From positions 1 through 64,000 of the forward strand of contig NZ_CYSF01000006.1 in assembly GCF_001458435.1 (NCBI RefSeq): a stretch of DNA of 64,000 bases. The letters are read 5' to 3'. Under the pieces are notes generated by a model that ran no database searches, was not told where the DNA came from, and worked only from the letters and a program-made list of their open reading frames with translations. A program made the position numbers and the translations under genes. Below are positions 1 through 64,000 of this stretch, piece after piece. Positions within the stretch are counted from its first letter, which is position 1. Every line of letters starts with the position of its first letter. The stretch comes from Thalassovita mediterranea. GTDB taxonomy: Bacteria > Pseudomonadota > Alphaproteobacteria > Rhodobacterales > Rhodobacteraceae.

Positions 1-74
1 AAAAGTTCATCGTGGAAGGCGGCTCCCTGAAGGGCAAAACCATCCGCATCGACGGCGCTCTGCGCATGATGTGA
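1..74 (+). CDS. C-terminal tail of an unidentified protein (possibly SDR family)
   Basis: Only the last 23 codons are inside the window, read from position 3 to the TGA at 72-74. The tail ends in GKTIRIDGALRMM. An Ile-Asp-Gly-Ala ending of this kind resembles the C-terminal end of short-chain dehydrogenase/reductases, where a V/I-D-G-G segment closes the last strand, but too little is present to assign a family. It is followed at once by a strong terminator, so it is the last gene of a rightward unit. Confidence 0.4.
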   Translation, partial: KFIVEGGSLKGKTIRIDGALRMM

Positions 75-93
75 ACCCACACAGACAACACAT

Positions 94-133
94 AAAAAAA
101 ACGGGGGGAAAACCCCCCCGCCGTTTTGTTTTT
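94..133. terminator. Bidirectional intrinsic terminator
   Basis: A GC-rich hairpin (AAAACGG-GGGG, AAAA loop, CCCCC and CCGTTTT arm) is flanked by an A-run on the left and a T-run on the right. It can therefore end transcription of the rightward gene tail at 1-74 and of the leftward chemoreceptor ending at 152. Confidence 0.75.
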
Positions 134-151
134 GGACAACAAGCAAAGCGT

Positions 152-1759
152 TTAGGCTGCTTTGCGGGTTTGCGTACGTCCTTGTTGCAGCTGCGCGGCT
201 TGGGCCCCATCCTTTGCAACAGACAGCGTTTCAACCTCCGCCGATGGCGCCTGTTCTACCACCTCTTCGGCAGGTGTCGATACGTCCGATAGCAAGTCAA
301 AGAAGGCCACAACCGAACGCAGGCTTTCGGCCTGTGTGGCCAACTGCTGCGCCGTCGCAGAAATATCACCGGAGGATGCGTCAGTCTGCTGCGCCAGTTC
401 ATCAAGGCTGACAACCGCATCGCGCAGCTGATCCATTCGGCCAGCCACTTCGTTGTTGGCGGTGGAAATTTCGCCCACCAAAGTCGCGGTTTTGCGAATA
501 CTGGGGGACAATTCTGCCAGTCGTTCCTTGGCACCCGCTGCCGCAGACACCGTTTCATCAGACAGCGCGTGAATTTCGGCTGCCGCCTGACCACTGCGTT
601 CGGCCAATTTGCGCACCTCTTGGGCCACAACGCCAAAACCTGCGCCCATTTCACCCGCACGCGCTGCCTCAACAGCGGCATTCAGCGCCAGCAGGTCGGA
701 CTGTTTGGCAATGTCCTGCACGATCTGGATCTGATCAATCATCACCGCCATGCGATCCAGCGCCTTGGCCACGGCCTCTTCGCTGGTTTGCAACTGACGC
801 AGAGCGTCCTGCGCCCGTTCGTTTGTTTCCGACGAATGGCTGGCGGTGCGGGCAACGGTTTGACCGACCTCTTCGATTGCACCTGACAGGTCTTCGGTTG
901 CGCGAACCTGACGGCTGGCATTGGCGCGCATCTGACGCGACACCTGCGCCATGCTACCGGCGCCGTCCGATACTTCGGATGCACCATCTGACACACGATC
1001 CACAACCCCGTGCAGCTGGCCCGACATCCGGTCCAGATTGCCCAGCAAATCACCGATTTCATGGCGCGCACGCTGATAGCTGCGGGGATCAAGACGCCCC
1101 TCGGCCACGGCAAGGCTCAACTCCGAGGCCTGGGTGAAACCACGCACCAACAGGCGAATAATCCACCACGCCGAAGCAATACCCGCCACAAGCGCCATCG
1201 CGGTCAGAACAGCCAATCGCCAGAACGTCATCTGGAAAATATCATCAGCCGCTACAATGGCAGTGTCCATTTCGCTGATCAGCAATGCCTCGGCCTGATC
1301 CAAGCGGTTGGACATTTTCAGCAACGTGGTGCCAACACCCGAAATCAATGCACTGTCCAGCCCATCCTGCAGAATGCGGTAGTCAGACAGCAGGCTTGCG
1401 ACCTTGGCCACATCTGAGCCATCACCCGCAGCTGCCCCCAGATCCAGAACGGTTTCCAATTCGTCCCAGGCCAGATCCCGCTTGGCGGTGGTTTGTTCGA
1501 TTTGCGATGACAGACGCGACATCGCTGAACGGTCTTCACGCGACAAAAGCGCCTTGGCGCGGCGTTGGCTGACCAGTTCGGTTTGCAGGCTATGCAGCCG
1601 TTCTAGTTGCAGCACGCTTTCAAACTGAACAGACTGAATCTGTTCACTGCGCTTTTTCACTGCGTAAAGCTCATAGAGGGCAATGCCGCCCCCCGTCACC
1701 ATGAAGCAAATCAACATGGCAAAGATAATCATCATACGCAGGCGTATTGTTAGTCTCAT
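152..1759 (-). CDS. Methyl-accepting chemotaxis protein
   Basis: Membrane chemoreceptor of 535 residues that would control a CheA/CheW array. There are two membrane segments (about 10-31 and 182-204), a periplasmic region of about 150 residues between them without a recognisable ligand-binding signature, a HAMP linker (about 205-260) and a cytoplasmic signalling domain. The hairpin tip is recognisable at about 350-392 ([20 protein letters not shown], then the EVRKLAERS segment). I took the ATG at 1759 because it begins the first hydrophobic helix; the upstream extension in frame is charged and unlike a receptor N-terminus. No C-terminal CheR/CheB-binding pentapeptide and no che genes are visible nearby, so it is an orphan receptor gene. 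Ligand unknown. Confidence 0.9.
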
Positions 1760-1926
1760 TGGGGTCTCTTTTTGCAAGGGATCGGGACAGCGGTGATGCC
1801 GCCACGACCCCATTTCAGTGCAAAAAGAAACGACGCAGAGAAGGTCAGTTATACTGTCCAAAAGGACAGGTCAGCGCCCTCTTTTGGCCCAATCGGCCAA
1901 ATTCCCAGCAACACACAATCCAGGGA

Positions 1927-3738
1927 TTAACCGGCGGCCCTCTCTTCTAGCGCCATCCACTCTTCCTCTGCCGCGCCCAGCGCCTCTTGCCGTTCGACGA
2001 GGGCATCCGTGGCCTTCTGAAACTTGACCGGCTCTTTGGTGAACAGGTCAGGATCCATCAGGAACTCTTCCAGCTTGGCAATCTCGGCCTCCAGCCGCTC
2101 GATCACGGCGGGCAGCTCTTCCAAACGGTGCTTTTCGGTGAAGGAGAGGCCGGACGGTTTTTCCGCTTCTTTCGCGGGCTTGGCCTCTTTCTTCGGCTTG
2201 GCAGTGGCCTTCTCAACCTTAGCAGCAACCTCGCCCTTTTGGGTCTGGTAATCGGTCCAGCCGCCCGCATAGACGGTGGCGCGGCCATTCCCCTCCATCG
2301 CGATGGTGGTGGTGGCCACACGGTCAAGGAAATCACGGTCGTGGCTGACCAGCATCACCGTGCCGTCGAAATCATCCAGCAGTTCCTGCAACAGATCCAG
2401 CGTTTCGATATCCAGATCGTTGGTCGGTTCGTCGAGCACCAAGAGGTTGCTTTCCCGCGCCATAAGTTTGGCCAAGAGCAACCGTGCCTTTTCCCCGCCC
2501 GAGAGCGAGCGTACAGGCGCCCGCGCCTGACGTTCATCAAACAGGAATTCCTTCAGGTAGCCGACCACATGTTTGGGCTGCCCGCGCACCATGACCTGAT
2601 CGGCCTTGCCCGACACGCGCATGTCCGGATCACCGGTCAGGCTGTCCCACAGGCTCATATCCGGGTCCAGCTGCGCGCGGCTCTGGTCGAAAATCGCAGG
2701 CACCAGATTTGTGCCCTGCACCACCGTGCCCTCATCCGGCTGTTCCTGCCCCATCAACATTTTCAGCAGCGTGGTTTTGCCGACACCGTTGGGACCGACG
2801 AAGGCCACGCGGTCGCCGCGCTGAATCTTGATATCAAACCCCTTTAGGATCGTCTTGCCGCCATAGGATTTGGAAATGCCCGTGGCCTCGATCACCTTGC
2901 GGCCAGATTTCGGGCCCGACGTCAGCTCCAACGCCGCGGCGCCCTGACGTTTGATCTGGGCCGAACGTTCATCCTTCAACGCATGCAGTGCGCGCAGCCG
3001 GCCTTGGTTACGCTTCCGACGGGCCGAAATACCTTCAACCGCCCAGCGCGCCTCTGCCTTGATCTTGCGGTCCATCTTGTGACGCGCGATGTCTTCGTCT
3101 TCCCATGTCTTGTCGCGCCACGCCTCGAAGGCGTCAAAGCCCTTCTCCTGACGGCGCACCTGACCGCGATCAATCCACAGGGTCGCACGGGTCAGCGCCC
3201 GCAAAAACGCACGGTCGTGGCTGATCAGCACATAGCCCGCGCGGGTGTTGGCCAGTTCCTGTTCCAGCCAAGCGATGGCTTCGATGTCTAGGTGGTTCGT
3301 CGGCTCGTCAAGCAGCATAAGCTCTGGCGCTTCGGCCATCAGTTTGGCCAATGCGGCGCGGCGACGTTCGCCGCCCGATGCGGTCTCAACAGGACGTGCG
3401 GGGTCAAACTTCAACCCTTCACCGGCCATCTCAACGCGGTACATTTCAGACGCATCCAGACCGGAGGCCGCAAAATCGCCCAGCGTGGCAAAGCCCGCCA
3501 TGTCCGGTTCCTGTTCCATATAGCCCACGGAAACACCCGGCGGCACCACGCGCAGGCCGGTATCGGCCTCTACCAGTCCGGCCATCACCTTCATCAGGGT
3601 GGATTTACCCGACCCGTTGCGCCCCACCAGCGCCACACGGTCGCCCGGCTGCACCATCAGGGACAGGTCATGAAACACAGGATCACCGCCGAAGGTCAGC
3701 GAGATGTCGTTAAGCTGCAAAAGAGGAATACGTGCCAT
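1927..3738 (-). CDS. uup: ABC-F family ATPase, Uup type
   Basis: Soluble tandem ATPase of 603 residues without membrane segments, so an ABC-F protein acting on ribosomes or nucleic acid rather than a transporter. Domain 1 has Walker A GRNGSGKST (39-47), signature ASGGE (about 120) and Walker B LMLLDEPTNHLD (about 140). A basic interdomain linker covers about 215-265. Domain 2 has Walker A GPNGVGKTT (about 315), signature LSGGE and Walker B LLVLDEPTNDLD. The Lys/Glu-rich C-terminal stretch (about 500-600) is predicted coiled coil, which is the feature that separates Uup from EttA and other ABC-F members. Transcribed alone; the next gene on the right diverges from it. Confidence 0.88.
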   Translation of the reverse strand: MARIPLLQLNDISLTFGGDPVFHDLSLMVQPGDRVALVGRNGSGKSTLMKVMAGLVEADTGLRVVPPGVSVGYMEQEPDMAGFATLGDFAASGLDASEMYRVEMAGEGLKFDPARPVETASGGERRRAALAKLMAEAPELMLLDEPTNHLDIEAIAWLEQELANTRAGYVLISHDRAFLRALTRATLWIDRGQVRRQEKGFDAFEAWRDKTWEDEDIARHKMDRKIKAEARWAVEGISARRKRNQGRLRALHALKDERSAQIKRQGAAALELTSGPKSGRKVIEATGISKSYGGKTILKGFDIKIQRGDRVAFVGPNGVGKTTLLKMLMGQEQPDEGTVVQGTNLVPAIFDQSRAQLDPDMSLWDSLTGDPDMRVSGKADQVMVRGQPKHVVGYLKEFLFDERQARAPVRSLSGGEKARLLLAKLMARESNLLVLDEPTNDLDIETLDLLQELLDDFDGTVMLVSHDRDFLDRVATTTIAMEGNGRATVYAGGWTDYQTQKGEVAAKVEKATAKPKKEAKPAKEAEKPSGLSFTEKHRLEELPAVIERLEAEIAKLEEFLMDPDLFTKEPVKFQKATDALVERQEALGAAEEEWMALEERAAG

Positions 3739-3887
3739 AAGACGCTGCTACGGCAGAGGGCGAGAGAGGTCAAGCAACACAGCCCTCCATAGGGTCGCCC
3801 CAGCCCCAACAGCCAGAACACTTGCCAAATGCACATCCCTTTTCCACAGTGAGAGCCAACAGCCCCCCAGATCGAAAGGACGCGCAG

Positions 3888-4655
3888 ATGACACAGGTTG
3901 AGAAGGCCATCCGTTTCAAACAGCTGCACCAGAAAGGCGCGCCGCTGGTGCTGTATAACATCTGGGATGCTGGCGGCGCCAAAGCACTGGCCGAAGCAGG
4001 CGCAAGCGCGGTTGCCACCGGCAGCTGGTCCGTCGCCGCCGCCCATGGCTACCCCGATGGCGAAGCGATCCCGCTGGATCTGGCCCTATCGGTTGTGGAG
4101 CGCATCTGCGCCACGGTCAACCTGCCTGTCACCGTAGATTTTGAAGGCGGCTACGCGACCGAGCCCTCCGAGGTCGCAGAAAACACCCGCAAAGTGATCC
4201 GCGCCGGTGCGGTTGGCATCAATTTCGAGGACCGGATCGTCAACGGCAAAGGGCTACACAAAGTTGAGGCGCAGGTGGCGCGCATCAAGGCAATCAGGGC
4301 CACCGCCGAGGAGGAAGGCGTGCCGCTGTTCATCAACGCGCGCACCGACCTGTTCCTTAGTGCCAAACCGGACGACCACGCGGATTTGGTCAGTGACGCC
4401 CTCACCCGCGAAGCGGCCTATGCGGCGGCGGGCGCAGACGGGTTCTTTGTCCCGGGCCTGACAGATCACGACCTGATCCGACAGATCACTGAGGCTGCCA
4501 GCCTGCCGGTCAACGTGATGATGCGTGGGGCGCTAGAAACAGTTGCGGACGCCACCGCCACAGGTGCCGCCCGTGCCAGCTTTGGCCCCGCCCCTTACGC
4601 GCGCTACCTCAGCGATCTGCAAGCCGCATACATGGAAGCCACCAAACCGGCCTGA
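3888..4655 (+). CDS. Isocitrate lyase/PEP mutase superfamily enzyme
   Basis: A 255-residue (beta/alpha)8 protein of the isocitrate lyase/phosphoenolpyruvate mutase superfamily. The metal-binding strand reads TVDFEGGYA (about 82-90), the next active-site segment is NFEDRIVNGKGLH (about 112-124), and FINARTDLF follows (about 155-163). The loop that carries the catalytic cysteine of isocitrate and methylisocitrate lyases (K-K/R-C-G-H) reads NGKGLH here and has no cysteine, so a lyase of that type is unlikely. A PEP mutase/hydrolase- or oxaloacetate decarboxylase-like activity fits better, but the substrate is unknown. The ATG at 3888 follows GAAAGGA at good spacing. Single-gene unit divergent from uup. 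Confidence 0.8.
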   Translation: MTQVEKAIRFKQLHQKGAPLVLYNIWDAGGAKALAEAGASAVATGSWSVAAAHGYPDGEAIPLDLALSVVERICATVNLPVTVDFEGGYATEPSEVAENTRKVIRAGAVGINFEDRIVNGKGLHKVEAQVARIKAIRATAEEEGVPLFINARTDLFLSAKPDDHADLVSDALTREAAYAAAGADGFFVPGLTDHDLIRQITEAASLPVNVMMRGALETVADATATGAARASFGPAPYARYLSDLQAAYMEATKPA

Positions 4656-4722
4656 GGCAGCTAAGCATTACGGAATGAATGCGGTCAAATTCACATTTTG
4701 AACGCCCCATTTTGAACGCGGA

Positions 4723-4737
4723 GGGGCAGCGCCCCTA
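4723..4737. terminator. Hairpin between convergent genes
   Basis: AGGGGC-AGC-GCCCCT lies in the 89-base gap between the PEP mutase-family gene (+) and olsB (-). It has only a short AAAATCCCC tail on the plus strand, so termination is plausible but weakly supported. Just to its left a 12-base direct repeat (CATTTTGAACGC) occurs at 4694-4705 and 4708-4719. Confidence 0.35.
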
Positions 4738-4744
4738 AAATCCC

Positions 4745-5476
4745 CTACCCCGCCACAGCGCGCAGCAGTTTCTTGCGCGCGGGCGGGATGGCGGCAATCT
4801 CGACCCCCGTAAACACATGCAACGTGTTCATCTGTCGGTCCACCACCGCGTGATCACTCACCCAGCCGCCCATCATCAGATAGGTGCGCAACAGGGGCGG
4901 CATATGACGCATCGCCAGTTTCGCATCCGGTTTACGGCGCAACCGCTCGGCAAAGCGGAACACCTGCGGCGCCTTCACCCGGGGCAACCAGCGTTTGGGT
5001 GCCAGATGGCGGTCGCGCAACATGGCGAAGGCGTCCAAATAGGCCGCCTCATCCGTGCCGGAGAACGACGCGCAGCCAAAGAGCATCTCAACCCCGTTGT
5101 CATCCACAAAGGCGGTCATCGCCCCCCATGCCACGCGCAGCACGTCAGGATCTTTCACATCGGGATGAATGCAAAAGCGGCCCATTTCTACCATCGGGCC
5201 GCTGAAATCCTTCAGCGCCGACAGCTCATAATATTGCGCGGAATAACTGTCTGAAATCGCCGCGCCGCTGGCCAAAGGCAACAGACGGAAGCAACAGACA
5301 AGCCGCCCTGTACGCGCCTCTTCGACCAGCACATGCTGGCAGGCATCGTCATAACGGTCTGCATCCAAACCAGGCGTGCCGTGAAAGCTAAGGTGGCGTA
5401 GGGCCTGCGCGGCCTCTACATCGGCTTTTGTCGTGGCAAGGCGCGTTAGATAGCGCCCTTTTCTCAATGACAACAT
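4745..5476 (-). CDS. olsB: L-ornithine N-alpha-acyltransferase (ornithine lipid synthesis)
   Basis: GNAT-fold acyltransferase of 243 residues. It resembles OlsB, which transfers a 3-hydroxyacyl group from acyl-ACP to the alpha-amino group of ornithine and so makes lyso-ornithine lipid, a phosphorus-free membrane lipid of many alphaproteobacteria. Recognisable segments are AQALRHLSFHG near the N-terminus, CCFRLLPLASG, the YSAQYYELSAL segment, VEMGRFCIHPDV and MLFGCASFSGTDEAAY, in the order usual for the family. Length is typical. The partner O-acyltransferase olsA is not adjacent. The first in-frame ATG (5476) was used; its ribosome binding site is weak, so the start is uncertain by a few codons. 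Confidence 0.82.
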   Translation of the reverse strand: MLSLRKGRYLTRLATTKADVEAAQALRHLSFHGTPGLDADRYDDACQHVLVEEARTGRLVCCFRLLPLASGAAISDSYSAQYYELSALKDFSGPMVEMGRFCIHPDVKDPDVLRVAWGAMTAFVDDNGVEMLFGCASFSGTDEAAYLDAFAMLRDRHLAPKRWLPRVKAPQVFRFAERLRRKPDAKLAMRHMPPLLRTYLMMGGWVSDHAVVDRQMNTLHVFTGVEIAAIPPARKKLLRAVAG

Positions 5477-5642
5477 TTCAGCGACCCCGCCTCTTACACT
5501 CGTCTGATCCTGCTATTCTAGCTAGGCATGCAAACAGTAGCACGCAACATGTGTCAGCGAGGTGACTGTTTGTGGCACTGCCAAAGCACACGCCCAGGGC
5601 GCGACAAGATGCTTAGTGATCGATGTGGGTCGCGAACCGCCC

Positions 5643-6119
5643 TTACAGAACATCCGCGGCGCTAACCTGACCGATATTCCCCAGAAGCTGACGGATAAAG
5701 CCCTTGTCCGCCAGACCCTGACTGGTCACACGCTGCGACAGCGCCACAACCCGACCATCCTCTAGGCCAAAGCGTTCTACGTTGCTGACAACACCACGGC
5801 GGTCGAAACTGATGGCGACAACTTCGCGTTCAACAACTTCTGGGGCACGGTAGGCAAAATGCCTTACACGGCTGCGCACGTAGTAATAGGCGCCGTCACG
5901 CACCACACCCGATGTGCTGGGCGGGCCAACGGTTTCTGAAATTGTGTCGCGTGTATCGACACCAACGATGATGCCGGACAGCTCTTCTTCGGGGGGGACA
6001 AACCCGTGGTTGCGATAGCTGGCGGAACAACCGGCCACGCTCAGCGCGGCGACAACGGCCACCACCCGACCAAACGTCTTTGCACGCCCGTTTCCAGAAC
6101 CGATCACTTTGTCCGACAT
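5643..6119 (-). CDS. bamE: Outer membrane protein assembly factor BamE (SmpA/OmlA lipoprotein)
   Basis: A 158-residue lipoprotein. A hydrophobic signal (about 19-30) ends in the lipobox LSVAGC, followed by the SmpA/OmlA fold: GIIVGVDTRDTISETVGPPS, YYYVRSRVRHFAYRAPEV, then VAISFDRRGVVSNVERF. BamE is the small lipoprotein of the BAM complex that inserts beta-barrel proteins into the outer membrane. The ATG at 6119 has GAGGG five bases upstream; the GTG two codons earlier would overlap that site. It diverges from the DUF177 gene with an 87-base gap that must hold both promoters. Confidence 0.87.
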   Translation of the reverse strand: MSDKVIGSGNGRAKTFGRVVAVVAALSVAGCSASYRNHGFVPPEEELSGIIVGVDTRDTISETVGPPSTSGVVRDGAYYYVRSRVRHFAYRAPEVVEREVVAISFDRRGVVSNVERFGLEDGRVVALSQRVTSQGLADKGFIRQLLGNIGQVSAADVL

Positions 6120-6206
6120 ATCCACCCTCTTGCACTGGCTTCTCTCGCCTTTTATCTCGCTTACAGAAGGAATGACTTCGGTTCAAGCAAAGGAACCATC
6201 ACAAAG

Positions 6207-6764
6207 ATGAGCAATCTGCCCTCTCAGCCGCTGCGTGTGGCCGACCTATCCACCAACAAACCGACCCGGTTTGAACTGATCCCGGACCACCCCAGCCTGC
6301 AGGCGATAGCAGCCGAGCTGGGGTTGCAGGGGCTGCGCAAGCTGCGTTTTAAGGGCGAAGTGCGCGCCAGCGGCAAACGCGACTGGGTACTTGAGGCACA
6401 GCTGGGCGCCACCGTGACCCAGCCCTGTGTGGTCACACTGGACCCTGTCACCACCCGTCTGGAGGAAAAGACCGAACGGCGCTTTGTTGCCGAAATGCCG
6501 GACTATGACGACAACGCAGGTGGCGATGATGGCGTTGAGATGCACGAAGATGACAGCATCGAACCCTTGGGCAGCCATATCGACCCCGCCGCTGTAATGA
6601 TCGAAGCACTGTCGCTGGCCCTGCCCCTTTACCCGCGCGCCGATGGCGCCGCGATGGGCGAGGCAAACTTTACCGAACCGGGTAAGGACGCGATGACGGA
6701 TGAGGACACCAAACCCTTCGCCGGTCTGGCGGCCCTGCGCGATCAATTGAGCGGCAAGGACTGA
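6207..6764 (+). CDS. DUF177 (YceD-like) protein upstream of rpmF
   Basis: A 185-residue acidic soluble protein. The region around residues 70-95 (TVTQPCVVTLDPVTTRLEEK) matches the core of DUF177/YceD proteins, where a Cys precedes V-T-L-D-P/E. YceD of enterobacteria is needed for normal 23S rRNA levels and sits, as here, directly before rpmF, so a role in large-subunit rRNA or ribosome assembly is inferred from family and position. The alphaproteobacterial form has an acidic insert (about 100-125). The ATG at 6207 begins the conserved region; the longer frame to the left overlaps bamE antisense and has no support. Confidence 0.8.
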   Translation: MSNLPSQPLRVADLSTNKPTRFELIPDHPSLQAIAAELGLQGLRKLRFKGEVRASGKRDWVLEAQLGATVTQPCVVTLDPVTTRLEEKTERRFVAEMPDYDDNAGGDDGVEMHEDDSIEPLGSHIDPAAVMIEALSLALPLYPRADGAAMGEANFTEPGKDAMTDEDTKPFAGLAALRDQLSGKD

Positions 6765-6780
6765 GGCCACGCCGCAAATG

Positions 6781-6806
6781 GCGCCGAAATCTGAATTTTC
6801 GGCGCA
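6781..6806 (+). terminator. Hairpin after the DUF177 gene
   Basis: GCGCCGAAA and TTTCGGCGC form a 9-bp stem in the 185-base gap between the DUF177 gene and rpmF. There is no proper T-run, so it may be a weak or factor-assisted terminator or an RNA processing element. Confidence 0.35.
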
Positions 6807-6814
6807 AATCCCCC

Positions 6815-6842
6815 TTGCGCTGGCGTGAATTCGCAGTATTTT
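6815..6842 (+). promoter_or_regulatory. Possible promoter for rpmF-plsX-fabH
   Basis: TTGCGC (6815-6820) and TATTTT (6837-6842) are separated by 16 bases, about 110 bases before the rpmF start and after the hairpin at 6781. Both boxes deviate from consensus, so this is only a candidate. Confidence 0.3.
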
Positions 6843-6949
6843 CCGCCGCTCAACGAATTTAGGGTTGGACATGTCGGCCAGATCAGCCTATGTGCCACCA
6901 ACCTATCCGAAACCGGGCCTTCTGCGCCCCATGAAATTGAGGTTGTGAC

Positions 6950-7156
6950 ATGGCTGTCCAACAGAACAAAGTATCCAAGTCGCGCCGCAACAACCGCCGC
7001 GCACACGACGCACTGGTCGCTGCTAACCCGAACGAGTGCCCCAACTGCGGTGAGCTGAAGCGCCCCCACCACGTATGTGCTTCCTGCGGCCACTACGCAG
7101 ATCGTGAAGTTGTCGCAATGGCCGACGACGTCGATCTGGACGAAGACGCAGCATAA
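6950..7156 (+). CDS. rpmF: 50S ribosomal protein L32
   Basis: A 68-residue protein beginning [20 protein letters not shown], the standard L32 N-terminus. It keeps both zinc-ligand pairs, CPNC (about 31-34) and CASC (about 44-47), so it is the zinc-binding C+ form. The tail is acidic ([10 protein letters not shown]), as in other Rhodobacterales. It is a structural component of the large ribosomal subunit. It sits between the DUF177 gene and plsX, the usual order, so expression of a ribosomal protein is linked to that of phospholipid and fatty-acid genes. Confidence 0.96.
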
Positions 7157-7184
7157 GACCAAATAACGGGGACGTGTGTCCGCT

Positions 7185-8294
7185 ATGACCGCTTCGCAGG
7201 AAAACTCCACCGCAGCGGCTGCGGATGCCACCGTTATTTCGGTAGACGCCATGGGTGGCGACCGAGGACCGGCGACAGTTGTCGCCGGTATTTCGTTGTC
7301 GGCCAAGAAAAACCCTGACATCCGCTTTATTCTGCATGGCCCCAAGGCCGAGCTGGAACGCCTTGTTGCCCGCAAGAAGGTGTTGGAGGGTCGCGTCGAA
7401 ATCCGCGATGCCAAGGATGTGGTGTCGATGGAAGATAAGCCGTCGCAGGTCATGCGACACGGCAAACAGACCTCTATGTGGTCCGCCCTTGATTCGGTGC
7501 GTTCCAAAGAGGCTGATGTTTGCGTTTCTTGCGGGAACACTGGCGCGCTCATGGCGCTGTCGATGATCCGCCTGCGCAAACTACCCGGCGTGAACCGCCC
7601 CGCTATTGCAATTCTGTGGCCCTCGTCGAACCCGCAAGGGTTCAACGTGATGCTGGACGTTGGTGCTGATATCCGTGCCGACGAACGCGACCTGTTGCAA
7701 TATGCAATGATGGGCGCGTCGTATGCACGAAACGGGCTGGATCTGAAAACGCCCCGCATCGGCCTGCTGAACGTCGGCACCGAAGAACACAAAGGTCGCG
7801 CAGAGCTTAAGCTGGCGCATGATCTGATTGCCACACAGGCACCGCTGGCAGGCTATGAGTTTGTCGGTTTTGTCGAGGGGGGGGACATCCCCGGCAATGC
7901 CTGTGATGTGATCGTCACTGATGGGTTCACCGGCAATATCGCGCTGAAAACCGGCGAAGGTACTGCTAGCCTGATCGGCAACCAGCTGCGTGCTGCGTTC
8001 CAGTATTCGCCGCTGTCGCGTCTGGCATCGGTTTTGGCCTACACCTCTCTGCAGCGTTTGAAAAAACGGATCGACCCGCGTCGTGTAAACGGCGGCGTCT
8101 TTCTTGGCCTGAACGGCACTGTAGTGAAATCGCACGGTTCAGCTGACGCGATGGGCGTTGCAGCTGCGGTCAAACTGGCCTTCCAACTTTCTCAATCTGG
8201 CTTCTCTCAGAAACTCGCGGCGCGGGTTGCATCTGCCACCGAGCAGGTCCAAAATGCCCTAGAGGAAAGTAGCCAGAGCGGTGAGAAAGAATGA
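7185..8294 (+). CDS. plsX: Phosphate acyltransferase PlsX
   Basis: A 369-residue enzyme that makes acyl-phosphate from acyl-ACP and phosphate, the acyl donor used by PlsY in phosphatidic acid synthesis. It is a peripheral membrane protein. Recognisable segments are ISVDAMGGDRGP near the N-terminus, SCGNTGALMALS, NVGTEEHKG and VIVTDGFTGNIALKT, all family hallmarks. Length is slightly above typical because of an Ala/Thr-rich leader of about 18 residues. ATG 7185 was preferred over GTG 7176, which would lie only three bases from the AACGGGGA ribosome binding site. The stop overlaps the fabH start (ATGA). Confidence 0.95.
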   Translation: MTASQENSTAAAADATVISVDAMGGDRGPATVVAGISLSAKKNPDIRFILHGPKAELERLVARKKVLEGRVEIRDAKDVVSMEDKPSQVMRHGKQTSMWSALDSVRSKEADVCVSCGNTGALMALSMIRLRKLPGVNRPAIAILWPSSNPQGFNVMLDVGADIRADERDLLQYAMMGASYARNGLDLKTPRIGLLNVGTEEHKGRAELKLAHDLIATQAPLAGYEFVGFVEGGDIPGNACDVIVTDGFTGNIALKTGEGTASLIGNQLRAAFQYSPLSRLASVLAYTSLQRLKKRIDPRRVNGGVFLGLNGTVVKSHGSADAMGVAAAVKLAFQLSQSGFSQKLAARVASATEQVQNALEESSQSGEKE

Positions 8295-9265
8295 CAATCA
8301 GAGCGGTTGTAAAGGGTGTTGGGCATTACTTGCCGGAACGCATTGTCCCCAACAGCGAATTTGAAGCCACCCTGGATACCTCGGATGAATGGATCCGCAG
8401 CCGGTCGGGCATCGCACAGCGCCATTTTGCGGCCGAAGGTGAATTTACGTCGGACCTGGCAGTAAAAGCCGCACAATCAGCGCTGGATAACGCTGGCTTG
8501 CAGGCTGACGATATCGACGCGATCGTACTGGCGACCTCTACTCCGGACCTGACCTTTCCGTCTGTCGCCACGATGGTACAGCAGAAACTGGGCATGACAC
8601 GTGGTTTCGGTTTTGACGTTCAGGCGGTGTGCGCAGGATTCGTCTATGCGCTGACCACAGCAAACGCACTGGTCGTTTCCGGCCAGGCAAAACGTGTGAT
8701 GGTGATCGGCGCAGAAACATTCAGCCGTATCATGGACTGGGAAGATCGCTCGACCTGTGTTCTGTTCGGCGATGGCGCAGGTGCGCTGATCCTGGAAGCC
8801 GCAGAAGGCACAGGCGAAGGCAGCGATCGCGGCATTCTGGCAGCGGATCTGAATTCCGACGGTCGTTACAAAGATATGCTTTATGTGGATGGTGGCGTTT
8901 CAACCACTGGCACCTCGGGCAAGCTGCGTATGCAGGGCAACGCCCTGTTCCGTCAGGCCGTCGAGCGCCTGACAGCCACCGCACGCGCAGCAATGGCACA
9001 GGTAAACCTGAAAGATGAGGACATCGACTGGATTGTCCCGCATCAGGCCAATATCCGCATCATTCAGGGCACGGCCAAGAAAATGGGCCTGTCGATGGAC
9101 AATGTGATTGTCACCCTTCAGGATCAGGGCAACACCTCGGCCGCATCCATTCCATTGGCCCTGTCCGTCGGCGTACAGGACGGTCGGATCAAAGAGGGCG
9201 ACCTGTTGGTCACCGAAGCGATTGGCGGCGGTCTGGCATGGGGTTCGGTGGTGTTGCGCTGGTAA
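8291..9265 (+). CDS. fabH: 3-oxoacyl-ACP synthase III (FabH)
   Basis: A 324-residue thiolase-fold enzyme that starts fatty-acid synthesis by condensing acetyl-CoA with malonyl-ACP. The catalytic triad is visible: Cys114 in QAVCAGF, His251 in VPHQANIRI and Asn281 in GNTSAASIP. The N-terminal LDTSDEWIRSRSGI and the LFGDGAGALIL segment are also typical. It overlaps the plsX stop by four bases, so the two are translationally coupled, linking initiation of fatty-acid synthesis to acyl transfer into phospholipid. Confidence 0.95.
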   Translation: MTIRAVVKGVGHYLPERIVPNSEFEATLDTSDEWIRSRSGIAQRHFAAEGEFTSDLAVKAAQSALDNAGLQADDIDAIVLATSTPDLTFPSVATMVQQKLGMTRGFGFDVQAVCAGFVYALTTANALVVSGQAKRVMVIGAETFSRIMDWEDRSTCVLFGDGAGALILEAAEGTGEGSDRGILAADLNSDGRYKDMLYVDGGVSTTGTSGKLRMQGNALFRQAVERLTATARAAMAQVNLKDEDIDWIVPHQANIRIIQGTAKKMGLSMDNVIVTLQDQGNTSAASIPLALSVGVQDGRIKEGDLLVTEAIGGGLAWGSVVLRW

Positions 9266-9385
9266 GGCGCAGCATTTCCCCCCAAATACGTGCATTGCAC
9301 CGCCCAGCCCCTTGAAACTAAAGCCATTGATATTGACTCGGAATTTACGTTCCCCCATGCTGATGCAAACGAGGGAGGCCCCGAA

Positions 9386-9694
9386 ATGAGTGAGAAGACC
9401 CTGACGCGCATGGACCTGAGCGAAGCGATCTTTCGTGAAGTTGGTCTGTCCCGTAACGACTCAGCCCAATTGGTTGAAAGCGTGCTGAACCACATGTCCG
9501 ATGCTCTGGTCGATGGCCAGCAGGTCAAGATTTCGTCCTTTGGGACGTTTTCTGTCCGCGACAAGGCCGCCCGTGTTGGTCGTAACCCAAAGACCGGCGA
9601 AGAGGTTCCCATCAACCCACGCCGCGTGCTGACCTTCCGCCCCTCGCATCTGATGAAAGAGCGTGTGGCCGCAGGGAACGCCAAGAAAGGATAA
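9386..9694 (+). CDS. ihfA: Integration host factor subunit alpha
   Basis: A 102-residue DNA-bending protein of the HU/IHF family. [20 protein letters not shown] opens the dimerisation helices. [20 protein letters not shown] is the DNA-intercalating arm with its proline, here in the R-N-P-K-T-G form. It pairs with IhfB to bend DNA at promoters and recombination sites. ATG 9386 lies behind GAGGGAGG; the longer in-frame extension upstream has no family support. It follows fabH after a gap of about 120 bases and precedes the merR gene by six bases. Confidence 0.94.
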
Positions 9695-9700
9695 CCGGCA

Positions 9701-10498
9701 ATGGCGAAGTCGCCAGACGCCTTTAGAACCATCAGCGAAGTGGCCGAATGGCTGGACCGTCCGGCCCACGTTCTGCGGTTCTGGGAAAGCAAGTTCACCC
9801 AAGTCAAACCCGTCAAACGCGCGGGCGGGCGCCGGTATTACCGGCGTCAGGATATGTTGTTGCTGGGTGGCATCAAGAAACTGCTGCACGATGATGGCAT
9901 GACCATCAAAGGCGTGCAGAAACTACTGCGCGACAACGGTGTGAAACATGTCACCGCCATGTCGCAACCGCTGAACGGTGAAGATGCCAAAGAGGATGCG
10001 CCAGAAACAGTCGCACCCGCGCAAATGGTCCATGTCGACACTGCCGCGCAAGACGCCCCCACCGATCTGCCCGAGGACAACCTTGTCCCCTTCCCTGCCC
10101 CGGCAGAGGGCGTGCAAGATACAGCAGAGAGCAAACCCGCGAAGAAAAAGCCGCCTTTCGAACGTGAACCGGAACAGGCTCTCTTGTTCGAGGTGGCAGA
10201 TTCAATCGCGCCGGAACTCGACGACATCTATCTGGCCGATCCCAACGCCCCAGTTCCTGAAGAACCAGAAGAAATCGAAGTGCCGCTATCCTTTGGGGAT
10301 GCCGACACCGTTGAACATCCCAGCATCAGCGCCGCAGGTGCGCCGAACGCCGCGCTGGGGGATCTGGATCCGAAACCCGGTTTGCTGTCCACGCTTTTGC
10401 ACCCCGCAGCGATTGTGGACGCCGCTGATGGCGATGCGCTACGTGCCATTCGCACCCGTTTGCTGGACCACGCTAGTGCGCTGAAAGCAATCGGTTAA
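9701..10498 (+). CDS. MerR-family transcriptional regulator
   Basis: A 265-residue protein with an N-terminal MerR winged helix: [20 protein letters not shown] is the recognition region, [11 protein letters not shown] the wing and the [13 protein letters not shown] helix follows. After about residue 85 the sequence is a long acidic, Pro/Ala-rich linker with no sensor domain or metal-binding cysteines, and the C-terminal 40 residues are again helical. This long MerR protein next to ihfA is a regular arrangement in alphaproteobacteria; its targets are unknown to me. It ends the rpmF-plsX-fabH-ihfA block and is followed by a terminator. Confidence 0.85.
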
Positions 10499-10521
10499 AC
10501 AAAACTCGACATCTCAACAGT

Positions 10522-10553
10522 AACGGCCTGACCTACACGTCGGGCCGTTTTCT
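10522..10553 (+). terminator. Intrinsic terminator after the merR gene
   Basis: AACGGCCTGA pairs with TCGGGCCGTT around a short loop and is followed by TTTTCTTGT. It closes the plsX-fabH-ihfA-merR transcription unit. Confidence 0.78.
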
Positions 10554-10649
10554 TGTGTCGTTTCCAATCGCATTTGGTCGTGTTTTTCCCACCGATTTTC
10601 GCCTCAGAAAAAAGTATGGAAAAATCTGTAAGAAATCCAAAATGCCTCT

Positions 10650-10677
10650 TGCCCCTGCCACAGAATACAGTATGAAA
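10650..10677 (+). promoter_or_regulatory. Probable promoter of tRNA-Pro
   Basis: TTGCCC (10650-10655) and TATGAA (10672-10677) are 16 bases apart and would start transcription within a few bases of the tRNA 5' end at 10688. Position makes the call plausible; the boxes are imperfect. Confidence 0.5.
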
Positions 10678-10687
10678 GCCAAACCGT

Positions 10688-10764
10688 CGGGCTATAGCGC
10701 AGCCTGGTAGCGCGTCCGTCTGGGGGACGGAAGGTCGCAGGTTCGAGTCCTGCTAGCCCGACCA
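10688..10764 (+). tRNA. tRNA-Pro (anticodon GGG)
   Basis: A 77-base cloverleaf with encoded CCA. The acceptor arms CGGGCTA and TAGCCCG pair fully. The D-arm contains GCGCAGCCTGGTAGCGC. The anticodon stem TCCGT/ACGGA closes a seven-base loop CTGGGGG with GGG at positions 34-36. The T-arm GCAGG-TTCGAGT-CCTGC is standard. It reads CCC and CCU proline codons. Flanked by its own promoter and a terminator-like hairpin, it seems to be a single-gene unit. Confidence 0.96.
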
Positions 10765-10835
10765 TTTTCTCCCACACTGGTGACAGTGATGCACTTGCAT
10801 CCCGTCCTACGTGTCATTCCGATGGCCTGAAAATG

Positions 10836-10867
10836 AACCACCCACCGCATCTGCGGTTGGGTTGTTT
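10836..10867 (+). terminator. Probable terminator of tRNA-Pro
   Basis: ACCGCA pairs with TGCGGT, extended past a one-base bulge by CCCA with GGGT, and is followed by TTGTTTCGTT. It lies about 70 bases downstream of the tRNA. Confidence 0.5.
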
Positions 10868-11138
10868 CGTTCGTTTACCATCCAGCGTTTATTGATGGAC
10901 GCACCATCAGGTGGCTGTTCAGATTTGCATTTTTGCAAAATAACCACACGCGCACCACCGCAGCTGCAAGACCCGCCACCACACGCCGCTCCCACCTGCC
11001 CCCAGTTTTCCCAAAGCGACGTTGCGTCAATTACGCGAACGCCCTTTCAGCACCTCCTTTTGGCGGTCCCCCCGCTTGACAGACCCCTGCATCCCGTCGG
11101 ATCAGCGAAGTGGGAGAGTTTTTTAGGAGGAGACCACG
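10868..11138. other. Intergenic region without a recognisable gene
   Basis: These 271 bases between the tRNA terminator and the crotonase gene hold open frames but none with a ribosome binding site or recognisable protein. A TTGACA-like box lies near 11074-11079 without a good -10 partner. The strong GGAGGAG before 11139 belongs to the crotonase gene. Confidence 0.5.
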
Positions 11139-11942
11139 ATGAAAAAGTCGATCGACGATTTCGCGCTGGAAAACATCACCGTAACCATGGACGACGACGG
11201 CATCACCACCGTGACCCTGAACCGTCCGACCAAGCGCAATGCGCTGAATGCAGAAACCATCGAAGAACTGATCGAGGTCTTTTCCAACCTGCCGCGCATG
11301 GGCGCACGCGCCATCGTGCTGCGCGCAGAGGGCGATCATTTCTGTGCCGGTCTGGATCTGGTGGAACACCACGTCGAAGATCGCCGCCCCGAAGAGTTTA
11401 TGCACGTCTGCCTGCGCTGGCATGAAGCCTTCAACAAGATGGAATACGGTGGCGTGCCGATCATCGCTGCGCTGAAAGGGGCTGTTGTAGGTGGCGGTCT
11501 GGAACTGGCCAGCTCGGCCCATATCCGCGTTGCCGATCAGTCCACATATTTCGCCCTGCCCGAAGGCCAGCGTGGCCTGTTCACCGGCGGTGGCGCCACC
11601 ATCCGCGTTGCCGATCTGGTTGGCAAATCGCGCATGATCGACATGATGCTGACCGGCCGCATCTACGCCAAGGATGAGGCGATTGATGTAGGTCTGGCGC
11701 AGTATCTGGTCGAGGACAGCGAAGCCAAGGCCTATGAAATCGCCCGCGCCGCGGCTGAAAACCCGCCGCTGTCGAACTTTGCCATCTGTTCGGCGATCAG
11801 CCACATGCAAAACATGTCGGCGCTGGACGCCGCCTATGCAGAGGCCGTGGTGGCCGGTGTGGTCAACACCCAACCCGCATCGCGCGCCCGTCTGGCAGCC
11901 TTTGCCGACAAAACCGCTGCACGGGTCAAACCCAAAAGCTAA
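11139..11942 (+). CDS. Crotonase/enoyl-CoA hydratase family protein
   Basis: A 267-residue crotonase-fold protein acting on an acyl-CoA thioester. [20 protein letters not shown] opens the fold, [11 protein letters not shown] forms the first half of the oxyanion hole, and [20 protein letters not shown] the second. A glutamate in [14 protein letters not shown] sits where hydratases carry a catalytic acid. These features fit hydratase, isomerase or related lyase members; the substrate cannot be assigned. A strong GGAGGAG ribosome binding site precedes the ATG. It stands alone between the tRNA and a strong terminator. Confidence 0.82.
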
Positions 11943-11969
11943 GCAGCTTGTCAGTGATGAAAAGCACAG

Positions 11970-12000
11970 CGCACGTCCTCAACGGGGCGTGCGTTTTTTT
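11970..12000 (+). terminator. Intrinsic terminator after the crotonase gene
   Basis: CGCACGTCC pairs with GGGCGTGCG (one T-G pair) around a short loop, followed by a run of seven T. Confidence 0.85.
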
Positions 12001-12106
12001 ATGGCGTGAGCAAGAGTATTTGGGAAACAGTGAAAGCGGGCGTGATCACGCTTTCGCGGGCGGGGCACCTTTGATATGAAAAGGAAAACCCGATCAGGAG
12101 GCAAAG

Positions 12107-13183
12107 ATGACCGGTGTGCTGCCCTCGCAAGTGCTGGAACAGATGATTGAAACTGGCGCCCTCTCGGCAGAGCCGGCGATCATCCCTGAACAGATCCAGC
12201 CGGCCAGCCTTGATCTGCGCCTCGGCAACCGCGCGTGGCGGGTGCGGGCATCGTTTCTGGCGGGCAACGGCCGGTCCGTTATGGAGCGCCTGGAAGAGTT
12301 CGAGATGCACCAGATCGACCTGTCCGACGGTGCCGTTCTGGAAAAGGGCTGCGTTTACGTTGTGCCCCTGATGGAAAGCCTAGATCTACCAGATCATATT
12401 CAGGCGGTGGCAAACGCCAAATCTTCCACCGGTCGACTGGATCTGCTGACTCGAACCATCACCGACGGCGGCGAAGAATTTGACCGCATTCAGCCGGGCT
12501 ACACTGGCCCGCTCTATGCTGAGATTTGCCCGCGCAGTTTTTCCGTTTTGGTGCGCCCCGGTATGCGTTTGAACCAAATCAGGTTCCGTGATGGGCAGGC
12601 GGTTCTGACTGACGCGGAGCTGACCGCGCTACATGCGGACAGCCCACTGGTGGATGGCGAGGCGGTGATTGATGATGGCCTCGGTTTCTCCGTCGATTTG
12701 CGCCCTAGCGAGGGTACGCTGGTCGGCTACCGTGCCAAGCCCCATACTGGCGTGATCGATCTGGACCGGATCGGCGCCTATGATCCGGCGGACTATTGGG
12801 AAGAAGTGCGCAGTCACAACGGCCAGATCATTCTGGACCCCGGTGCCTTCTATATCCTTGTCAGCCGCGAGGCGGTACATATCCCGCCGCAATACGCCGC
12901 TGAGATGGCCCCCTATCTGGCGATGGTGGGCGAGTTTCGCGTGCATTACGCAGGCTTCTTTGACCCCGGCTTCGGCCATGCCGAGGCGGGCGGCGCAGGA
13001 TCGCGCGGTGTGCTGGAAGTGCGCTGTCATGAAGCGCCCTTTGTTCTGGAACACGCGCAGGTCGTGGGCCGTCTTGTTTATGAACAGATGGCAGAGGTGC
13101 CGACGCAGCTATATGGCGCAGGGATTGCGTCGAACTATCAGGGTCAGGGGCTGAAACTGTCCAAACACTTCCGCGCGGGATGA
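12107..13183 (+). CDS. dcd: 2'-deoxycytidine 5'-triphosphate deaminase, long alphaproteobacterial form
   Basis: A 358-residue protein, about twice the length of E. coli Dcd (about 190). It belongs to the dUTPase/dCTP deaminase fold and converts dCTP to dUTP for thymidylate synthesis. QIQPASLDLRLGNRAWRVRA (about 28-47) is the N-terminal family signature and AKSSTGRLDLLTRT (about 104-117) the substrate-binding S-S-x-x-R segment. A second similar half follows (SVDLRPSEGTLVGYRAKPHT, about 181 on), consistent with a tandem duplication in one chain. The ATG follows AGGAGGC. Likely cotranscribed with the MFS gene eight bases downstream. Confidence 0.87.
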   Translation: MTGVLPSQVLEQMIETGALSAEPAIIPEQIQPASLDLRLGNRAWRVRASFLAGNGRSVMERLEEFEMHQIDLSDGAVLEKGCVYVVPLMESLDLPDHIQAVANAKSSTGRLDLLTRTITDGGEEFDRIQPGYTGPLYAEICPRSFSVLVRPGMRLNQIRFRDGQAVLTDAELTALHADSPLVDGEAVIDDGLGFSVDLRPSEGTLVGYRAKPHTGVIDLDRIGAYDPADYWEEVRSHNGQIILDPGAFYILVSREAVHIPPQYAAEMAPYLAMVGEFRVHYAGFFDPGFGHAEAGGAGSRGVLEVRCHEAPFVLEHAQVVGRLVYEQMAEVPTQLYGAGIASNYQGQGLKLSKHFRAG

Positions 13184-13190
13184 TCAGTTG

Positions 13191-14339
13191 ATGCGCCTGC
13201 AACCGGTACCACTGTTGACGCTGGCCGTCGGCATTATTGGCGCAAACTCCATGATCCTGCCCCCGATTGCAGCCGCAGTGGCCAGCGATCTGAGCGTGCG
13301 CCCCGCGCAGGTGATCATCGCGATGAGCGCCTATGGCGCCGCAACCGCCCTATCGGCCTTGTTTTTGGCCCCGCGTGCGGATGTCATCGGCGCGGATCGC
13401 AGTCTGCGCCGTGCTTGCGCCATGCTGACATTGGCGCTGATCCTGACAGCGCTGGCCCCCACAGTGACACTGTTGCAGGGTGCCCACTTACTGGCTGGTC
13501 TGGGCGCGGGCATGGGATTGCCTGCGATCTACGGCTTGGCGGCCGAGGTTGCGCCCGAGGGGCAGGAAAAGCGGGTTTTGGGCAAGGTACTGGCAGGCTG
13601 GACCCTGTCACTGGTCGGCGGCGTGCTGCTGGCAAGTGTGGTGGCGGATCTGGTGGGTTGGCGCTGGCTCTATGCGCTGCTGGCGGGCCTGACAGCGCTG
13701 CTGTGGCTGCTGCTGGGACGCACCGAAATCCACGCGGCGCGCGATGGCACACCGACATCCCCCTTCAGCGCGATGCGGGTGGCGGGTGTTGGCCGGGCGC
13801 TGTTTTCAAATGCGATGCTGATGCTGGGGTTCTTTGGGCTCTACGGCTTCCTTGGCATTCATGTGGCCGAAAATCTAGGGCGCAGCACCAGCAGCGCCGG
13901 TGTGCTGACGCTGTTTTATGGCAGCGGCTATGGAATCGCCTCACTACTGCTGCCGAAACTGCTGAAAGGCACACGGGCAAGCGCGCTGATCCTAGGGTTT
14001 GGCGGGCTGACAGTGGCGCAGGGCATGATCGGGGGATTTGCCGCCAGTTTTCCAATGCTGCTGATCGGCGCTGGCCTCTGGGGCGTGTTTCAGGGGGTGA
14101 CCCACAACGCGGTTCTCGACCGTCTGAACACGTTGGAGCCATCGCAGCGTGGTGCAATTATGGGGCTGAACTCGGCCAGCACATATGGGTGCGTGATGCT
14201 GGGCGGGGCGCTTTATGCCTTGCCCTATGGCGCATATGGCCTGTTGGGCTGCGCGGCCCTGTCGGTGGCCTGCAACCTCTTGGGCGCGGCTGAGGCATTA
14301 CTTCCCCAGCGCAGCGCAGAGAACCGGATCAGCGGTTAA
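13191..14339 (+). CDS. Major facilitator superfamily transporter
   Basis: A 382-residue integral membrane protein with about 12 hydrophobic helices. The segment between helices 2 and 3 reads LAPRADVIGADRSLRRA, a variant of the MFS motif A (G-x-L-x-D-R-x-G-R-R/K), and GAHLLAGLGAGMGLPAIYGL is typical of helix 4. The closest general type is a drug/metabolite proton antiporter; the substrate is unknown. It starts seven bases after the dCTP deaminase stop, so it is probably in the same transcript. Its last 11 bases overlap the convergent small gene at 14329-14487. Confidence 0.85.
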   Translation: MRLQPVPLLTLAVGIIGANSMILPPIAAAVASDLSVRPAQVIIAMSAYGAATALSALFLAPRADVIGADRSLRRACAMLTLALILTALAPTVTLLQGAHLLAGLGAGMGLPAIYGLAAEVAPEGQEKRVLGKVLAGWTLSLVGGVLLASVVADLVGWRWLYALLAGLTALLWLLLGRTEIHAARDGTPTSPFSAMRVAGVGRALFSNAMLMLGFFGLYGFLGIHVAENLGRSTSSAGVLTLFYGSGYGIASLLLPKLLKGTRASALILGFGGLTVAQGMIGGFAASFPMLLIGAGLWGVFQGVTHNAVLDRLNTLEPSQRGAIMGLNSASTYGCVMLGGALYALPYGAYGLLGCAALSVACNLLGAAEALLPQRSAENRISG

Positions 14340-14487
14340 GGCGGTCTGCCATGCGCGACGCTTTGCGCGCGTTGCGAACGTTTTTCGCCGATCCGCCCAA
14401 TTTGTTCAGACCTGCGTTTACACCTTTGTTCACCAGTCGGCGCATGACCTGACGGATCACCATGTTGATCAGTTGGTTGGCATTCAT
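14329..14487 (-). CDS. Small basic protein of 52 residues, unidentified
   Basis: Reading the minus strand gives an ATG at 14487 preceded by AGGAG at about eight bases, then 52 codons and a TGA. The peptide begins MNANQLINMVIRQVMRRLVN and continues through NKGVNAGLNKLGG to a basic tail rich in Arg, Lys and Asn that ends RMADRLNR. There is no membrane segment; the N-terminal 20 residues form an amphipathic helix. It is convergent with the MFS gene, overlapping its end by 11 bases, and lies downstream of scpB on the same strand with a 108-base gap. I recognise no family. The clear ribosome binding site and compositional order argue that it is real. Confidence 0.68.
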   Translation of the reverse strand: MNANQLINMVIRQVMRRLVNKGVNAGLNKLGGSAKNVRNARKASRMADRLNR

Positions 14488-14595
14488 TGCTCTCACTCCT
14501 GCTACGATGGCGGATTCGCCCTGCTCTCTTGGCCTAATATAAGGGTGAATATGGCGCTTTCACGGCCAAACGGCAGGAAAATGGATCACTTTAGA

Positions 14596-15279
14596 TCAAT
14601 CTTCGAACAGATCGTCCTGATCGTCACTATCAACCACGTCCTCTTCATCCTCTGCCGTGACACCCGGCATGGTGCCCGGACGCGGTCGATTGTCGAGGAG
14701 GCCCGCCGCGCGCAGTTCCTTCAACCCCGGCAAATCGCGGGCGTTTTCCAGACCGAAGTGATCGAGGAATTCCTGTGTCACCACAAAGGTTACAGGGCGC
14801 CCCGGCGTCATGCGACGCCGGCCAAAGCGGATCCATTCCAGTTCTAGCAGTTGATCGACCGTGCCACGGCTGACCGACACGCCGCGGATTTCCTCAATCT
14901 CGGCCCGTGTGACCGGCTGGTGATAGGCGACAATGGCCAGCGTTTCGATGGCCGCGCGGCTGAGCTTACGGGTTTCGACCGTTTCTTTTTGCATTAGGAA
15001 CCCAAGGTCGGGTGCCGTGCGGATAGCCCAGGCATCACCGATCTTTTTCAATTCAACCCCACGCCCTTCGTAGCGGCGTTGCAAGCTAACCAGCGCCTGG
15101 GTGACTGTCGATCCATGCGGCAGGCGTGCGGCCAGATCCTTCACCGTTACCGGTTCGGCCGAGGCAAACAGGATCGCCTCCACCATACGCTCCTGTTCGG
15201 CGATGGGCGGCGCTTCGAACAGGCTCTCTTTTTGGGGGCGCTGGCGCAGCTCTGTCGCCTCTAGTTGCTCATCGCTCAT
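14596..15279 (-). CDS. scpB: Segregation and condensation protein B
   Basis: A 227-residue kleisin-associated winged-helix protein that forms the condensin complex with SMC and ScpA and helps compact and separate chromosomes. EAILFASAEPVTVKDLAARL is the usual start of the first winged helix, and ETLAIVAYHQPVTRAEIEEI with VSRGTVDQLLELEWI the second. The acidic C-terminal 30 residues are outside the core. It overlaps the scpA stop by four bases. An smc gene is not in the window, which is normal. Confidence 0.93.
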   Translation of the reverse strand: MSDEQLEATELRQRPQKESLFEAPPIAEQERMVEAILFASAEPVTVKDLAARLPHGSTVTQALVSLQRRYEGRGVELKKIGDAWAIRTAPDLGFLMQKETVETRKLSRAAIETLAIVAYHQPVTRAEIEEIRGVSVSRGTVDQLLELEWIRFGRRRMTPGRPVTFVVTQEFLDHFGLENARDLPGLKELRAAGLLDNRPRPGTMPGVTAEDEEDVVDSDDQDDLFED

Positions 15280-16142
15280 TCAGCGTCTCCTTGCGGATCT
15301 GTGGTGTCGCCATTCGCCACCGTACGGGGGCCGCGACTGCGCAGTTGGATCGGTTCAAACGTGCCGCCTTGGCGCAGCTCTACCCTGCCCTCTTTGGCCA
15401 ATTGCAACGTGGCAGCAAAGGTCGCGGCGGTGGCGGATCGTTTGCGCATTACATCACCATCCCAGCCGATGGGGAAATAGCTAACCAGATCGGTCCACGA
15501 CCCAGAAAAACCGATCATCCCACGCATCCGTTCCAGCGCCTGTTCCATGGTAAAGACGGAATCGCGATCCATGACGAAGGGGCGGAACTCATCCTTGGTG
15601 CGGATGCGGGCATAGGCCTGCATCAGGTCCATCAGGCTGGCGGTATAGGTCACACGACGCACCCGCGTCATCGCCTCTGGCACGCCGCGCACAAAGAAAT
15701 CGCGCCCTTTCTGGTCGCGTGCCATCAGTTTCGCCGCGTGATCGCGCATCGCCGCCAGCCGTTCCAATTGAAACGCCAGATGGGCGGCCAGTTCTTCACC
15801 GGACGGGCCTTCCTCTGTCGGATCAGGCGGTAACAACAGGCGCGATTTCAGGAACGCCAGCCAAGCCGCCATCACCAGATAGTCGGCGGCCAGTTCGATG
15901 CGCAGCGCCTTGGCGCGTTCGACGAATGCCAGATATTGTTCGGCCATTTGCAGGATCGAGATCTTGCGCAGGTCCACCTTCTGCGTCCGACCGAGGGTCA
16001 ACAGTAGGTCAAGCGGTCCTTCGAACCCGTCCACATCCACGATCAACGCCTCAGCCGCCAGCCGTTCGGCGACGCTCTGCCCGCTGTCAGTGGCCCCGTC
16101 GTCGCGGGGCGGGTGATCTAGATCGAATTCCTGATCGGCCAT
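15276..16142 (-). CDS. scpA: Segregation and condensation protein A (kleisin)
   Basis: A 288-residue kleisin that bridges SMC heads. The signature VDVDGFEGPLDLLLTLGRTQ (about 34-53) followed by KVDLRKISILQMAEQYLAF is diagnostic, and AADYLVMAAWLAFLKSRLLL (about 84-103) is the conserved helix after it. The N-terminal 30 residues are acidic and variable. Gene order nagZ-scpA-scpB with a 2-base gap and a 4-base overlap points to one operon with the SPOR protein and possibly argS. Confidence 0.93.
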   Translation of the reverse strand: MADQEFDLDHPPRDDGATDSGQSVAERLAAEALIVDVDGFEGPLDLLLTLGRTQKVDLRKISILQMAEQYLAFVERAKALRIELAADYLVMAAWLAFLKSRLLLPPDPTEEGPSGEELAAHLAFQLERLAAMRDHAAKLMARDQKGRDFFVRGVPEAMTRVRRVTYTASLMDLMQAYARIRTKDEFRPFVMDRDSVFTMEQALERMRGMIGFSGSWTDLVSYFPIGWDGDVMRKRSATAATFAATLQLAKEGRVELRQGGTFEPIQLRSRGPRTVANGDTTDPQGDAE

Positions 16143-16144
16143 TC

Positions 16145-17140
16145 TTACGCTCTGTTCAATAGCGCGTTATGTTTGGCCTTCAACTCTTCTATGTCAACGG
16201 TTTCAGGGGTGATCCGTGCCGCAATGGCCCGTTCAGCGCGCGCCTGTGCGGCGTCGGTCATCTGACCTGCGGCCTCTGCCACCTTGGCCTTATCCGTCAG
16301 CGGCGCGTTGCAATAAAGGACGGCATCCACGCCAGCGGCGATCGCACGCGCGGCCACCTCGGCCCGACTGCCGGGCAAGGCCTGCATCGAACTGTCATCG
16401 GTCATGATCAACCCGTCAAAACCGATATTGTCGCGGATATAGCCCATCGCTTTGGCCGACAGTGTCGCGGGCTGATCGTCCAGCGCATCCATACGCACAT
16501 GCGCGGTCATGCCCATGGGCAGATCGTTCAGCGCCCGAAACGGGGCGAAGTCCTGCTGCAACTCCTCAAACGTGGCACGCACCCGTGGGGTTTCAAAATG
16601 GCTGTCGCTGACCGCGCGGCCATGTCCCGGCATGTGTTTCACAATCGGCACCACCCCGCCGGCCAGCAAACCGTCTGCGACCGCACGGGCAACAGCCGTG
16701 ACCGTTTCGGCATCCATGCCGTAGCAACGGTTTTGCAAAAACGGATGCGTATCCGGCCCCGCTACATCGCCTGACGGCGCACAGTTGCTGTCGATCCCAT
16801 AGCTGCGCAACTCATGCGCGATGATGCGATAGCGCAACTGCATCGCCGCCACGGCATTCTCACCCGCCAGCGTCACCTCATCCAGCGGCGGCAGGAACTG
16901 CGTGGCCATGGGCGGCACCAGACGCTGCACGCGCCCGCCCTCTTGGTCGATGGTGATCAGTGCCTCGCGCCCAACGGCGTCGCGCAGGTCACCACACAGG
17001 CGGCGCAGTTGATCGCCGTCCTCAATGTGGCGACCAAACAGGATGAAGGCAAAGGGGTCCGCATCGCGAAAAAACGCCTTTTCCTCGGCACTTAGGACGG
17101 GACAAACGGGATCAAGGACGGTGGCGCCGAAACGGCTCAT
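16145..17140 (-). CDS. nagZ: Beta-N-acetylhexosaminidase NagZ (GH3)
   Basis: A 331-residue glycoside hydrolase family 3 enzyme that removes GlcNAc from anhydro-muropeptides during peptidoglycan recycling in the cytoplasm; no signal peptide is seen. ITIDQEGGRVQRL (about 82-94), VVPIVKHMPGHGRAVSDSH (about 167-185, with the catalytic His/Asp pair of NagZ) and IMTDDSSMQAL (with the nucleophile Asp) are present. The segment is D-D-S-S-M rather than the commoner D-D-L-S-M. It overlaps the SPOR gene by four bases, a grouping of cell-wall functions between argS and scpAB. Confidence 0.92.
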   Translation of the reverse strand: MSRFGATVLDPVCPVLSAEEKAFFRDADPFAFILFGRHIEDGDQLRRLCGDLRDAVGREALITIDQEGGRVQRLVPPMATQFLPPLDEVTLAGENAVAAMQLRYRIIAHELRSYGIDSNCAPSGDVAGPDTHPFLQNRCYGMDAETVTAVARAVADGLLAGGVVPIVKHMPGHGRAVSDSHFETPRVRATFEELQQDFAPFRALNDLPMGMTAHVRMDALDDQPATLSAKAMGYIRDNIGFDGLIMTDDSSMQALPGSRAEVAARAIAAGVDAVLYCNAPLTDKAKVAEAAGQMTDAAQARAERAIAARITPETVDIEELKAKHNALLNRA

Positions 17141-18291
17141 TTATGACTGACCGAAATACATTCGGCCCCTTCCGCCTGCAGCGCGGCGCAGAAACGGCGG
17201 GCATCGCCCATGTCGGCAAAGCCATGCACCCGCAAACGGTAGAAGGTGCTGCCAGCGCTTTGGGCCTTTTGGATCACCCGCTGTTTGCCGTCCATGAAAT
17301 CACCAAAACGGGCCGCCATGCGGTCCCATTCCTTGCGCGCGACGGCTTCACTTTCATAGGCACCCAGCTGCGCCAGACGGGTTCCGACAGGCAGATCATC
17401 CGCACGCACATCCAAAACCGCCGCAGCGACCGGAGCGGGGCTGAGGCTGGCCAATTCCGCCAGATTTGCAGGACGCCCCTTGGGCCGCAGCGAACGCCCC
17501 ATGCCACCAACGATTTCCTTGATCACAGGAGCTGGCTCAGTTGCGGCGCTGTTCGATGCAGGCTGGTCCGCCGACGTCGAGAGAGATGCGTTTTGCAAAA
17601 CCTCTTCGGTATCAAGCGTGCCAAGCGGCTGCGCTTCGGCCATCAGTTCATTGACCAATGCCTCAACCGACATATTGGTGGTATCACTGTCCGGCCCCTG
17701 ATCCCCGGTTTGGTCGACGACCAGTGCAGGCATGTCGTCGACAGCATCCAGATCCAACGGCTTGGGCGCCAGGATCACCCGATCTGCCGCACGATCAGAC
17801 GCACCGGAAGCGGCGACCTCATTCACCGACAGCCCCTGATTCTGTGCAAGTTGCCCCCCCGGGTCATCTGGCACAACACGCATCGGTCCTTCGGCGGCAC
17901 GCACAACTGGCACGCCGCTGACATCGCGAACGATCAGCTTGTACCCCCAGACACCGACCCCAACCAACAGGCCGAGTGACACAACCGCCCCTGCGATGTT
18001 TACCATTGCTGTCATTGGCGGGCGTTGCGGCCCTAGCGCCACGGCCTCGTCGTCATACCCAGCCTGTTCATATCCTGCCTGCGCACCATAGGGCGCTGCA
18101 CCGGAATGCCCGTAATAGCCGCCCGATTGCCCTGCTGCATATCCAGCAGAATGGCCAGAGGTTTGGGGAGTTGTGTAGTTTTGGGACGGATAGCCAGCAC
18201 CGGTCGCAGTACTGCCGCCGGTGCCACTGGTCGTATTATACCCGTTCGCGCCGGGCGCACCAAAGCGGCCGTTGTCCTGTATATCAGCCAT
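17137..18291 (-). CDS. SPOR domain-containing membrane protein
   Basis: A 384-residue protein with a Gly/Tyr/Thr/Gln-rich, low-complexity N-terminal region (about 1-90), one membrane helix (about 100-122, VNIAGAVVSLGLLVGVGVWG), a long acidic periplasmic linker and a C-terminal SPOR domain (about 305-384: GTRLAQLGAYESEAVARKEW, then FYRLRVHGFADMGDARRFCA). SPOR domains bind denuded glycan strands at the septum, so a role in division-site wall metabolism is inferred. ATG 18291 follows AAAGAGG; an in-frame upstream start lacks this. Overlaps nagZ by four bases. Confidence 0.88.
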   Translation of the reverse strand: MADIQDNGRFGAPGANGYNTTSGTGGSTATGAGYPSQNYTTPQTSGHSAGYAAGQSGGYYGHSGAAPYGAQAGYEQAGYDDEAVALGPQRPPMTAMVNIAGAVVSLGLLVGVGVWGYKLIVRDVSGVPVVRAAEGPMRVVPDDPGGQLAQNQGLSVNEVAASGASDRAADRVILAPKPLDLDAVDDMPALVVDQTGDQGPDSDTTNMSVEALVNELMAEAQPLGTLDTEEVLQNASLSTSADQPASNSAATEPAPVIKEIVGGMGRSLRPKGRPANLAELASLSPAPVAAAVLDVRADDLPVGTRLAQLGAYESEAVARKEWDRMAARFGDFMDGKQRVIQKAQSAGSTFYRLRVHGFADMGDARRFCAALQAEGAECISVSHK

Positions 18292-18361
18292 CTTCGCCTC
18301 TTTCCGCGCCGACGGGTTGCCCCGTCGGTGTCTACTCACGGTCCGGCGTTTAATGGCCGCT

Positions 18362-20107
18362 TTAGCGCAGCTCTTCCGCCGGTTTCACGCCTAGAATACC
18401 AAGACCGGCGGAAATAACAACGGCCACTGCACGCGCTAGGGCGATTTTCGCCTGCGATGTGGCTGCATCGCCCTCTTGCAGGAAACGCAGCGACATGTCG
18501 TCGTTGCCACGGTTCCAGAGCGAGTGGAAATCGCTTGCCAGTTCATACAGGTAGAAGGCGACGCGGTGCGGCTCGTTATTCCGGCCCGCGATCTCGACCA
18601 AACGCGGCCATTCGGCCAGCTTCTTGGCCACAGCCATCTCTGCCTCGTGGCCCAGCGCGGTGAGGTCCGCACCTGCCAGCGTGGCGTCATCGTGGGCAAT
18701 GCCCGCATCATCAGCCTTGCGCAGTACAGAACAGACACGTGCGTGGGCGTATTGAACGTAGAAGACAGGGTTGTCTTTGGATTGCTCCAGCACCTTGTCA
18801 AAGTCGAAGTCCAGCGGCGCGTCGTTCTTGCGGGTCAGCATGTGGAAACGGGTCACATCCGCGCCCACCTGTTCCACCACATCGCGCAGGGTCACGAAAG
18901 TGCCAGCCCGTTTCGACATTTTGAACGGCTCACCGTTTTTGAACAGTTTAACCAGCTGGATCAGCTTGATATCCAGGGGCACCTTGTTTTCGCTCAGCGC
19001 GGCAACTGCGGCCTTCATCCGTTTGACATAGCCACCGTGATCGGCGCCGAAAACGTCGATCAGCATGTCAAAACCACGCTCCACCTTGGTGAAGTGGTAG
19101 GCGATATCGGGCGCAAAGTAGGTCCAAGCGCCATCGGATTTTTTCACCGGACGGTCGACGTCATCGCCATACTCAGTGGATTTAAACAGGGTCTGCTCGC
19201 GCTCTTCCCAATCCTCAGGCAGCTTACCTTTCGGCGGCTCCAGCACGCCCTCATAGATCAGGCCAAGGGTTTCCAGACGCTCCAGCGCCGCCTCGATCTG
19301 GCCGGTGCCGTAGAGGGATTTTTCCGAATAGAAGTTGTCCATGACAACGCCCAGCGCCGCCAGATCGCCACGGATCATCTCCATCATCGCGTCGGTTGCA
19401 AACTCACGGATATCCAGCAGCCATTCGGATTCAGGCTGATCCAGCAGGCTGTCGCCATACTTTTCCTTCAGCGCTTCACCAACAGGGATCAGATAATCCC
19501 CGGGGTAGAGACCCTCGGCAATCTCCGGCTCTTGGCCGTTGGCTTCGCGGTAGCGCTCATAGGCGGAACGGGCCAGCACGTCGACCTGCGCGCCGCCGTC
19601 GTTGATGTAGTATTCACGGGTCACGTCATAACCGACGTAATCCAAGAGCGACGCCAGCGCATCACCGAACACCGCGCCACGGGTGTGACCAACGTGCATC
19701 GGGCCGGTGGGGTTAGCGGAAACATATTCCACGTTCACCTTCTTGCCCGCCCCTAGGGTGGAGCGGCCGTAGGCGGTGCCTTCGTTCAGCGCAGCCTTGA
19801 CGATGTTTTGCCACAGCGCCGCGTCCAGACGCATGTTAAGGAAGCCGGGGCCTGCCACCTCTGCCGAGGTGATGCGCGCATCCTCAGCCAGTTTGGCGGC
19901 CAGTTTGTCGGCAATGTCGCGCGGTTTCATCTTGGCGGGTTTCGCCAGCACCATCGCGGCGTTGGTCGCCATGTCGCCATGCAGCGCATCGCGGGGCGGC
20001 TCAACCGCCACATTGTCAAATGTCAGCCCCTCGGGCAGATCACCGGCGGCAACCATCTGCTCCAGCAGTTCCAGCACCAGCCCACGCACTTCGGCAAAAA
20101 GGTTCAT
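18362..20107 (-). CDS. argS: Arginyl-tRNA synthetase
   Basis: A 581-residue class I synthetase that charges tRNA-Arg. The N-terminal additional domain is followed by [16 protein letters not shown], with the HIGH-type motif HVGH at 138-141, and [19 protein letters not shown] carries the KMSKS-type loop K-M-S-K-R. The DALR anticodon-binding domain ends the protein ([20 protein letters not shown]). Length is typical. It starts the leftward cluster argS - SPOR - nagZ - scpA - scpB; a 70-base gap separates it from the SPOR gene. Confidence 0.96.
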
Positions 20108-20209
20108 CGCAGCATATCCTCTGTCTCTTGAGCGCGGGTTTATCACGCCGCCCATAAAGGTCAACGTGTGGGGTGGGCTTTTAGCGGTTCGGCTGGGCTA
20201 CGGACGCAA

Positions 20210-22021
20210 TTATGCAGTCGCCACCTCTGGCGATGCCATCCAGATCAGCTGCCACTCTGGCCCAAAGACAGGCGAGTGATCCGCATTTTGCACATGAGGC
20301 ATGCCTTTTGGATCAATCGCCAAGAGCATCTGTGCCCCCGCCGCCTCTGCCTGCCAAGCAGAATAACCGAAGGCATCCGTCAGACGGGTCAGACGCAACG
20401 TGGCACCGCGGCCCATCGCGCCTTCCAAATCTCCATAGCTCAGTCCATCAGCAAAGCCGCGTCCGCCAAGGGTGCTTGGCAAATCATGATGGGCCTGCCC
20501 CTCTTTGGCGTGGGCCAGTTGAAAGATGTTTCCACGACCGAACTCTGGCGCCAGATCTGTGGTCACCAAGGTGTTGTAGGCATCGTTGTCTGTCAGGGCG
20601 AAAATCTGGTCGAATTGCTGCAATTCCAGCGCCTCTTCGGCGCATTCTGACAGGATGTCACCATAGTAGGTGCGCACTCCTGCCTGCCGCGCCGCACGCA
20701 AGCGACTGCGATTAGGATCGGTTATCAAAACCGGCACCTCAGCCTTATGCAGAGTTTCAGCCAATGCCAGCGAAAAACGCGATCCCCCAACCAGCAAAAC
20801 ACCCGGCTTGCGCCCACCGGACAAACCAAGAAGGCGCGCCACAGGGCCAAGCGTGAAGCCATGCAAAACCACTGTTGCCACAACCAGCACGAAAGCCAAA
20901 GGCGCTACCAGTTCCCCATCAGGAACCCCCAGTGCAGCCAATCTCTCCCCGAACAGGCCAGCGACCGCCACCAGCACCACACCGCGCGGACCAGTGAGCG
21001 CCACCAGCACTCTTTCGCGCCACGGCAAATCAGTCCCAAGGAGCGACACCAAAACAGTCAGCGGACGCGCCAGCAGGATAACCACCGCCACAAACAGCCC
21101 TGCCCGCCAGTTAAGCTGCGCCAGCGTGGACAGATCCAGCGACGCTGCCAGCAGGATAAACACGCCCGAAACCAACAGGATGGTTGCGTGTTCCTTGAAC
21201 CGTCGTAGTTCCGCGTATGACGGCAGGTCCGCATTCGCAATCACCAGCCCCATGATGGTCACTGCCAATAGCCCACTTTCATGCAGCACCGTGTCAGATG
21301 CGGCAAAAACTGCAATCAAAACAACAAAAAGCACCGGAACCTTCATGTATTCCGGCACCCATCCACGGCGGAAAGCACGGGCAATTCCCTGCCCGCCGAC
21401 CCACCCCAGTAGCGTCGCCACCACAACGCCGACCAACAGCGCCTGCGTCGCATGGGTAATGGTTTCTGCGGTGTTGAGCACAACCACCACTTCGAACGCC
21501 AGCACTGCCGCCAGCGCGCCGATGGGATCATTGACGATCGCTTCCCATTGCAGCAATGCGGCTGGCCGGCGGGATAACTTGGCTTGTCGCAAAAGAGGCG
21601 CGATCACCGTCGGCCCTGTTACGATCATGATCCCACCAAATACAGCAGCGGCCTGCCAACCGACCCCTGCCCCGTAATGCAGGGCAGCGGTTGAACTCAA
21701 CCATCCCAACGGGGCACCTAGGACAACCAGCCGTTTCACCCCCTGCGAAGCGTCATTCAACCGGTGCAGGTTCAGGGTCATACCGCCCTCAAACAGGATG
21801 ATTGCCACTGCAACCGACACCATCGGCCCAACCAAAGGACCAATGTCGCGCGCCGGATCCAATATGCCAAAGATCGGCCCTATCAAAACACCAGCCAACA
21901 GCATCAGAACAATGCCCGGCAGTTGCAATCGCCACGCCAGCCACTGCGCCCCCACCCCCAACGCCCCAACCAGCGCAATCGCGTTTATAGGACTTAGTCC
22001 GAGTGTGTCGGGGTTGGCCAT
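20210..22021 (-). CDS. Cation:proton antiporter with C-terminal nucleotide-binding domain
   Basis: A 603-residue membrane protein with a 12-13 helix CPA-type exchanger domain (about 10-400) and a soluble C-terminal domain. The helix-5 region reads WEAIVNDPIGALAAVLAF, containing the N-D pair of electroneutral CPA1 exchangers, which suggests Na+/H+ or K+/H+ exchange. After about 405 a TrkA-N-like Rossmann segment begins (GVLLVGGSRFSLALAETLHK), ending at about 520, which suggests gating by a nucleotide. Single gene, 21 bases downstream of dgt on the same strand. Confidence 0.87.
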   Translation of the reverse strand: MANPDTLGLSPINAIALVGALGVGAQWLAWRLQLPGIVLMLLAGVLIGPIFGILDPARDIGPLVGPMVSVAVAIILFEGGMTLNLHRLNDASQGVKRLVVLGAPLGWLSSTAALHYGAGVGWQAAAVFGGIMIVTGPTVIAPLLRQAKLSRRPAALLQWEAIVNDPIGALAAVLAFEVVVVLNTAETITHATQALLVGVVVATLLGWVGGQGIARAFRRGWVPEYMKVPVLFVVLIAVFAASDTVLHESGLLAVTIMGLVIANADLPSYAELRRFKEHATILLVSGVFILLAASLDLSTLAQLNWRAGLFVAVVILLARPLTVLVSLLGTDLPWRERVLVALTGPRGVVLVAVAGLFGERLAALGVPDGELVAPLAFVLVVATVVLHGFTLGPVARLLGLSGGRKPGVLLVGGSRFSLALAETLHKAEVPVLITDPNRSRLRAARQAGVRTYYGDILSECAEEALELQQFDQIFALTDNDAYNTLVTTDLAPEFGRGNIFQLAHAKEGQAHHDLPSTLGGRGFADGLSYGDLEGAMGRGATLRLTRLTDAFGYSAWQAEAAGAQMLLAIDPKGMPHVQNADHSPVFGPEWQLIWMASPEVATA

Positions 22022-22042
22022 GATGACGGTCCTTCTTTGGGG

Positions 22043-23230
22043 TCAGTCGTGGTGTTGAATGGGCGTCGCGCGGCGGCCAGCGGGAATGGGTTTGCGGCCT
22101 GTCAGGTGTTCAGCTTCTTGCAGGGCGAAACGGTCGGTCATTCCGGCGATATAATCCGACACGATGCGCGCCAGTTCCACATCATTGCTGACCTCTGCCA
22201 CATCCTTGCGCCATTGCTTGGGCAGCAACTCGGGTCGCTGCATGAAGATCGGGAACAATTCGTTCACCGCGTCGGTCACATATTTGCGGATCTCCACCAC
22301 CTCTGGCGCGCGGTACATGCGGGTAAACAGGAACTGACGGATCTGTTTTAGATCCGCCCACACCGCGGGCGAAAACTGCGCCATCATCCGCCCCGCATCG
22401 CGCACATCCTGTGCGGATTGCGGATCGACCTCTGCCAAATTGGCGCGGGTGACGGCGATCACATCCTCCACCAACACGCCAAAGAAGCGGCGCAGCGCCT
22501 CATGGCGGCGGCGGTAGTAGTTCAGACCGGGATATTTGCTGTCCACCTCACCAAAACAATCGTGCAGGATCGGCATCTGGGCCAGTTCGTCTGTCGAAAA
22601 CAATTCTGCCCGCAGGCCGTCGTGCAGATCGTGGTTGTTATAGGCGATGTCATCCGACAGGGCGGCCACCTGCGCCTCGGTGCTGGCGTGGGTGTGCAGT
22701 TCTAGGTCATGCTGCGCATTATAAAGCTCCAGCGCCCAAGGCACGTCGCCGACAACCGGACCGTTGTGCTTGGCGATCCCTTCCAGTGTTTCCCACGTCA
22801 GGTTCAGCCCGTCCCATTCGGCGTAGTGGCGTTCTAGGTTGGTCACAATGCGAATGGCCTGCGCGTTATGGTCAAAACCGCCATAGGGCTCCATCAACTC
22901 CGCCAGCGCATCCTCACCCGTATGGCCAAAGGGCGTGTGGCCCAGATCATGGGCCAGCGCCACCGCTTCGGCCAATTCCTGATTAAGGCCCAATGTGCCG
23001 GAAATGGTCCGCGCCACCTGCGCCACCTCGATCGAGTGGGTCAGACGGGTGCGGAAATAATCACCTTCGTGTTCGATAAACACCTGCGTTTTATGTTTCA
23101 GCCGCCGAAAGCTGCTGGCGTGGATGATCCGGTCACGGTCACGCTGAAAACAAGAGCGAAAGGCGCTCTCTTCCTCGGGGTGCAGTCGGCCGCGGCTGTC
23201 ACCGGGGCGGGATGCAAAAATGGCGCTCAT
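22043..23230 (-). CDS. dgt: Deoxyguanosinetriphosphate triphosphohydrolase-like protein
   Basis: A 395-residue HD-domain hydrolase that splits dNTPs to deoxynucleoside and triphosphate. RDRDRIIHASSFRRLKHKTQ (about 30-49) and RTRLTHSIEVAQVARTI (about 61-77) are the family entry motifs. The metal site is His65, His94-Asp95 in AHDLGHTPFGH, and an Asp in ALSDDIAYNNHD further on. It is the type-2, dGTPase-like length of about 390-400 found in alphaproteobacteria. It diverges from the Fe-S carrier gene across 233 bases. Confidence 0.9.
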   Translation of the reverse strand: MSAIFASRPGDSRGRLHPEEESAFRSCFQRDRDRIIHASSFRRLKHKTQVFIEHEGDYFRTRLTHSIEVAQVARTISGTLGLNQELAEAVALAHDLGHTPFGHTGEDALAELMEPYGGFDHNAQAIRIVTNLERHYAEWDGLNLTWETLEGIAKHNGPVVGDVPWALELYNAQHDLELHTHASTEAQVAALSDDIAYNNHDLHDGLRAELFSTDELAQMPILHDCFGEVDSKYPGLNYYRRRHEALRRFFGVLVEDVIAVTRANLAEVDPQSAQDVRDAGRMMAQFSPAVWADLKQIRQFLFTRMYRAPEVVEIRKYVTDAVNELFPIFMQRPELLPKQWRKDVAEVSNDVELARIVSDYIAGMTDRFALQEAEHLTGRKPIPAGRRATPIQHHD

Positions 23231-23463
23231 ATCTTTTGGCCTTTGCCTGTTAATGCCTCAATTATGCTCTCTTGCAGGAACTCTAGCGGTTCCTTTCATA
23301 ATTTGGACCAAACGCAGCGTGCGGTGGTGTTTTTATCCAACTGTCACCCTGCTGCGAACCGGACGCATTCTGCGGCGCCTCTCTTGTCGTTGGTCGCTGG
23401 CCCACATATATTCCAACTCACACCGTTTGCGAAACACTTTGCGACAGATCCGGAGCGACGACC

Positions 23464-23799
23464 ATGCAATTGCCCCCCAATGTGACCGACCGTGCCTTTG
23501 CCCGCCTTGCCGAAATTGGCGCTGGCGCCCAAGGTCAGGCGCTGCGCGTCGCTGTTGAGGGCGGCGGCTGTTCCGGGTTTCAGTATGAGATCAAGCTGGA
23601 CGAACCCGCCGACGACGATCTGGTACTAGAGGGCAGCGGTGATGGTGCGGGCGAAAAGGTGATTGTGGACGCAATTTCCCTACCGTTCCTGACCGGCGCG
23701 ACCATTGATTTCACCGAAGAACTGATCGGCGCGCGGTTTGTCATCGACAACCCAAATGCGTCATCCTCTTGCGGCTGCGGCACCTCCTTTTCGATGTGA
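23464..23799 (+). CDS. erpA: A-type iron-sulfur carrier protein (HesB/IscA family)
   Basis: A 111-residue HesB/IscA/ErpA protein that accepts and passes on Fe-S clusters. The three conserved cysteines are present: Cys36 in GGGCSGFQYE, and Cys103 and Cys105 in SSSCGCGTSF. VDAISLPFLTGATIDFTEEL is the usual central segment. It stands outside any suf or isc operon, which favours the ErpA role of delivering clusters to target enzymes; naming it erpA rather than another A-type paralogue is inference. The ATG follows a GGAG at about eight bases. Confidence 0.85.
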   Translation: MQLPPNVTDRAFARLAEIGAGAQGQALRVAVEGGGCSGFQYEIKLDEPADDDLVLEGSGDGAGEKVIVDAISLPFLTGATIDFTEELIGARFVIDNPNASSSCGCGTSFSM

Positions 23800-23867
23800 G
23801 GTCTTACCTGCTTGCACCCCCTGCCCTGCGTCAGGCATAGACAGGGGGCAACAGGAGGGCCCAGCGC

Positions 23868-24686
23868 ATGAAAATCGCCACGTTCAACATCAACGGCATC
23901 AAAGCGCGGATCAATGCGCTGAGCGACTGGCTGGATGAAGCCCAACCCGATGTGGCCCTGTTGCAGGAAATCAAATCCGTTGATGAAGCCTTCCCGAGCG
24001 AAATGTTCGAGGAAAAAGGCTATAACGTCGTCACCCACGGCCAGAAAAGCTTCAACGGGGTTGCGATCCTGTCGAAACTGCCGCTCGAAGATGTGACGCG
24101 CGGCCTGCCCATTCTGGCAGATGGCGATGAGGCGGACGAACAGGCCCGCTGGATTGAGGCCACGGTGGTGGGCAAACAGGCGGTACGTCTTTGCAACCTC
24201 TACCTGCCAAACGGCAATCCGGTGGAGTTGACCGAGGATGGCCAGCCGGTGCCGGGCGGCAAATACGCCTACAAACTGCGCTGGATGGAACGGATGCATG
24301 CGCGTGCCCAGCAGCTATTGGCCGAAGAAGCGCCGTTCCTGATGGCCGGCGATTACAACATCATCCCACAGGCCGAGGATGCCAAACGCCCCCAAGCTTG
24401 GGAAGGGGACGCGGCCTACCGCCCTGAGAGCCACGCAATGTGGCGCAAACTGCTGAACCTCGGCTTTACCGAGGCGTTTCGCAGCCGCACTTTTGGCGCG
24501 GGGCACTACAGTTTCTGGGATTATCAGGCAGGCGCGTGGAACCGTGATGACGGCATCCGCATCGACCACTTCCTTCTCAGCCCGCAATGCGCGGATCTGC
24601 TGCTGGACTGTCAGATCGACAAAGAAGTGCGCGGCCGTGAAAAGCCATCCGATCACGTGCCGGTCTGGGTTGAACTGGATCTGTGA
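23868..24686 (+). CDS. xthA: Exodeoxyribonuclease III
   Basis: A 272-residue endonuclease/exonuclease/phosphatase-fold enzyme, the AP endonuclease and 3'-5' exonuclease of base-excision repair. MKIATFNINGIKARINALSD with the metal-binding Asn, LLQEIKS with the metal-binding Glu, ARWIEATV, FLMAGDYNI (Asp and Asn) and the final SDHVPVWVELDL (Asp-His pair) make up the full active site. A strong AGGAGGG precedes the ATG. It follows the A-type carrier gene after 68 bases and is convergent with the monooxygenase gene. Confidence 0.95.
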   Translation: MKIATFNINGIKARINALSDWLDEAQPDVALLQEIKSVDEAFPSEMFEEKGYNVVTHGQKSFNGVAILSKLPLEDVTRGLPILADGDEADEQARWIEATVVGKQAVRLCNLYLPNGNPVELTEDGQPVPGGKYAYKLRWMERMHARAQQLLAEEAPFLMAGDYNIIPQAEDAKRPQAWEGDAAYRPESHAMWRKLLNLGFTEAFRSRTFGAGHYSFWDYQAGAWNRDDGIRIDHFLLSPQCADLLLDCQIDKEVRGREKPSDHVPVWVELDL

Positions 24687-24727
24687 TCTATCACGCTTCG
24701 CGCAGGTAAACGCCCGACAATTGCCAC

Positions 24728-25918
24728 TTAGACGACTGCTGTCGGCCCTGCGGTTTCGTCATGTGCGTAAAGCCAATCGAACTGGTGCAGCATTTTGTCA
24801 GGCGCAAAACGCCCTCCTAAACGCAGCGCGGTGTGAGCGGCAAAACGCAAAGGCGGGAAGCGCAGGTGGTATTTCCATGCGTTGCCACTGGCGGCGTTGA
24901 TCACCTTGGTCGCGCGCGGCTGACGGCGGGCCTGATAGGCGGCCAGTGCGGAGGGTACATCCTCTGACGCGGCCAATTCATCGGCCAAGGCCCAGGCATC
25001 CTCCAGCGCCATAGAGGCGCCTTGGGCCAGAAACGGCAGGGTGGGATGGGCGGCATCACCAACAAGGGCGCAGTTGCCCTGCTGCCAGACCTGCGCCACC
25101 GGATGGCGGAACAGACCCCAGAGGTGCACGTCGTCCACCGCAGCCAGCATTTTTTGCGCCTCGGAGCCAAAATCGGCAAAGGCGCGGCGCAGATTGTCAG
25201 GATCATCCTGATGCGCCCAACCCTCTTCTGACCAATCCGTACGTTCCTGAATGGCGACCAAATTCAAGAGCGTTCCATCGCGCAGCGGATAGCTGACCAA
25301 ATGGCGCCCCGGGGCCATGTGCAACCACGCCTCGGGGCCGCGCCCCATCGTATTGGGCACGGTTGCGCGCCATGCGGTCTGACCGGTGAAAAACGGTTTG
25401 TCCGCCCCGTTCAGCACCGGACGCACAACAGAATGCAAACCATCTGCACCGATAATCAGGTCTGCCTCCATATGGCTGCCATTTGCCAAACAGACGCGCG
25501 CTGACTGATCCAAGGTGGCCGGATGAACCGTTTTCACCTTTTGCAGAAGCCGTATTTTCACCCCCGCCTCGCGGGCGCCACGCGCCAGAATGTCTACCAA
25601 ATCAGCGCGATGCACAAAAAAGTAGCTTTGATCGTCCAGACGGGTCAGGTCCAAACGCAACACTTCGCCCTTTTGGTAGTCGCGCAAGGACACCGCCTGC
25701 CCCTGGACCGAGTCGCGCACCAACGCATCCCCCAGCCCAAGGCCACGCAGAACAGCAAAACCGTTGGGGCTGATCTGTAGCCCAGCGCCCACCTCGCGGA
25801 TCGCATCAGCCTGTTCCAGCAACGTGACCGAAGCGCCGCGCAACGCGCAGGCGCGAGCCGCCGCCAGACCACCGATGCCGCCACCGATCACCACGATTTT
25901 CATGCCCAGAAGGCTCAT
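24728..25918 (-). CDS. FAD-dependent aromatic-type monooxygenase
   Basis: A 396-residue class A flavoprotein hydroxylase. The dinucleotide fold is KIVVIGGGIGGLAAARACAL near the N-terminus, the FAD/NAD(P)H motif is LIIGADGLHSVVR (the D-G region), and GDAAHPTLPFLAQGASMALE binds the FAD ribityl chain. Relatives include salicylate and 3-hydroxybenzoate hydroxylases as well as ubiquinone-pathway enzymes; the substrate is unknown and no catabolic genes lie next to it. ATG 25918 was chosen because AGGG lies eight bases upstream. Confidence 0.84.
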   Translation of the reverse strand: MSLLGMKIVVIGGGIGGLAAARACALRGASVTLLEQADAIREVGAGLQISPNGFAVLRGLGLGDALVRDSVQGQAVSLRDYQKGEVLRLDLTRLDDQSYFFVHRADLVDILARGAREAGVKIRLLQKVKTVHPATLDQSARVCLANGSHMEADLIIGADGLHSVVRPVLNGADKPFFTGQTAWRATVPNTMGRGPEAWLHMAPGRHLVSYPLRDGTLLNLVAIQERTDWSEEGWAHQDDPDNLRRAFADFGSEAQKMLAAVDDVHLWGLFRHPVAQVWQQGNCALVGDAAHPTLPFLAQGASMALEDAWALADELAASEDVPSALAAYQARRQPRATKVINAASGNAWKYHLRFPPLRFAAHTALRLGGRFAPDKMLHQFDWLYAHDETAGPTAVV

Positions 25919-25938
25919 TCTTTTCACCCTGAAATGCC

Positions 25939-25965
25939 AAACGCCGAGGCGACGCCCCGGCGTTT
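25939..25965 (-). terminator. Hairpin between dksA and the monooxygenase gene
   Basis: AAACGCCG and CGGCGTTT form an 8-bp stem with a 10-base loop. It has no T-run in the leftward direction, so it may only attenuate or protect the transcript. Confidence 0.4.
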
Positions 25966-26035
25966 ACAATCTGTGTGCCTTGCGCCCTGCCAATCAGACA
26001 AACCGCGCGGTGCAAGATCATATCCTGCCGTTTAC

Positions 26036-26060
26036 CAAACCCGATCTGTCAGATCGGTTT
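26036..26060 (-). terminator. Hairpin at the end of dksA
   Basis: CCGATCT and AGATCGG pair around a 3-base loop, extended by AAA with TTT past a one-base bulge. It overlaps the dksA stop codon region and is a candidate terminator with a weak U-tract on the minus strand. Confidence 0.42.
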
Positions 26061-26481
26061 AGTCGTCGCGATGTACCTTTTCGCGACGTTCATGACGTTC
26101 CTGCGCCTCAAGGCTCATGGTGGCAATCGGACGCGCATCAAGCCGTTTCAGGCTGATCGGTTCGCCGGTCACGTCACAGTAGCCGTATTCGCCTTCGTCG
26201 ATACGACGCAGGGCCGAGTCGATCTTGGCAACCAGCTTGCGCTGGCGGTCACGGGTACGCAGTTCCAACGCACGATCGGTCTCTTCGCTGGCGCGGTCGG
26301 CAACATCAGGGATGTTACGTGTTCCGTCCTGCAAACCTTCGATCGTGTCGCGGGTGTCAGACAGCAGTTCTGCTTTCCAGTTCAGCAACTTGCGTCGAAA
26401 ATACTCAAGCTGCTTATCATTCATAAACGGTTCGTCCTCTGCAGGACGATAATCGCCGGAAATAAAGGTTTCCGCCTTCAT
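26059..26481 (-). CDS. dksA: DksA-type RNA polymerase-binding regulator with a single cysteine
   Basis: A 140-residue DksA/TraR protein that enters the secondary channel of RNA polymerase and works with ppGpp on promoters. The coiled coil (about 30-95) carries the tip motif D-x-x-D-x-A as Asp59, Asp62 and Ala64 in PDVADRAS. The globular domain starts GEYGYCDVTGEPISLKRLDA and keeps only Cys102; the other three zinc-ligand cysteines of E. coli DksA are replaced. Two starts are possible: ATG 26481 with GAGGGA upstream, used here because MKAETF...YRPAEDEPFM is the common start in relatives, and ATG 26532 with GGGAGG, which would add 17 residues. Confidence 0.9.
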   Translation of the reverse strand: MKAETFISGDYRPAEDEPFMNDKQLEYFRRKLLNWKAELLSDTRDTIEGLQDGTRNIPDVADRASEETDRALELRTRDRQRKLVAKIDSALRRIDEGEYGYCDVTGEPISLKRLDARPIATMSLEAQERHERREKVHRDD

Positions 26482-26673
26482 CTCAATTCCCTCATCAAGG
26501 CCAAATTTTGCCAACGCTATATCCTTTGACATATGGCGCCTCCCGATGCGCGGTCTATCCCAATGGCGTAGGAATGTCACGTCATTTAACGCCCCAGATT
26601 GAAGTGGCCCCGCCATGGCGCTAGTGTCCCCCCAAACGCGAAACGCCTAAGTAGCAGAGATGGAACAGACCGG

Positions 26674-27513
26674 ATGAAATTCCAAGGAACCGACGCCTAT
26701 GTGGCAACCGAAGACCTGACCGTTGCCGTAAACGCGGCCGTCACACTGGAACGCCCCCTGTTGGTCAAGGGTGAGCCGGGCACGGGCAAGACCGAACTGG
26801 CGAAACAGGTCGCCAGCGCATTGGGTCTGGAGATGATCGAATGGAACATCAAATCCACCACCAAGGCGCAGCAGGGCCTTTATGAATACGATGCCGTCAG
26901 CCGTCTGCGCGACAGTCAGCTGGGTGACGAGCGCGTGCATGATGTGAAAAACTACATCAAAAAGGGCAAGCTTTGGCAGGCGTTTGAAGCCGACAAGAAA
27001 GTGGTCCTGCTGATCGATGAAATCGACAAAGCGGATATCGAGTTCCCCAACGACCTGTTGCAGGAATTGGATAAGATGGCCTTCCACGTATATGAGACCG
27101 GCGAAACGGTCACGGCCAAGCATCGTCCGGTGATCATCATCACCTCGAACAATGAAAAAGAGCTGCCGGACGCCTTCCTGCGCCGCTGCTTCTTTCACTA
27201 TATTTCGTTCCCCGATGCCGACACCATGCGCAAAATCGTTGAGGTGCATCACCCCGGCGTCAAAGAACAGCTGCTGACCACCGCGCTGACGCAGTTCTAT
27301 GAAATCCGCGAAACCCGTGGATTGAAGAAGAAGCCGTCGACCTCTGAGGTACTGGATTGGCTGAAGCTGCTCTTGGCAGAAGATCTGGATGCCGAGGATC
27401 TGCGCCGTGACGGCGCCAATGCGCTGCCGAAACTGCATGGCGCATTGCTGAAAAACGAACAGGACGTGCATCTGTTCGAACGCCTCGCCTTCATGGCGCG
27501 TGGACAACGCTAA
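26674..27513 (+). CDS. MoxR-family AAA+ ATPase
   Basis: A 279-residue AAA+ ATPase of the MoxR/CbbQ type. Walker A is GEPGTGKT (33-40), Walker B VVLLIDEIDKAD (about 111-122), sensor 1 VIIITSNNEKELP (about 154-166) and the arginine finger region DAFLRRCFFHYISF follows. MoxR proteins remodel or activate partner complexes together with a von Willebrand factor A protein; such a partner lies at 29372. The ATG at 26674 is the first that begins the domain. It is divergent from dksA and followed by a terminator, so the VWA gene is in a separate downstream unit. Confidence 0.9.
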   Translation: MKFQGTDAYVATEDLTVAVNAAVTLERPLLVKGEPGTGKTELAKQVASALGLEMIEWNIKSTTKAQQGLYEYDAVSRLRDSQLGDERVHDVKNYIKKGKLWQAFEADKKVVLLIDEIDKADIEFPNDLLQELDKMAFHVYETGETVTAKHRPVIIITSNNEKELPDAFLRRCFFHYISFPDADTMRKIVEVHHPGVKEQLLTTALTQFYEIRETRGLKKKPSTSEVLDWLKLLLAEDLDAEDLRRDGANALPKLHGALLKNEQDVHLFERLAFMARGQR

Positions 27514-27535
27514 GCGTCCAAGGCCATTTCCAAAC

Positions 27536-27571
27536 ACAAACGCCCCGCCCAATCGGCGGGGTGTTTCGTTT
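27536..27571 (+). terminator. Intrinsic terminator after the MoxR gene
   Basis: AAACGCCCCGCC pairs with GGCGGGGTGTTT (one mismatch/G-T) around a 4-base loop, followed by CGTTTCT. Confidence 0.72.
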
Positions 27572-27816
27572 CTACTGACATGCTGTGATCTGGGTTAACG
27601 CGTCCGCAACAAACGTGGTTTATTGTTTCCAAACACACGCTCTAAAGCCCCATTTCTGCCCCAAATCCCGCCTAGTCTGCCCTAGTCCCGGCAAAGTCAT
27701 GACGGGAAACTGATTAGGTGATGTTTTTTGAGTGAGAGAGTGCCATTATGCCCCCGCTGCTGTGTGTTAAATGTGTGTATGGGCCTATTTTCTGGCCCAA
27801 GAAGGGGTGAATTTAC
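27572..27816 (+). other. Upstream region of the DUF2927 lipoprotein gene
   Basis: This 245-base stretch has no gene that I can support. It holds a small hairpin (GGGCC, eight-base loop, GGCCC at 27781-27798) directly before the GAAGGGG ribosome binding site of the next gene, and must contain that gene's promoter, which I could not place with confidence. Confidence 0.45.
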
Positions 27817-29196
27817 ATGATCCGTTTCCTAACCGTTGTGCCCTTGTGCCTGGGCCTGGGGGCGTGCATGGCCACTGCACCGGTCGAGCAGCCCAGTCGC
27901 GCGGCCACCGAAGCGGTGCCCATGCTGCCCCCGATGAAAACATTTCGGAGCCAAAGCGCCCTGCCGCCGTCAGTGTCAAACCGCGATCTGGCGCGCGATA
28001 TTCTTGACCTGGCTTTCGAACTGGAATCCGGCAGCTCACTTAGCACTTTCACGCGCGTCGAAGGTCCGATCACGGTGCGCCTGACAGGCCCCGCGCCGAT
28101 CAGCCTGTCGATGGAGTTGGAAAACCTGCTGGGGCGTCTAAGGCGCGAAGCTGGATTGAACATTTCGCTGGTGCAATCCGGCGCCGCCACAATCACGATT
28201 GAGGCGGTCCAACACGCGCAAATCCGACGTTTCTTGCCCTCGGCAGCCTGTTTTGTTGCCCCTAACGTGTCCAGTCTTACCGAATACGCTGGTGCGCGAC
28301 GCAGCCCCCGCACCGATTGGACGCGCCTGCAGAACCGCCAAAAGCTGGCGATTTTCTTGCCTGTCGATACACCGCCGCAGGAAATGCGCGATTGCCTACA
28401 CGAAGAGCTGGCACAAGCGCTGGGGCCGCTCAACGATCTATATCGTTTGTCTGACAGCGTTTTTAACGACGATAACGTTCATACCGTTCTGACCGGGTAT
28501 GACATGCTGGTGCTGCGGGCCTTTTATGCGCCGGAACTGCGCACTGGTATGAGCCGCGCCGAAGTGGCCCGCCGTCTGCCGGATATTCTGGCCCGCCTGA
28601 ACCCTGCTGGCATAAACCAAAGCGCCCTACGCCGCAGCGACACACCGCGCGCATGGATCGACGCGATCCAGACCGCGCTAGGTCCCGGCGCCAGCAAAGG
28701 AGCCCGTCTGGCCAACGCGCAAAAAGCCGTGAACATCGCCCGCACCGCAGGATGGGAAGACCACCGCCGCGCCTTTGCCCATTATGCTCTGGGCCGCGTG
28801 GTCCAAAGCCGTGACCCTGACGTTGCCCTGTCCCATTTCCTAGCGGCACAACGTTACTACGCCCAAACACCAGGCGCTGAACTGCACCGCGCACAAGTCG
28901 CGCAGCAATTGGCGGCCTATGCCCTGCTAGAGGGACGCGCGCAGGCGGCGCTAGACCTGATCGGACCCCATCTTAACGTTGCGCGACGACACGAAAACGC
29001 GGCCTTGCTTTCCACCCTTATGCTGCTACGTGCAGAGGCGCTGGATCTCAAAGGCCTGACGGCCGAGGCCCGTTTGGTCAGGCTGGACAGTCTGGGCTGG
29101 GCACGATACGGATTTGGCTCAGACGCGGCAGTGCGGGCCAAGGCGCAGGAGATTGCGACCCTCAACCCGCTCAAGAGAGGAAACGGGCGCTTATGA
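27817..29196 (+). CDS. DUF2927-family lipoprotein with C-terminal helical repeats
   Basis: A 459-residue lipoprotein: MIRFLTVVPLCLGLGAC is a short signal peptide with lipobox L-G-A-C. Residues about 50-260 match DUF2927, with the segments FLPVDTPPQEMRDCLHEELA and RLSDSVFNDDNVHTVLTGYD. Residues about 285-440 are Ala-rich helical repeats that look TPR-like (ANAQKAVNIARTAGWEDHRR, AFAHYALGRVVQSRDPDVAL). Biochemical function is unknown. The stop overlaps the start of the next small gene by four bases and the VWA gene follows, placing it between the MoxR ATPase and its likely partner. Confidence 0.8.
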   Translation: MIRFLTVVPLCLGLGACMATAPVEQPSRAATEAVPMLPPMKTFRSQSALPPSVSNRDLARDILDLAFELESGSSLSTFTRVEGPITVRLTGPAPISLSMELENLLGRLRREAGLNISLVQSGAATITIEAVQHAQIRRFLPSAACFVAPNVSSLTEYAGARRSPRTDWTRLQNRQKLAIFLPVDTPPQEMRDCLHEELAQALGPLNDLYRLSDSVFNDDNVHTVLTGYDMLVLRAFYAPELRTGMSRAEVARRLPDILARLNPAGINQSALRRSDTPRAWIDAIQTALGPGASKGARLANAQKAVNIARTAGWEDHRRAFAHYALGRVVQSRDPDVALSHFLAAQRYYAQTPGAELHRAQVAQQLAAYALLEGRAQAALDLIGPHLNVARRHENAALLSTLMLLRAEALDLKGLTAEARLVRLDSLGWARYGFGSDAAVRAKAQEIATLNPLKRGNGRL

Positions 29197-29360
29197 TCGT
29201 AATTGCAGGACTGGTTCTGGGGCTTCTTTTTGGGGCATCGCTGGCGAAACGGCGCAAAGGCCAGACCAAGGATATGCTGCAATACGCAGCCGCCTACGCG
29301 ATCCTGTTTTCCATCATCGGCCTGTTTATCACCATCATCATCCACCGCGCCGCAGTGTAA
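29193..29360 (+). CDS. Small two-helix membrane protein (55 residues)
   Basis: Reading directly gives ATG at 29193, 55 codons and TAA at 29358-29360. The start overlaps the preceding stop (ATGA), with AGAGAGGAAACGG upstream. The protein is MIVIAGLVLGLLFGASLAKR followed by a basic RKGQTKD loop and a second hydrophobic helix (ILFSIIGLFITIIIH), so two membrane helices with a cytoplasmic-type basic turn. I recognise no named family. Translational coupling with the lipoprotein and the VWA gene only 11 bases downstream make it a genuine operon member. Confidence 0.75.
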   Translation: MIVIAGLVLGLLFGASLAKRRKGQTKDMLQYAAAYAILFSIIGLFITIIIHRAAV

Positions 29361-29371
29361 GGGGATTTTCG

Positions 29372-30556
29372 ATGTTCCTGCCTTTCTTTGAAAATCTGCG
29401 CAAGGCGGGCATTCCCGTGTCGCTGCGCGAACACCTCACCTTTCTAGAGGCGATGAAGGCAGGGCTGGTCACCTATGATGTGGATGGGTTCTATTACCTG
29501 GCCCGCGTCGCGATGGTGAAGGATGAACGCAACCTCGACAAATTCGACCGCGCCTTTTCCGCGACGTTTTCGGGGCTGGAAAACATTCAGCTGGGCGATG
29601 TTCTGAACGCCGTGGATATTCCCGGTGACTGGCTGGAGAAGCTGGCTGAAAAGCACCTCAGCGACGAAGAGAAGGCCGAGATTGAGGCCTTGGGTGGCTT
29701 TGACAAGCTGATGGAAACCCTGAAAGAGCGGCTGAAAGAACAGGAAAAACGCCATCAGGGCGGCAACAAGTGGATCGGCACCGCTGGGACCAGCCCCTTT
29801 GGGGCCTATGGCTACAACCCCGAAGGTGTGCGCATCGGCCAGAAAGAAAGCCGCCACCAACGCGCGGTCAAGGTCTGGGACAAGCGTGAGTTCCGCAACC
29901 TTGATGGCGACGTCGAACTGGGCACTCGCAACATCAAAGTGGCGCTGAAACGCCTGCGCAATTGGGCGCGTGATGGCGCGAATGATGAACTGGATCTGGA
30001 CGGCACCATCCGCGCCACCGCAGAACATGGCTATCTGGATGTGCAAACCCGGCCTGAAAAACGCAACGCAGTAAAAGTGCTGCTGTTTCTGGACATCGGC
30101 GGGTCGATGGATCCCCACATCAAAGTGCTGGAAGAGTTGTTTTCCGCCGCCAAGTCCGAGTTTAAGCATCTGGAACATTTCTACTTCCACAACTGCCTGT
30201 ATGAGGGCGTGTGGAAGGACAACAGCCGCCGCTGGGATCAACAGACCCCGACATGGGACGTGCTGCACACCTACGGGTCGGACTACAAATGCATCTTTAT
30301 CGGGGATGCCTCTATGTCGCCCTATGAAATTGCCTATCGCGGCGGGGCCAATGAACACTGGAACGAAGAGGCCGGTCAAACTTGGCTGGAACGCGCCCGC
30401 GAACAATGGCCCGATCACGTCTGGATCAATCCAGTGCCAGAACAGCACTGGCCCTACACCCAGTCCATCCAGATGATCCGCGACATTTTTGAGGATCGCA
30501 TGGTGCCGATGACGCTGGAAGGGATCGAGCGCGGGATGAAGGAACTGGGCCGTTAA
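29372..30556 (+). CDS. VWA domain-containing protein (CoxE-like), likely MoxR partner
   Basis: A 394-residue soluble protein. The N-terminal half is helical and charged (FDKLMETLKERLKEQEKRHQ, about 110-129); the C-terminal half is a VWA domain starting NAVKVLLFLDIGGSMDPHIK (about 231-250). The metal-binding MIDAS motif reads D-I-G-G-S where the consensus is D-x-S-x-S, so the first Ser is Gly. Proteins of this kind work with MoxR ATPases as chaperone-like activators. ATG 29372 is 11 bases after the microprotein stop; the much longer open frame upstream overlaps that gene and was not used. Confidence 0.86.
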   Translation: MFLPFFENLRKAGIPVSLREHLTFLEAMKAGLVTYDVDGFYYLARVAMVKDERNLDKFDRAFSATFSGLENIQLGDVLNAVDIPGDWLEKLAEKHLSDEEKAEIEALGGFDKLMETLKERLKEQEKRHQGGNKWIGTAGTSPFGAYGYNPEGVRIGQKESRHQRAVKVWDKREFRNLDGDVELGTRNIKVALKRLRNWARDGANDELDLDGTIRATAEHGYLDVQTRPEKRNAVKVLLFLDIGGSMDPHIKVLEELFSAAKSEFKHLEHFYFHNCLYEGVWKDNSRRWDQQTPTWDVLHTYGSDYKCIFIGDASMSPYEIAYRGGANEHWNEEAGQTWLERAREQWPDHVWINPVPEQHWPYTQSIQMIRDIFEDRMVPMTLEGIERGMKELGR

Positions 30557-30621
30557 ACTTGGCCCGATTTCTGCACTAACGCCCTTGAACCGCGCCTGAA
30601 CGGACCTTACGTCAAGCCCCA

Positions 30622-32082
30622 ATGGACATTTCTGCCCCCTTTGCCCCGCTTTCTGCAACGCTCAGCACTGTTCTGGGGCCCTTCCTGTCATTGGATGATC
30701 TGCGTGACGGCCAAATGCATCTGGCCGCACTGTTTGTCGCGCCAAACGGCATTGTTGTGTCTCCCGTTGTGATTGACGGATTTGAGGTGGCACCAGAAAT
30801 TCTGGCGGATTTCGATCACGTAACCCTATGGCGCTGCCGGTTCCGCCGCCCTGCGACTCAGCCCTCCACCTACCGCTGGGAGGGCCAGATATTTGGCCTC
30901 GCCGGATGTCCTGAAGGCGCGATGCGGATCGCCTATGTGTCCTGCAACGGCGAAGAGCACGGCGACCTGAGCCGCGACGGCGCAGAACGCAACGCCATGT
31001 GGGCGCGTTTGGTGGATGACCATGACGCGGCGCCCTTTTCCCTGCTACTGCATGGCGGCGATCAAGTTTACGCGGATGAAGTTACGCTGGGCCACGAGCT
31101 GAGCGAGGACTGGCCCGACAGCCTGCCCCGCGATCCCAGCCGCGCTGATCTGGACAGCCTGCGCCATCACCTGCGCGAAGGGTTTCTGGAACGCTATCTG
31201 TCGATCCTGGCCGGACCGGAATACGCTGCCATAGCGGCGCGTGTGCCATCGCTGATGCAATGGGATGACCACGACATCTGTGATGGCTGGGGGTCACTAC
31301 GCCGATCCCGCACCTATTCGCCTGTTGGCCAATTGCTGTTTCAGGTGGCGCGTGAGGTGGCCCTGCTGTTCCAGCACGGCTGTAACGATGACGATCTGCC
31401 GCGCCGTTTTGCAGATAAAAAGGCCCTGCACCTTGGCTGGCAGATTGACGCGCCGGGCCTGCGCCTGTTGGCACCCGACCTTCGATCCGAACGCAGCCGC
31501 CGTGAGGTGATGGGCGATGGCGGATGGCAAATGATGCAGGACGCCGCCGGAGCGCCCAGCGGCGGGCGTACGCTTGTTATGTCCTCTGTCCCACTGCTCG
31601 GTCCGCGCCTATCGGTGCTAGAGGCGTTGATGGTCGCCATCCCGTCGATGCAGAAATACGAAGATGACCTGCGCGACCAATGGCAAAGCCGCGCGCACCG
31701 TGGCAGCTGGCAGCGGATGCTACGGCTGATGCGACAGATCGCTGAGGTCGAGGATCAGGAGGTCACAGTGCTGTCCGGTGAAATCCATCTGGCTACCCGC
31801 GCGGAAATGGCGTTGTCAGATGATAAAACGCTGCACCAACTGGTGGCCTCTGGCATCTCGCACCGCGCCCCGCCCGGCGCATGGGCGCGTATTCTGGACG
31901 CATTGGCCCGTTTGGGTGACAGTCCCCTGCCCGGCCATCCGATCCGCATCCGCCACATCCCTGGCCAGCCGCGCCGCTACGTGAACCAGCGCAACTATCT
32001 GGTGCTGGAAAACGACGCTGGTGCATGGTCGGCCAGTTGGGCGCTTGAGGACAGCGGCAGATCACCAGAATTGCCGATCTGA
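30622..32082 (+). CDS. PhoD-like metallophosphatase
   Basis: A 486-residue protein of the PhoD-like alkaline phosphatase/metallophosphatase group. Metal-binding segments can be read: AYVSCNGEEHGD, LLLHGGDQVYADEVTL (about 137-152, G-D-Q-x-Y), SLMQWDDHDICDGWGS (about 209-224, D-D-H-D) and VTVLSGEIHLATRA (about 382-395, G-D/E-x-H). No signal peptide is visible, so it is probably cytoplasmic, unlike secreted PhoD. The substrate (phosphodiester or phosphomonoester) is unknown. Lies 65 bases after the VWA gene and could share its transcript. Confidence 0.83.
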   Translation: MDISAPFAPLSATLSTVLGPFLSLDDLRDGQMHLAALFVAPNGIVVSPVVIDGFEVAPEILADFDHVTLWRCRFRRPATQPSTYRWEGQIFGLAGCPEGAMRIAYVSCNGEEHGDLSRDGAERNAMWARLVDDHDAAPFSLLLHGGDQVYADEVTLGHELSEDWPDSLPRDPSRADLDSLRHHLREGFLERYLSILAGPEYAAIAARVPSLMQWDDHDICDGWGSLRRSRTYSPVGQLLFQVAREVALLFQHGCNDDDLPRRFADKKALHLGWQIDAPGLRLLAPDLRSERSRREVMGDGGWQMMQDAAGAPSGGRTLVMSSVPLLGPRLSVLEALMVAIPSMQKYEDDLRDQWQSRAHRGSWQRMLRLMRQIAEVEDQEVTVLSGEIHLATRAEMALSDDKTLHQLVASGISHRAPPGAWARILDALARLGDSPLPGHPIRIRHIPGQPRRYVNQRNYLVLENDAGAWSASWALEDSGRSPELPI

Positions 32083-32134
32083 TCCCGCCGCGCCCTCCCT
32101 TGCCACATCGCCCTAAACGCCCCATATCTGAGGC

Positions 32135-32824
32135 ATGTTGAAATTTGCCCCGATCCTCCTCGCCCTGCTATACGGGCTGGCGATGTACCGTTTTTCCGCA
32201 TGGCGCACCGCGCGTCAGTTGGATGAACAATCCACCGAATTGATGGACCCGAAACTGCGCGCATTGAACGACCGTATGGCCGCCGCGCTGGAGCTGCCGC
32301 GCATCAAGGTGCATATCTATGAGATTGATCCGGTGAACGGACTGGCGGCACCGGATGGGCGGATTTTCATCACCCGCGGGTTTTATCGCAAGTTCCAGAA
32401 TGGTGAGGTCACCGGCGAAGAACTGGCCAGCGTGATTGCCCACGAACTGGGCCATGTCGCCCTTGGCCATTCGCGGCGGCGGATGATTGATTTTTCCGGC
32501 CAGAACGCCCTGCGCACGGCATTGGCCATGGTGCTGTCACGCTTCATCCCCGGTTTCGGCGCGATGATCGCCAACGCGCTGACCACGCTCTTGGCCGCGC
32601 GTCTGTCACGCAGCGATGAGTATGAGGCAGATGAATACGCCGCCGCCCTGCTAACCAAATCCGGCATCGGAACCGCGCCGCAGAAATCGCTGTTTCAGAA
32701 GCTGGAAGCACTGACCAAAAGCGCCGGTAACGGCACCCCTGCGTGGCTGTTGAGCCATCCGAAGACCAAGGAACGGGTAAAGGCGATTGAGGCGCTAGAG
32801 GCGAAATGGGGCGTTGAGGCGTAA
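32135..32824 (+). CDS. M48-family membrane metalloprotease
   Basis: A 229-residue zinc protease with an N-terminal membrane helix (about 3-18) and the site IAHELGHVALGHSRRRM (HELGH at 103-107). The third ligand is probably the Glu in SDEYEADEYAA (about 164). The compact length and single helix resemble the small M48 proteins related to HtpX and Oma1, which degrade membrane proteins. It follows the phosphatase by 52 bases and is convergent with the PIN gene. Confidence 0.86.
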   Translation: MLKFAPILLALLYGLAMYRFSAWRTARQLDEQSTELMDPKLRALNDRMAAALELPRIKVHIYEIDPVNGLAAPDGRIFITRGFYRKFQNGEVTGEELASVIAHELGHVALGHSRRRMIDFSGQNALRTALAMVLSRFIPGFGAMIANALTTLLAARLSRSDEYEADEYAAALLTKSGIGTAPQKSLFQKLEALTKSAGNGTPAWLLSHPKTKERVKAIEALEAKWGVEA

Positions 32825-32872
32825 GCGTCGTTTTTGAGTATTTTCAGAACGTTGAAAGGCGCAGGTGACGCC

Positions 32873-33412
32873 TTAACCCAGCGCCTTGCCCAGCCGTGGC
32901 AGGCGCGCCTTTTTCATCAGGGCGCGGGTTGTCCATGACTCACCCGACAGGCGTTCGGCGGTTTCGCGGACCTGTCCAACAACGTCTGCCATGATGCCCG
33001 GATGTGCTTGGGTCAGACCGCAGAGGAAGCCATCCGGATCCTGTCGCGCCAGACCCTCCTCTGCCAGAATGTGGCGCGGGAAGTCTTTGGCGTTCATGGT
33101 GATCAACAGGTCCGCCGATCCGGCGATGGCAGCGGCCAAAACATGCGTGTCCGCAGGATCCGGCAGATACAGGCGATCCTCTAACGAGGGCGGCCAAGTG
33201 ACCGCGGCCTTGGGCCATGCGGCTGTGGCCAGCACCGCCTCGCCACGCGCCTGCGCCTCCCCTTCAGGGCCAAGCTTACGCGCGGCGCGCGCCCATTCCT
33301 CAAGGATGCGGTCCGACCAGAGCGGCGTGAACAGACCCGCGCGGGCGGCGCCCAGCAGCACCTCCCGCATTACGGTGGGGTAGATCACGCAGGTGTCCAG
33401 CAGAACCTTCAT
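32873..33412 (-). CDS. PIN-domain protein (RSP_2648 type)
   Basis: A 179-residue PIN-fold putative ribonuclease. The acidic site is visible as Asp6 in KVLLDTCVIYPTVM, Glu in ILEEWARA, and the Asp pair in LPDPADTHVLAAAIAGSADL, followed by LITMNAKDFP. PIN domains act as RNases in toxin-antitoxin modules or rRNA processing. It has no antitoxin gene beside it; instead it lies six bases downstream of an RNA methyltransferase gene, a pairing conserved in Rhodobacteraceae (RSP_2647/RSP_2648 in Rhodobacter sphaeroides, from memory). A role in rRNA metabolism is inferred. Confidence 0.83.
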   Translation of the reverse strand: MKVLLDTCVIYPTVMREVLLGAARAGLFTPLWSDRILEEWARAARKLGPEGEAQARGEAVLATAAWPKAAVTWPPSLEDRLYLPDPADTHVLAAAIAGSADLLITMNAKDFPRHILAEEGLARQDPDGFLCGLTQAHPGIMADVVGQVRETAERLSGESWTTRALMKKARLPRLGKALG

Positions 33413-33418
33413 GCGCGG

Positions 33419-34615
33419 TCAGAGGCGGAAGAACAGCGATTTCAGATAGCCGCTTTCGGCCAGTTGCGGCATCAGCGGATGGTCCGGTCCCGCAAAGCCA
33501 GTGTGCAGCAGCTGCGATGCGCGCCCCGCACGGCCAAGGCCGCGCAGACAGGCAACGCGGAACTTGTTTACCTCTGCCGCGTGGGAACAGGAACACAGGC
33601 CCAGATAGCCGCCCTGCCGCACAAGCGGTGCCGCCAAACGCGCGATGCGTTCATAGGCGCGCAGGCCTGCCTCCAACGATTGCTTGTTGGGCGCGAATGC
33701 GGGCGGATCGCAGATCACCACGTCAAAGGTCTCGCCCTCTTCTCCCAATTTGGCGAGGGTATCAAAGGCATCGCCTTTACGGGTGGCGAAACGGTCACCA
33801 AAACCTGCGGCCTTGGCACCAGCCTCGGCCAGTTCCAGCGCGGCAGCGGACCCGTCCACCGCCAGCGCCGAAGAAGCGCCGCCAGCCAGTGCTGCCAGCG
33901 AGAAGCCACCGACATGAGAAAACACGTCCAAAACCTTGGCATCGCGCGACAAAGACGCAGCAAAGGCATGGTTCGGGCGCTGATCAAAAAACAGACCTGT
34001 CTTTTGACCGCCTGTCAGGTCGGCCATGTAAATCGCGCCGTTCATCGGCACCTCTACCGGCGCATCGGGGGCCGTGCCCGTGGTGGTGGCGGTCACGTCA
34101 TCCAACCCTTCAAGGCTGCGGGCGCGGCCCGAGGCGTTCTTGATCACGTTCTTGACGCCCGTGGTGTCGATCAGCGCCGCCTCCAGCGCGTCGAAATGCA
34201 CGTCAGCCCAAGCCGCGTTGGGTTGCACCACTGCGGTGTCACCGAAGCGGTCGATGATCACACCGGGCAGACCGTCAGCCTCTGCATGGACAAGGCGGTA
34301 GAAGGGATCAGCGTAAAGGCGAGATCGCATGTCCAGCGCCTTGCCAATGCGGGCGGCAAACCAAGCCTGATCAATCACCGCGTTCGGGTCGCGGTCCAGC
34401 ATTCGGCCAAAGATTTTGGAATTAGGGTTCACCGCCACCAGCCCCAGCGGGGTGCGGTCCGCCTCTTCCAATACGGCGAGGGACCCGGCGGCCAGCTTTT
34501 TGGTGCGGCGGTCGGTTACAAGTTCATTGTCATAAACCCAAGGAAAGCCGCGACGGATGGCGCGGGCGTTGGCTTTGGGTTTTAGGCGGATCACGGAATA
34601 AGAGGGCGCTGTCAT
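33419..34615 (-). CDS. Class I SAM-dependent RNA methyltransferase with PUA domain (RlmI-like, RSP_2647 type)
   Basis: A 398-residue protein of the RlmI/RlmK type. The N-terminal PUA domain (about 5-80) begins VIRLKPKANARAIRRGFPWV. The Rossmann methyltransferase domain has VLDVFSHVGGFSLAALAGGA (about 229-248) as SAM motif I and VVICDPPAFAPNKQS (about 302-316) as the catalytic D-P-P-x-F motif. The expected reaction is 5-methylation of a cytosine in 23S rRNA, inferred from family. Its ribosome binding site and start codon are inside a perfect 11-bp hairpin (34599-34627). The PIN gene follows in the same transcript. Confidence 0.86.
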   Translation of the reverse strand: MTAPSYSVIRLKPKANARAIRRGFPWVYDNELVTDRRTKKLAAGSLAVLEEADRTPLGLVAVNPNSKIFGRMLDRDPNAVIDQAWFAARIGKALDMRSRLYADPFYRLVHAEADGLPGVIIDRFGDTAVVQPNAAWADVHFDALEAALIDTTGVKNVIKNASGRARSLEGLDDVTATTTGTAPDAPVEVPMNGAIYMADLTGGQKTGLFFDQRPNHAFAASLSRDAKVLDVFSHVGGFSLAALAGGASSALAVDGSAAALELAEAGAKAAGFGDRFATRKGDAFDTLAKLGEEGETFDVVICDPPAFAPNKQSLEAGLRAYERIARLAAPLVRQGGYLGLCSCSHAAEVNKFRVACLRGLGRAGRASQLLHTGFAGPDHPLMPQLAESGYLKSLFFRL

Positions 34616-34627
34616 GGCGCCCTCTTA
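34599..34627 (-). promoter_or_regulatory. Hairpin enclosing the methyltransferase start codon
   Basis: TAAGAGGGCGC (34599-34609) and GCGCCCTCTTA (34617-34627) are perfect complements around a 7-base loop. In the mRNA of the leftward methyltransferase gene the 5' arm holds the AGAGGG ribosome binding site, the loop holds the ATG (34615-34613) and the 3' arm is codons 3-6. Such a structure would mask initiation; function is inferred. Confidence 0.6.
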
Positions 34628-34683
34628 CCTGTGTTTGTTCTTTTGCGAAAGGCCTGTTGGCGCTGTTCGTCACCTTGCCAGTG

Positions 34684-35367
34684 TTAGAGGCGAACGGCAT
34701 CCTCACCCACTGGGGCAAAGTTGGTTTCCAAACCGTCGACCAATTCGGTGATCTCTGTGCCGGCGGAACCTGGCGCAGCCAGTTCCTGCTGAATGATATT
34801 GGCCAGGTGACGCGTAATACGCACCTTTTGTGTCATGCCCTGATGTTCTGCCTGAATGGCCCGGCTGCCACCATAACCGCGCAGGTCGGCGCTCACTTCG
34901 CGGGTGGGCACCAGAACAGCGCCAGTCAGCGGATTGCGCACAGTCATGTCAAAGGTGATCGAATGGACGCCGCCCACAGTGTAGCGGGTTTTTTCAGTCA
35001 TGCCGTGGAAGCGTTTGACGTCGATGTCGACAATAACGGGCAGCGCGCCTTCGGCATTTTCAGCCTTCACGTGCTCAACAGAGGATTGGAAAATCCGTGC
35101 TACCTGCGCGTGGCGGTCACCGATCGGTTCACCGCGCCAGACGATATCGCCCAGCGGATAGTATACGTTTGCTTCGGACACACGCAGCTGGCGCGATACC
35201 TTGATGTTGTAATCCTCAACAGCCACCAGTTGTTGCACAGGCTGTACTGCGGGTGCGTTGATCTGCGACAGTTCAATCGGTGCGTTCCGGCTGGCGGTGT
35301 CTACAGTGGCACAGGCCGACAGGCCAAATCCAAACGCGATCAGTGCTGCAAGTCCAAAGTTTTTCAT
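34684..35367 (-). CDS. Lipoprotein of unknown function (possibly DUF6778)
   Basis: A 227-residue lipoprotein. MKNFGLAALIAFGFGLSACA is a signal peptide with lipobox L-S-A-C. The mature part has no enzymatic motif; it is a mixed alpha/beta domain with segments ANVYYPLGDIVWRGEPIGDR, VDIDVKRFHGMTEKTRYTVG and ITFDMTVRNPLTGAVLVPTR. I believe this is the DUF6778 type seen in Rhodobacteraceae, but that name is from memory. GAGGAG precedes the ATG at 35367, which settles the start. Divergent from edd. Confidence 0.75.
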   Translation of the reverse strand: MKNFGLAALIAFGFGLSACATVDTASRNAPIELSQINAPAVQPVQQLVAVEDYNIKVSRQLRVSEANVYYPLGDIVWRGEPIGDRHAQVARIFQSSVEHVKAENAEGALPVIVDIDVKRFHGMTEKTRYTVGGVHSITFDMTVRNPLTGAVLVPTREVSADLRGYGGSRAIQAEHQGMTQKVRITRHLANIIQQELAAPGSAGTEITELVDGLETNFAPVGEDAVRL

Positions 35368-35563
35368 CTGCCTACTCCTCGGGGCGTCCCCTGCCCGTTG
35401 TTGTGATTTGTCTAAAAGTTGACAGGGAATTCGGGCACAATTGGGGCGCGTTCTGGACCTTCGCGGGGTGTTTACGTATCCAGACTGTGCAGACATATTG
35501 CCAGCATGCGCCCAGCATTCACCCTGCGCGGTTATGATTATTTTTACCGCAAGAACAGTTGAA

Positions 35564-35579
35564 ATGTTATCGCTAACAT
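35564..35579 (+). promoter_or_regulatory. Palindromic operator upstream of edd
   Basis: ATGTTATC-GCTAACAT is a 16-base palindrome with 7 of 8 positions matched. It resembles LacI-type GntR/CceR operators (E. coli GntR site ATGTTACCGGTAACAT). It lies 60 bases before the edd ATG and downstream of a -10-like TATGAT (35533-35538), a position suited to repression. Confidence 0.6.
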
Positions 35580-35638
35580 GACATATGGTGAGCAACCCCG
35601 CGCGTTACCCAGACGCACCAAGGAAGCAAGAGGATCCC

Positions 35639-37447
35639 ATGCCCCAGCTGAACGATACCGTCGCAAGGGTCACAGACCGCATTCGTGAACGCAGCCATAA
35701 AAGCCGTAGCACCTACCTGTCGCGCATGGCACAGGCAGCCGAAGAAGGCCCGCGTCGCGCTCATCTGACCTGTGGCAATCAGGCACATGCCTATGCGGCG
35801 ATGGGGGCTGATCAGAACCGACTGGCCGAGGGGCGCGCCCCGAACCTTGGTATTGTCAGCGCCTACAATGACATGTTGTCAGCGCATCAGCCCTTTGAAC
35901 GGTTCCCCGATCTGATCCGAGCTACTGCCCGTGAAAACGGTGCCACGGCGCAGGTGGCAGGCGGTGTGCCTGCGATGTGTGACGGGGTCACGCAGGGACA
36001 GGTGGGGATGGAGTTGTCCTTGTTTTCGCGTGATGTGATCGCACTGGCAACCGGCGTGGCGCTGAGCCACAACACCTTTGATGCGGCCCTCTATCTGGGC
36101 GTCTGTGACAAGATCGTGCCGGGCCTGATCATCGGCGCCGCCACCTTCGGCTATATCCCCGGTGTCTTCCTGCCTGCGGGTCCGATGACATCCGGTCTGC
36201 CCAACGATGAAAAGGCCCGCGTACGCAAGGAATTTGCCCAAGGCAACATCGGTCGGGATGAGCTGATGAAGGCCGAAATGGCCAGTTACCACGGCCCCGG
36301 CACCTGCACATTCTATGGCACCGCCAACTCCAACCAGATGCTGATGGAGTTTATGGGCCTGCACCTGCCCGGCGCGTCCTTTGTGAACCCAAACACCCCA
36401 TTGCGCGACGCGCTGACTGTTGCGGGAACTGAGGCTGCACTGGCCAATACCGCGCTGGGGAATGATTACCGTCCGGTGTCGCAAATCCTTGATGAACGGG
36501 CCTTTGTGAACGGCATCGTGGGGCTGATGGCAACGGGTGGGTCGACGAACCTCGTCCTGCACCTGCCCGCGATGGCGCGGGCGGCGGGTGTTCTGCTGAC
36601 GCTTGAGGATTTTGATGAACTGTCCAACGCGACGCCGCTGCTGGCCAAGGTTTATCCAAACGGTCTGGCGGATGTGAACCATTTTCACGCGGCGGGCGGT
36701 CTGGGTTATATGATCGGCCAGTTGCTAGAGGCCGGTCTGCTGCATGAGGATGTGAAAACCACCGCGGGGGACGGCCTCAATCTCTATACGCAGGAACCGA
36801 AGCTGCGCGACGGGCGGGTGGCCTACGAGGCCGGTCCACGTGACAGCCTGAACGCCAAGATCCTGCGCCCTGCCAGCGATCCTTTCCAGCCCTCCGGTGG
36901 ATTGAAACAGCTTGAGGGCAATCTGGGACGCGGCATCATGAAGGTCTCCGCCGTGGCGCCCGAGTTGCATGTGGTGGAGGCCAAGGCGCGGGTGTTTGAG
37001 GATCAGGCATCGGTCAAAGAAGCGTTCCAAAAGGGTGAATTTACCGAAGACACCGTTGTTGTCGTCCGCTTCCAAGGGCCCAGCGCCAATGGCATGCCGG
37101 AACTGCACAATCTGACGCCGACCCTCGCCGTGCTGCTGGATCGCGGGCTGAAGGTGGCTCTGGTCACTGACGGGCGCATGTCCGGTGCATCGGGCAAGGT
37201 ACCCGCCGCCATTCATGTCAGCCCCGAAGCCTTGGGCGCAGGGCCGCTAAGCAAGGTGCAGGATGGCGATCTGATCCGCGTGGACGCAAGCGCAGGCACG
37301 CTTGACAACCTGACCACAGGATTTGCCGACCGCCCTGCCCGCACGCCGGACCTAAGTGACAATGGCCACGGCGTCGGGCGCGAATTGTTCGCCCCCTTCC
37401 GCCAGTTGGTTGGCAATGCCGAAGACGGCGCAGGCGTCGTTGTTTAA
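35639..37447 (+). CDS. edd: Phosphogluconate dehydratase
   Basis: A 602-residue member of the IlvD/Edd family that dehydrates 6-phosphogluconate to KDPG in the Entner-Doudoroff pathway. The iron-sulfur cluster cysteines can be read in [28 protein letters not shown] and [14 protein letters not shown]. The substrate-binding [20 protein letters not shown] ends the protein's core. Length matches Edd (about 600) rather than the shorter IlvD. The ATG at 35639 follows AAGAGG. eda follows after 23 bases, so both form one operon. Confidence 0.96.
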
Positions 37448-37470
37448 GCGTTAAGATAGGACACACTGAT

Positions 37471-38109
37471 ATGACACCCGAAGCCGCCAGCGTCTTTTCT
37501 GAAAAACTCTGCCGTACCGCGCCCGTGATCCCTGTTTTGGTGGTCGATGACGCCAGCAGCGCTGCCGATCTGGCTCGCGCATTGGTCGCCGGTGGCCTGC
37601 CGGTGCTAGAGGTGACACTGCGCACACCCGCCGCACTGGATGTGATCCGCGAAATGGCCACGGTGGAGGGCGGCATTGTCGGCGCAGGCACCGTGCTGAC
37701 CCGCGCCGATGCCGAAGCCGCAAAAGAGGCGGGGGCGCAATTCGCTGTCTCGCCCGGTGCAACAGATGCTTTGCTGGATGCGTGTGAAGACATCGGCCTA
37801 CCCCTGCTACCCGGCGCTGCCACGTCGAGCGAAGCGATGAAGCTATTGGAACGCGGCTACCGCGTGCAGAAGTTCTTCCCCGCAGAGGCAAACGGTGGCG
37901 CCCCCGCGCTGAAAGCCATCGGCGCACCGCTGCCGCAGATCCTGTTCTGCCCCACGGGTGGCATCAGCCCTGATAATGCGATGGACTACCTCAACCTGCC
38001 CAACACCGCCTGCGTCGGCGGCAGCTGGGTTGCGCCCAAGGCTATGGTGCAAGCAGGTGACTGGTCTGGGATTGAGGCACTAGCGGCAAAGGCCGCTCAG
38101 CTGGGATAA
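37471..38109 (+). CDS. eda: 2-keto-3-deoxy-6-phosphogluconate (KDPG) aldolase
   Basis: A 212-residue class I aldolase that splits KDPG into pyruvate and glyceraldehyde-3-phosphate. VLEVTLRTPAALDVI carries the catalytic Glu, VGAGTVLTRADAEAA follows, and the Schiff-base Lys is in RVQKFFPAEANGG, with LFCPTGGISPDNAMDYL closing the phosphate site. Length is typical. It is the second gene of the edd-eda operon, the main route of hexose breakdown in roseobacters. Confidence 0.95.
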   Translation: MTPEAASVFSEKLCRTAPVIPVLVVDDASSAADLARALVAGGLPVLEVTLRTPAALDVIREMATVEGGIVGAGTVLTRADAEAAKEAGAQFAVSPGATDALLDACEDIGLPLLPGAATSSEAMKLLERGYRVQKFFPAEANGGAPALKAIGAPLPQILFCPTGGISPDNAMDYLNLPNTACVGGSWVAPKAMVQAGDWSGIEALAAKAAQLG

Positions 38110-38114
38110 CGAAT

Positions 38115-38146
38115 GCGCGGCGGAAAAATCGCCGCTCATTTTCTTT
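38115..38146. terminator. Hairpin between eda and the small glnE-linked gene
   Basis: GCGGCG and CGCCGC pair around a GAAAAAT loop and are followed by TCATTTTCTTTC. It lies between convergent genes and may serve eda. Confidence 0.5.
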
Positions 38147-38168
38147 CAAATACCGTAACTTAGGCGCC

Positions 38169-38459
38169 TCAGGATGCCTCTTCTGGGCGACGACCACGCC
38201 AGCCGCCACGCCGCTTTGCGCGGCTGGTCGGCGTTTTGGCCTCTTCCAAAACAGCACTCATCGGGTTGTCCGGCTGATCAGCACCATAGCGTGCCAACAG
38301 ATCCGCCGCCGCAGCCTGTTGATCCTGCCCAAGCGGCAGGTTCAGCGCCCAATCAAGGAAGATCGAACGTGCTTCTTCCAGTGTCAGACCCTCAATCCGA
38401 TAGGCTTCGCGGATCAGACCTTTGTGATCCAGCGGATCGCCGGGATTTGCGTTGCTCAT
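38169..38459 (-). CDS. Small conserved-type protein downstream of glnE
   Basis: A 96-residue soluble protein with no signal peptide. The first 60 residues are helical (LIREAYRIEGLTLEEARSIF then DWALNLPLGQDQQAAAADLL); the end is basic and Arg/Gly-rich (RAKRRGGWRGRRPEE), which could bind nucleic acid. I do not recognise a named family. The ATG at 38459 follows GGAG by seven bases; a GTG one codon earlier is less likely. It starts 11 bases after the glnE stop on the same strand, so it is translated from the glnE transcript. Confidence 0.7.
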   Translation of the reverse strand: MSNANPGDPLDHKGLIREAYRIEGLTLEEARSIFLDWALNLPLGQDQQAAAADLLARYGADQPDNPMSAVLEEAKTPTSRAKRRGGWRGRRPEEAS

Positions 38460-38470
38460 CACGTGGCTCC

Positions 38471-41257
38471 TTATGCCGCTATGTTTCGCTGCAAAACAGT
38501 TTCAACCACCGCTGCCGCCTCTGCCGTGACCTCTGCCAGCCGTGCCTCCAGCACGTCCAGCGCGGGTTCAGACGCCTCGCGCAGCAGCATTTCGCGGCCA
38601 CCCTCGCCCATGTCCTGCGGGTCTAGGCGGGTGTTGCTGATCAGCTTGTTCACCATCTGCACCGTCCAACACAGATCATGGGCCATAAGCAGCCGTTCCT
38701 TTTCCTCATCCGCCAGCAGACCCGCAGTGGTCGCCACCAGCAGACCGTCACGGGTTGACCGCGTGTCTGACTGCGTAGCCAACACCAGCGCCTGCGACAG
38801 CAACTCAATGTCCTGCAAACGCCCTGCACCTACTTTGGCATCCCAAGGACCCGCTGGCCCCTTCGCCGCCGCGATCCGGTCGCGCATTTCAGACACGTCG
38901 CTGAAGAGTGTTCCTGTTTCGCGGGGCAAATCTAGCACCGCGCGGCGCACCGCCTCTACGTCATCCGCGACCTTAGTTGATCCGGCAACGGCACGGGCAC
39001 GGCTGAGGGCCAGGTGTTCCCATGTCCACGCCTCGCCCATCTGGTAATCGCGAAACGATGTGAGCGAGGTTGCCACCGGCCCCTGCGTGCCCGACGGACG
39101 CAGGCGCATGTCGATCTCATAGAGCCTTCCCTGCGGCATCTGCGCAGTCACCGCCGTGACCATCGCCTGTGTCAGCTTCGCGTAATAAGTCCGCGCAGCC
39201 AAAGGCTTACGCCCCTCGGAAAACTCAACTCCATCCGCATCATAGACCACAATCAGATCAAGATCCGAATTGGCGTTCAGCCGCCCAGCGCCCAGCGATC
39301 CCATGCCAAGGATTGTCGCCCCGCGCCCCGGCTGCGGCCCATGTTTCAGCGCAAACTGCGCTGCTACGGCGGGGAACAGCGCAGCCAGCGTCGCCTCTGC
39401 CAGTTCGGCGTAATGCTCTGCCGCCTCATCGCCATTGATCAGCCCGCGCAGGTGATGCACACCGATGCGGAACCGCCATTCCTTGGACCAACGCCGCGTC
39501 TGATCCAGTTTGTTTTCGTAGTCGGGATCGGCAACCAGACGTGCGGCCAGCTCCTCCTCCAGCGCGGCGCGGCCCGGCCATTCGGCAAAGAACGATCCGC
39601 CGATCACCGCATCAAACACACCAGAATTGCGCGAAATATACGTCGCCAGAGACGGCGAGGTGCCGACGATATCGACGAGCAGGTCGATGAGCTGCGGGTT
39701 CGCCTCAAACAGTGACAACAGCTGCACACCCGCAGGCAGCCCCGACAGGAAGCCGTCCAATGCGATCAACGCCTCATCCGGTTTGGCAGAGCGTTGCAAC
39801 TGGCTGAACAGACGCGGTTTGATCCGTTCAAAAATCTCCACCGCGCGGGGACTGCGGAAGGCAGGGTAGCTGCCCCAGCGGCGGATCACCTCGGGGTCGA
39901 AATGCACCTCTTCCTCAATCGCGCGGGGATCGGCGGCATCGGGGGCAAAAAACTCTTCGGTCAGGCCATGCACCTCTTCCAACCGCTGACGCAGCTCCGC
40001 CTCCAACTCGGCGCGGTCACGGCCAAGGAAACAGGCCAGACGCTGCATGTTTTCCGGTGACTTCGGCAGCGCATGGGTTTGGGCGTCGTTGACCATCTGC
40101 ACACGGTGTTCGACGGTGCGGTGGAACCGGTAATGATCGGTCAGTTTTTCCGCTACCTCTGGCGTGATCCAGCCCTTGTCAGCCAGCACCGCCAGCCCCG
40201 GTACCGTGCCGCGCACCCGCAGGTCGGTGTCGCGACCACCGGCGATCAACTGTCGGGTTTGGGTGAAAAATTCGATCTCTCGGATGCCGCCACGGCCCAG
40301 TTTGATGTTGTGGCCCGCCAGATCCAGCGCGCCGCCCAGACCTTTGTGTTCGCGGATGCGCAGGCGCATATCGTGGGCGTCCTGAATCGCTGCAAAATCA
40401 AGGTGTTTGCGCCACACGAACGGGCGCAGCGTGTGCAGGAACCGCGCGCCTGCATCCAGATCACCGGCAGAAGGACGCGCTTTGATATAGGCGGCGCGTT
40501 CCCATGTGCGGCCCAGGCTTTCGTAATAGGTTTCCGCCGCTGCCATCGCCATGCACACCGGCGTCACCGCTGGATCGGGGCGCAGGCGCAGATCGGTGCG
40601 AAAGACGTAGCCTTCGGCGGTCAGATCCGACAGCATGGTGGACATCCGCCGCGTGGCCCGCACGAAAGAGGCGCGGGCGTCGTGATAATCGTCGCGGTCA
40701 AACTGCGTTTCATCGAACAGGCAGATCAGGTCCACATCTGAGGAATAGTTTAATTCCCCCGCGCCCATCTTGCCCATTGCCAACGCCACCATACCGCCTG
40801 CACGTTCCGCATCCTCAGCCACCGCGCCGGGCAGTTTGCCGCGCTTGATCTCTGCCCCGATGGTGGCGCGCAGGGCCAGATGCACGGCCAAATCCGCGTA
40901 ATCGGTCAGCGCGCCTGTCACCTGTTCCAACTGCCAGACACCGCCGCAATCCGCCACACCGGACAAGAGCGCGATCCGCCGCTTGCCCCGCCGCAGCGCA
41001 TCCGCCAGCTGATCCGGCGCGGTTTCGCGCAGGGTGGCGTGTTCTGTGGCCACCGCCGCCTCTGGATCCGCCATGGCGGCGGCGATCCATTCGCCCTCTC
41101 GCGCCATCAGGCCTTTCAGATAGGGCGAACAGCCTGCAACGGCGTGGAACAGCGCGTTGACCTCTGATCCCATGTCAGGCAGCTGCTCCAGCGCCTCTGC
41201 GCCAAGTTCGGGATCAAAAGCAACAGGTTGGCGGGTGATACGTGCGGCAAAAGTCAT
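38471..41257 (-). CDS. glnE: Bifunctional glutamine synthetase adenylyltransferase/deadenylyltransferase
   Basis: A 928-residue enzyme that attaches AMP to, and removes it from, glutamine synthetase according to PII signals. The N-terminal removase domain has GKMGAGELNYSSDVDLICLF (G-x-L-N-Y-x-S-D-x-D) and the C-terminal transferase domain has GMGSLGAGRLNANSDLDLIV with the second D-x-D pair, each followed by a helical PII-uridylyltransferase-like domain. Length is normal for GlnE (about 930-950). ATG 41257 begins the aligned region; about 120 upstream in-frame codons overlap the divergent reductase gene and have no family character. The start has only a weak ribosome binding site. Confidence 0.93.
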   Translation of the reverse strand: MTFAARITRQPVAFDPELGAEALEQLPDMGSEVNALFHAVAGCSPYLKGLMAREGEWIAAAMADPEAAVATEHATLRETAPDQLADALRRGKRRIALLSGVADCGGVWQLEQVTGALTDYADLAVHLALRATIGAEIKRGKLPGAVAEDAERAGGMVALAMGKMGAGELNYSSDVDLICLFDETQFDRDDYHDARASFVRATRRMSTMLSDLTAEGYVFRTDLRLRPDPAVTPVCMAMAAAETYYESLGRTWERAAYIKARPSAGDLDAGARFLHTLRPFVWRKHLDFAAIQDAHDMRLRIREHKGLGGALDLAGHNIKLGRGGIREIEFFTQTRQLIAGGRDTDLRVRGTVPGLAVLADKGWITPEVAEKLTDHYRFHRTVEHRVQMVNDAQTHALPKSPENMQRLACFLGRDRAELEAELRQRLEEVHGLTEEFFAPDAADPRAIEEEVHFDPEVIRRWGSYPAFRSPRAVEIFERIKPRLFSQLQRSAKPDEALIALDGFLSGLPAGVQLLSLFEANPQLIDLLVDIVGTSPSLATYISRNSGVFDAVIGGSFFAEWPGRAALEEELAARLVADPDYENKLDQTRRWSKEWRFRIGVHHLRGLINGDEAAEHYAELAEATLAALFPAVAAQFALKHGPQPGRGATILGMGSLGAGRLNANSDLDLIVVYDADGVEFSEGRKPLAARTYYAKLTQAMVTAVTAQMPQGRLYEIDMRLRPSGTQGPVATSLTSFRDYQMGEAWTWEHLALSRARAVAGSTKVADDVEAVRRAVLDLPRETGTLFSDVSEMRDRIAAAKGPAGPWDAKVGAGRLQDIELLSQALVLATQSDTRSTRDGLLVATTAGLLADEEKERLLMAHDLCWTVQMVNKLISNTRLDPQDMGEGGREMLLREASEPALDVLEARLAEVTAEAAAVVETVLQRNIAA

Positions 41258-41382
41258 GGGGTCAAATGGCCACGGCACAACCGAGCCGTCAAGAGGACAA
41301 AGCGCAGCATCCCCGATGGTTGCCCCTTGCTCGTCCGCGCGCCGCGGCGTTAGATCGGACCGATTGAACAAGGCCGAGGTCC

Positions 41383-41958
41383 ATGAAAACCCTTTGCATT
41401 CTGTGCCATCCAAACCGCAACAGCCTGTCCGCGCATCTGGCCGACCATACGGTGACGTATCTGCGTGAACGCGGCCATGATGTGACCCTGCGTGACCTCT
41501 ACGGCGAGGGGTATGCCCCCTGCCTGAGTGAGGATGAACAGGCCCGCTACAATACGGGACCGCATGTGGATGATGCCGACCTACAAGGTGTGGAAGCCTT
41601 GGTCCTGATCTTTCCCACATGGTGGTCGGGGATGCCTGCCATGCTAAAGGGTTGGGTAGATCGGTCCTTCCTGCCCAGTATAGCCTTTGACGTGGACGCT
41701 GGTGCCCTGCATCCGCGTCTGACCCAGTTGCAAGAGGTGTTGGTGATCACCACACTCGGGGGCCCGGCATGGGTCGACCGGCTGGTGATGCGTCGCCCGC
41801 TATATCGCGTACTGAAATGGGGGCTGTTAAAACCCTGCGCGCCCAAGGCGCGGTTCACCATGCTATCGCTATATGGGGCCGAAACCGTCACAGAGCCACG
41901 CCTGAGCAGTTTCAAAACCCGCATCACCCGCCAGATCAACAGATGGAGCCGCCCATGA
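41383..41958 (+). CDS. NAD(P)H-dependent flavodoxin-fold oxidoreductase
   Basis: A 191-residue flavodoxin-fold quinone reductase of the NQO/KefF/MdaB group. MKTLCILCHPNRNSLSAHLA contains the FMN phosphate loop and FPTWWSGMPAMLKGWVDRSF is the W-W/Y-x-x-P flavin-contact motif of the family. It would reduce quinones or related acceptors with two electrons using NAD(P)H. It is divergent from glnE and overlaps the YbaK-type gene by four bases. Confidence 0.85.
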   Translation: MKTLCILCHPNRNSLSAHLADHTVTYLRERGHDVTLRDLYGEGYAPCLSEDEQARYNTGPHVDDADLQGVEALVLIFPTWWSGMPAMLKGWVDRSFLPSIAFDVDAGALHPRLTQLQEVLVITTLGGPAWVDRLVMRRPLYRVLKWGLLKPCAPKARFTMLSLYGAETVTEPRLSSFKTRITRQINRWSRP

Positions 41959-42422
41959 GCAAGAGCATGAAACGTGTCAAACGCGCACTGGAAGACGCCG
42001 GTGTGAATGTCGAGATCAAGGAGCTGGGTCTGCCCCGCACCGCCGCGCAGGCGGCAGAGGCGGCTGGGTGTCATCTGGACCAGATCGCCAAATCCATCAT
42101 CTTTCGCGGCGAAGACAGCGGTGAGGCGCTGTTGTTCCTGACCGCAGGCGGCAATCAGGTCTGCGCGGACAAGGCCAGCGCCCTAGCGGGAGAACCATTG
42201 GGCAAGGCGAACGCGGCATTGATCCGTGCGCAGACAGGTTTTGCCATTGGCGGCGTCGCGCCGGTGGGACATCTGAACCCAATCCGTGCCTTTCTGGATC
42301 CACGCTTGCTGGAGTTTGAGGTGATTTGGGCCGCAGCGGGCACGCCGCATCATATTTTTGCACTAGATCCGCAGATATTAGCCCCCCTCACCGGTGCGCA
42401 ACAGGCTGATTTCACAGTCTAA
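41955..42422 (+). CDS. YbaK/EbsC-family aminoacyl-tRNA deacylase
   Basis: A 155-residue YbaK/ProX-fold protein. QIAKSIIFRG carries the conserved Lys; GFAIGGVAPVGHLNPIRAFL is the G-G-V-x-P-x-G-H loop diagnostic for the family, and WAAAGTPHHIFAL the closing strand. Such proteins hydrolyse mischarged tRNAs (for example Cys- or Ala-tRNA-Pro) in trans. Its ATG overlaps the stop of the reductase gene (ATGA), so the two are translationally coupled, although no functional link is obvious. Confidence 0.87.
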   Translation: MSKSMKRVKRALEDAGVNVEIKELGLPRTAAQAAEAAGCHLDQIAKSIIFRGEDSGEALLFLTAGGNQVCADKASALAGEPLGKANAALIRAQTGFAIGGVAPVGHLNPIRAFLDPRLLEFEVIWAAAGTPHHIFALDPQILAPLTGAQQADFTV

Positions 42423-42431
42423 ATCACATAA

Positions 42432-42450
42432 ATGTAAAAAAGATTTACAT
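42432..42450 (+). promoter_or_regulatory. 19-bp dyad, copy 1, upstream of the DUF2852 gene
   Basis: A near-perfect inverted repeat with arms ATGTAAA and TTTACAT separated by a five-base centre. A second copy lies at 42490-42508. Candidate operator for an unidentified regulator. Confidence 0.5.
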
Positions 42451-42489
42451 CACCTCTTGCAGGACACACCCGCAATCCCAATCTATTTA

Positions 42490-42508
42490 ATGTGAAAGAG
42501 ATTAACAT
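42490..42508 (+). promoter_or_regulatory. 19-bp dyad, copy 2, upstream of the DUF2852 gene
   Basis: ATGTGAAAGAGATTAACAT matches copy 1 at 16 of 19 positions and in both ATGT/ACAT ends. The copies are 58 bases centre to centre, and the second lies 30 bases before the start codon. Confidence 0.5.
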
Positions 42509-42537
42509 ACACCAAAACACAACACATGGAGAGAGTG

Positions 42538-42981
42538 ATGACAACCGCCGCCTATTCCCCCCGCGACGCCGCCCCTGCAAGCGCCCCGATTGGTTGGCTG
42601 GCCCGTGCCGAAAACTGGCTGGACGACAAAGGCAAAGGCGCCTGGATCGCCGCGATGGTGCTGGGGTTCATCTTTTTCTGGCCGGTTGGTCTGGCCCTGT
42701 TGTTCTACATGATCTGGAGTAAGCAAATGTTCAAGAAATCCTGCCGTCACAGCCGCCGCAGCCACTATGGCCACAGCGCGACCCGTCCCAGCGGCAACAG
42801 CGCCTTTGACGCCTACAAGGCCGACACGCTGGCCCGTCTGGAACAGGAACAAGAGGCGTTTGAAGCCTTCCTGAAGCGTCTGCGCGATGCCAAAGACAAG
42901 GCAGAGTTCGACCAGTTCATGGACGACCGAGCCAAAACCGCCGCTGCGGAACAAGAAACCCGTGAAGGCGAACCTGCCTGA
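42538..42981 (+). CDS. DUF2852 membrane protein
   Basis: A 147-residue protein with a membrane helix at about 40-60 (GAWIAAMVLGFIFFWPVGLA), then FYMIWSKQM, a His/Arg/Ser-rich turn and a C-terminal coiled-coil-like helix (LARLEQEQEAFEAFLKRLRD). This is the layout of DUF2852 proteins of alphaproteobacteria; function is unknown. ATG 42538 has GGAGAG just upstream; another in-frame ATG four codons earlier would overlap that site. Two matching dyads upstream suggest specific regulation. A hairpin at 43021 may end the transcript. Confidence 0.8.
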   Translation: MTTAAYSPRDAAPASAPIGWLARAENWLDDKGKGAWIAAMVLGFIFFWPVGLALLFYMIWSKQMFKKSCRHSRRSHYGHSATRPSGNSAFDAYKADTLARLEQEQEAFEAFLKRLRDAKDKAEFDQFMDDRAKTAAAEQETREGEPA

Positions 42982-43020
42982 ACGTCATAGGCTGACGCCT
43001 GACCTCCCTCGGGCTATTGT

Positions 43021-43055
43021 GGGCCGGTCGATCATCTGATCGGCCCCATTCTTTT
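43021..43055 (+). terminator. Probable terminator after the DUF2852 gene
   Basis: GGGCCG pairs with CGGCCC and ATCA with TGAT, with four unpaired bases on the left arm, followed by CATTCTTTTA. Confidence 0.5.
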
Positions 43056-43097
43056 ACCCCGTTTGCCCCTGCCCCTTTCAATTCTGACGGTCCTGAA

Positions 43098-43559
43098 ATG
43101 AACCCTTCGATGCACACCTCCCAATGGGCCCTGCCCGATCCTGAAACCCAGCCCGAGTTCTATAGCGACGTGCCGATGAAGCGCTTTTTTGCCTGGGTGC
43201 TGGACACAGTCATGATCGCGCTGATCACTGTGCTGGTCGTACCGTTCACGGCCTTCACCGGCCTGTTTTTCTTTCCGTTCCTGATGTTGGTTGTGGGTTT
43301 TGCCTACCGTGTGGTGACGCTGACAGGGGGCTCGGCCACATTGGGCATGCGAGTCTTTGCGATCGAATTCCGCCGCGCAGATGGTGAACGCTTCGATCTG
43401 ATGACCGCCTTTCTGCACACCTTTGGTCTGACGGTTTCCTTTGCCTTGGCGATCTTGCAGGTGATTTCGATTGTCCTGATGCTGACCACTGCCCGCGGTC
43501 AGGGCCTAACCGACCATATTCTGGGCACCGTTGCCATCAACAAGGCCGCTGGCGCCTAA
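43098..43559 (+). CDS. RDD-family membrane protein
   Basis: A 153-residue integral membrane protein. VPMKRFFAWVLDTVMIALIT gives the first helix with the R-x-x-A-x-x-x-D variant of the RDD signature (Arg and Asp present). A second helix pair follows (FFFPFLMLVVGFAYRVVTLT) and then GGSATLGMRVFAIEF, the G-x-T-x-G-K/M motif. RDD proteins are of uncertain, perhaps ion-transport-related, function. Single gene between the DUF2852 gene and bpt. Confidence 0.82.
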   Translation: MNPSMHTSQWALPDPETQPEFYSDVPMKRFFAWVLDTVMIALITVLVVPFTAFTGLFFFPFLMLVVGFAYRVVTLTGGSATLGMRVFAIEFRRADGERFDLMTAFLHTFGLTVSFALAILQVISIVLMLTTARGQGLTDHILGTVAINKAAGA

Positions 43560-43668
43560 GCGGCCGCTAACACCGCGTGAGCATACCAAAAAGCGGTTAA
43601 TCCCCTCTCGACCGGGGCGGTTGCGCCTGCTAACCTTCCCGGATCGACAGTAATCATTATTTAAGTGT

Positions 43669-44496
43669 ATGCGACATACGTTACCCCTAGCACCACAGTT
43701 CTACGTGACTGCCCCCCAGCCCTGCCCCTATCTGGCGGACCGGATGGAGCGGAAACTGTTCACTGCGTTGCAAGGGGATACTGCCATCGCACTGAATGAC
43801 AGCCTGTCGAAACAGGGCTTTCGTCGTTCGCAGAACGTATTGTACCGCCCGTCCTGCACAGATTGCGCTGCTTGCCTATCGGCGCGGATCAATGTCGAGC
43901 AATTCACTCCTAACAAATCCCAGCGTCGCACCCTGCGCCGCAACGAAGGATTGGTGCGCCGCACCACATCCGCTTGGGCAACCGAAGAGCAGTTCGACCT
44001 GTTCCGCCGTTATCTGGACAGCCGCCATTCCGATGGCGGCATGGCGGACATGGATGTGTTCGAATTTGCCGCGATGGTCGAAGAAACCCCGATCCGCACC
44101 CGCGTGATCGAATACGCCGACCGTGAAACCGGCAATCTGGTGGCCGTCTGCCTGACCGATCTGTTGGAGGATGGAACCTCGATGGTCTATTCCTTCTATG
44201 ATCCGCATCGGCGTTCAGATTCCCTTGGGACGTATGTGATCCTTGATCATATCGACATCGCCCGCGAAGCTGGGCTGCCACATGTCTATCTGGGCTACTG
44301 GGTGCCGGGCAGCGTCAAGATGGGATACAAGTCGAACTTCAGCGGATTGGAAGTCTTCCGCGGTGGCGCATGGGAAGCGTTTCAGGGCGATGAAGCTTAT
44401 GATGCCCAGTTGCACCCCCTATCGACCGATCCCATTGCCGAACAAGTCGCCAATATATCGCTTCCTGATCTGAGCCATCCGGTCAAACGCACATAA
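43669..44496 (+). CDS. bpt: Aspartate/glutamate leucyltransferase (Bpt)
   Basis: A 275-residue aminoacyl-tRNA-protein transferase of the ATE1-related Bpt group, which adds Leu to N-terminal Asp or Glu and so creates an N-degron for Clp[18 protein letters not shown] opens the domain, [20 protein letters not shown] is the conserved Cys-rich segment, and [20 protein letters not shown] with LEVFRGGAW is the C-terminal signature. Length matches Bpt rather than eukaryotic ATE1. A short palindrome GTATG-CGA-CATAC overlaps the start codon. Confidence 0.9.
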
Positions 44497-44561
44497 ATAC
44501 CGTTTTTGGCATATTTATTGGCATCACTCGCCTAAAACGGTGTTGCCTTTAAACGTATTTA

Positions 44562-44582
44562 CTTTCGTGAATATTACGAAAG
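44562..44582 (+). promoter_or_regulatory. Inverted repeat before the CZB-protein gene
   Basis: CTTTCGT, a seven-base spacer, then ACGAAAG form a perfect 7-bp dyad that ends nine bases before the start codon at 44592, overlapping where a ribosome binding site should lie. It could be an operator or a translational control hairpin. Confidence 0.45.
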
Positions 44583-44591
44583 TCTACGAAC

Positions 44592-44978
44592 ATGAGTACA
44601 TCCGAAGCCCTCGCCACAGCCCTGTCCGATGCAGTCAAGGCGCACTCGGCCTGGAAAATGCGCCTGCGTCGCGCCGCTACCAGCAAGGAACAGAACCTAC
44701 CGGTCGACACTATTTGCCGCGATGACTGCTGCAAGTTTGGCAAATGGCTCTATGCCCTACCGGCCGACATCCGCAACACCGCCGACGCGCAAAAGGTGCG
44801 TGCGCTTCATGCCGACTTTCACAAAGAAGCAGGCCACGTCGCGCAACAGATCAACGACGCTCAGTTCTCGACGGCTTTGGACTATCTCAACGGTGACAAC
44901 TACACCAACACCAGCCGCGATCTGACCCGCGCGGTTGCGGCGTGGAAGCTCAACGTCCTCGTGAAGCAAAGTGCCTGA
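44592..44978 (+). CDS. Stand-alone CZB (chemoreceptor zinc-binding) domain protein
   Basis: A 128-residue soluble protein made only of a CZB four-helix domain. The zinc ligands can be assigned: His18 in VKAHSAWKMRL, Cys47 in CCKFGKWLYAL (the C-x-[FL]-G-x-W motif), His73 and His77 in LHADFHKEAGH. CZB domains bind zinc with very high affinity and, in receptors and diguanylate cyclases, sense zinc or hypochlorite through the Cys. Here no output domain is present and no chemotaxis genes are adjacent, so it may act in trans. Terminator at 45034 closes the gene. Confidence 0.85.
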   Translation: MSTSEALATALSDAVKAHSAWKMRLRRAATSKEQNLPVDTICRDDCCKFGKWLYALPADIRNTADAQKVRALHADFHKEAGHVAQQINDAQFSTALDYLNGDNYTNTSRDLTRAVAAWKLNVLVKQSA

Positions 44979-45033
44979 TCAACACCCCGGCGTATTGACC
45001 CAAGGAGCGATCCCCATCGATCACCGCGCAAAG

Positions 45034-45066
45034 AAAAAGCCGCCCCAAGGGGCGGCTTTCTGATTT
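45034..45066. terminator. Bidirectional intrinsic terminator
   Basis: AAAGCCGCCCC pairs with GGGGCGGCTTT around a minimal loop, with A-rich left and T-rich right flanks. It lies between the CZB gene (+) and the TRAP permease gene (-). Confidence 0.85.
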
Positions 45067-45082
45067 TCTATCTGACCAAAGA

Positions 45083-47437
45083 TCAGTTCGGGATCAGATC
45101 CGGAACGATGGTCACGATGGACGGAACCGCCCACAGCAGGGCCAGACCGGCCACCTGGATCAACACAAACGGGATGATACCGCGGTAGATGTGACCCGTG
45201 GTGACACTCGCCGGTGCAACGCCGCGCAGATAGAACAGCGCGAAGCCAAACGGCGGGGTCAGGAACGAGGTCTGCAAGTTTACTGCCACCATGATCGTCA
45301 CCCATTTCGGATCAAAGGTGCCGCCATAGATGACCGGCCCCACGATCGGGATCACGATGTAGATGATTTCCAGGAAGTCGAGCACGAAGCCCAGCACGAA
45401 GAGCACCAGCATCACGATCAGGAAGACCGTCAGCTCGTTGTCGAAACTCTTCAGGAATTGCTGGATGTAATGCTCACCCCCGAAGGAGATCACGACAAGG
45501 TTCAGCAGCTGCGACCCGATCAAGATGGTGAACACCATCGAGGTCACTTTGGCCGTTTCGCGCACCACTGGGCTAAGTACGCCCGAGCGGAACAGAACCC
45601 AACAGCTGTAAAGCAGACCGAAAGCTGCATACAGATAGGCCGAGTAGGCTGCGAAGAACGCGATCCAGGTTTCTGCCGACACCTCTTTGGTGTTGATACG
45701 CAGGTCAAAGTTCATGCCCAGCAGGATCATGATCGCCACCGCGAAGGTGGAGTTGATGATGACCTTACCCGATGCATCCTCATCCTGCAGCTTGCGGTAG
45801 GCCGCCAGCATGATCGCACCAGCCGCACCCAGCGCCGCAGCGGGCGTCGGGTTGGTGATACCACCCAGGATCGAGCCCAGCACCGCAACGATCAGAACCA
45901 GCGGCGGGAACACCACGCGGATCAGTTCGTTTTTGGTGCAGCGCAGCACAGCTTCCTTACAGCCATAAAGCGCCAGCAGGGTCGGCAGCGCCATCAGCAC
46001 CACAGTGCCACCTGCGCTGGTGGTCGGCGCGATCAGCAGGATGTCGACCAGCGCCAACAGGACCAGACCCATTGCACCAAGGATCAGCGGCTTCGTGTCC
46101 TTGGAGGGCGCGACGCCACGACCAAAGGCCAGCACCAGACCCAGTGCGATGATCAGGATCGAGATGCCGGTGCCGATCGGCGCGGCGGCTTCGGCCTTGG
46201 CGACGCGGGCGGCGTTGATCTCATCCTCGGTCAGCTTCACTGCCTCGTTCGAGGTGCCAGCGGCATCCAGTGCAGCCTGTTCGGCAACCGCGATGTCCCA
46301 AGCCTCTTGACCGTGCAGGGTGATCATCGACGCTTTACACTGTTCGCCCACATTGGTGCGCAGCGATGCGCCTTCACCAACGTCGGTGTAGCTGTCAACG
46401 GTCAGGTCCTGCGACCCCACCAGACCCAGATTGCCTGCCAGCATCACAGCAGCGATCAGACCAACCGGAACAAAGATGAACCAGGTCAGACCTTCACCAC
46501 GGGTGATGGTTTCATGGCTGGACGGTTCCATCTGGACCGCAGGGGCCTTGGATGGGTTCAGCAGAGCATAGCCAAAGGCATAAAGCGCATAGAGCAGCGC
46601 CAGCATGACACCCGGCAGCAGTGCCGCCTGGAACAGTGTACCAACGGACAGAACCGCCGGCTCACCCAGATAGGTCAGCGCGTCGGTACAGCCTGCCTCA
46701 ACTGCGCGTGCTTCTTGCGCAGCAGAGTAGAGGTCGCCCGCCAGCGTGCCCAACAGAACGATCACGATCGACGGTGGAATGATCTGCCCCAGCGTGCCCG
46801 ACGCAGCAATCACACCAGTTGACAGTTCAGGGCTATAGCCGTTGCGCAGCATGGTCGGCAGCGACAGCAGGCCCATGGTCACAACAGTGGCGCCCACGAT
46901 GCCGGTCGATGCCGCCAGAAACGCGCCCACAACCACAACCGATACTGCCAGGCCGCCGGGCAGCGGGCCAAAGACGCGCGCCATAGTGGTTAGCAGATCG
47001 TTTGCGATCTTGGAGCGTTCCAGCGTGATACCCATCAGAACGAACATCAGAACCGCCAGCAGCGTTTCGATCGACTGACCGGCCAGAACACGTTCGTTCA
47101 TCCGGTTAACGATGAACGAAATGTTGCGGTTCATCGCGTCTTCCCAACCTTTGGGGAACACAGGTTCCTCAAGTCGTGGAAGATCCGGGTATCGGAAGAC
47201 CGAGATGATTTCCTCTTTCACCCCAGAGGCGACAAGCGCCGCATAGGCATCCGACCCAGTGTCGATAGCCTGGTGAATAAGCAGTCCAGCGCTGTCCAGC
47301 GCGGCGATGATCCCGAAGGAAATAACCCCTGCACCACCGATGGCGAAGGCCACCGGGAAGCCCGACAGAATCGAGCCGAACAGGCAGAGGAAGACGATAA
47401 GCAGGCCGATTTCGACCCCATCAAGTCCAAAAAGCAT
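45083..47437 (-). CDS. TRAP transporter large permease (DctM), extended form
   Basis: A 784-residue integral membrane protein, against about 430 for a standard DctM. The conserved core is recognisable: TGIVGATVVTMGLLSLPTML with SGTLGQIIPPSIVIVLLG (about 195-212) in the N-terminal half, and FLEIIYIVIPIVGPVIYGGT with NLQTSFLTPPFGFALFYLRG near the end. The extra length comes from a soluble insertion after the second helix (about 50-110) and a large central region (about 300-560) with several added helices and a polar segment (about 370-415). It carries the ion-coupled transport of an organic acid with DctQ and a binding protein. Follows the small permease by 16 bases. Confidence 0.9.
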   Translation of the reverse strand: MLFGLDGVEIGLLIVFLCLFGSILSGFPVAFAIGGAGVISFGIIAALDSAGLLIHQAIDTGSDAYAALVASGVKEEIISVFRYPDLPRLEEPVFPKGWEDAMNRNISFIVNRMNERVLAGQSIETLLAVLMFVLMGITLERSKIANDLLTTMARVFGPLPGGLAVSVVVVGAFLAASTGIVGATVVTMGLLSLPTMLRNGYSPELSTGVIAASGTLGQIIPPSIVIVLLGTLAGDLYSAAQEARAVEAGCTDALTYLGEPAVLSVGTLFQAALLPGVMLALLYALYAFGYALLNPSKAPAVQMEPSSHETITRGEGLTWFIFVPVGLIAAVMLAGNLGLVGSQDLTVDSYTDVGEGASLRTNVGEQCKASMITLHGQEAWDIAVAEQAALDAAGTSNEAVKLTEDEINAARVAKAEAAAPIGTGISILIIALGLVLAFGRGVAPSKDTKPLILGAMGLVLLALVDILLIAPTTSAGGTVVLMALPTLLALYGCKEAVLRCTKNELIRVVFPPLVLIVAVLGSILGGITNPTPAAALGAAGAIMLAAYRKLQDEDASGKVIINSTFAVAIMILLGMNFDLRINTKEVSAETWIAFFAAYSAYLYAAFGLLYSCWVLFRSGVLSPVVRETAKVTSMVFTILIGSQLLNLVVISFGGEHYIQQFLKSFDNELTVFLIVMLVLFVLGFVLDFLEIIYIVIPIVGPVIYGGTFDPKWVTIMVAVNLQTSFLTPPFGFALFYLRGVAPASVTTGHIYRGIIPFVLIQVAGLALLWAVPSIVTIVPDLIPN

Positions 47438-47453
47438 AAGTTAGTCCTCAGCC

Positions 47454-48401
47454 TTAGTGCGTGCCTTCATAGGCTTCTTCACCTTCGCCAAGCGTATCCT
47501 TGTCGAGGTATTTGCCTTCGCTTTCCGGGCCTTCTTTCCACTCAAGGTACGAGCGGTAGAAGAACGCGATCCCGTGCAGGAAGATCATGGCGGCAAATGC
47601 CACAAGCAGGATCTTGAACAGGAAGTAACCCGAGAAGCCGTTGGGCGAGAAGCCGATGGTTTCCACGTTCCAGCGCAGAGCGCGCGATTTTGCGATCAGC
47701 CGTTCCAGTTTGTCCGAGGCCGACGGCTTCGGTACAATCAGATGGCGCCACATGAAGAACCAGCCGTACAGCCAGATCAGCGTTGCAGCGGGCAGCATGA
47801 AGATCAGCGAACCGATCATGTCGATCATCTTCTTGGTGCGGTATTTCACGCCCGAGTAGACCAGATCCACCCGCACATGGCCGCCCTGCACAAAGGTGTA
47901 AGACGCACAGAGTGCCACAACGAGAGCGTTGTAGAACTTCAGCTCTTCGGCGTACCAGCTGATGTCGAACTGCAGAGGCACACCAAAGCCGAACACGATG
48001 TCAGGCCGGGTAAAGATCCGCTGCATGAAAACGATGATAACCTGTTGCAGCACCATCAAGAGGCCTGCCCAGGCAAAGAAGCGGCCGGTTGTGTTGGCAA
48101 AGCCTTCCAGCCCGCGCACAATCGCCCACATGAAGTTGCGCTTCCACATGCCGATCGCGGTTACGATCAGGAAGGTGGTGAAGACGACAAAGAAGAACTC
48201 TACCGAACCACCGTAGTAGACAAAGCGCATGATGGCTTGCTTGTCGGACCAATCCAGCCACAGGCTGGGGTTGGTGACGGCATAGCCGAAGTTATAGAAC
48301 GCCAGGGCGATGTTCTGGATGGTCCAGACAAACAAATCGCCAATGGACGCCAGAATCTGCCCAAAACCGGCAGCGCTGGATTCCTGCATGATATCCCCCA
48401 T
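47454..48401 (-). CDS. TRAP transporter small permease (DctQ), extended form
   Basis: A 315-residue membrane protein with four core helices typical of DctQ plus extra N-terminal and C-terminal hydrophobic segments; ordinary DctQ proteins have 160-200 residues. The family region runs about 95-260 (LLMVLQQVIIVFMQRIFTRP, FVQGGHVRVDLVYSGVKYRT, where H-V-R-V-D is the DctQ hallmark). It pairs with the large permease next to it. ATG 48401 follows AGGGGAA; an in-frame ATG at 48389 is also possible. The binding-protein gene lies 95 bases upstream in the same orientation. Confidence 0.88.
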   Translation of the reverse strand: MGDIMQESSAAGFGQILASIGDLFVWTIQNIALAFYNFGYAVTNPSLWLDWSDKQAIMRFVYYGGSVEFFFVVFTTFLIVTAIGMWKRNFMWAIVRGLEGFANTTGRFFAWAGLLMVLQQVIIVFMQRIFTRPDIVFGFGVPLQFDISWYAEELKFYNALVVALCASYTFVQGGHVRVDLVYSGVKYRTKKMIDMIGSLIFMLPAATLIWLYGWFFMWRHLIVPKPSASDKLERLIAKSRALRWNVETIGFSPNGFSGYFLFKILLVAFAAMIFLHGIAFFYRSYLEWKEGPESEGKYLDKDTLGEGEEAYEGTH

Positions 48402-48496
48402 TTCCCCTATCCATGGTCACAGCTTCGCGGGGTTGCGGCTGGACCGGAACGGGCCCCGGAATTCCGAGGCCCGCCCACTATCGGTTAACTGACAGC

Positions 48497-49582
48497 TTAG
48501 CCGCCCAGAACGCGTACGCGCTGCTGGACGTAGTAGCCGTCCGACTTGTTGATCCACGAGGCCGAGGTGGCCAGCGAAGCTTCGAACGAGTTGCGGATTT
48601 TGGCGAACAGTTCGTCGCCCATGTTTTCGTCCATAACCTCTGCGGAGGCTTTGCCGAATGCGTCCCATACGTCGTCCGAGAACTGCAGGGTTTTCACGCC
48701 TTGGCTCTGCAGACGGGCCAGTGCGGCGCCGTTGTTTGCCAGGGTTTCGGCCAGCTGGAACTGGGTCACAGCCATAGAAGCGTAACGCAGGATCGCTTTG
48801 TGTTGATCCGACAGTTCGTTCCAAACGTCCAGGTTGACCGAGGAGGCCAGCGCCGAACCCGGCTCGTGGAAGCCTGCGGTGTAGTAGACTTTGGCAACTT
48901 CTTGGAAGCCGGCGCGTTCGTCAGCCATCGGGCCAACCCACTCCAGACCGTCCAGAGCGCCGGACGACAGCGCCTGATACAGTTCACCACCGGGGATGTT
49001 CTGAACGGATGCGCCCAGTTTACCCAGAACTTTGCCACCCAGACCGGGCATACGGAACTTCAGACCGTTGAAGTCATCAGCGGAGTTGATTTCTTTGCGG
49101 AACCAACCACCGGACTGCGAACCGGAGTTACCTGCCAGCAGACCTTTCAGGTTGAAGATCTCGCCCAGCTCGTCGTGCAGCTGCTCGCCGCCGCCGTGGT
49201 AGTACCAGTTCGATACTTCCTGTGCGGTACCGCCGAAGGGTACTGCGGTGAAGTAAGCGTAACCGGGATGCTGGTTGATGTAGTAGTAGTCAGCGGAGTG
49301 GTACATGTCTGCCTGGCCCGAAGACACAGCATCAAACACTTCCAGTGCGCCCACCAGTTCACCCGGTGCTTTTTTGTCGATGGTCAGAGTGCCACCGGAC
49401 ATTTCGCCAACCATTTTCTCCATGTAGCTGGCGGCATCATCCAGAACCGCAAAGCCGCGCGGCTAGGAGGTTACCATGGTCAGGGTGCGCTTGCCTTGGG
49501 CGTAAGCCGGGGCCGCCAGAGTGGAGGCCGCAGCGGCCGAACCGCCCAGTGCGGAAGTTTTCAGAAAAGAACGACGATCCAT
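48497..49582 (-). pseudogene. TRAP substrate-binding protein (DctP/TakP type) interrupted by an in-frame TAG
   Basis: From the ATG at 49582, which has GGGAGGA upstream, the frame reads MDRRSFLKTSALGG and an Ala-rich stretch to APAYAQ, a twin-arginine signal peptide. It then continues GKRTLTMVTS and meets TAG at 49465-49463 as codon 40. The same frame goes on directly as PRGFAVLDDAASYMEKM and stays open for 308 residues from the next usable ATG (49423) to the normal end, with family segments GELVGALEVFDAVSSGQADM, NWYYHGGG, GGWFRKEINSADDF and ALSSGALDGLEWVGPMADER. The full product would be 361 residues. In relatives an aromatic residue, usually Trp, sits at this place, so TGG to TAG is the likely change. 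Restart at 49423 would give a protein without signal peptide. Sequencing error or suppression cannot be excluded. Confidence 0.85.
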
Positions 49583-49680
49583 ATATTGGTCCTCCCATTG
49601 GTCACAGCCCGTCTGTTACGGCTCTGGGCCGAAACAGCGGGCGGATCGTTTTCAGTGCGCCAAACCTACCAACACATGTC

Positions 49681-49709
49681 ATTATGGGAATACCTACTAC
49701 TACGTAGAA
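49681..49709 (-). promoter_or_regulatory. Candidate regulated promoter of the TRAP operon
   Basis: On the minus strand CATAAT (49686-49681) makes a good -10 box, while the position of the -35 box is poor and is instead occupied by the palindrome CTACGTAG (49700-49707) next to GTAGTAGGTA. This is the layout of an activator-dependent promoter; the adjacent NarL-type regulator is the natural candidate. Inference only. Confidence 0.35.
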
Positions 49710-49830
49710 CGCCCCCTAATTCACCTTAAGCCCTTAAAATTAGCCTATTTTTAAGACAAAATCTGCATACGCAGCGTCCATTCAGCGAAAATCCTAACGG
49801 GATCGCGCAAAGGCGAATGCGGTATTTCTA

Positions 49831-49843
49831 CCCAGTATCTGGG
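49831..49843 (+). promoter_or_regulatory. Small palindrome before the histidine kinase gene
   Basis: CCCAG-TAT-CTGGG lies 44 bases before the kinase start in the 304-base divergent region. No other gene was seen in this region. Confidence 0.3.
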
Positions 49844-49886
49844 GTGTGTTTTGCCTTTGATGGCAAAATTTCGTAACGAATCAGCT

Positions 49887-51350
49887 ATGCACTTTTTCAG
49901 ATTCCCCTTTCGCCCCAACTACGGCCAAAAGCTGACGCTGCTGGCGACATTGCCCCTTATTGTGGCTGTGGCGGCCATCTCATTACTGGTGGCGCACCAG
50001 TCCCGCCTGATGGCGGAGCGCGAGATCAAGGCGATGGAAGAACAGCTGATCGAGGCGAAAAAAGCCGAGCTGAAAAACTACGTCACCCAGGCCCGAAACG
50101 GGTTTTACTTTATATACGGCAGTGCGTCACCCAACGATGACGCGGCCAAGGAACAGGTGATGCAGATCCTGTCAGCGATGATCTACGGCGAAGAAGGCGC
50201 GTTCTTTGTCTACGACTATGATGGCAACAACCTGGTCAGTCCGCGTCAGACAGGATTGATCAACAACAACTGGCTGGGTTTGAAAGACAGCGAAGGCACC
50301 CCAGTGGTGGATGAACTGCTGGACATTGCCCGTTCTGGCGCGGGCTATCACAGCTATCTGTGGCCCAAACCATCCACCGGCGAAGAGGCGCGGATGATCA
50401 CCTATGTCACCTCTTTCCCCAGTTGGCGGTGGGCGGTGGGCACTGGCGTGTTCATCGACGATGTTCTGGCCAGCACCGCCGCTGCACGGGCAGAGGTTGA
50501 GGCGCGCGTGCGCCGCACCTTCCTTTATATCGGGGCCATCACGCTGACGGCGGTTCTGGTTGTCTTTGCATCGGGCATGTTCCTGAATATCCGCGAACGG
50601 CGGTTGGCCGATGTGAAACTGAAAGAACTGAACCAGCGTGTTTTTGATGCGCAAGAAGAAGAGCGCGGGCGCGTGGCGCGGGAACTGCATGATGGTATCA
50701 GCCAGATCCTTGTCGGGGTGCGCTATGCACTGGATACCGCCAAACTGCGGTTGAAACAGGGTGATGACCGCGCAGGCGACACGCTGGACAAGGGTATCGG
50801 CAACCTCTTGGGCGCGATCCAAGAGGTGCGCCGCATCAGCCGCGACCTGCGCCCAGCCGCGCTGGATGATCTGGGCCTTGGCCCTGCCCTAAAAGCACTG
50901 ACGAACGATTTTGCCAACCGCACCGGGATCGAAACCGAATTTAACACCGTCGTCTTTCGCAACCGACTGGATCAGGAAAGTAAGATCGCCCTTTACCGCA
51001 TTGCCCAAGAGGCGCTGACCAACATCGAACGCCACGCAAATGCCACCAAGGTCAGCGTCGATATCCGCGGCCACCGCAACGGCGCCACTATGGCGATAGA
51101 GGACAACGGCGAAGGCATACCCCAAGATACAGCGCGCGGCGATCGCCCCGGTGGATTTGGCCTGCGCAACATGCAGGAACGGATTGAACAACTTGACGGA
51201 CAGCTTAAAATCATATCTAGCCGCGACGGTACGTTGATCGAGGTTCAGCTGCCGCTCAGCCACCTGTTGCCGCCAGAAGACCCCAGCGATCCGCCCACCA
51301 AGACCGCATCGCGCATCTTTGAGACGACCAAAACGGGAGCAGCTTCATGA
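49887..51350 (+). CDS. Cache-domain sensor histidine kinase (NarL-system type)
   Basis: A 487-residue membrane kinase. Helix 1 (about 15-37) and helix 2 (about 211-233) bracket a periplasmic single-Cache domain with the segments GEEGAFFVYDYDGNNLVSP and WPKPSTGEEARMITYVTSFP. The cytoplasmic part has a HisKA_3 dimerisation domain with phospho-acceptor His268 in RVARELHDGISQIL, then an HATPase domain (QEALTNIERHANA as N-box, EDNGEGIP, GGFGLRNMQER). Cache domains of this kind usually bind small organic acids. Upstream in-frame starts (49860, 49851) cannot be ruled out. Overlaps the regulator gene by four bases and diverges from the TRAP operon, so it probably controls it. Confidence 0.9.
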   Translation: MHFFRFPFRPNYGQKLTLLATLPLIVAVAAISLLVAHQSRLMAEREIKAMEEQLIEAKKAELKNYVTQARNGFYFIYGSASPNDDAAKEQVMQILSAMIYGEEGAFFVYDYDGNNLVSPRQTGLINNNWLGLKDSEGTPVVDELLDIARSGAGYHSYLWPKPSTGEEARMITYVTSFPSWRWAVGTGVFIDDVLASTAAARAEVEARVRRTFLYIGAITLTAVLVVFASGMFLNIRERRLADVKLKELNQRVFDAQEEERGRVARELHDGISQILVGVRYALDTAKLRLKQGDDRAGDTLDKGIGNLLGAIQEVRRISRDLRPAALDDLGLGPALKALTNDFANRTGIETEFNTVVFRNRLDQESKIALYRIAQEALTNIERHANATKVSVDIRGHRNGATMAIEDNGEGIPQDTARGDRPGGFGLRNMQERIEQLDGQLKIISSRDGTLIEVQLPLSHLLPPEDPSDPPTKTASRIFETTKTGAAS

Positions 51351-52018
51351 CGGACACCGCCGAAGACACCCACGACACCGCACCGGTCAAACTGGTCATT
51401 GTCGATGATCACCCAATGGTCGCCGAAGGCATCCAATCCATCCTCGAAAGCTACGATGACCTAGAGGTACTGGCCACCTATCAGAGCGGCCGCGCCATTA
51501 TTGATGCAGTCGAAGAGATGCAGCCCGATGTTATTCTGATGGACCTGAACATGCCCGATGTCGGCGGGTTGTCCGCGACAGAGATCATTCTGGAACGCAG
51601 CCCCGACACCCGCATCCTGATCCTAAGCATGCATGATTCACGCGAGTACATCTCAACCGCGCTGGCCCATGGGGCGATGGGCTATGTGCTAAAGGATGTG
51701 CCAACCGAAGAGATCAAGACAGCGATCGACACGGTGATGGGCGGAGAGCGCTACCTTTGCACTGGCGCGCAAGGCGCATTGGATCCAAGCGAAGGCAAGG
51801 CGCGCGACGCACTTACCGGCCGCGAACAGACGATCCTGCTGCAATTGGCGCAGGGCAAATCGAACAAAGAGGTGGCGCAGGCACTAGAAATATCCGTGCG
51901 CACTGTTGAAACCCACCGCAAGAACATCAAACGCAAGCTGGGCATTTCCTCAACCGCGGGTCTGACACGCTACGCGCTGGAACATGGTGTTTTGCAGGGC
52001 ACCGGTGTCAGCCTCTGA
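51347..52018 (+). CDS. NarL/FixJ-family response regulator
   Basis: A 223-residue response regulator. The receiver domain has VIVDDHPMVAEGIQ (acidic pair), phospho-acceptor Asp66 in VILMDLNMPDVGG, the Ser of LILSMHD and the Lys in YVLKDVPTEE. The LuxR-type helix-turn-helix runs from about 155 (LTGREQTILLQLAQGKSNKE) through VRTVETHRKNIKRKLG. Its ATG overlaps the kinase stop (ATGA), so the two are a cognate pair. Likely target: the divergent TRAP operon. Confidence 0.92.
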   Translation: MTDTAEDTHDTAPVKLVIVDDHPMVAEGIQSILESYDDLEVLATYQSGRAIIDAVEEMQPDVILMDLNMPDVGGLSATEIILERSPDTRILILSMHDSREYISTALAHGAMGYVLKDVPTEEIKTAIDTVMGGERYLCTGAQGALDPSEGKARDALTGREQTILLQLAQGKSNKEVAQALEISVRTVETHRKNIKRKLGISSTAGLTRYALEHGVLQGTGVSL

Positions 52019-52060
52019 TCCTGCAGGCCTCGACGGCAAGCGACACATCTGATGGTTTCA

Positions 52061-52086
52061 ACACGGGCGCCTACCGGCGCCCGTTA
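52061..52086 (+). terminator. Terminator-like hairpin after the response regulator gene
   Basis: ACGGGCGCC pairs perfectly with GGCGCCCGT around TACC, followed by TATCCTGTG. The U-tract is poor but the stem is strong. Confidence 0.6.
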
Positions 52087-52269
52087 TCCTGTGTGCAGCC
52101 GCAACTAACACACCCGCACACACCGTCACCCCCCGTGGACGCGAGGAAACAGCCACAAAAACACGTTTCAATTACTGAATATTTCCAAAAATTACACCAG
52201 CAAATCTATATCGCGCAATTTTCGCAAAGAAAATAACCCAAAAACGGGCATTTTGCATTCCATTATCTG

Positions 52270-52298
52270 TTGACGCCCCCTCAGCAGGCCAATAAAAC
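52270..52298 (+). promoter_or_regulatory. ilvI: Promoter of the ilv leader
   Basis: TTGACG (52270-52275), a 17-base spacer and TAAAAC (52293-52298). Transcription would begin near 52305, about 25 bases before the leader peptide start. The AT-rich stretch upstream (52150-52260) contains no gene. Confidence 0.6.
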
Positions 52299-52329
52299 CA
52301 TGCCAAGCACCAAGTGAGGTCATTTCAAC

Positions 52330-52377
52330 ATGGACACCCTAGTGGTCATCGTAGAAAATTGGCGCATGGGCCGGTAA
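52330..52377 (+). CDS. ilv leader peptide (15 residues)
   Basis: ATG at 52330 with GAGG ten bases upstream opens MDTLVVIVENWRMGR and a TAA stop. Residues 4-8 are Leu-Val-Val-Ile-Val, the three branched-chain amino acids whose supply the downstream enzyme controls. Its last codons overlap the antiterminator arm (52361-52370). This is the arrangement of a ribosome-mediated attenuator. Confidence 0.8.
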   Translation: MDTLVVIVENWRMGR

Positions 52378-52430
52378 CGGACACCATAATGGAACCCCAT
52401 GCGCCCCCGAACGAAAGTCGGGGGCTTTTT
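52361..52430 (+). promoter_or_regulatory. Antiterminator/terminator switch of the ilv attenuator
   Basis: GGCGCATGGG (52361-52370) is a perfect complement of CCCATGCGCC (52396-52405), giving a 10-bp antiterminator. The intrinsic terminator, GCCCCCGA (52403-52410) with TCGGGGGC (52418-52425) followed by TTTTT, shares bases 52403-52405 with it, so the two cannot form together. A ribosome stalled on the Leu/Val/Ile codons would leave 52361-52370 free and allow read-through into ilvI. Confidence 0.8.
52403..52430 (+). terminator. Attenuator terminator before ilvI
   Basis: An 8-bp GC-rich stem with a 7-base loop and five T directly after it, 42 bases before the ilvI start codon and behind no structural gene. 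Confidence 0.9.
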
Positions 52431-52471
52431 CTTGGCAGCTGTAAAATTGACGTCGTAAACGGAGCGAAAAC

Positions 52472-54226
52472 ATGACACGTCAGATGACCGGAGCGAAAAT
52501 GGTAGTCCAAGCCCTCAAGGATCAGGGTGTGGATGTCGTATTCGGATACCCCGGGGGCGCGGTGCTACCGATTTATGATGAGATCTTTCAGCAAAACGAT
52601 ATCAAGCACGTTCTCGTTCGCCACGAACAAGGCGCGGTTCATGCCGCCGAAGGCTATGCGCGTTCGACCGGCAAACCCGGTGTGTGCCTCGTGACCTCTG
52701 GCCCCGGTGCCACCAACGCGGTCACCGGCCTGACCGATGCGCTGCTGGACTCGATCCCGATTGTGGTTCTGACGGGTCAGGTACCCACCTTCATGATCGG
52801 TTCCGACGCCTTTCAGGAAGCCGACACCGTTGGCATCACCCGGTCCTGCACCAAGCATAACTGGCTGGTGAAAAACACTGACAAGCTGTCGGGCACCCTT
52901 CATGAGGCGTTCCATGTCGCCACCTCGGGCCGTCCGGGTCCGGTTCTGATCGACATCCCCAAGGATGTTCAGTTTGCCGATGGCGAATACACCCCGCCGC
53001 AAAAGGTTGAGGTCAGCCACTATCAGCCCAAGCTGAAGGGCGACATGGCCGAGATTGAGATGCTGGTCGACGCCATCGAAAAGGCCGAACGTCCGGTGTT
53101 TTACACCGGTGGTGGCGTCATCAACTCTGGCCCGGCGGCCAGCCAGCTGCTGCGTGAGCTGGTGGATGGCACCGGTTTCCCCATCACCTCCACCCTGATG
53201 GGTCTGGGCGCCTACCCGGCGTCTGGCAAGGGCTGGCTGGGGATGCTGGGCATGCACGGCCTGTATGAGGCCAACATGGCGATGCACGGCTGTGACCTGA
53301 TGATCAACATCGGTGCGCGTTTTGATGACCGGATCACTGGCCGTCTGGATGCGTTCAGCCCCAACTCGACTAAGGCGCATATCGACATTGATCCCTCGTC
53401 GATCAACAAGGTGATCCGCGTGGACATCCCGATCGTTGGTGACGTGGGCCACGTGTTGGAAGACATCCTGAAAGTCTGGAAAGCCCGTGGTCGCAAGACC
53501 AACAAAGCGGCCCTTGCCAACTGGATGAAACAGATCGAAGAGTGGAAAGCAGTCAACTGCCTGCAGTTCAAGCAAGAAGGCAGCGTGATCAAACCGCAGT
53601 ACGCGTTGGCGCGCCTTGAAGCCCTGACCAAAGGCATGGATCGCTACATCACCACCGAAGTGGGTCAGCACCAAATGTGGGCAGCTCAATACCTCGGGTT
53701 CGAAGATCCGAACCGTTGGATGACCTCTGGTGGTCTCGGCACCATGGGTTACGGCGTTCCGGCATCCGTAGGTGTGCAGATGGCGCATCAGGACAGCTTG
53801 GTGATCAACGTCGCAGGCGAAGCGTCGTGGCTGATGAACATGCAGGAAATGGGCACTGCCATGCAGTTCCGCCTGCCGGTGAAACAGTTCATCCTGAACA
53901 ACGAACGTCTGGGCATGGTGCGCCAATGGCAGGAACTGCTGCACGGTGAACGCTACAGCCACAGCTGGTCGGAATCGCTGCCTGATTTCGTGAAACTGGC
54001 CGAGGCATTTGGCTGTAAGGGCATTCAGTGTTCTGACCCTGCCGACCTGGACGACGCGATCATGGAAATGATCGAATATGATGGGCCTGTGATCTTTGAC
54101 TGTCTGGTAGAGAAGCATGAAAACTGCTTCCCGATGATCCCGTCGGGCAAGGCCCACAATGAAATGCTCTTGGGCGATGCAGAAACTCAGGGCGTGATCC
54201 AGTCCGGCGGCGCGGTTCTGGTGTGA
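52472..54226 (+). CDS. ilvI: Acetolactate synthase large (catalytic) subunit
   Basis: A 584-residue thiamine-diphosphate enzyme that condenses two pyruvates (or pyruvate and 2-oxobutyrate) in valine, leucine and isoleucine synthesis. VVFGYPGGAVLPIYDEIFQQ opens the N-terminal domain. The catalytic Glu lies in VRHEQGAVHAAEGYAR, the FAD-region segment FQEADTVGITRSCTKHNW follows, and the TPP-Mg site reads NVAGEASWLMNMQEM with FILNNERLGMVRQWQ. The usual G-D-G/A-S of the TPP motif is G-E-A-S here. Expression is under the attenuator upstream. The small subunit gene follows after 72 bases. Confidence 0.95.
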   Translation: MTRQMTGAKMVVQALKDQGVDVVFGYPGGAVLPIYDEIFQQNDIKHVLVRHEQGAVHAAEGYARSTGKPGVCLVTSGPGATNAVTGLTDALLDSIPIVVLTGQVPTFMIGSDAFQEADTVGITRSCTKHNWLVKNTDKLSGTLHEAFHVATSGRPGPVLIDIPKDVQFADGEYTPPQKVEVSHYQPKLKGDMAEIEMLVDAIEKAERPVFYTGGGVINSGPAASQLLRELVDGTGFPITSTLMGLGAYPASGKGWLGMLGMHGLYEANMAMHGCDLMINIGARFDDRITGRLDAFSPNSTKAHIDIDPSSINKVIRVDIPIVGDVGHVLEDILKVWKARGRKTNKAALANWMKQIEEWKAVNCLQFKQEGSVIKPQYALARLEALTKGMDRYITTEVGQHQMWAAQYLGFEDPNRWMTSGGLGTMGYGVPASVGVQMAHQDSLVINVAGEASWLMNMQEMGTAMQFRLPVKQFILNNERLGMVRQWQELLHGERYSHSWSESLPDFVKLAEAFGCKGIQCSDPADLDDAIMEMIEYDGPVIFDCLVEKHENCFPMIPSGKAHNEMLLGDAETQGVIQSGGAVLV

Positions 54227-54235
54227 TGATGCGCC

Positions 54236-54258
54236 TCGGGGGCAGTCCCTGCCCCCGA
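54236..54258 (+). other. Intercistronic hairpin between ilvI and ilvH
   Basis: TCGGGGGCA and TGCCCCCGA pair perfectly around GTCCC, directly after the ilvI stop. There is no T-run, so it is more likely a stability or partial-attenuation element than a terminator. Confidence 0.5.
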
Positions 54259-54298
54259 TCCCTCCATTGCTGATGCACAAGATTTGAGAGATAGAAAA

Positions 54299-54859
54299 AT
54301 GGCAGCTCTACACATCAAAAAAGGCTCCACGAGCCATTCCGCCTATAACCTACGCCCGAACTTTTCGGACATGAAGGAACGTCACACACTGGCCATTCTG
54401 GTGGACAACGAACCGGGTGTTCTGGCCCGTGTGATCGGTCTGTTCTCGGCCCGCGGATACAACATCGAAAGCCTGACCGTAGCCGAGGTGGATCATGCTG
54501 GCCATCTGAGCCGGATCACCATCGTCACCACCGGCACCCCGCAGGTGATCGAACAGATCAAGGCGCAGCTGGGCCGCATCGTTCCGGTGCATGACGTGCA
54601 TGACCTGACCGTCGAAGGCGCGGTTGTGGAACGTGAACTGGCGCTGATCAAGGTCGAAGGCGAAGGCGAAAAGCGCATCGAAGCACTGCGTCTGGCCGAA
54701 ATTTTCCGCGCCAATGTGGTCGATTCGACCCTCACCAGTTTTGTCTTTGAAATGACCGGCGCGCCTGACAAGATCGAGGCCTTTGCCGAATTGATGCAGC
54801 CGCTGGGGCTGGTTGAGATTGCCCGCACCGGCGTTGCTGCCCTGTCGCGCGGCGCGTGA
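54299..54859 (+). CDS. ilvH: Acetolactate synthase small (regulatory) subunit
   Basis: A 186-residue regulatory subunit that activates the large subunit and confers valine inhibition. After an N-terminal extension of about 25 residues the ACT domain begins HTLAILVDNEPGVLARVIGL and continues FSARGYNIESLTVAEVD, with the valine-binding N-E-P-G-V-L loop. The C-terminal domain has RELALIKV and FRANVVDSTLTSFVFEMTG. ATG 54299 was chosen with GAGAGA upstream. Also called ilvN in some species. Confidence 0.94.
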   Translation: MAALHIKKGSTSHSAYNLRPNFSDMKERHTLAILVDNEPGVLARVIGLFSARGYNIESLTVAEVDHAGHLSRITIVTTGTPQVIEQIKAQLGRIVPVHDVHDLTVEGAVVERELALIKVEGEGEKRIEALRLAEIFRANVVDSTLTSFVFEMTGAPDKIEAFAELMQPLGLVEIARTGVAALSRGA

Positions 54860-54883
54860 CGCGGATCACAACCCAGACATGAC

Positions 54884-54909
54884 AAGGGCCGCATCTTGCG
54901 GCCCTTTTT
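54884..54909 (+). terminator. Intrinsic terminator of the ilv operon
   Basis: AAGGGCCGCA pairs with TGCGGCCCTT around a 3-base loop, followed by TTTCTTT. Confidence 0.85.
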
Positions 54910-54948
54910 CTTTGCACACTCAAACGACTACGGGCGGCACTCCCTCCC

Positions 54949-55992
54949 CTACCCGTCTTGCATCTGTTGGTCGACCAGCTGTTCTTCGTTGATCATCGCC
55001 TGTAGCTGACGGCGGAACCTCAGCTGGCCGCCATCAATGGGCAGGTCGATATGAGGGGATGTTTTTTCATCCATGCCGATCTGCACCTCATCCAACACAG
55101 CGCGATCCTCTTCAAAGGCTTTGCGCACATCCTCGCTCATCAACGCGCTCAACTCGGCATCATCTGGGCGGATGTTACGCAGTTGGAACCAGTAATATCG
55201 GGTTTCCCTTTCACTGGTCGGCGTCATGAAGTTGTAGCTGTCCATGATGAATGTATCTGGGTGCAGTGATCCGTCCGGCCCACCTGTCCCAGCTGGGGTG
55301 AAAATAGCGCGGATCAGGGCATGGCTGGGGTAGCGCACCTCATAGTGCTGCAGGCGGTCACAGTTGCCCTTAAAACCAATCACCTTTTTATAGAACGGCG
55401 CAGGCTCCACATCCATCATCCAACGATGCACAATGACGCCTTCGTCGGTCTTCTTCACCCGCAAGGGCGTATCCTTGGTCGCGTCCTGCGCAAAAGACCC
55501 CTCATGTACCCATGCCACATGGGTCGGATCCAACAGGTTATCCGTCATGTAGAGGTAGTTGCATTGCAACTCCATCGCAGCACCGCGGTTAATGCCCCAA
55601 TCAGGGTTGTCATAGTTCTCAATCTCAAAGATCTCGGACGGGTCAGCCATCGCGGCGTTGCCCATCCAGATCCAGACCAGCCCGTATTTTTCATGCACAG
55701 GATAGGCCCGCACCTTGGCCGCTGAAGGGATGCGGCCAGTACCCGGCGCCCAGACGCATTGGCCCGCGCAATCAAAGGTCAGGCCATGATATCCACACTC
55801 GACATTGTCCCCTTTGATCCGTCCTTTGGACAGCGGTAGCTTGCGGTGGGGACAGGCGTCTTCTAGCGCGATGACCTCATCGCTACTGGTGCGATACACG
55901 CAAATCTTTTCACCTAGGACACGGATCTGTTGCAGATCGCGGGTGATTTCTTGCGACCATGCAGCCACATACCAAGCGTTTTTCAGAAACAT
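54949..55992 (-). CDS. Rieske-type aromatic ring-hydroxylating/demethylating oxygenase
   Basis: A 347-residue oxygenase component of the vanillate demethylase (VanA)-like group. The Rieske [2Fe-2S] ligands are Cys47-x-His49 in EDACPHRKLPLSKGR and Cys66-x2-His69 in VECGYHGLTFDC. The mononuclear iron site is in YMTDNLLDPTHVAWVHEG (two His), with an Asp further on. It needs a separate ferredoxin reductase (VanB-like), which is not adjacent. Substrate unknown; O-demethylation of a methoxylated aromatic is the family example. AGGAGAG before ATG 55992 settles the start. Confidence 0.86.
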   Translation of the reverse strand: MFLKNAWYVAAWSQEITRDLQQIRVLGEKICVYRTSSDEVIALEDACPHRKLPLSKGRIKGDNVECGYHGLTFDCAGQCVWAPGTGRIPSAAKVRAYPVHEKYGLVWIWMGNAAMADPSEIFEIENYDNPDWGINRGAAMELQCNYLYMTDNLLDPTHVAWVHEGSFAQDATKDTPLRVKKTDEGVIVHRWMMDVEPAPFYKKVIGFKGNCDRLQHYEVRYPSHALIRAIFTPAGTGGPDGSLHPDTFIMDSYNFMTPTSERETRYYWFQLRNIRPDDAELSALMSEDVRKAFEEDRAVLDEVQIGMDEKTSPHIDLPIDGGQLRFRRQLQAMINEEQLVDQQMQDG

Positions 55993-56156
55993 TGCGCTCT
56001 CCTGCTGGGCCTGCGACGGGCGCAGGATCTTCCGGGCATTTTGGGTAAATATCGGGTGCGTTAGCTGCACCGCGATCCAGCGCCACCCTAAAGGTCGCGC
56101 AGGCATCGCACAAGGATGAGGCGAGCGAATTACCCCCCACTATCGTGCATTTTTAT

Positions 56157-57008
56157 TTATTCGTCAGATACTTCTGCTGTTTGCAGCAACAAATCATAAA
56201 GGTGCCAAGTCGCGTGGCCCAACAGCGGCAACACAATGAAAAGCCCCATGAACGCCGGCAGCATCGCCACAAAGGTCAGCACAGCGACAAAACCCGCCCA
56301 CAGGATCATCGGCACAAAGTTCTCCTGCACCAGTTGGAAGGAGGCGATCATCGCAGACACATAATCCACCTCTCGGTCCAAGAGCATCGGCAGCGACACC
56401 ACGGTGATCATGAACAGCAACAGCGCAAACCCCGCCCCGACGACTGAACCAACAGCCAGCATCGATAGGCCGTTTGATGTCAGGTACACTTCGAAGGAGG
56501 TGGACACATTGGTCATCGTCACAGTGCCCATAAACACAGCAAAGATCATATGAGCGAGGAAGAACCAGAACAGAAACATAAAGATGATGATCGCGCTGAT
56601 CGACGGCAGCTGCCGTTGGCTCTGCAACAGGATGACGCCAAAAATCCCCTTCATGCTCAGTGTTTCCTGTCGTTCCAATCGGCGGCTTACCTCATAGAGC
56701 CCCACAGCCGTAAACGGCCCAATCAGCGGAAAGCCTGCGGCGGCAAAGACCAGCCAATAGCTATGACCACTCCAGCGGGTGAGCCAGACCATGAAGATAC
56801 CAAGCAGCACATAGACAGAGGCAAAGATCACCCCGAACACCGGTGCGCGCATGAAATCGTGCCAGCCGCGCCGCAGCGCTTCTGCCAGCACGCCAAGGGT
56901 CACCGCACCGAATTCCGGCACGCCGTGTTGCAGACCGCCAATGGTTCCATTTTCATGCGTGTTGTGCGCCTGATGCGCGGTTGCGTGCTGTTCTGCCGCC
57001 TCCGTCAT
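56157..57008 (-). CDS. DUF2189 integral membrane protein
   Basis: A 283-residue membrane protein with about six to seven helices after a His-rich hydrophilic N-terminus of about 30 residues. ALRRGWHDFMRAPVFGVIFA starts the DUF2189 domain, with FPLIGPFTAVGLYEVSRRLE as the most characteristic segment and HATWHLYDLLL near the end. The family is found in many alphaproteobacteria near cytochrome genes, but its function is unknown. A strong GAGGGAGG precedes the ATG. Monocistronic here. Confidence 0.82.
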   Translation of the reverse strand: MTEAAEQHATAHQAHNTHENGTIGGLQHGVPEFGAVTLGVLAEALRRGWHDFMRAPVFGVIFASVYVLLGIFMVWLTRWSGHSYWLVFAAAGFPLIGPFTAVGLYEVSRRLERQETLSMKGIFGVILLQSQRQLPSISAIIIFMFLFWFFLAHMIFAVFMGTVTMTNVSTSFEVYLTSNGLSMLAVGSVVGAGFALLLFMITVVSLPMLLDREVDYVSAMIASFQLVQENFVPMILWAGFVAVLTFVAMLPAFMGLFIVLPLLGHATWHLYDLLLQTAEVSDE

Positions 57009-57133
57009 GCAAATCCTCCCTCAACCTTGCGATACGCTTGGCCTCTCACTCCTCAAGGGTAGGTTAAGCAGATGTCGGCCTGTTGCCTACCCACTTTGTG
57101 AACAGGTGGGAAAGCTACGGGATTGAACGCGAG

Positions 57134-58564
57134 TCAATGCAAACGCAGGCTATGTGCCGGTCGCGGCGGGTGTTTGCCCGGCCAGTTCGTCGCCTCATGC
57201 CAGGCTTGCGCGATTTGTAAGACCCGCAGATCCCCGCGCGGTGGACCGATCAATTGCATTCCCATTGGCAGGCCATTGGGGCCAAATCCTGCAGGGATCG
57301 ACATGCAGGGCAACCCTAGCAAACTGACAGGCACCACAATTTCCATCCAGCGGTGGTAGGTGTCCATCGTCCGCCCTGCAATCTCTTTTGGATAGCGGTC
57401 CCCAACCGCAAAGGGCCAGACCTGCGCCGAAGGCATCATCAGGATATCTACATCAGCAAACAGCTCCACCGCACGGCGGAACCAATCCGAACGCACCACA
57501 GATGCCCGATGCACTGCCATGGCGCTAAGCGCCTTGCCGCGCTCAATTTCCCAGATAGCTTCTTCCTTTAGCTGCCCCCGACTGGCGAGGTTGGCGTGCA
57601 ACGGTGACAGTGTTCCCGCGATAGACCACGACCTCAAGGTACACCAAGCATTCCACAGTTTCGCCGCCTCAAAGGGTGCTGGCAGCTCCACCACCTCACA
57701 GCCCAGCTGCTCAAAGACACCCAGCGCACTTTCGCAGGTGTCCAGAACGCCCGCCTCCATCGGATAGGCACCACCCCAGTCAGACAACCAGCCAATGCGC
57801 AGCCCGTTCACATTGGTGCGGATGCGGTCCAGAAACATTTGTGGCAACAACCCATGCGGCTGGCGAATGTCCCAGCCGGTCATCACCTCCAACAGGGCGG
57901 CAATATCGGCGGGGGAACGCCCCATCGGGCCGTTTGTCGACATCTGCTGCAAAAATACCTCGCCCTCGGGGTCGGCGGGGACGCGGCCGAAACTGGGGCG
58001 GAAACCATAGACGTTATTCCACGCCGCCGGATTGCGCAGGCTGCCCATCATGTCGGACCCATCCGCGACACATACCATCCGCGTCGCCAACGCGGCCGCC
58101 GCACCACCTGATGAACCGCCAGCGGACCGTGTCATGTCATAAGGATTTTTGGTGGCACCGTAGACTTCGTTAAAGGTGTGGCTGCCCAAACCAAATTCCG
58201 GCGTATTCGTTTTACCGATAAATAGCGCACCAGCCCGCCGCATCCGTTCGACAAACACGCTATCCTGTGTGGCCACCTTGCGCGCCTGCAACGGCGACCC
58301 CATGGACGAAACGATGCCTTCGACATGGGCCAGATCCTTGACCGCGACAGGAATTCCGTGCAGCCAACCGCGCCTTTCGGTCTGGTCCATTGCGCGCGCT
58401 TCTTCCAACAGACGATCCCCGTCGCGCAGCGCCACGATAGCATTCACATCCCCATTGACCGCAGTGATCCGTTCCAGCGTCGCCCGCATCAGTTCTACTG
58501 CGCTCAACTCCCGTGCTTCGAGGAGCGTCGACAGGTCCAACGCATCACAATCCAGAATATCCAT
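57134..58564 (-). CDS. Amidase (amidase-signature family)
   Basis: A 476-residue amidase-signature enzyme that hydrolyses an amide to acid and ammonia. The Ser-cisSer-Lys triad can be placed: Lys76 in GIPVAVKDLAHVEG, cis-Ser151 in SAGGSSGGAAAALA and nucleophile Ser175 in DGSDMMGSLRNPAAW. The signature segment is D-M-M-G-S-L-R where G-T-D-T-G-G-S-I-R is usual, a mild deviation with the Ser intact. Substrate unknown; GatA is excluded because no gatCAB neighbours or tRNA-dependent features are seen. ATG 58564 follows GGAG; the earlier in-frame start adds a hydrophobic leader without family support. Confidence 0.86.
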   Translation of the reverse strand: MDILDCDALDLSTLLEARELSAVELMRATLERITAVNGDVNAIVALRDGDRLLEEARAMDQTERRGWLHGIPVAVKDLAHVEGIVSSMGSPLQARKVATQDSVFVERMRRAGALFIGKTNTPEFGLGSHTFNEVYGATKNPYDMTRSAGGSSGGAAAALATRMVCVADGSDMMGSLRNPAAWNNVYGFRPSFGRVPADPEGEVFLQQMSTNGPMGRSPADIAALLEVMTGWDIRQPHGLLPQMFLDRIRTNVNGLRIGWLSDWGGAYPMEAGVLDTCESALGVFEQLGCEVVELPAPFEAAKLWNAWCTLRSWSIAGTLSPLHANLASRGQLKEEAIWEIERGKALSAMAVHRASVVRSDWFRRAVELFADVDILMMPSAQVWPFAVGDRYPKEIAGRTMDTYHRWMEIVVPVSLLGLPCMSIPAGFGPNGLPMGMQLIGPPRGDLRVLQIAQAWHEATNWPGKHPPRPAHSLRLH

Positions 58565-58687
58565 GATCCACTCCGATCTACACACACAGAGGATTGCCCA
58601 AACACCGGTAACAGACAATCCCATAAGGTAAACGACCAAGGCGCGAGAATGGTTTAGCTGTCACACCTCACCCAGTGGGACGACAAC

Positions 58688-58719
58688 AAAAAGGCGCCCC
58701 ATTTGGGACGCCCTTTTTT
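58688..58719 (-). terminator. Intrinsic terminator after prfB
   Basis: On the minus strand GGGCGTCCC pairs with GGGGCGCC (one bulge) around AAAT and is followed by TTTTT. It lies about 30 bases after the prfB stop. Confidence 0.8.
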
Positions 58720-58748
58720 CGAAACCACTGCGGCAGATGCCGTGCCGT

Positions 58749-59876
58749 TTAATCTTCGGCCTGCGCATCTGCGCGGCTTTTGCCGGATACATCCATCGCC
58801 AGCGTCGCGGCCATGAACCCGTCCAGATCACCATCCAGCACACCTTTGGTGTCGCTGGTTTCATGGCTGGTACGCAGGTCTTTGACCATTTGGTAGGGTT
58901 GCAGAACGTAGGAGCGGATCTGGTTGCCCCAGCCCGCGTCACCCTTGTTTTCGTGCGCCTCGTTGATGGCGGCGTTGCGACGATCCAGTTCCTGTTGGTA
59001 CAGGCGCGATTTCAGCGCTTTCATCGCGATGTCACGGTTCTGGTGCTGCGATTTTTCGGACGAGGTGACAACGATACCGGTCGGAATGTGGGTAATCCGT
59101 ACCGCAGAGTCGGTGGTGTTCACGTGCTGACCACCAGCACCGGACGAGCGGTAGGTGTCGACGCGGATATCGGACGGGTTCACCTCAATCTCGATATTGT
59201 CGTCCACCACCGGATAGACCCAGACAGAGCTGAACGAGGTGTGACGCTTCGCAGCCGAGTCATAGGGCGAAATCCGCACCAGACGGTGCACGCCGGATTC
59301 CGATTTCAGCCAGCCATAGGCGTTGTGGCCGGTGATCTTGTAAGCGGCGGATTTAATGCCCGCCTCTTCGCCTGCGGTCATCGACTGCAGTTCGACCTTG
59401 TAGCCCTTCTTCTCGGCCCAGCGGACATACATACGCGCCAGCATCGACGCCCAGTCGCAGCTTTCCGTGCCGCCCGCGCCCGAGTTAATCTCGAGGAAGG
59501 TGTCGTTGCTGTCCGCCTCACCGTTCAGGAGTGCTTCCAGCTCTTTCTCAGCGGCCTTTGCCACCAAAGCCTTCAGCGCCGCTTCGGCGTCTGCGATGAC
59601 CTCGTCATCTTCTTCCATCTCACCCAGTTCGATCAGCTCGATGTTGTCAGCAACTTCTTGCTTCATATCGTCATGGGTTTTGATCGCATCCAAGAGCGTC
59701 TGACGCTCGCGCATCAGCTTCTGGGCGTTTTCAGGATCATCCCACAGGGTCGGATCTTCGACGCGGGCGTTGAACTCTTCCATGCGGTATTGCGCGGTTT
59801 CATAGTCCATCCGCTGCCGCAGCAACGCCAGGGATTTCTCAATCTCGGAAACAGTGTTCTGAATTTCGGCGCGCAT
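58749..59876 (-). CDS. prfB: Peptide chain release factor 2
   Basis: A 375-residue class I release factor reading UGA and UAA. The peptidyl-tRNA hydrolysis motif GGQ lies in [18 protein letters not shown]. The stop-codon recognition tripeptide, S-P-F in E. coli RF2, is S-P-Y here ([16 protein letters not shown]). The gene is a single uninterrupted frame, so the programmed +1 frameshift that autoregulates prfB in many bacteria is absent. The ATG at 59876 follows AGGA. Single-gene unit with a terminator. Confidence 0.95.
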
Positions 59877-60010
59877 GGGGCAATCCTGCTTATCTCTTTA
59901 CAGTGCTGCGTGATACCAAGGCCGCGCCTGTGATACAAGCGCCCAGACCACCGCAACGATCACAGCCCCCTGCCCGCGTGAATTGTTTCGCTAGCCCCCC
60001 GTGCTAAACG

Positions 60011-60047
60011 TCAAAACGCCCCACGCAATCAGCGCAGGGCGTTTCAA
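60011..60047 (-). terminator. Intrinsic terminator after the PBP1A gene
   Basis: AAACGCCC and GGGCGTTT pair around a 15-base loop that can pair further (GCG with CGC). The leftward strand ends in TTTT. It lies about 25 bases after the stop of the PBP1A gene. Confidence 0.68.
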
Positions 60048-60072
60048 ATGCCAAAGCTAATACCAACCTGAG

Positions 60073-62622
60073 TTAATATAGCCCGCCAGAAGACACCGCG
60101 CCAAAGCTGGCCTTGGGTCCCACAACCGTGGTGCGCCCGGTGGAGGTGGTGACCTCCTGCCCTTGCTCTTCGATTTCGTTAAAGAGCGGCAGGTTCGATC
60201 CCATGGCAAAACCACCGTCAAAGGTCAGACCAAACAGCGGCTCCTCACCATCGCGGAAGAACTCAGCAACCACATGTTCACCGCTGGCATCATCGGCCAG
60301 ACGTTCACCGGTGAAACGGTCAATCTTAATGAAACGCCCATCTTCAGGCACCTTGAAGGCACCGCCGCCGTATTTCTTGACCGCTTCTTTCATGAACTCG
60401 TTGAACACCGGACCACACATGGTGCCGCCATAGGCCCCACGGCCCAGCGGGCGTGGGTTGTCGTGCCCCATGTAGCAGCCCGCCACGATGTTCGACGAAA
60501 AGCCTACGAACCACACATCGCGGGAATCGTTGGTGGTCCCGGTCTTGCCCGCGATCGGAACCCCAACGCGGATGTTGGTGGCAGTGCCGCGATCCACAAC
60601 GCCCTTCATCATCGACGTCAGCTGATAGGCGGTGGTCTGATCCATCACCCGTTCGCGGTTGCTGAAAATGCGCGGCGCCTGACCTGCAGGCAGGTTCGCA
60701 TCCGCACAGTTCACACAGTCACGTTGATCGTGGCGATAGATCGTGCGACCGTAGCGGTCCTGAATACGGTCCACCAGCGTCGGCTCTACCCGTTCACCGC
60801 CATTTGCAAACATCGCGTAGGCCGCCACGATCTTGAACAGCGTGGTTTCATCCGCGCCAAGCGAGTTCGCCAAAAACTGCCCCATGTTGTCATAGACACC
60901 AAAACGTTCGGCATAATCCGCGACCACATCCATGCCCACCTCTTGCGCCAGACGGATGGTCATCAGGTTCCGCGACTGTTCGATGCCGGTGCGCAGAGGC
61001 GTAGGGCCATAGAATTTGTTGGACGAGTTTTTGGGCCGCCACAGGCCTTGGGGCGTGTTCACCTCGATCGGGGCGTCAATCACGATGGTCGCAGGCGAAT
61101 AGCCGCTATCCAGCGCAGCCGCATAAACAAACGGTTTGAAGCTGGATCCCGGCTGACGACGCGCCTGTGTTGCGCGGTTGAACACCGAATGCTGGTAGCT
61201 GAAACCGCCCTGCATCGCGATCACACGGCCCGTGTTCACATCCATCGCCATGAAACCGCCCTGAATTTCCGGCACTTGGCGCAGGGTCCAGCGTACGAAA
61301 CTGCCGTCCGCATCCTTGGTCATGGCGCGCACCAGAACCACATCGCCAACGCTCAGCAGATCACCGGCTTTCTTAGCCTTGCGCCCAACCTTACCGTTTT
61401 CCAGCAGTGGGCCAGCCCAAGTCACGTCCTTGGCCACGATCCAGTGACCATCAGCATCCTCATCCACACCTTCGATACCGATACGCATGTCGTTTTTACC
61501 TGCGGCCAGAACCACCGCAGGGTGCCATTTGCCGTTCAGGGTGATGTCACGGGGCACCGCCGCCTTGGCCAATGCCGCGCGCCAGCTGTCCTCATCCGCC
61601 AACTGATCTTCGGGGATAGTCACACCCGTGCCACGCCAGACACCGCGACCACGGTCATAATCCTCCAGCCCACGGCGCAGCGCCTCGGCGGCAATCACCT
61701 GCATTTCAGGTTCCACCGTCGCACGCACGGTCATCCCACCGGAGAAGAACTGCTCTTCGCCAAAATCGCTGCTCAACTGGCGACGGATTTCATCGGTAAA
61801 GTAATCACGCGGCGGCAAGGCGGATTTGAAGCTGTCAAAATCTCCGTTCTGAACCGAACGCAGCGGCAGCTCGCGCTCTGCCTCATAGGCCGCTTGGGTG
61901 ATATAGCCGTTTTCGGCCATTTCCTTCAGCACGAAGTTGCGGCGCGCCAGCACCCGGTCCTTGTTGCGTACAGGGTGAAATTTGCCCGGCGCCTTCGGCA
62001 TTGAGGCAAGGGTTGCCGCCTCATGCGGGGCCAACTCACCCAGCGTCTTGTTGAAATAAGTCTGCGCCGCCGCCGTTACACCGTAGGAGTTCTGACCAAG
62101 GAAAATTTCGTTCAGATACAGCTCAAGGATCTTATCCTTGTCCAGCGTATCCTCCACCCGCGTGGCAAGGATGATCTCTTTGATCTTACGCTCAATTTTG
62201 CGTTCGCCGCCAAGTAGGAAGTTCTTCATCACCTGCTGGGTGATCGTCGACGCCCCACGCACGGATTGCCCACGCGAACGCGCCGCCTCTACCATCGCAG
62301 CGACGATACCACGGGCGTCATACCCTTGGTGCGTGTAGAAATTCTTATCCTCGGCCGAGATGAAGGCGTATTTCACCAGATCAGGGATTTCTTCGGCGGG
62401 GGTGAACAGACGACGTTCTTTGGCAAACTCGTCAATCAGCCGCCCCTCGCCGGAATAGATCCGGCTGATGGTGGGGGGCGTGTATTGCGCCAGTGCCTCA
62501 TGGCTGGGCAGGTCGCGACCGTAGATATAGAAAATCGACCCGATGCTCAACGCCGCTACGGCGATGCCCAGCGTGATCAGGGAAAAAATACCCCCGAAAA
62601 AGGAAAAGATGAACCTCAGCAC
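60073..62622 (-). CDS. mrcA: Penicillin-binding protein 1A (bifunctional class A PBP)
   Basis: An 849-residue peptidoglycan synthase. A membrane anchor (about 8-34) is followed by the GT51 glycosyltransferase with ISAEDKNFYTHQGYDARGI (catalytic Glu91), GASTITQQVMKNFLL and NEIFLGQNSYGVTAAAQTYF. An OB-like domain lies in the middle (about 320-420) and the transpeptidase has S-x-x-K in RQPGSSFKPFVYAAA, S-x-N in IEQSRNLMTIRL and K-T-G in IAGKTGTTNDS. It starts with GTG at 62622. The wall amidase gene upstream on the same strand ends 162 bases before, so they may be coexpressed. Confidence 0.94.
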   Translation of the reverse strand: MLRFIFSFFGGIFSLITLGIAVAALSIGSIFYIYGRDLPSHEALAQYTPPTISRIYSGEGRLIDEFAKERRLFTPAEEIPDLVKYAFISAEDKNFYTHQGYDARGIVAAMVEAARSRGQSVRGASTITQQVMKNFLLGGERKIERKIKEIILATRVEDTLDKDKILELYLNEIFLGQNSYGVTAAAQTYFNKTLGELAPHEAATLASMPKAPGKFHPVRNKDRVLARRNFVLKEMAENGYITQAAYEAERELPLRSVQNGDFDSFKSALPPRDYFTDEIRRQLSSDFGEEQFFSGGMTVRATVEPEMQVIAAEALRRGLEDYDRGRGVWRGTGVTIPEDQLADEDSWRAALAKAAVPRDITLNGKWHPAVVLAAGKNDMRIGIEGVDEDADGHWIVAKDVTWAGPLLENGKVGRKAKKAGDLLSVGDVVLVRAMTKDADGSFVRWTLRQVPEIQGGFMAMDVNTGRVIAMQGGFSYQHSVFNRATQARRQPGSSFKPFVYAAALDSGYSPATIVIDAPIEVNTPQGLWRPKNSSNKFYGPTPLRTGIEQSRNLMTIRLAQEVGMDVVADYAERFGVYDNMGQFLANSLGADETTLFKIVAAYAMFANGGERVEPTLVDRIQDRYGRTIYRHDQRDCVNCADANLPAGQAPRIFSNRERVMDQTTAYQLTSMMKGVVDRGTATNIRVGVPIAGKTGTTNDSRDVWFVGFSSNIVAGCYMGHDNPRPLGRGAYGGTMCGPVFNEFMKEAVKKYGGGAFKVPEDGRFIKIDRFTGERLADDASGEHVVAEFFRDGEEPLFGLTFDGGFAMGSNLPLFNEIEEQGQEVTTSTGRTTVVGPKASFGAVSSGGLY

Positions 62623-62784
62623 TGGTGGCGTCCTTATCTTGGGATCGGTCTTGGTCTACGCGTGTTAAGCGCACTCTATAATCGTCCCCGCAAAGGGCGT
62701 CAAAACAAGAAGGCGTAATGCCCCCACCTCAGCCAGCTTTTGCCCACTGACGTTGGGGCGCGTGCCGCAGTGCGGTTGCCAAAA

Positions 62785-64000
62785 TTACTGCCGCACCATT
62801 TGCGCCCGCGCCGCGTCATCACGCGCCCAGGCCTGCAGCGCATCACGAATGCCCGCAGCTGCGTTAATCCGCCACTGTTTGTTGGTGATGTTTTTCAGGT
62901 CCCGTTCGCTAGACATAAACCCGATTTCCAACAAGACCGATGGGATATCAGCGGCCTTCAACACCGAAAACCCAGCGCGTCGCAGCGGCCGCCGGTTCAG
63001 GGGCGCACCAACATCGCCCAGACCGCTGATCATTGCTGCTGCCAGCCGGTCTGCACGCGGTGCGGTTTCTTGACGGGCAAGATCCATCAACACATCTGCG
63101 ACCACGTCATCCTGCCCCGTCAAATCGACACCCGACAGAATATCGGAACGGTTGTGGCGTTCGGCCAGTTTGGCAGATGCGGCATCCGACGCCTCTCCGG
63201 AAAGTAGATACAGCGTTGCCCCCAACGCCTGTCCTTCGGCCAAGGCATCTGCGTGCAGCGACAAAAAAACATGAGCGCCAACGGCATGCGCCATCGCGAC
63301 GCGCCGTTCCAGACTGACAAAACGGTCCTCTTCCCGCGTAAGGAACACCTCAAAACCGCCTGATCGCAAAAGGGTTTCCTTAAGTTCCAGCGCGAATGCC
63401 AGCATCAGATCCTTTTCTGCATACCCCTGCCGTTCGGCACCGGGATCAATACCGCCATGGCCAGGGTCCAGCATCACCCGCAACGGGCCGTCGCCGGGCA
63501 GACCTGTGACCTTGGCCTGCCCTGTCACCGGCGGCAGGTCCCAGCGAGGATCATAGGGCGCCCCCGATTTTGCGACAAAATCCCCCGCCTCAACTGACGC
63601 CAAGGTGACGACCAAATTGGCCCGCGCAGTCTCTGCCTCTGTCACCATCTCCACCGTCTCAACGGCCAAAGGGGTGGCCAGATCAACCACCATCCGCGAC
63701 CAGCCGGGCCGCACGCCGCCAAAGCGCAGGGCCGATACGCCATCCGCATTCAGCAACGCGGTTTCCGTGACACCACGCCAATCGACCTCGCGAAAATCCA
63801 AAACCAACCGAGCAGGCTCAGCCAAGGTATAGACCCGAAACGGCACGCCCTGTGTCAGGCCAAGGCGTAGTTCAACGCCGCCACCCCAAGTGTCGCGCAC
63901 ATGGGACGCACCCACCTCAACCCGTGCCAGCCCGCTCAGATCCTGCGCCGCTGCAGGCGTCAGCGCCGCCAGCATGGTCCAAACCATCACACCCCAAATC
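62785..64000 (-). CDS. N-acetylmuramoyl-L-alanine amidase (AmiC-like), 5' end outside the window
   Basis: At least 405 residues are visible. The N-terminus is the end of a signal peptide (IWGVMVWTMLAALTPAAAQ) that continues in frame to the window edge, so the true start probably lies beyond 64000; a GTG at 63990 would give a short signal. An AMIN-like beta domain (about 20-150) precedes the Amidase_3 domain, with zinc ligands in VMLDPGHGGIDPGAE, Glu in KDLMLAFALELKE and His in VFLSLHADAL, and the catalytic Glu in VLLEIGFMSSERD. It splits stem peptides from glycan at division; location periplasmic. Confidence 0.9.
   Translation of the reverse strand, partial: IWGVMVWTMLAALTPAAAQDLSGLARVEVGASHVRDTWGGGVELRLGLTQGVPFRVYTLAEPARLVLDFREVDWRGVTETALLNADGVSALRFGGVRPGWSRMVVDLATPLAVETVEMVTEAETARANLVVTLASVEAGDFVAKSGAPYDPRWDLPPVTGQAKVTGLPGDGPLRVMLDPGHGGIDPGAERQGYAEKDLMLAFALELKETLLRSGGFEVFLTREEDRFVSLERRVAMAHAVGAHVFLSLHADALAEGQALGATLYLLSGEASDAASAKLAERHNRSDILSGVDLTGQDDVVADVLMDLARQETAPRADRLAAAMISGLGDVGAPLNRRPLRRAGFSVLKAADIPSVLLEIGFMSSERDLKNITNKQWRINAAAGIRDALQAWARDDAARAQMVRQ

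Follow-up and report, generated by a model that had tools for sequence, protein, structure and literature searches.

Does a single in-frame stop codon in the binding-protein gene of a Thalassovita mediterranea TRAP transporter mark a system caught in the act of being lost, an interruption that the cell bypasses, or an error in the assembly? The window, that is, the whole stretch of 64,000 nucleotides that was analysed, carries the gene within a transporter operon facing a divergent regulatory pair, with the following features:

48497..49582, minus strand: TRAP solute-binding protein gene of the DctP family, interrupted (361 codons plus terminal stop)
49463..49465, minus strand: premature TAG, codon 40 (read from the sequence; a stop there in 0/80 related loci, the best 80 of 584)
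49499..49582, minus strand: Tat signal peptide region, first 28 codons (TIGR01409; cleavage site placed by eye)
48497..49423, minus strand: open frame from the first ATG past the stop (codon 54), without signal peptide and N-terminus
47454..48401, minus strand: DctQ small permease, 315 aa, open (PF04290 over cut-off)
45083..47437, minus strand: DctM large permease, 784 aa, open (PF06808 over cut-off)
49689..49707, minus strand: conserved 19-base element CTACGTAGTAGTAGGTATT, 106 bases before the start codon
49851..51350, plus strand: sensor histidine kinase with Cache domain (best NCBIfam model MctS, below cut-off)
51347..52018, plus strand: LuxR-type response regulator (profile match)

The interrupted gene and its operon

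A preliminary description of the locus had reported a TRAP binding-protein gene with a Tat signal and one in-frame TAG at codon 40, and its start, signal, stop and open remainder were all verified: the ATG at 49582 is preceded by GGGAGGA and followed by the twin-arginine motif RRSFLK, and past codon 40 no stop occurs until the TAA ending at 48497. The twin-arginine model TIGR01409 scored the whole protein at 20.5 bits, above its cut-off of 16.7 (no single stretch alone passed 0.001), which marks it as exported, yet the signal sits upstream of the TAG. When the frame was read with X at the stop, residues 49-319 matched the Pfam DctP family (PF03480) with 175.8 bits against a cut-off of 23.4, and the subfamily model TIGR00787 remained under its cut-off (52 vs 175.05). 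Residues 1-361 aligned with the genes of congeners, with up to 98% identity and no internal stop in any of them, which together with the Pfam match rules out a chance open frame. Crude gene calling also returned an antisense open frame of 438 aa (48413-49729, plus strand); the matching frame across the gene has no stops in congeners G001, G002 and G003 and two in G007, so that it was set aside as a gene and is probably an artefact of codon composition.

The two genes next to the binding-protein gene encode the DctQ and DctM permeases of a TRAP system. In congeners G007, G003 and G002 both have end-to-end alignments to open frames, and the response regulator aligned in full with all three; the kinase aligned end to end with G007, and with G003 and G002 over residues 13-484, in agreement with the earlier view that the permease genes and the kinase/regulator pair are intact. 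The best NCBIfam model for the kinase was MctS, with 556 bits, under the cut-off of 700. The 784-aa DctM matches the 413-position DctM profile in two separate stretches, and the 315-aa DctQ compares with a profile of 132 positions, which points to large extra segments; frame lengths are similar in the congeners.

In G007 the transporter and kinase/regulator cassette is inverted and has neighbours that in the window lie 20 kb from it (L114 1-10623 vs window 22010-24676 and 45081-52014), whereas three other congeners examined share the arrangement of the window; judging from this synteny, the cassette appears to have been relocated as one unit. Compared with G007, the window's three transporter genes show a silent divergence of about 0.3, and the kinase and regulator genes next to them one of 0.9-1.0, a contrast that would reflect either strong codon constraint or recombination. 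The element CTACGTAGTAGTAGGTATT had at least 16/19 matches, at a similar distance to the gene, in 39/80 related loci (best 80 of 584), and at most 13 matches, near chance, in 27/80 of the same set; the best match among 80 shuffled stretches was 14. The divergently encoded response regulator may bind this element.

Codon 40 in relatives and the age of the stop

The collection search used as query only the part of the protein past the internal ATG, so that loci with an upstream stop were not disfavored, and the best 80 of 584 confirmed stretches were kept. The codon aligned with the stop was TGG in 77/80 of these loci and a Val codon in the other three, and a stop in none. A second set comprised loci L081-L113, from a search of 61 genomes (that of T. 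mediterranea included; 48 with a match) and from one of the T. mediterranea genome alone; 32 of these 33 loci aligned at the stop codon, the exception being L083. Apart from the window itself (TAG) and two distant paralogues from the same genome (Ala and His), the aligned loci were 29 genes from other genomes, with Trp in 28, Val in one and a stop in none, although the two sets may have species in common. The lesion, as in a point-nonsense pseudogene, is missing from these relatives, and the alignment, which the preliminary description had called for in search of a Trp, supports the TGG-to-TAG change that it had proposed. Among eight congeners, four have an orthologue with 88-98% identity, none of them interrupted, and the best match in the other four was 61-68% identical. 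A distant match in G045 (47%) showed an internal TAA in the genome search, with no stop in the best BLAST segment of the locus.

In the 80 related loci (best 80 of 584) the frame extends in phase upstream of the internal ATG, across a stretch resembling a signal peptide, and the alignments of the 29 genes from other genomes begin at residue 1, so the internal ATG is not the start of the family and was ruled out as the true start; the alternative raised beforehand, that relatives begin there with a different export signal, fell with it.

Selection on the frame was estimated against the nearest congener, G007. The binding-protein gene yielded dN 0.0087, dS 0.324 and dN/dS 0.027, with ratios of 0.034 for DctQ and 0.025 for DctM. 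Changes were assigned to branches with G002 and G003 as outgroups, which left 13 differing sites unassignable; the window branch received 21 silent changes and one replacement (Tyr to Phe at 275) in addition to the stop, and the G007 branch 36 silent and six replacement changes. Neither dN/dS nor the branch counts revealed an excess of replacements in the interrupted frame, and, as no relaxation of selection would be expected from a very young or erroneous lesion, the gene was not classed as an established pseudogene. The start codon, the ribosome-binding site before it and the 19-base upstream element are also retained. A frame free of decay behind intact upstream signals implies that the stop either arose very recently or is absent from the organism, the same pair of explanations, recent mutation or read error, at which the preliminary description had arrived.

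Mutation, assembly error or rescue

The main rival is that the TAG stems from an erroneous read or consensus base and that the gene is whole in the organism. The near absence of decay means that a mistake in base calling or assembly explains the sequence equally well: there is no sign of relaxed selection in the frame, the operon has no other break, and the difference is one isolated substitution. The points against it are indirect. The genome, in 19 contigs, has a listed completeness of 100% and a contamination of 0, suggesting a good isolate assembly, and the codon-40 change is a transition in a CCWGG context, in which C to T changes are somewhat enriched on the window branch (3/29 CCWGG C sites vs 46/2528 others across the three transporter genes; Fisher p 0.017, post hoc; 1/29 CCWGG C sites on the G007 branch). 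We regard such an error as unlikely, though a serious second to mutation.

Dcm-type deamination was not upheld as the cause of the stop and is suggestive only. One C5-methyltransferase gene was found in the genome, with 282 bits for TIGR00675, a broad superfamily model named dcm (cut-off 100.65), but it scored far too low for the narrower PRK10458 model (224 vs a cut-off of 710). CCWGG occurs 51 times in the window against 164 expected, which may be due to codon usage; the count of CTAG is only mildly low (55 vs 76 expected).

Could the TAG instead be bypassed, thanks to leaky termination or a suppressor tRNA, with enough full-length protein made? TAG is rare as a terminator in the window (2 of 53 crudely called frames, against 29 TAA and 22 TGA, one of these frames being the doubtful antisense one), so suppression would be cheap, and purifying selection on the frame is intact; the youth of the stop, however, accounts for this conservation by itself. 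ARAGORN, run on loci covering all 47 tRNA genes found by an Rfam search of the genome (30 loci and 15 stretches; a tRNA missed by Rfam would escape), detected a CUA anticodon in 0/47, which argues against a suppressor tRNA. Release factor 1 shows no damage, being an open frame of 369 aa that matches TIGR00019 over profile positions 34-358 of 361 with 483.8 bits (cut-off 423.25), and the genome's other DctM and DctP matches have no internal stop. Read-through is accordingly very unlikely, and the notion that UAG, a seemingly rare terminator here, is naturally leaky or suppressed and keeps the binding protein at a reduced, possibly regulated level is even harder to credit.

The permease might also be served by another binding protein, given that five other DctP genes are present in the genome. 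Profile searches of the genome recovered six DctP genes, this locus included, each adjoining a DctM gene, and seven DctM genes (from eight matches, the window's DctM having been matched in two pieces). The seventh DctM gene, on contig C3, is a frame of 886 aa whose length suggests a fused permease, and no DctP match was found on that contig. Since all six DctP genes found adjoin a DctM gene, no orphan DctP gene was apparent with the DctP-family profile, and such a gene serving this permease was ruled against within that family. The five others thus each lie beside a DctM of their own, and the three that a search with this protein retrieved share only 24-26% identity with it, so that service by another binding protein is the least probable of the explanations considered. 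Of the three outcomes foreseen in the preliminary description, a silent transporter therefore stands, beside the read error, whereas dependence on another binding protein (no orphan among the DctP genes found) and rescue by suppression (no CUA anticodon among the 47 tRNA genes found) are disfavored.

A very young nonsense mutation disabling one of seven TRAP permease systems is the most likely explanation, an ordinary one, and in our judgment probably correct, with consensus error second. A premature UAG would have been gained very recently at codon 40, and translation would end about ten residues into the mature protein; a restart at codon 54, the next start codon, would yield a product without signal peptide, and polar effects on dctQM are possible. 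A TRAP permease depends on its binding protein, and a stop in the binding-protein gene would leave the permease without it, so that the system should be silent. We infer that the stop is present in the living cell and not in the assembly alone, and that transport has been lost. If the stop is real, the locus presents a transporter caught at the moment of loss. The genome, at 3.4 Mb, is smaller than those of seven of eight congeners and about equal to the eighth, which is incomplete. Automatic annotation could report a truncated protein that begins at 49423 or, alternatively, a functional TRAP system; both would probably be wrong.

Comparison with known systems

Among characterized proteins, TakP of Rhodobacter sphaeroides (PDB 2hzk/2hzl; named SmoM in the PDB) is a 2-oxo-acid TRAP binding protein with which residues 1-347 of the window's protein aligned (E 1.5e-66). 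The two share a similar N-terminal signal and an EWVGP stretch, but takP is uninterrupted, and TakP has Phe where most relatives of the window's protein have Trp. Tyr100, Gln156, Arg177, Glu214, Trp215 and Glu240 are reported to contact the cation or pyruvate in TakP, and an R. sphaeroides takP mutant reportedly showed no difference on various 2-oxo acids (PMC1839085), suggesting that loss of the binding protein may cost little. The best match among solved structures was the ketoacid-binding protein PDB 7ug8 (E 9.1e-68), which has Trp at the stop position and, unlike the window's gene, is encoded without interruption. The probable substrates are 2-oxo acids or monocarboxylates, the former being suggested by sequence likeness to TakP and 7ug8.

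A further comparison is with the orthologues of G007, G003 and G002, which are 97-98% identical, share the reading frame and the signal peptide, and differ in having no stop. Young bacterial pseudogenes with a single nonsense mutation, like the gene in the window, combine a lone point change with a frame that is otherwise under selection.
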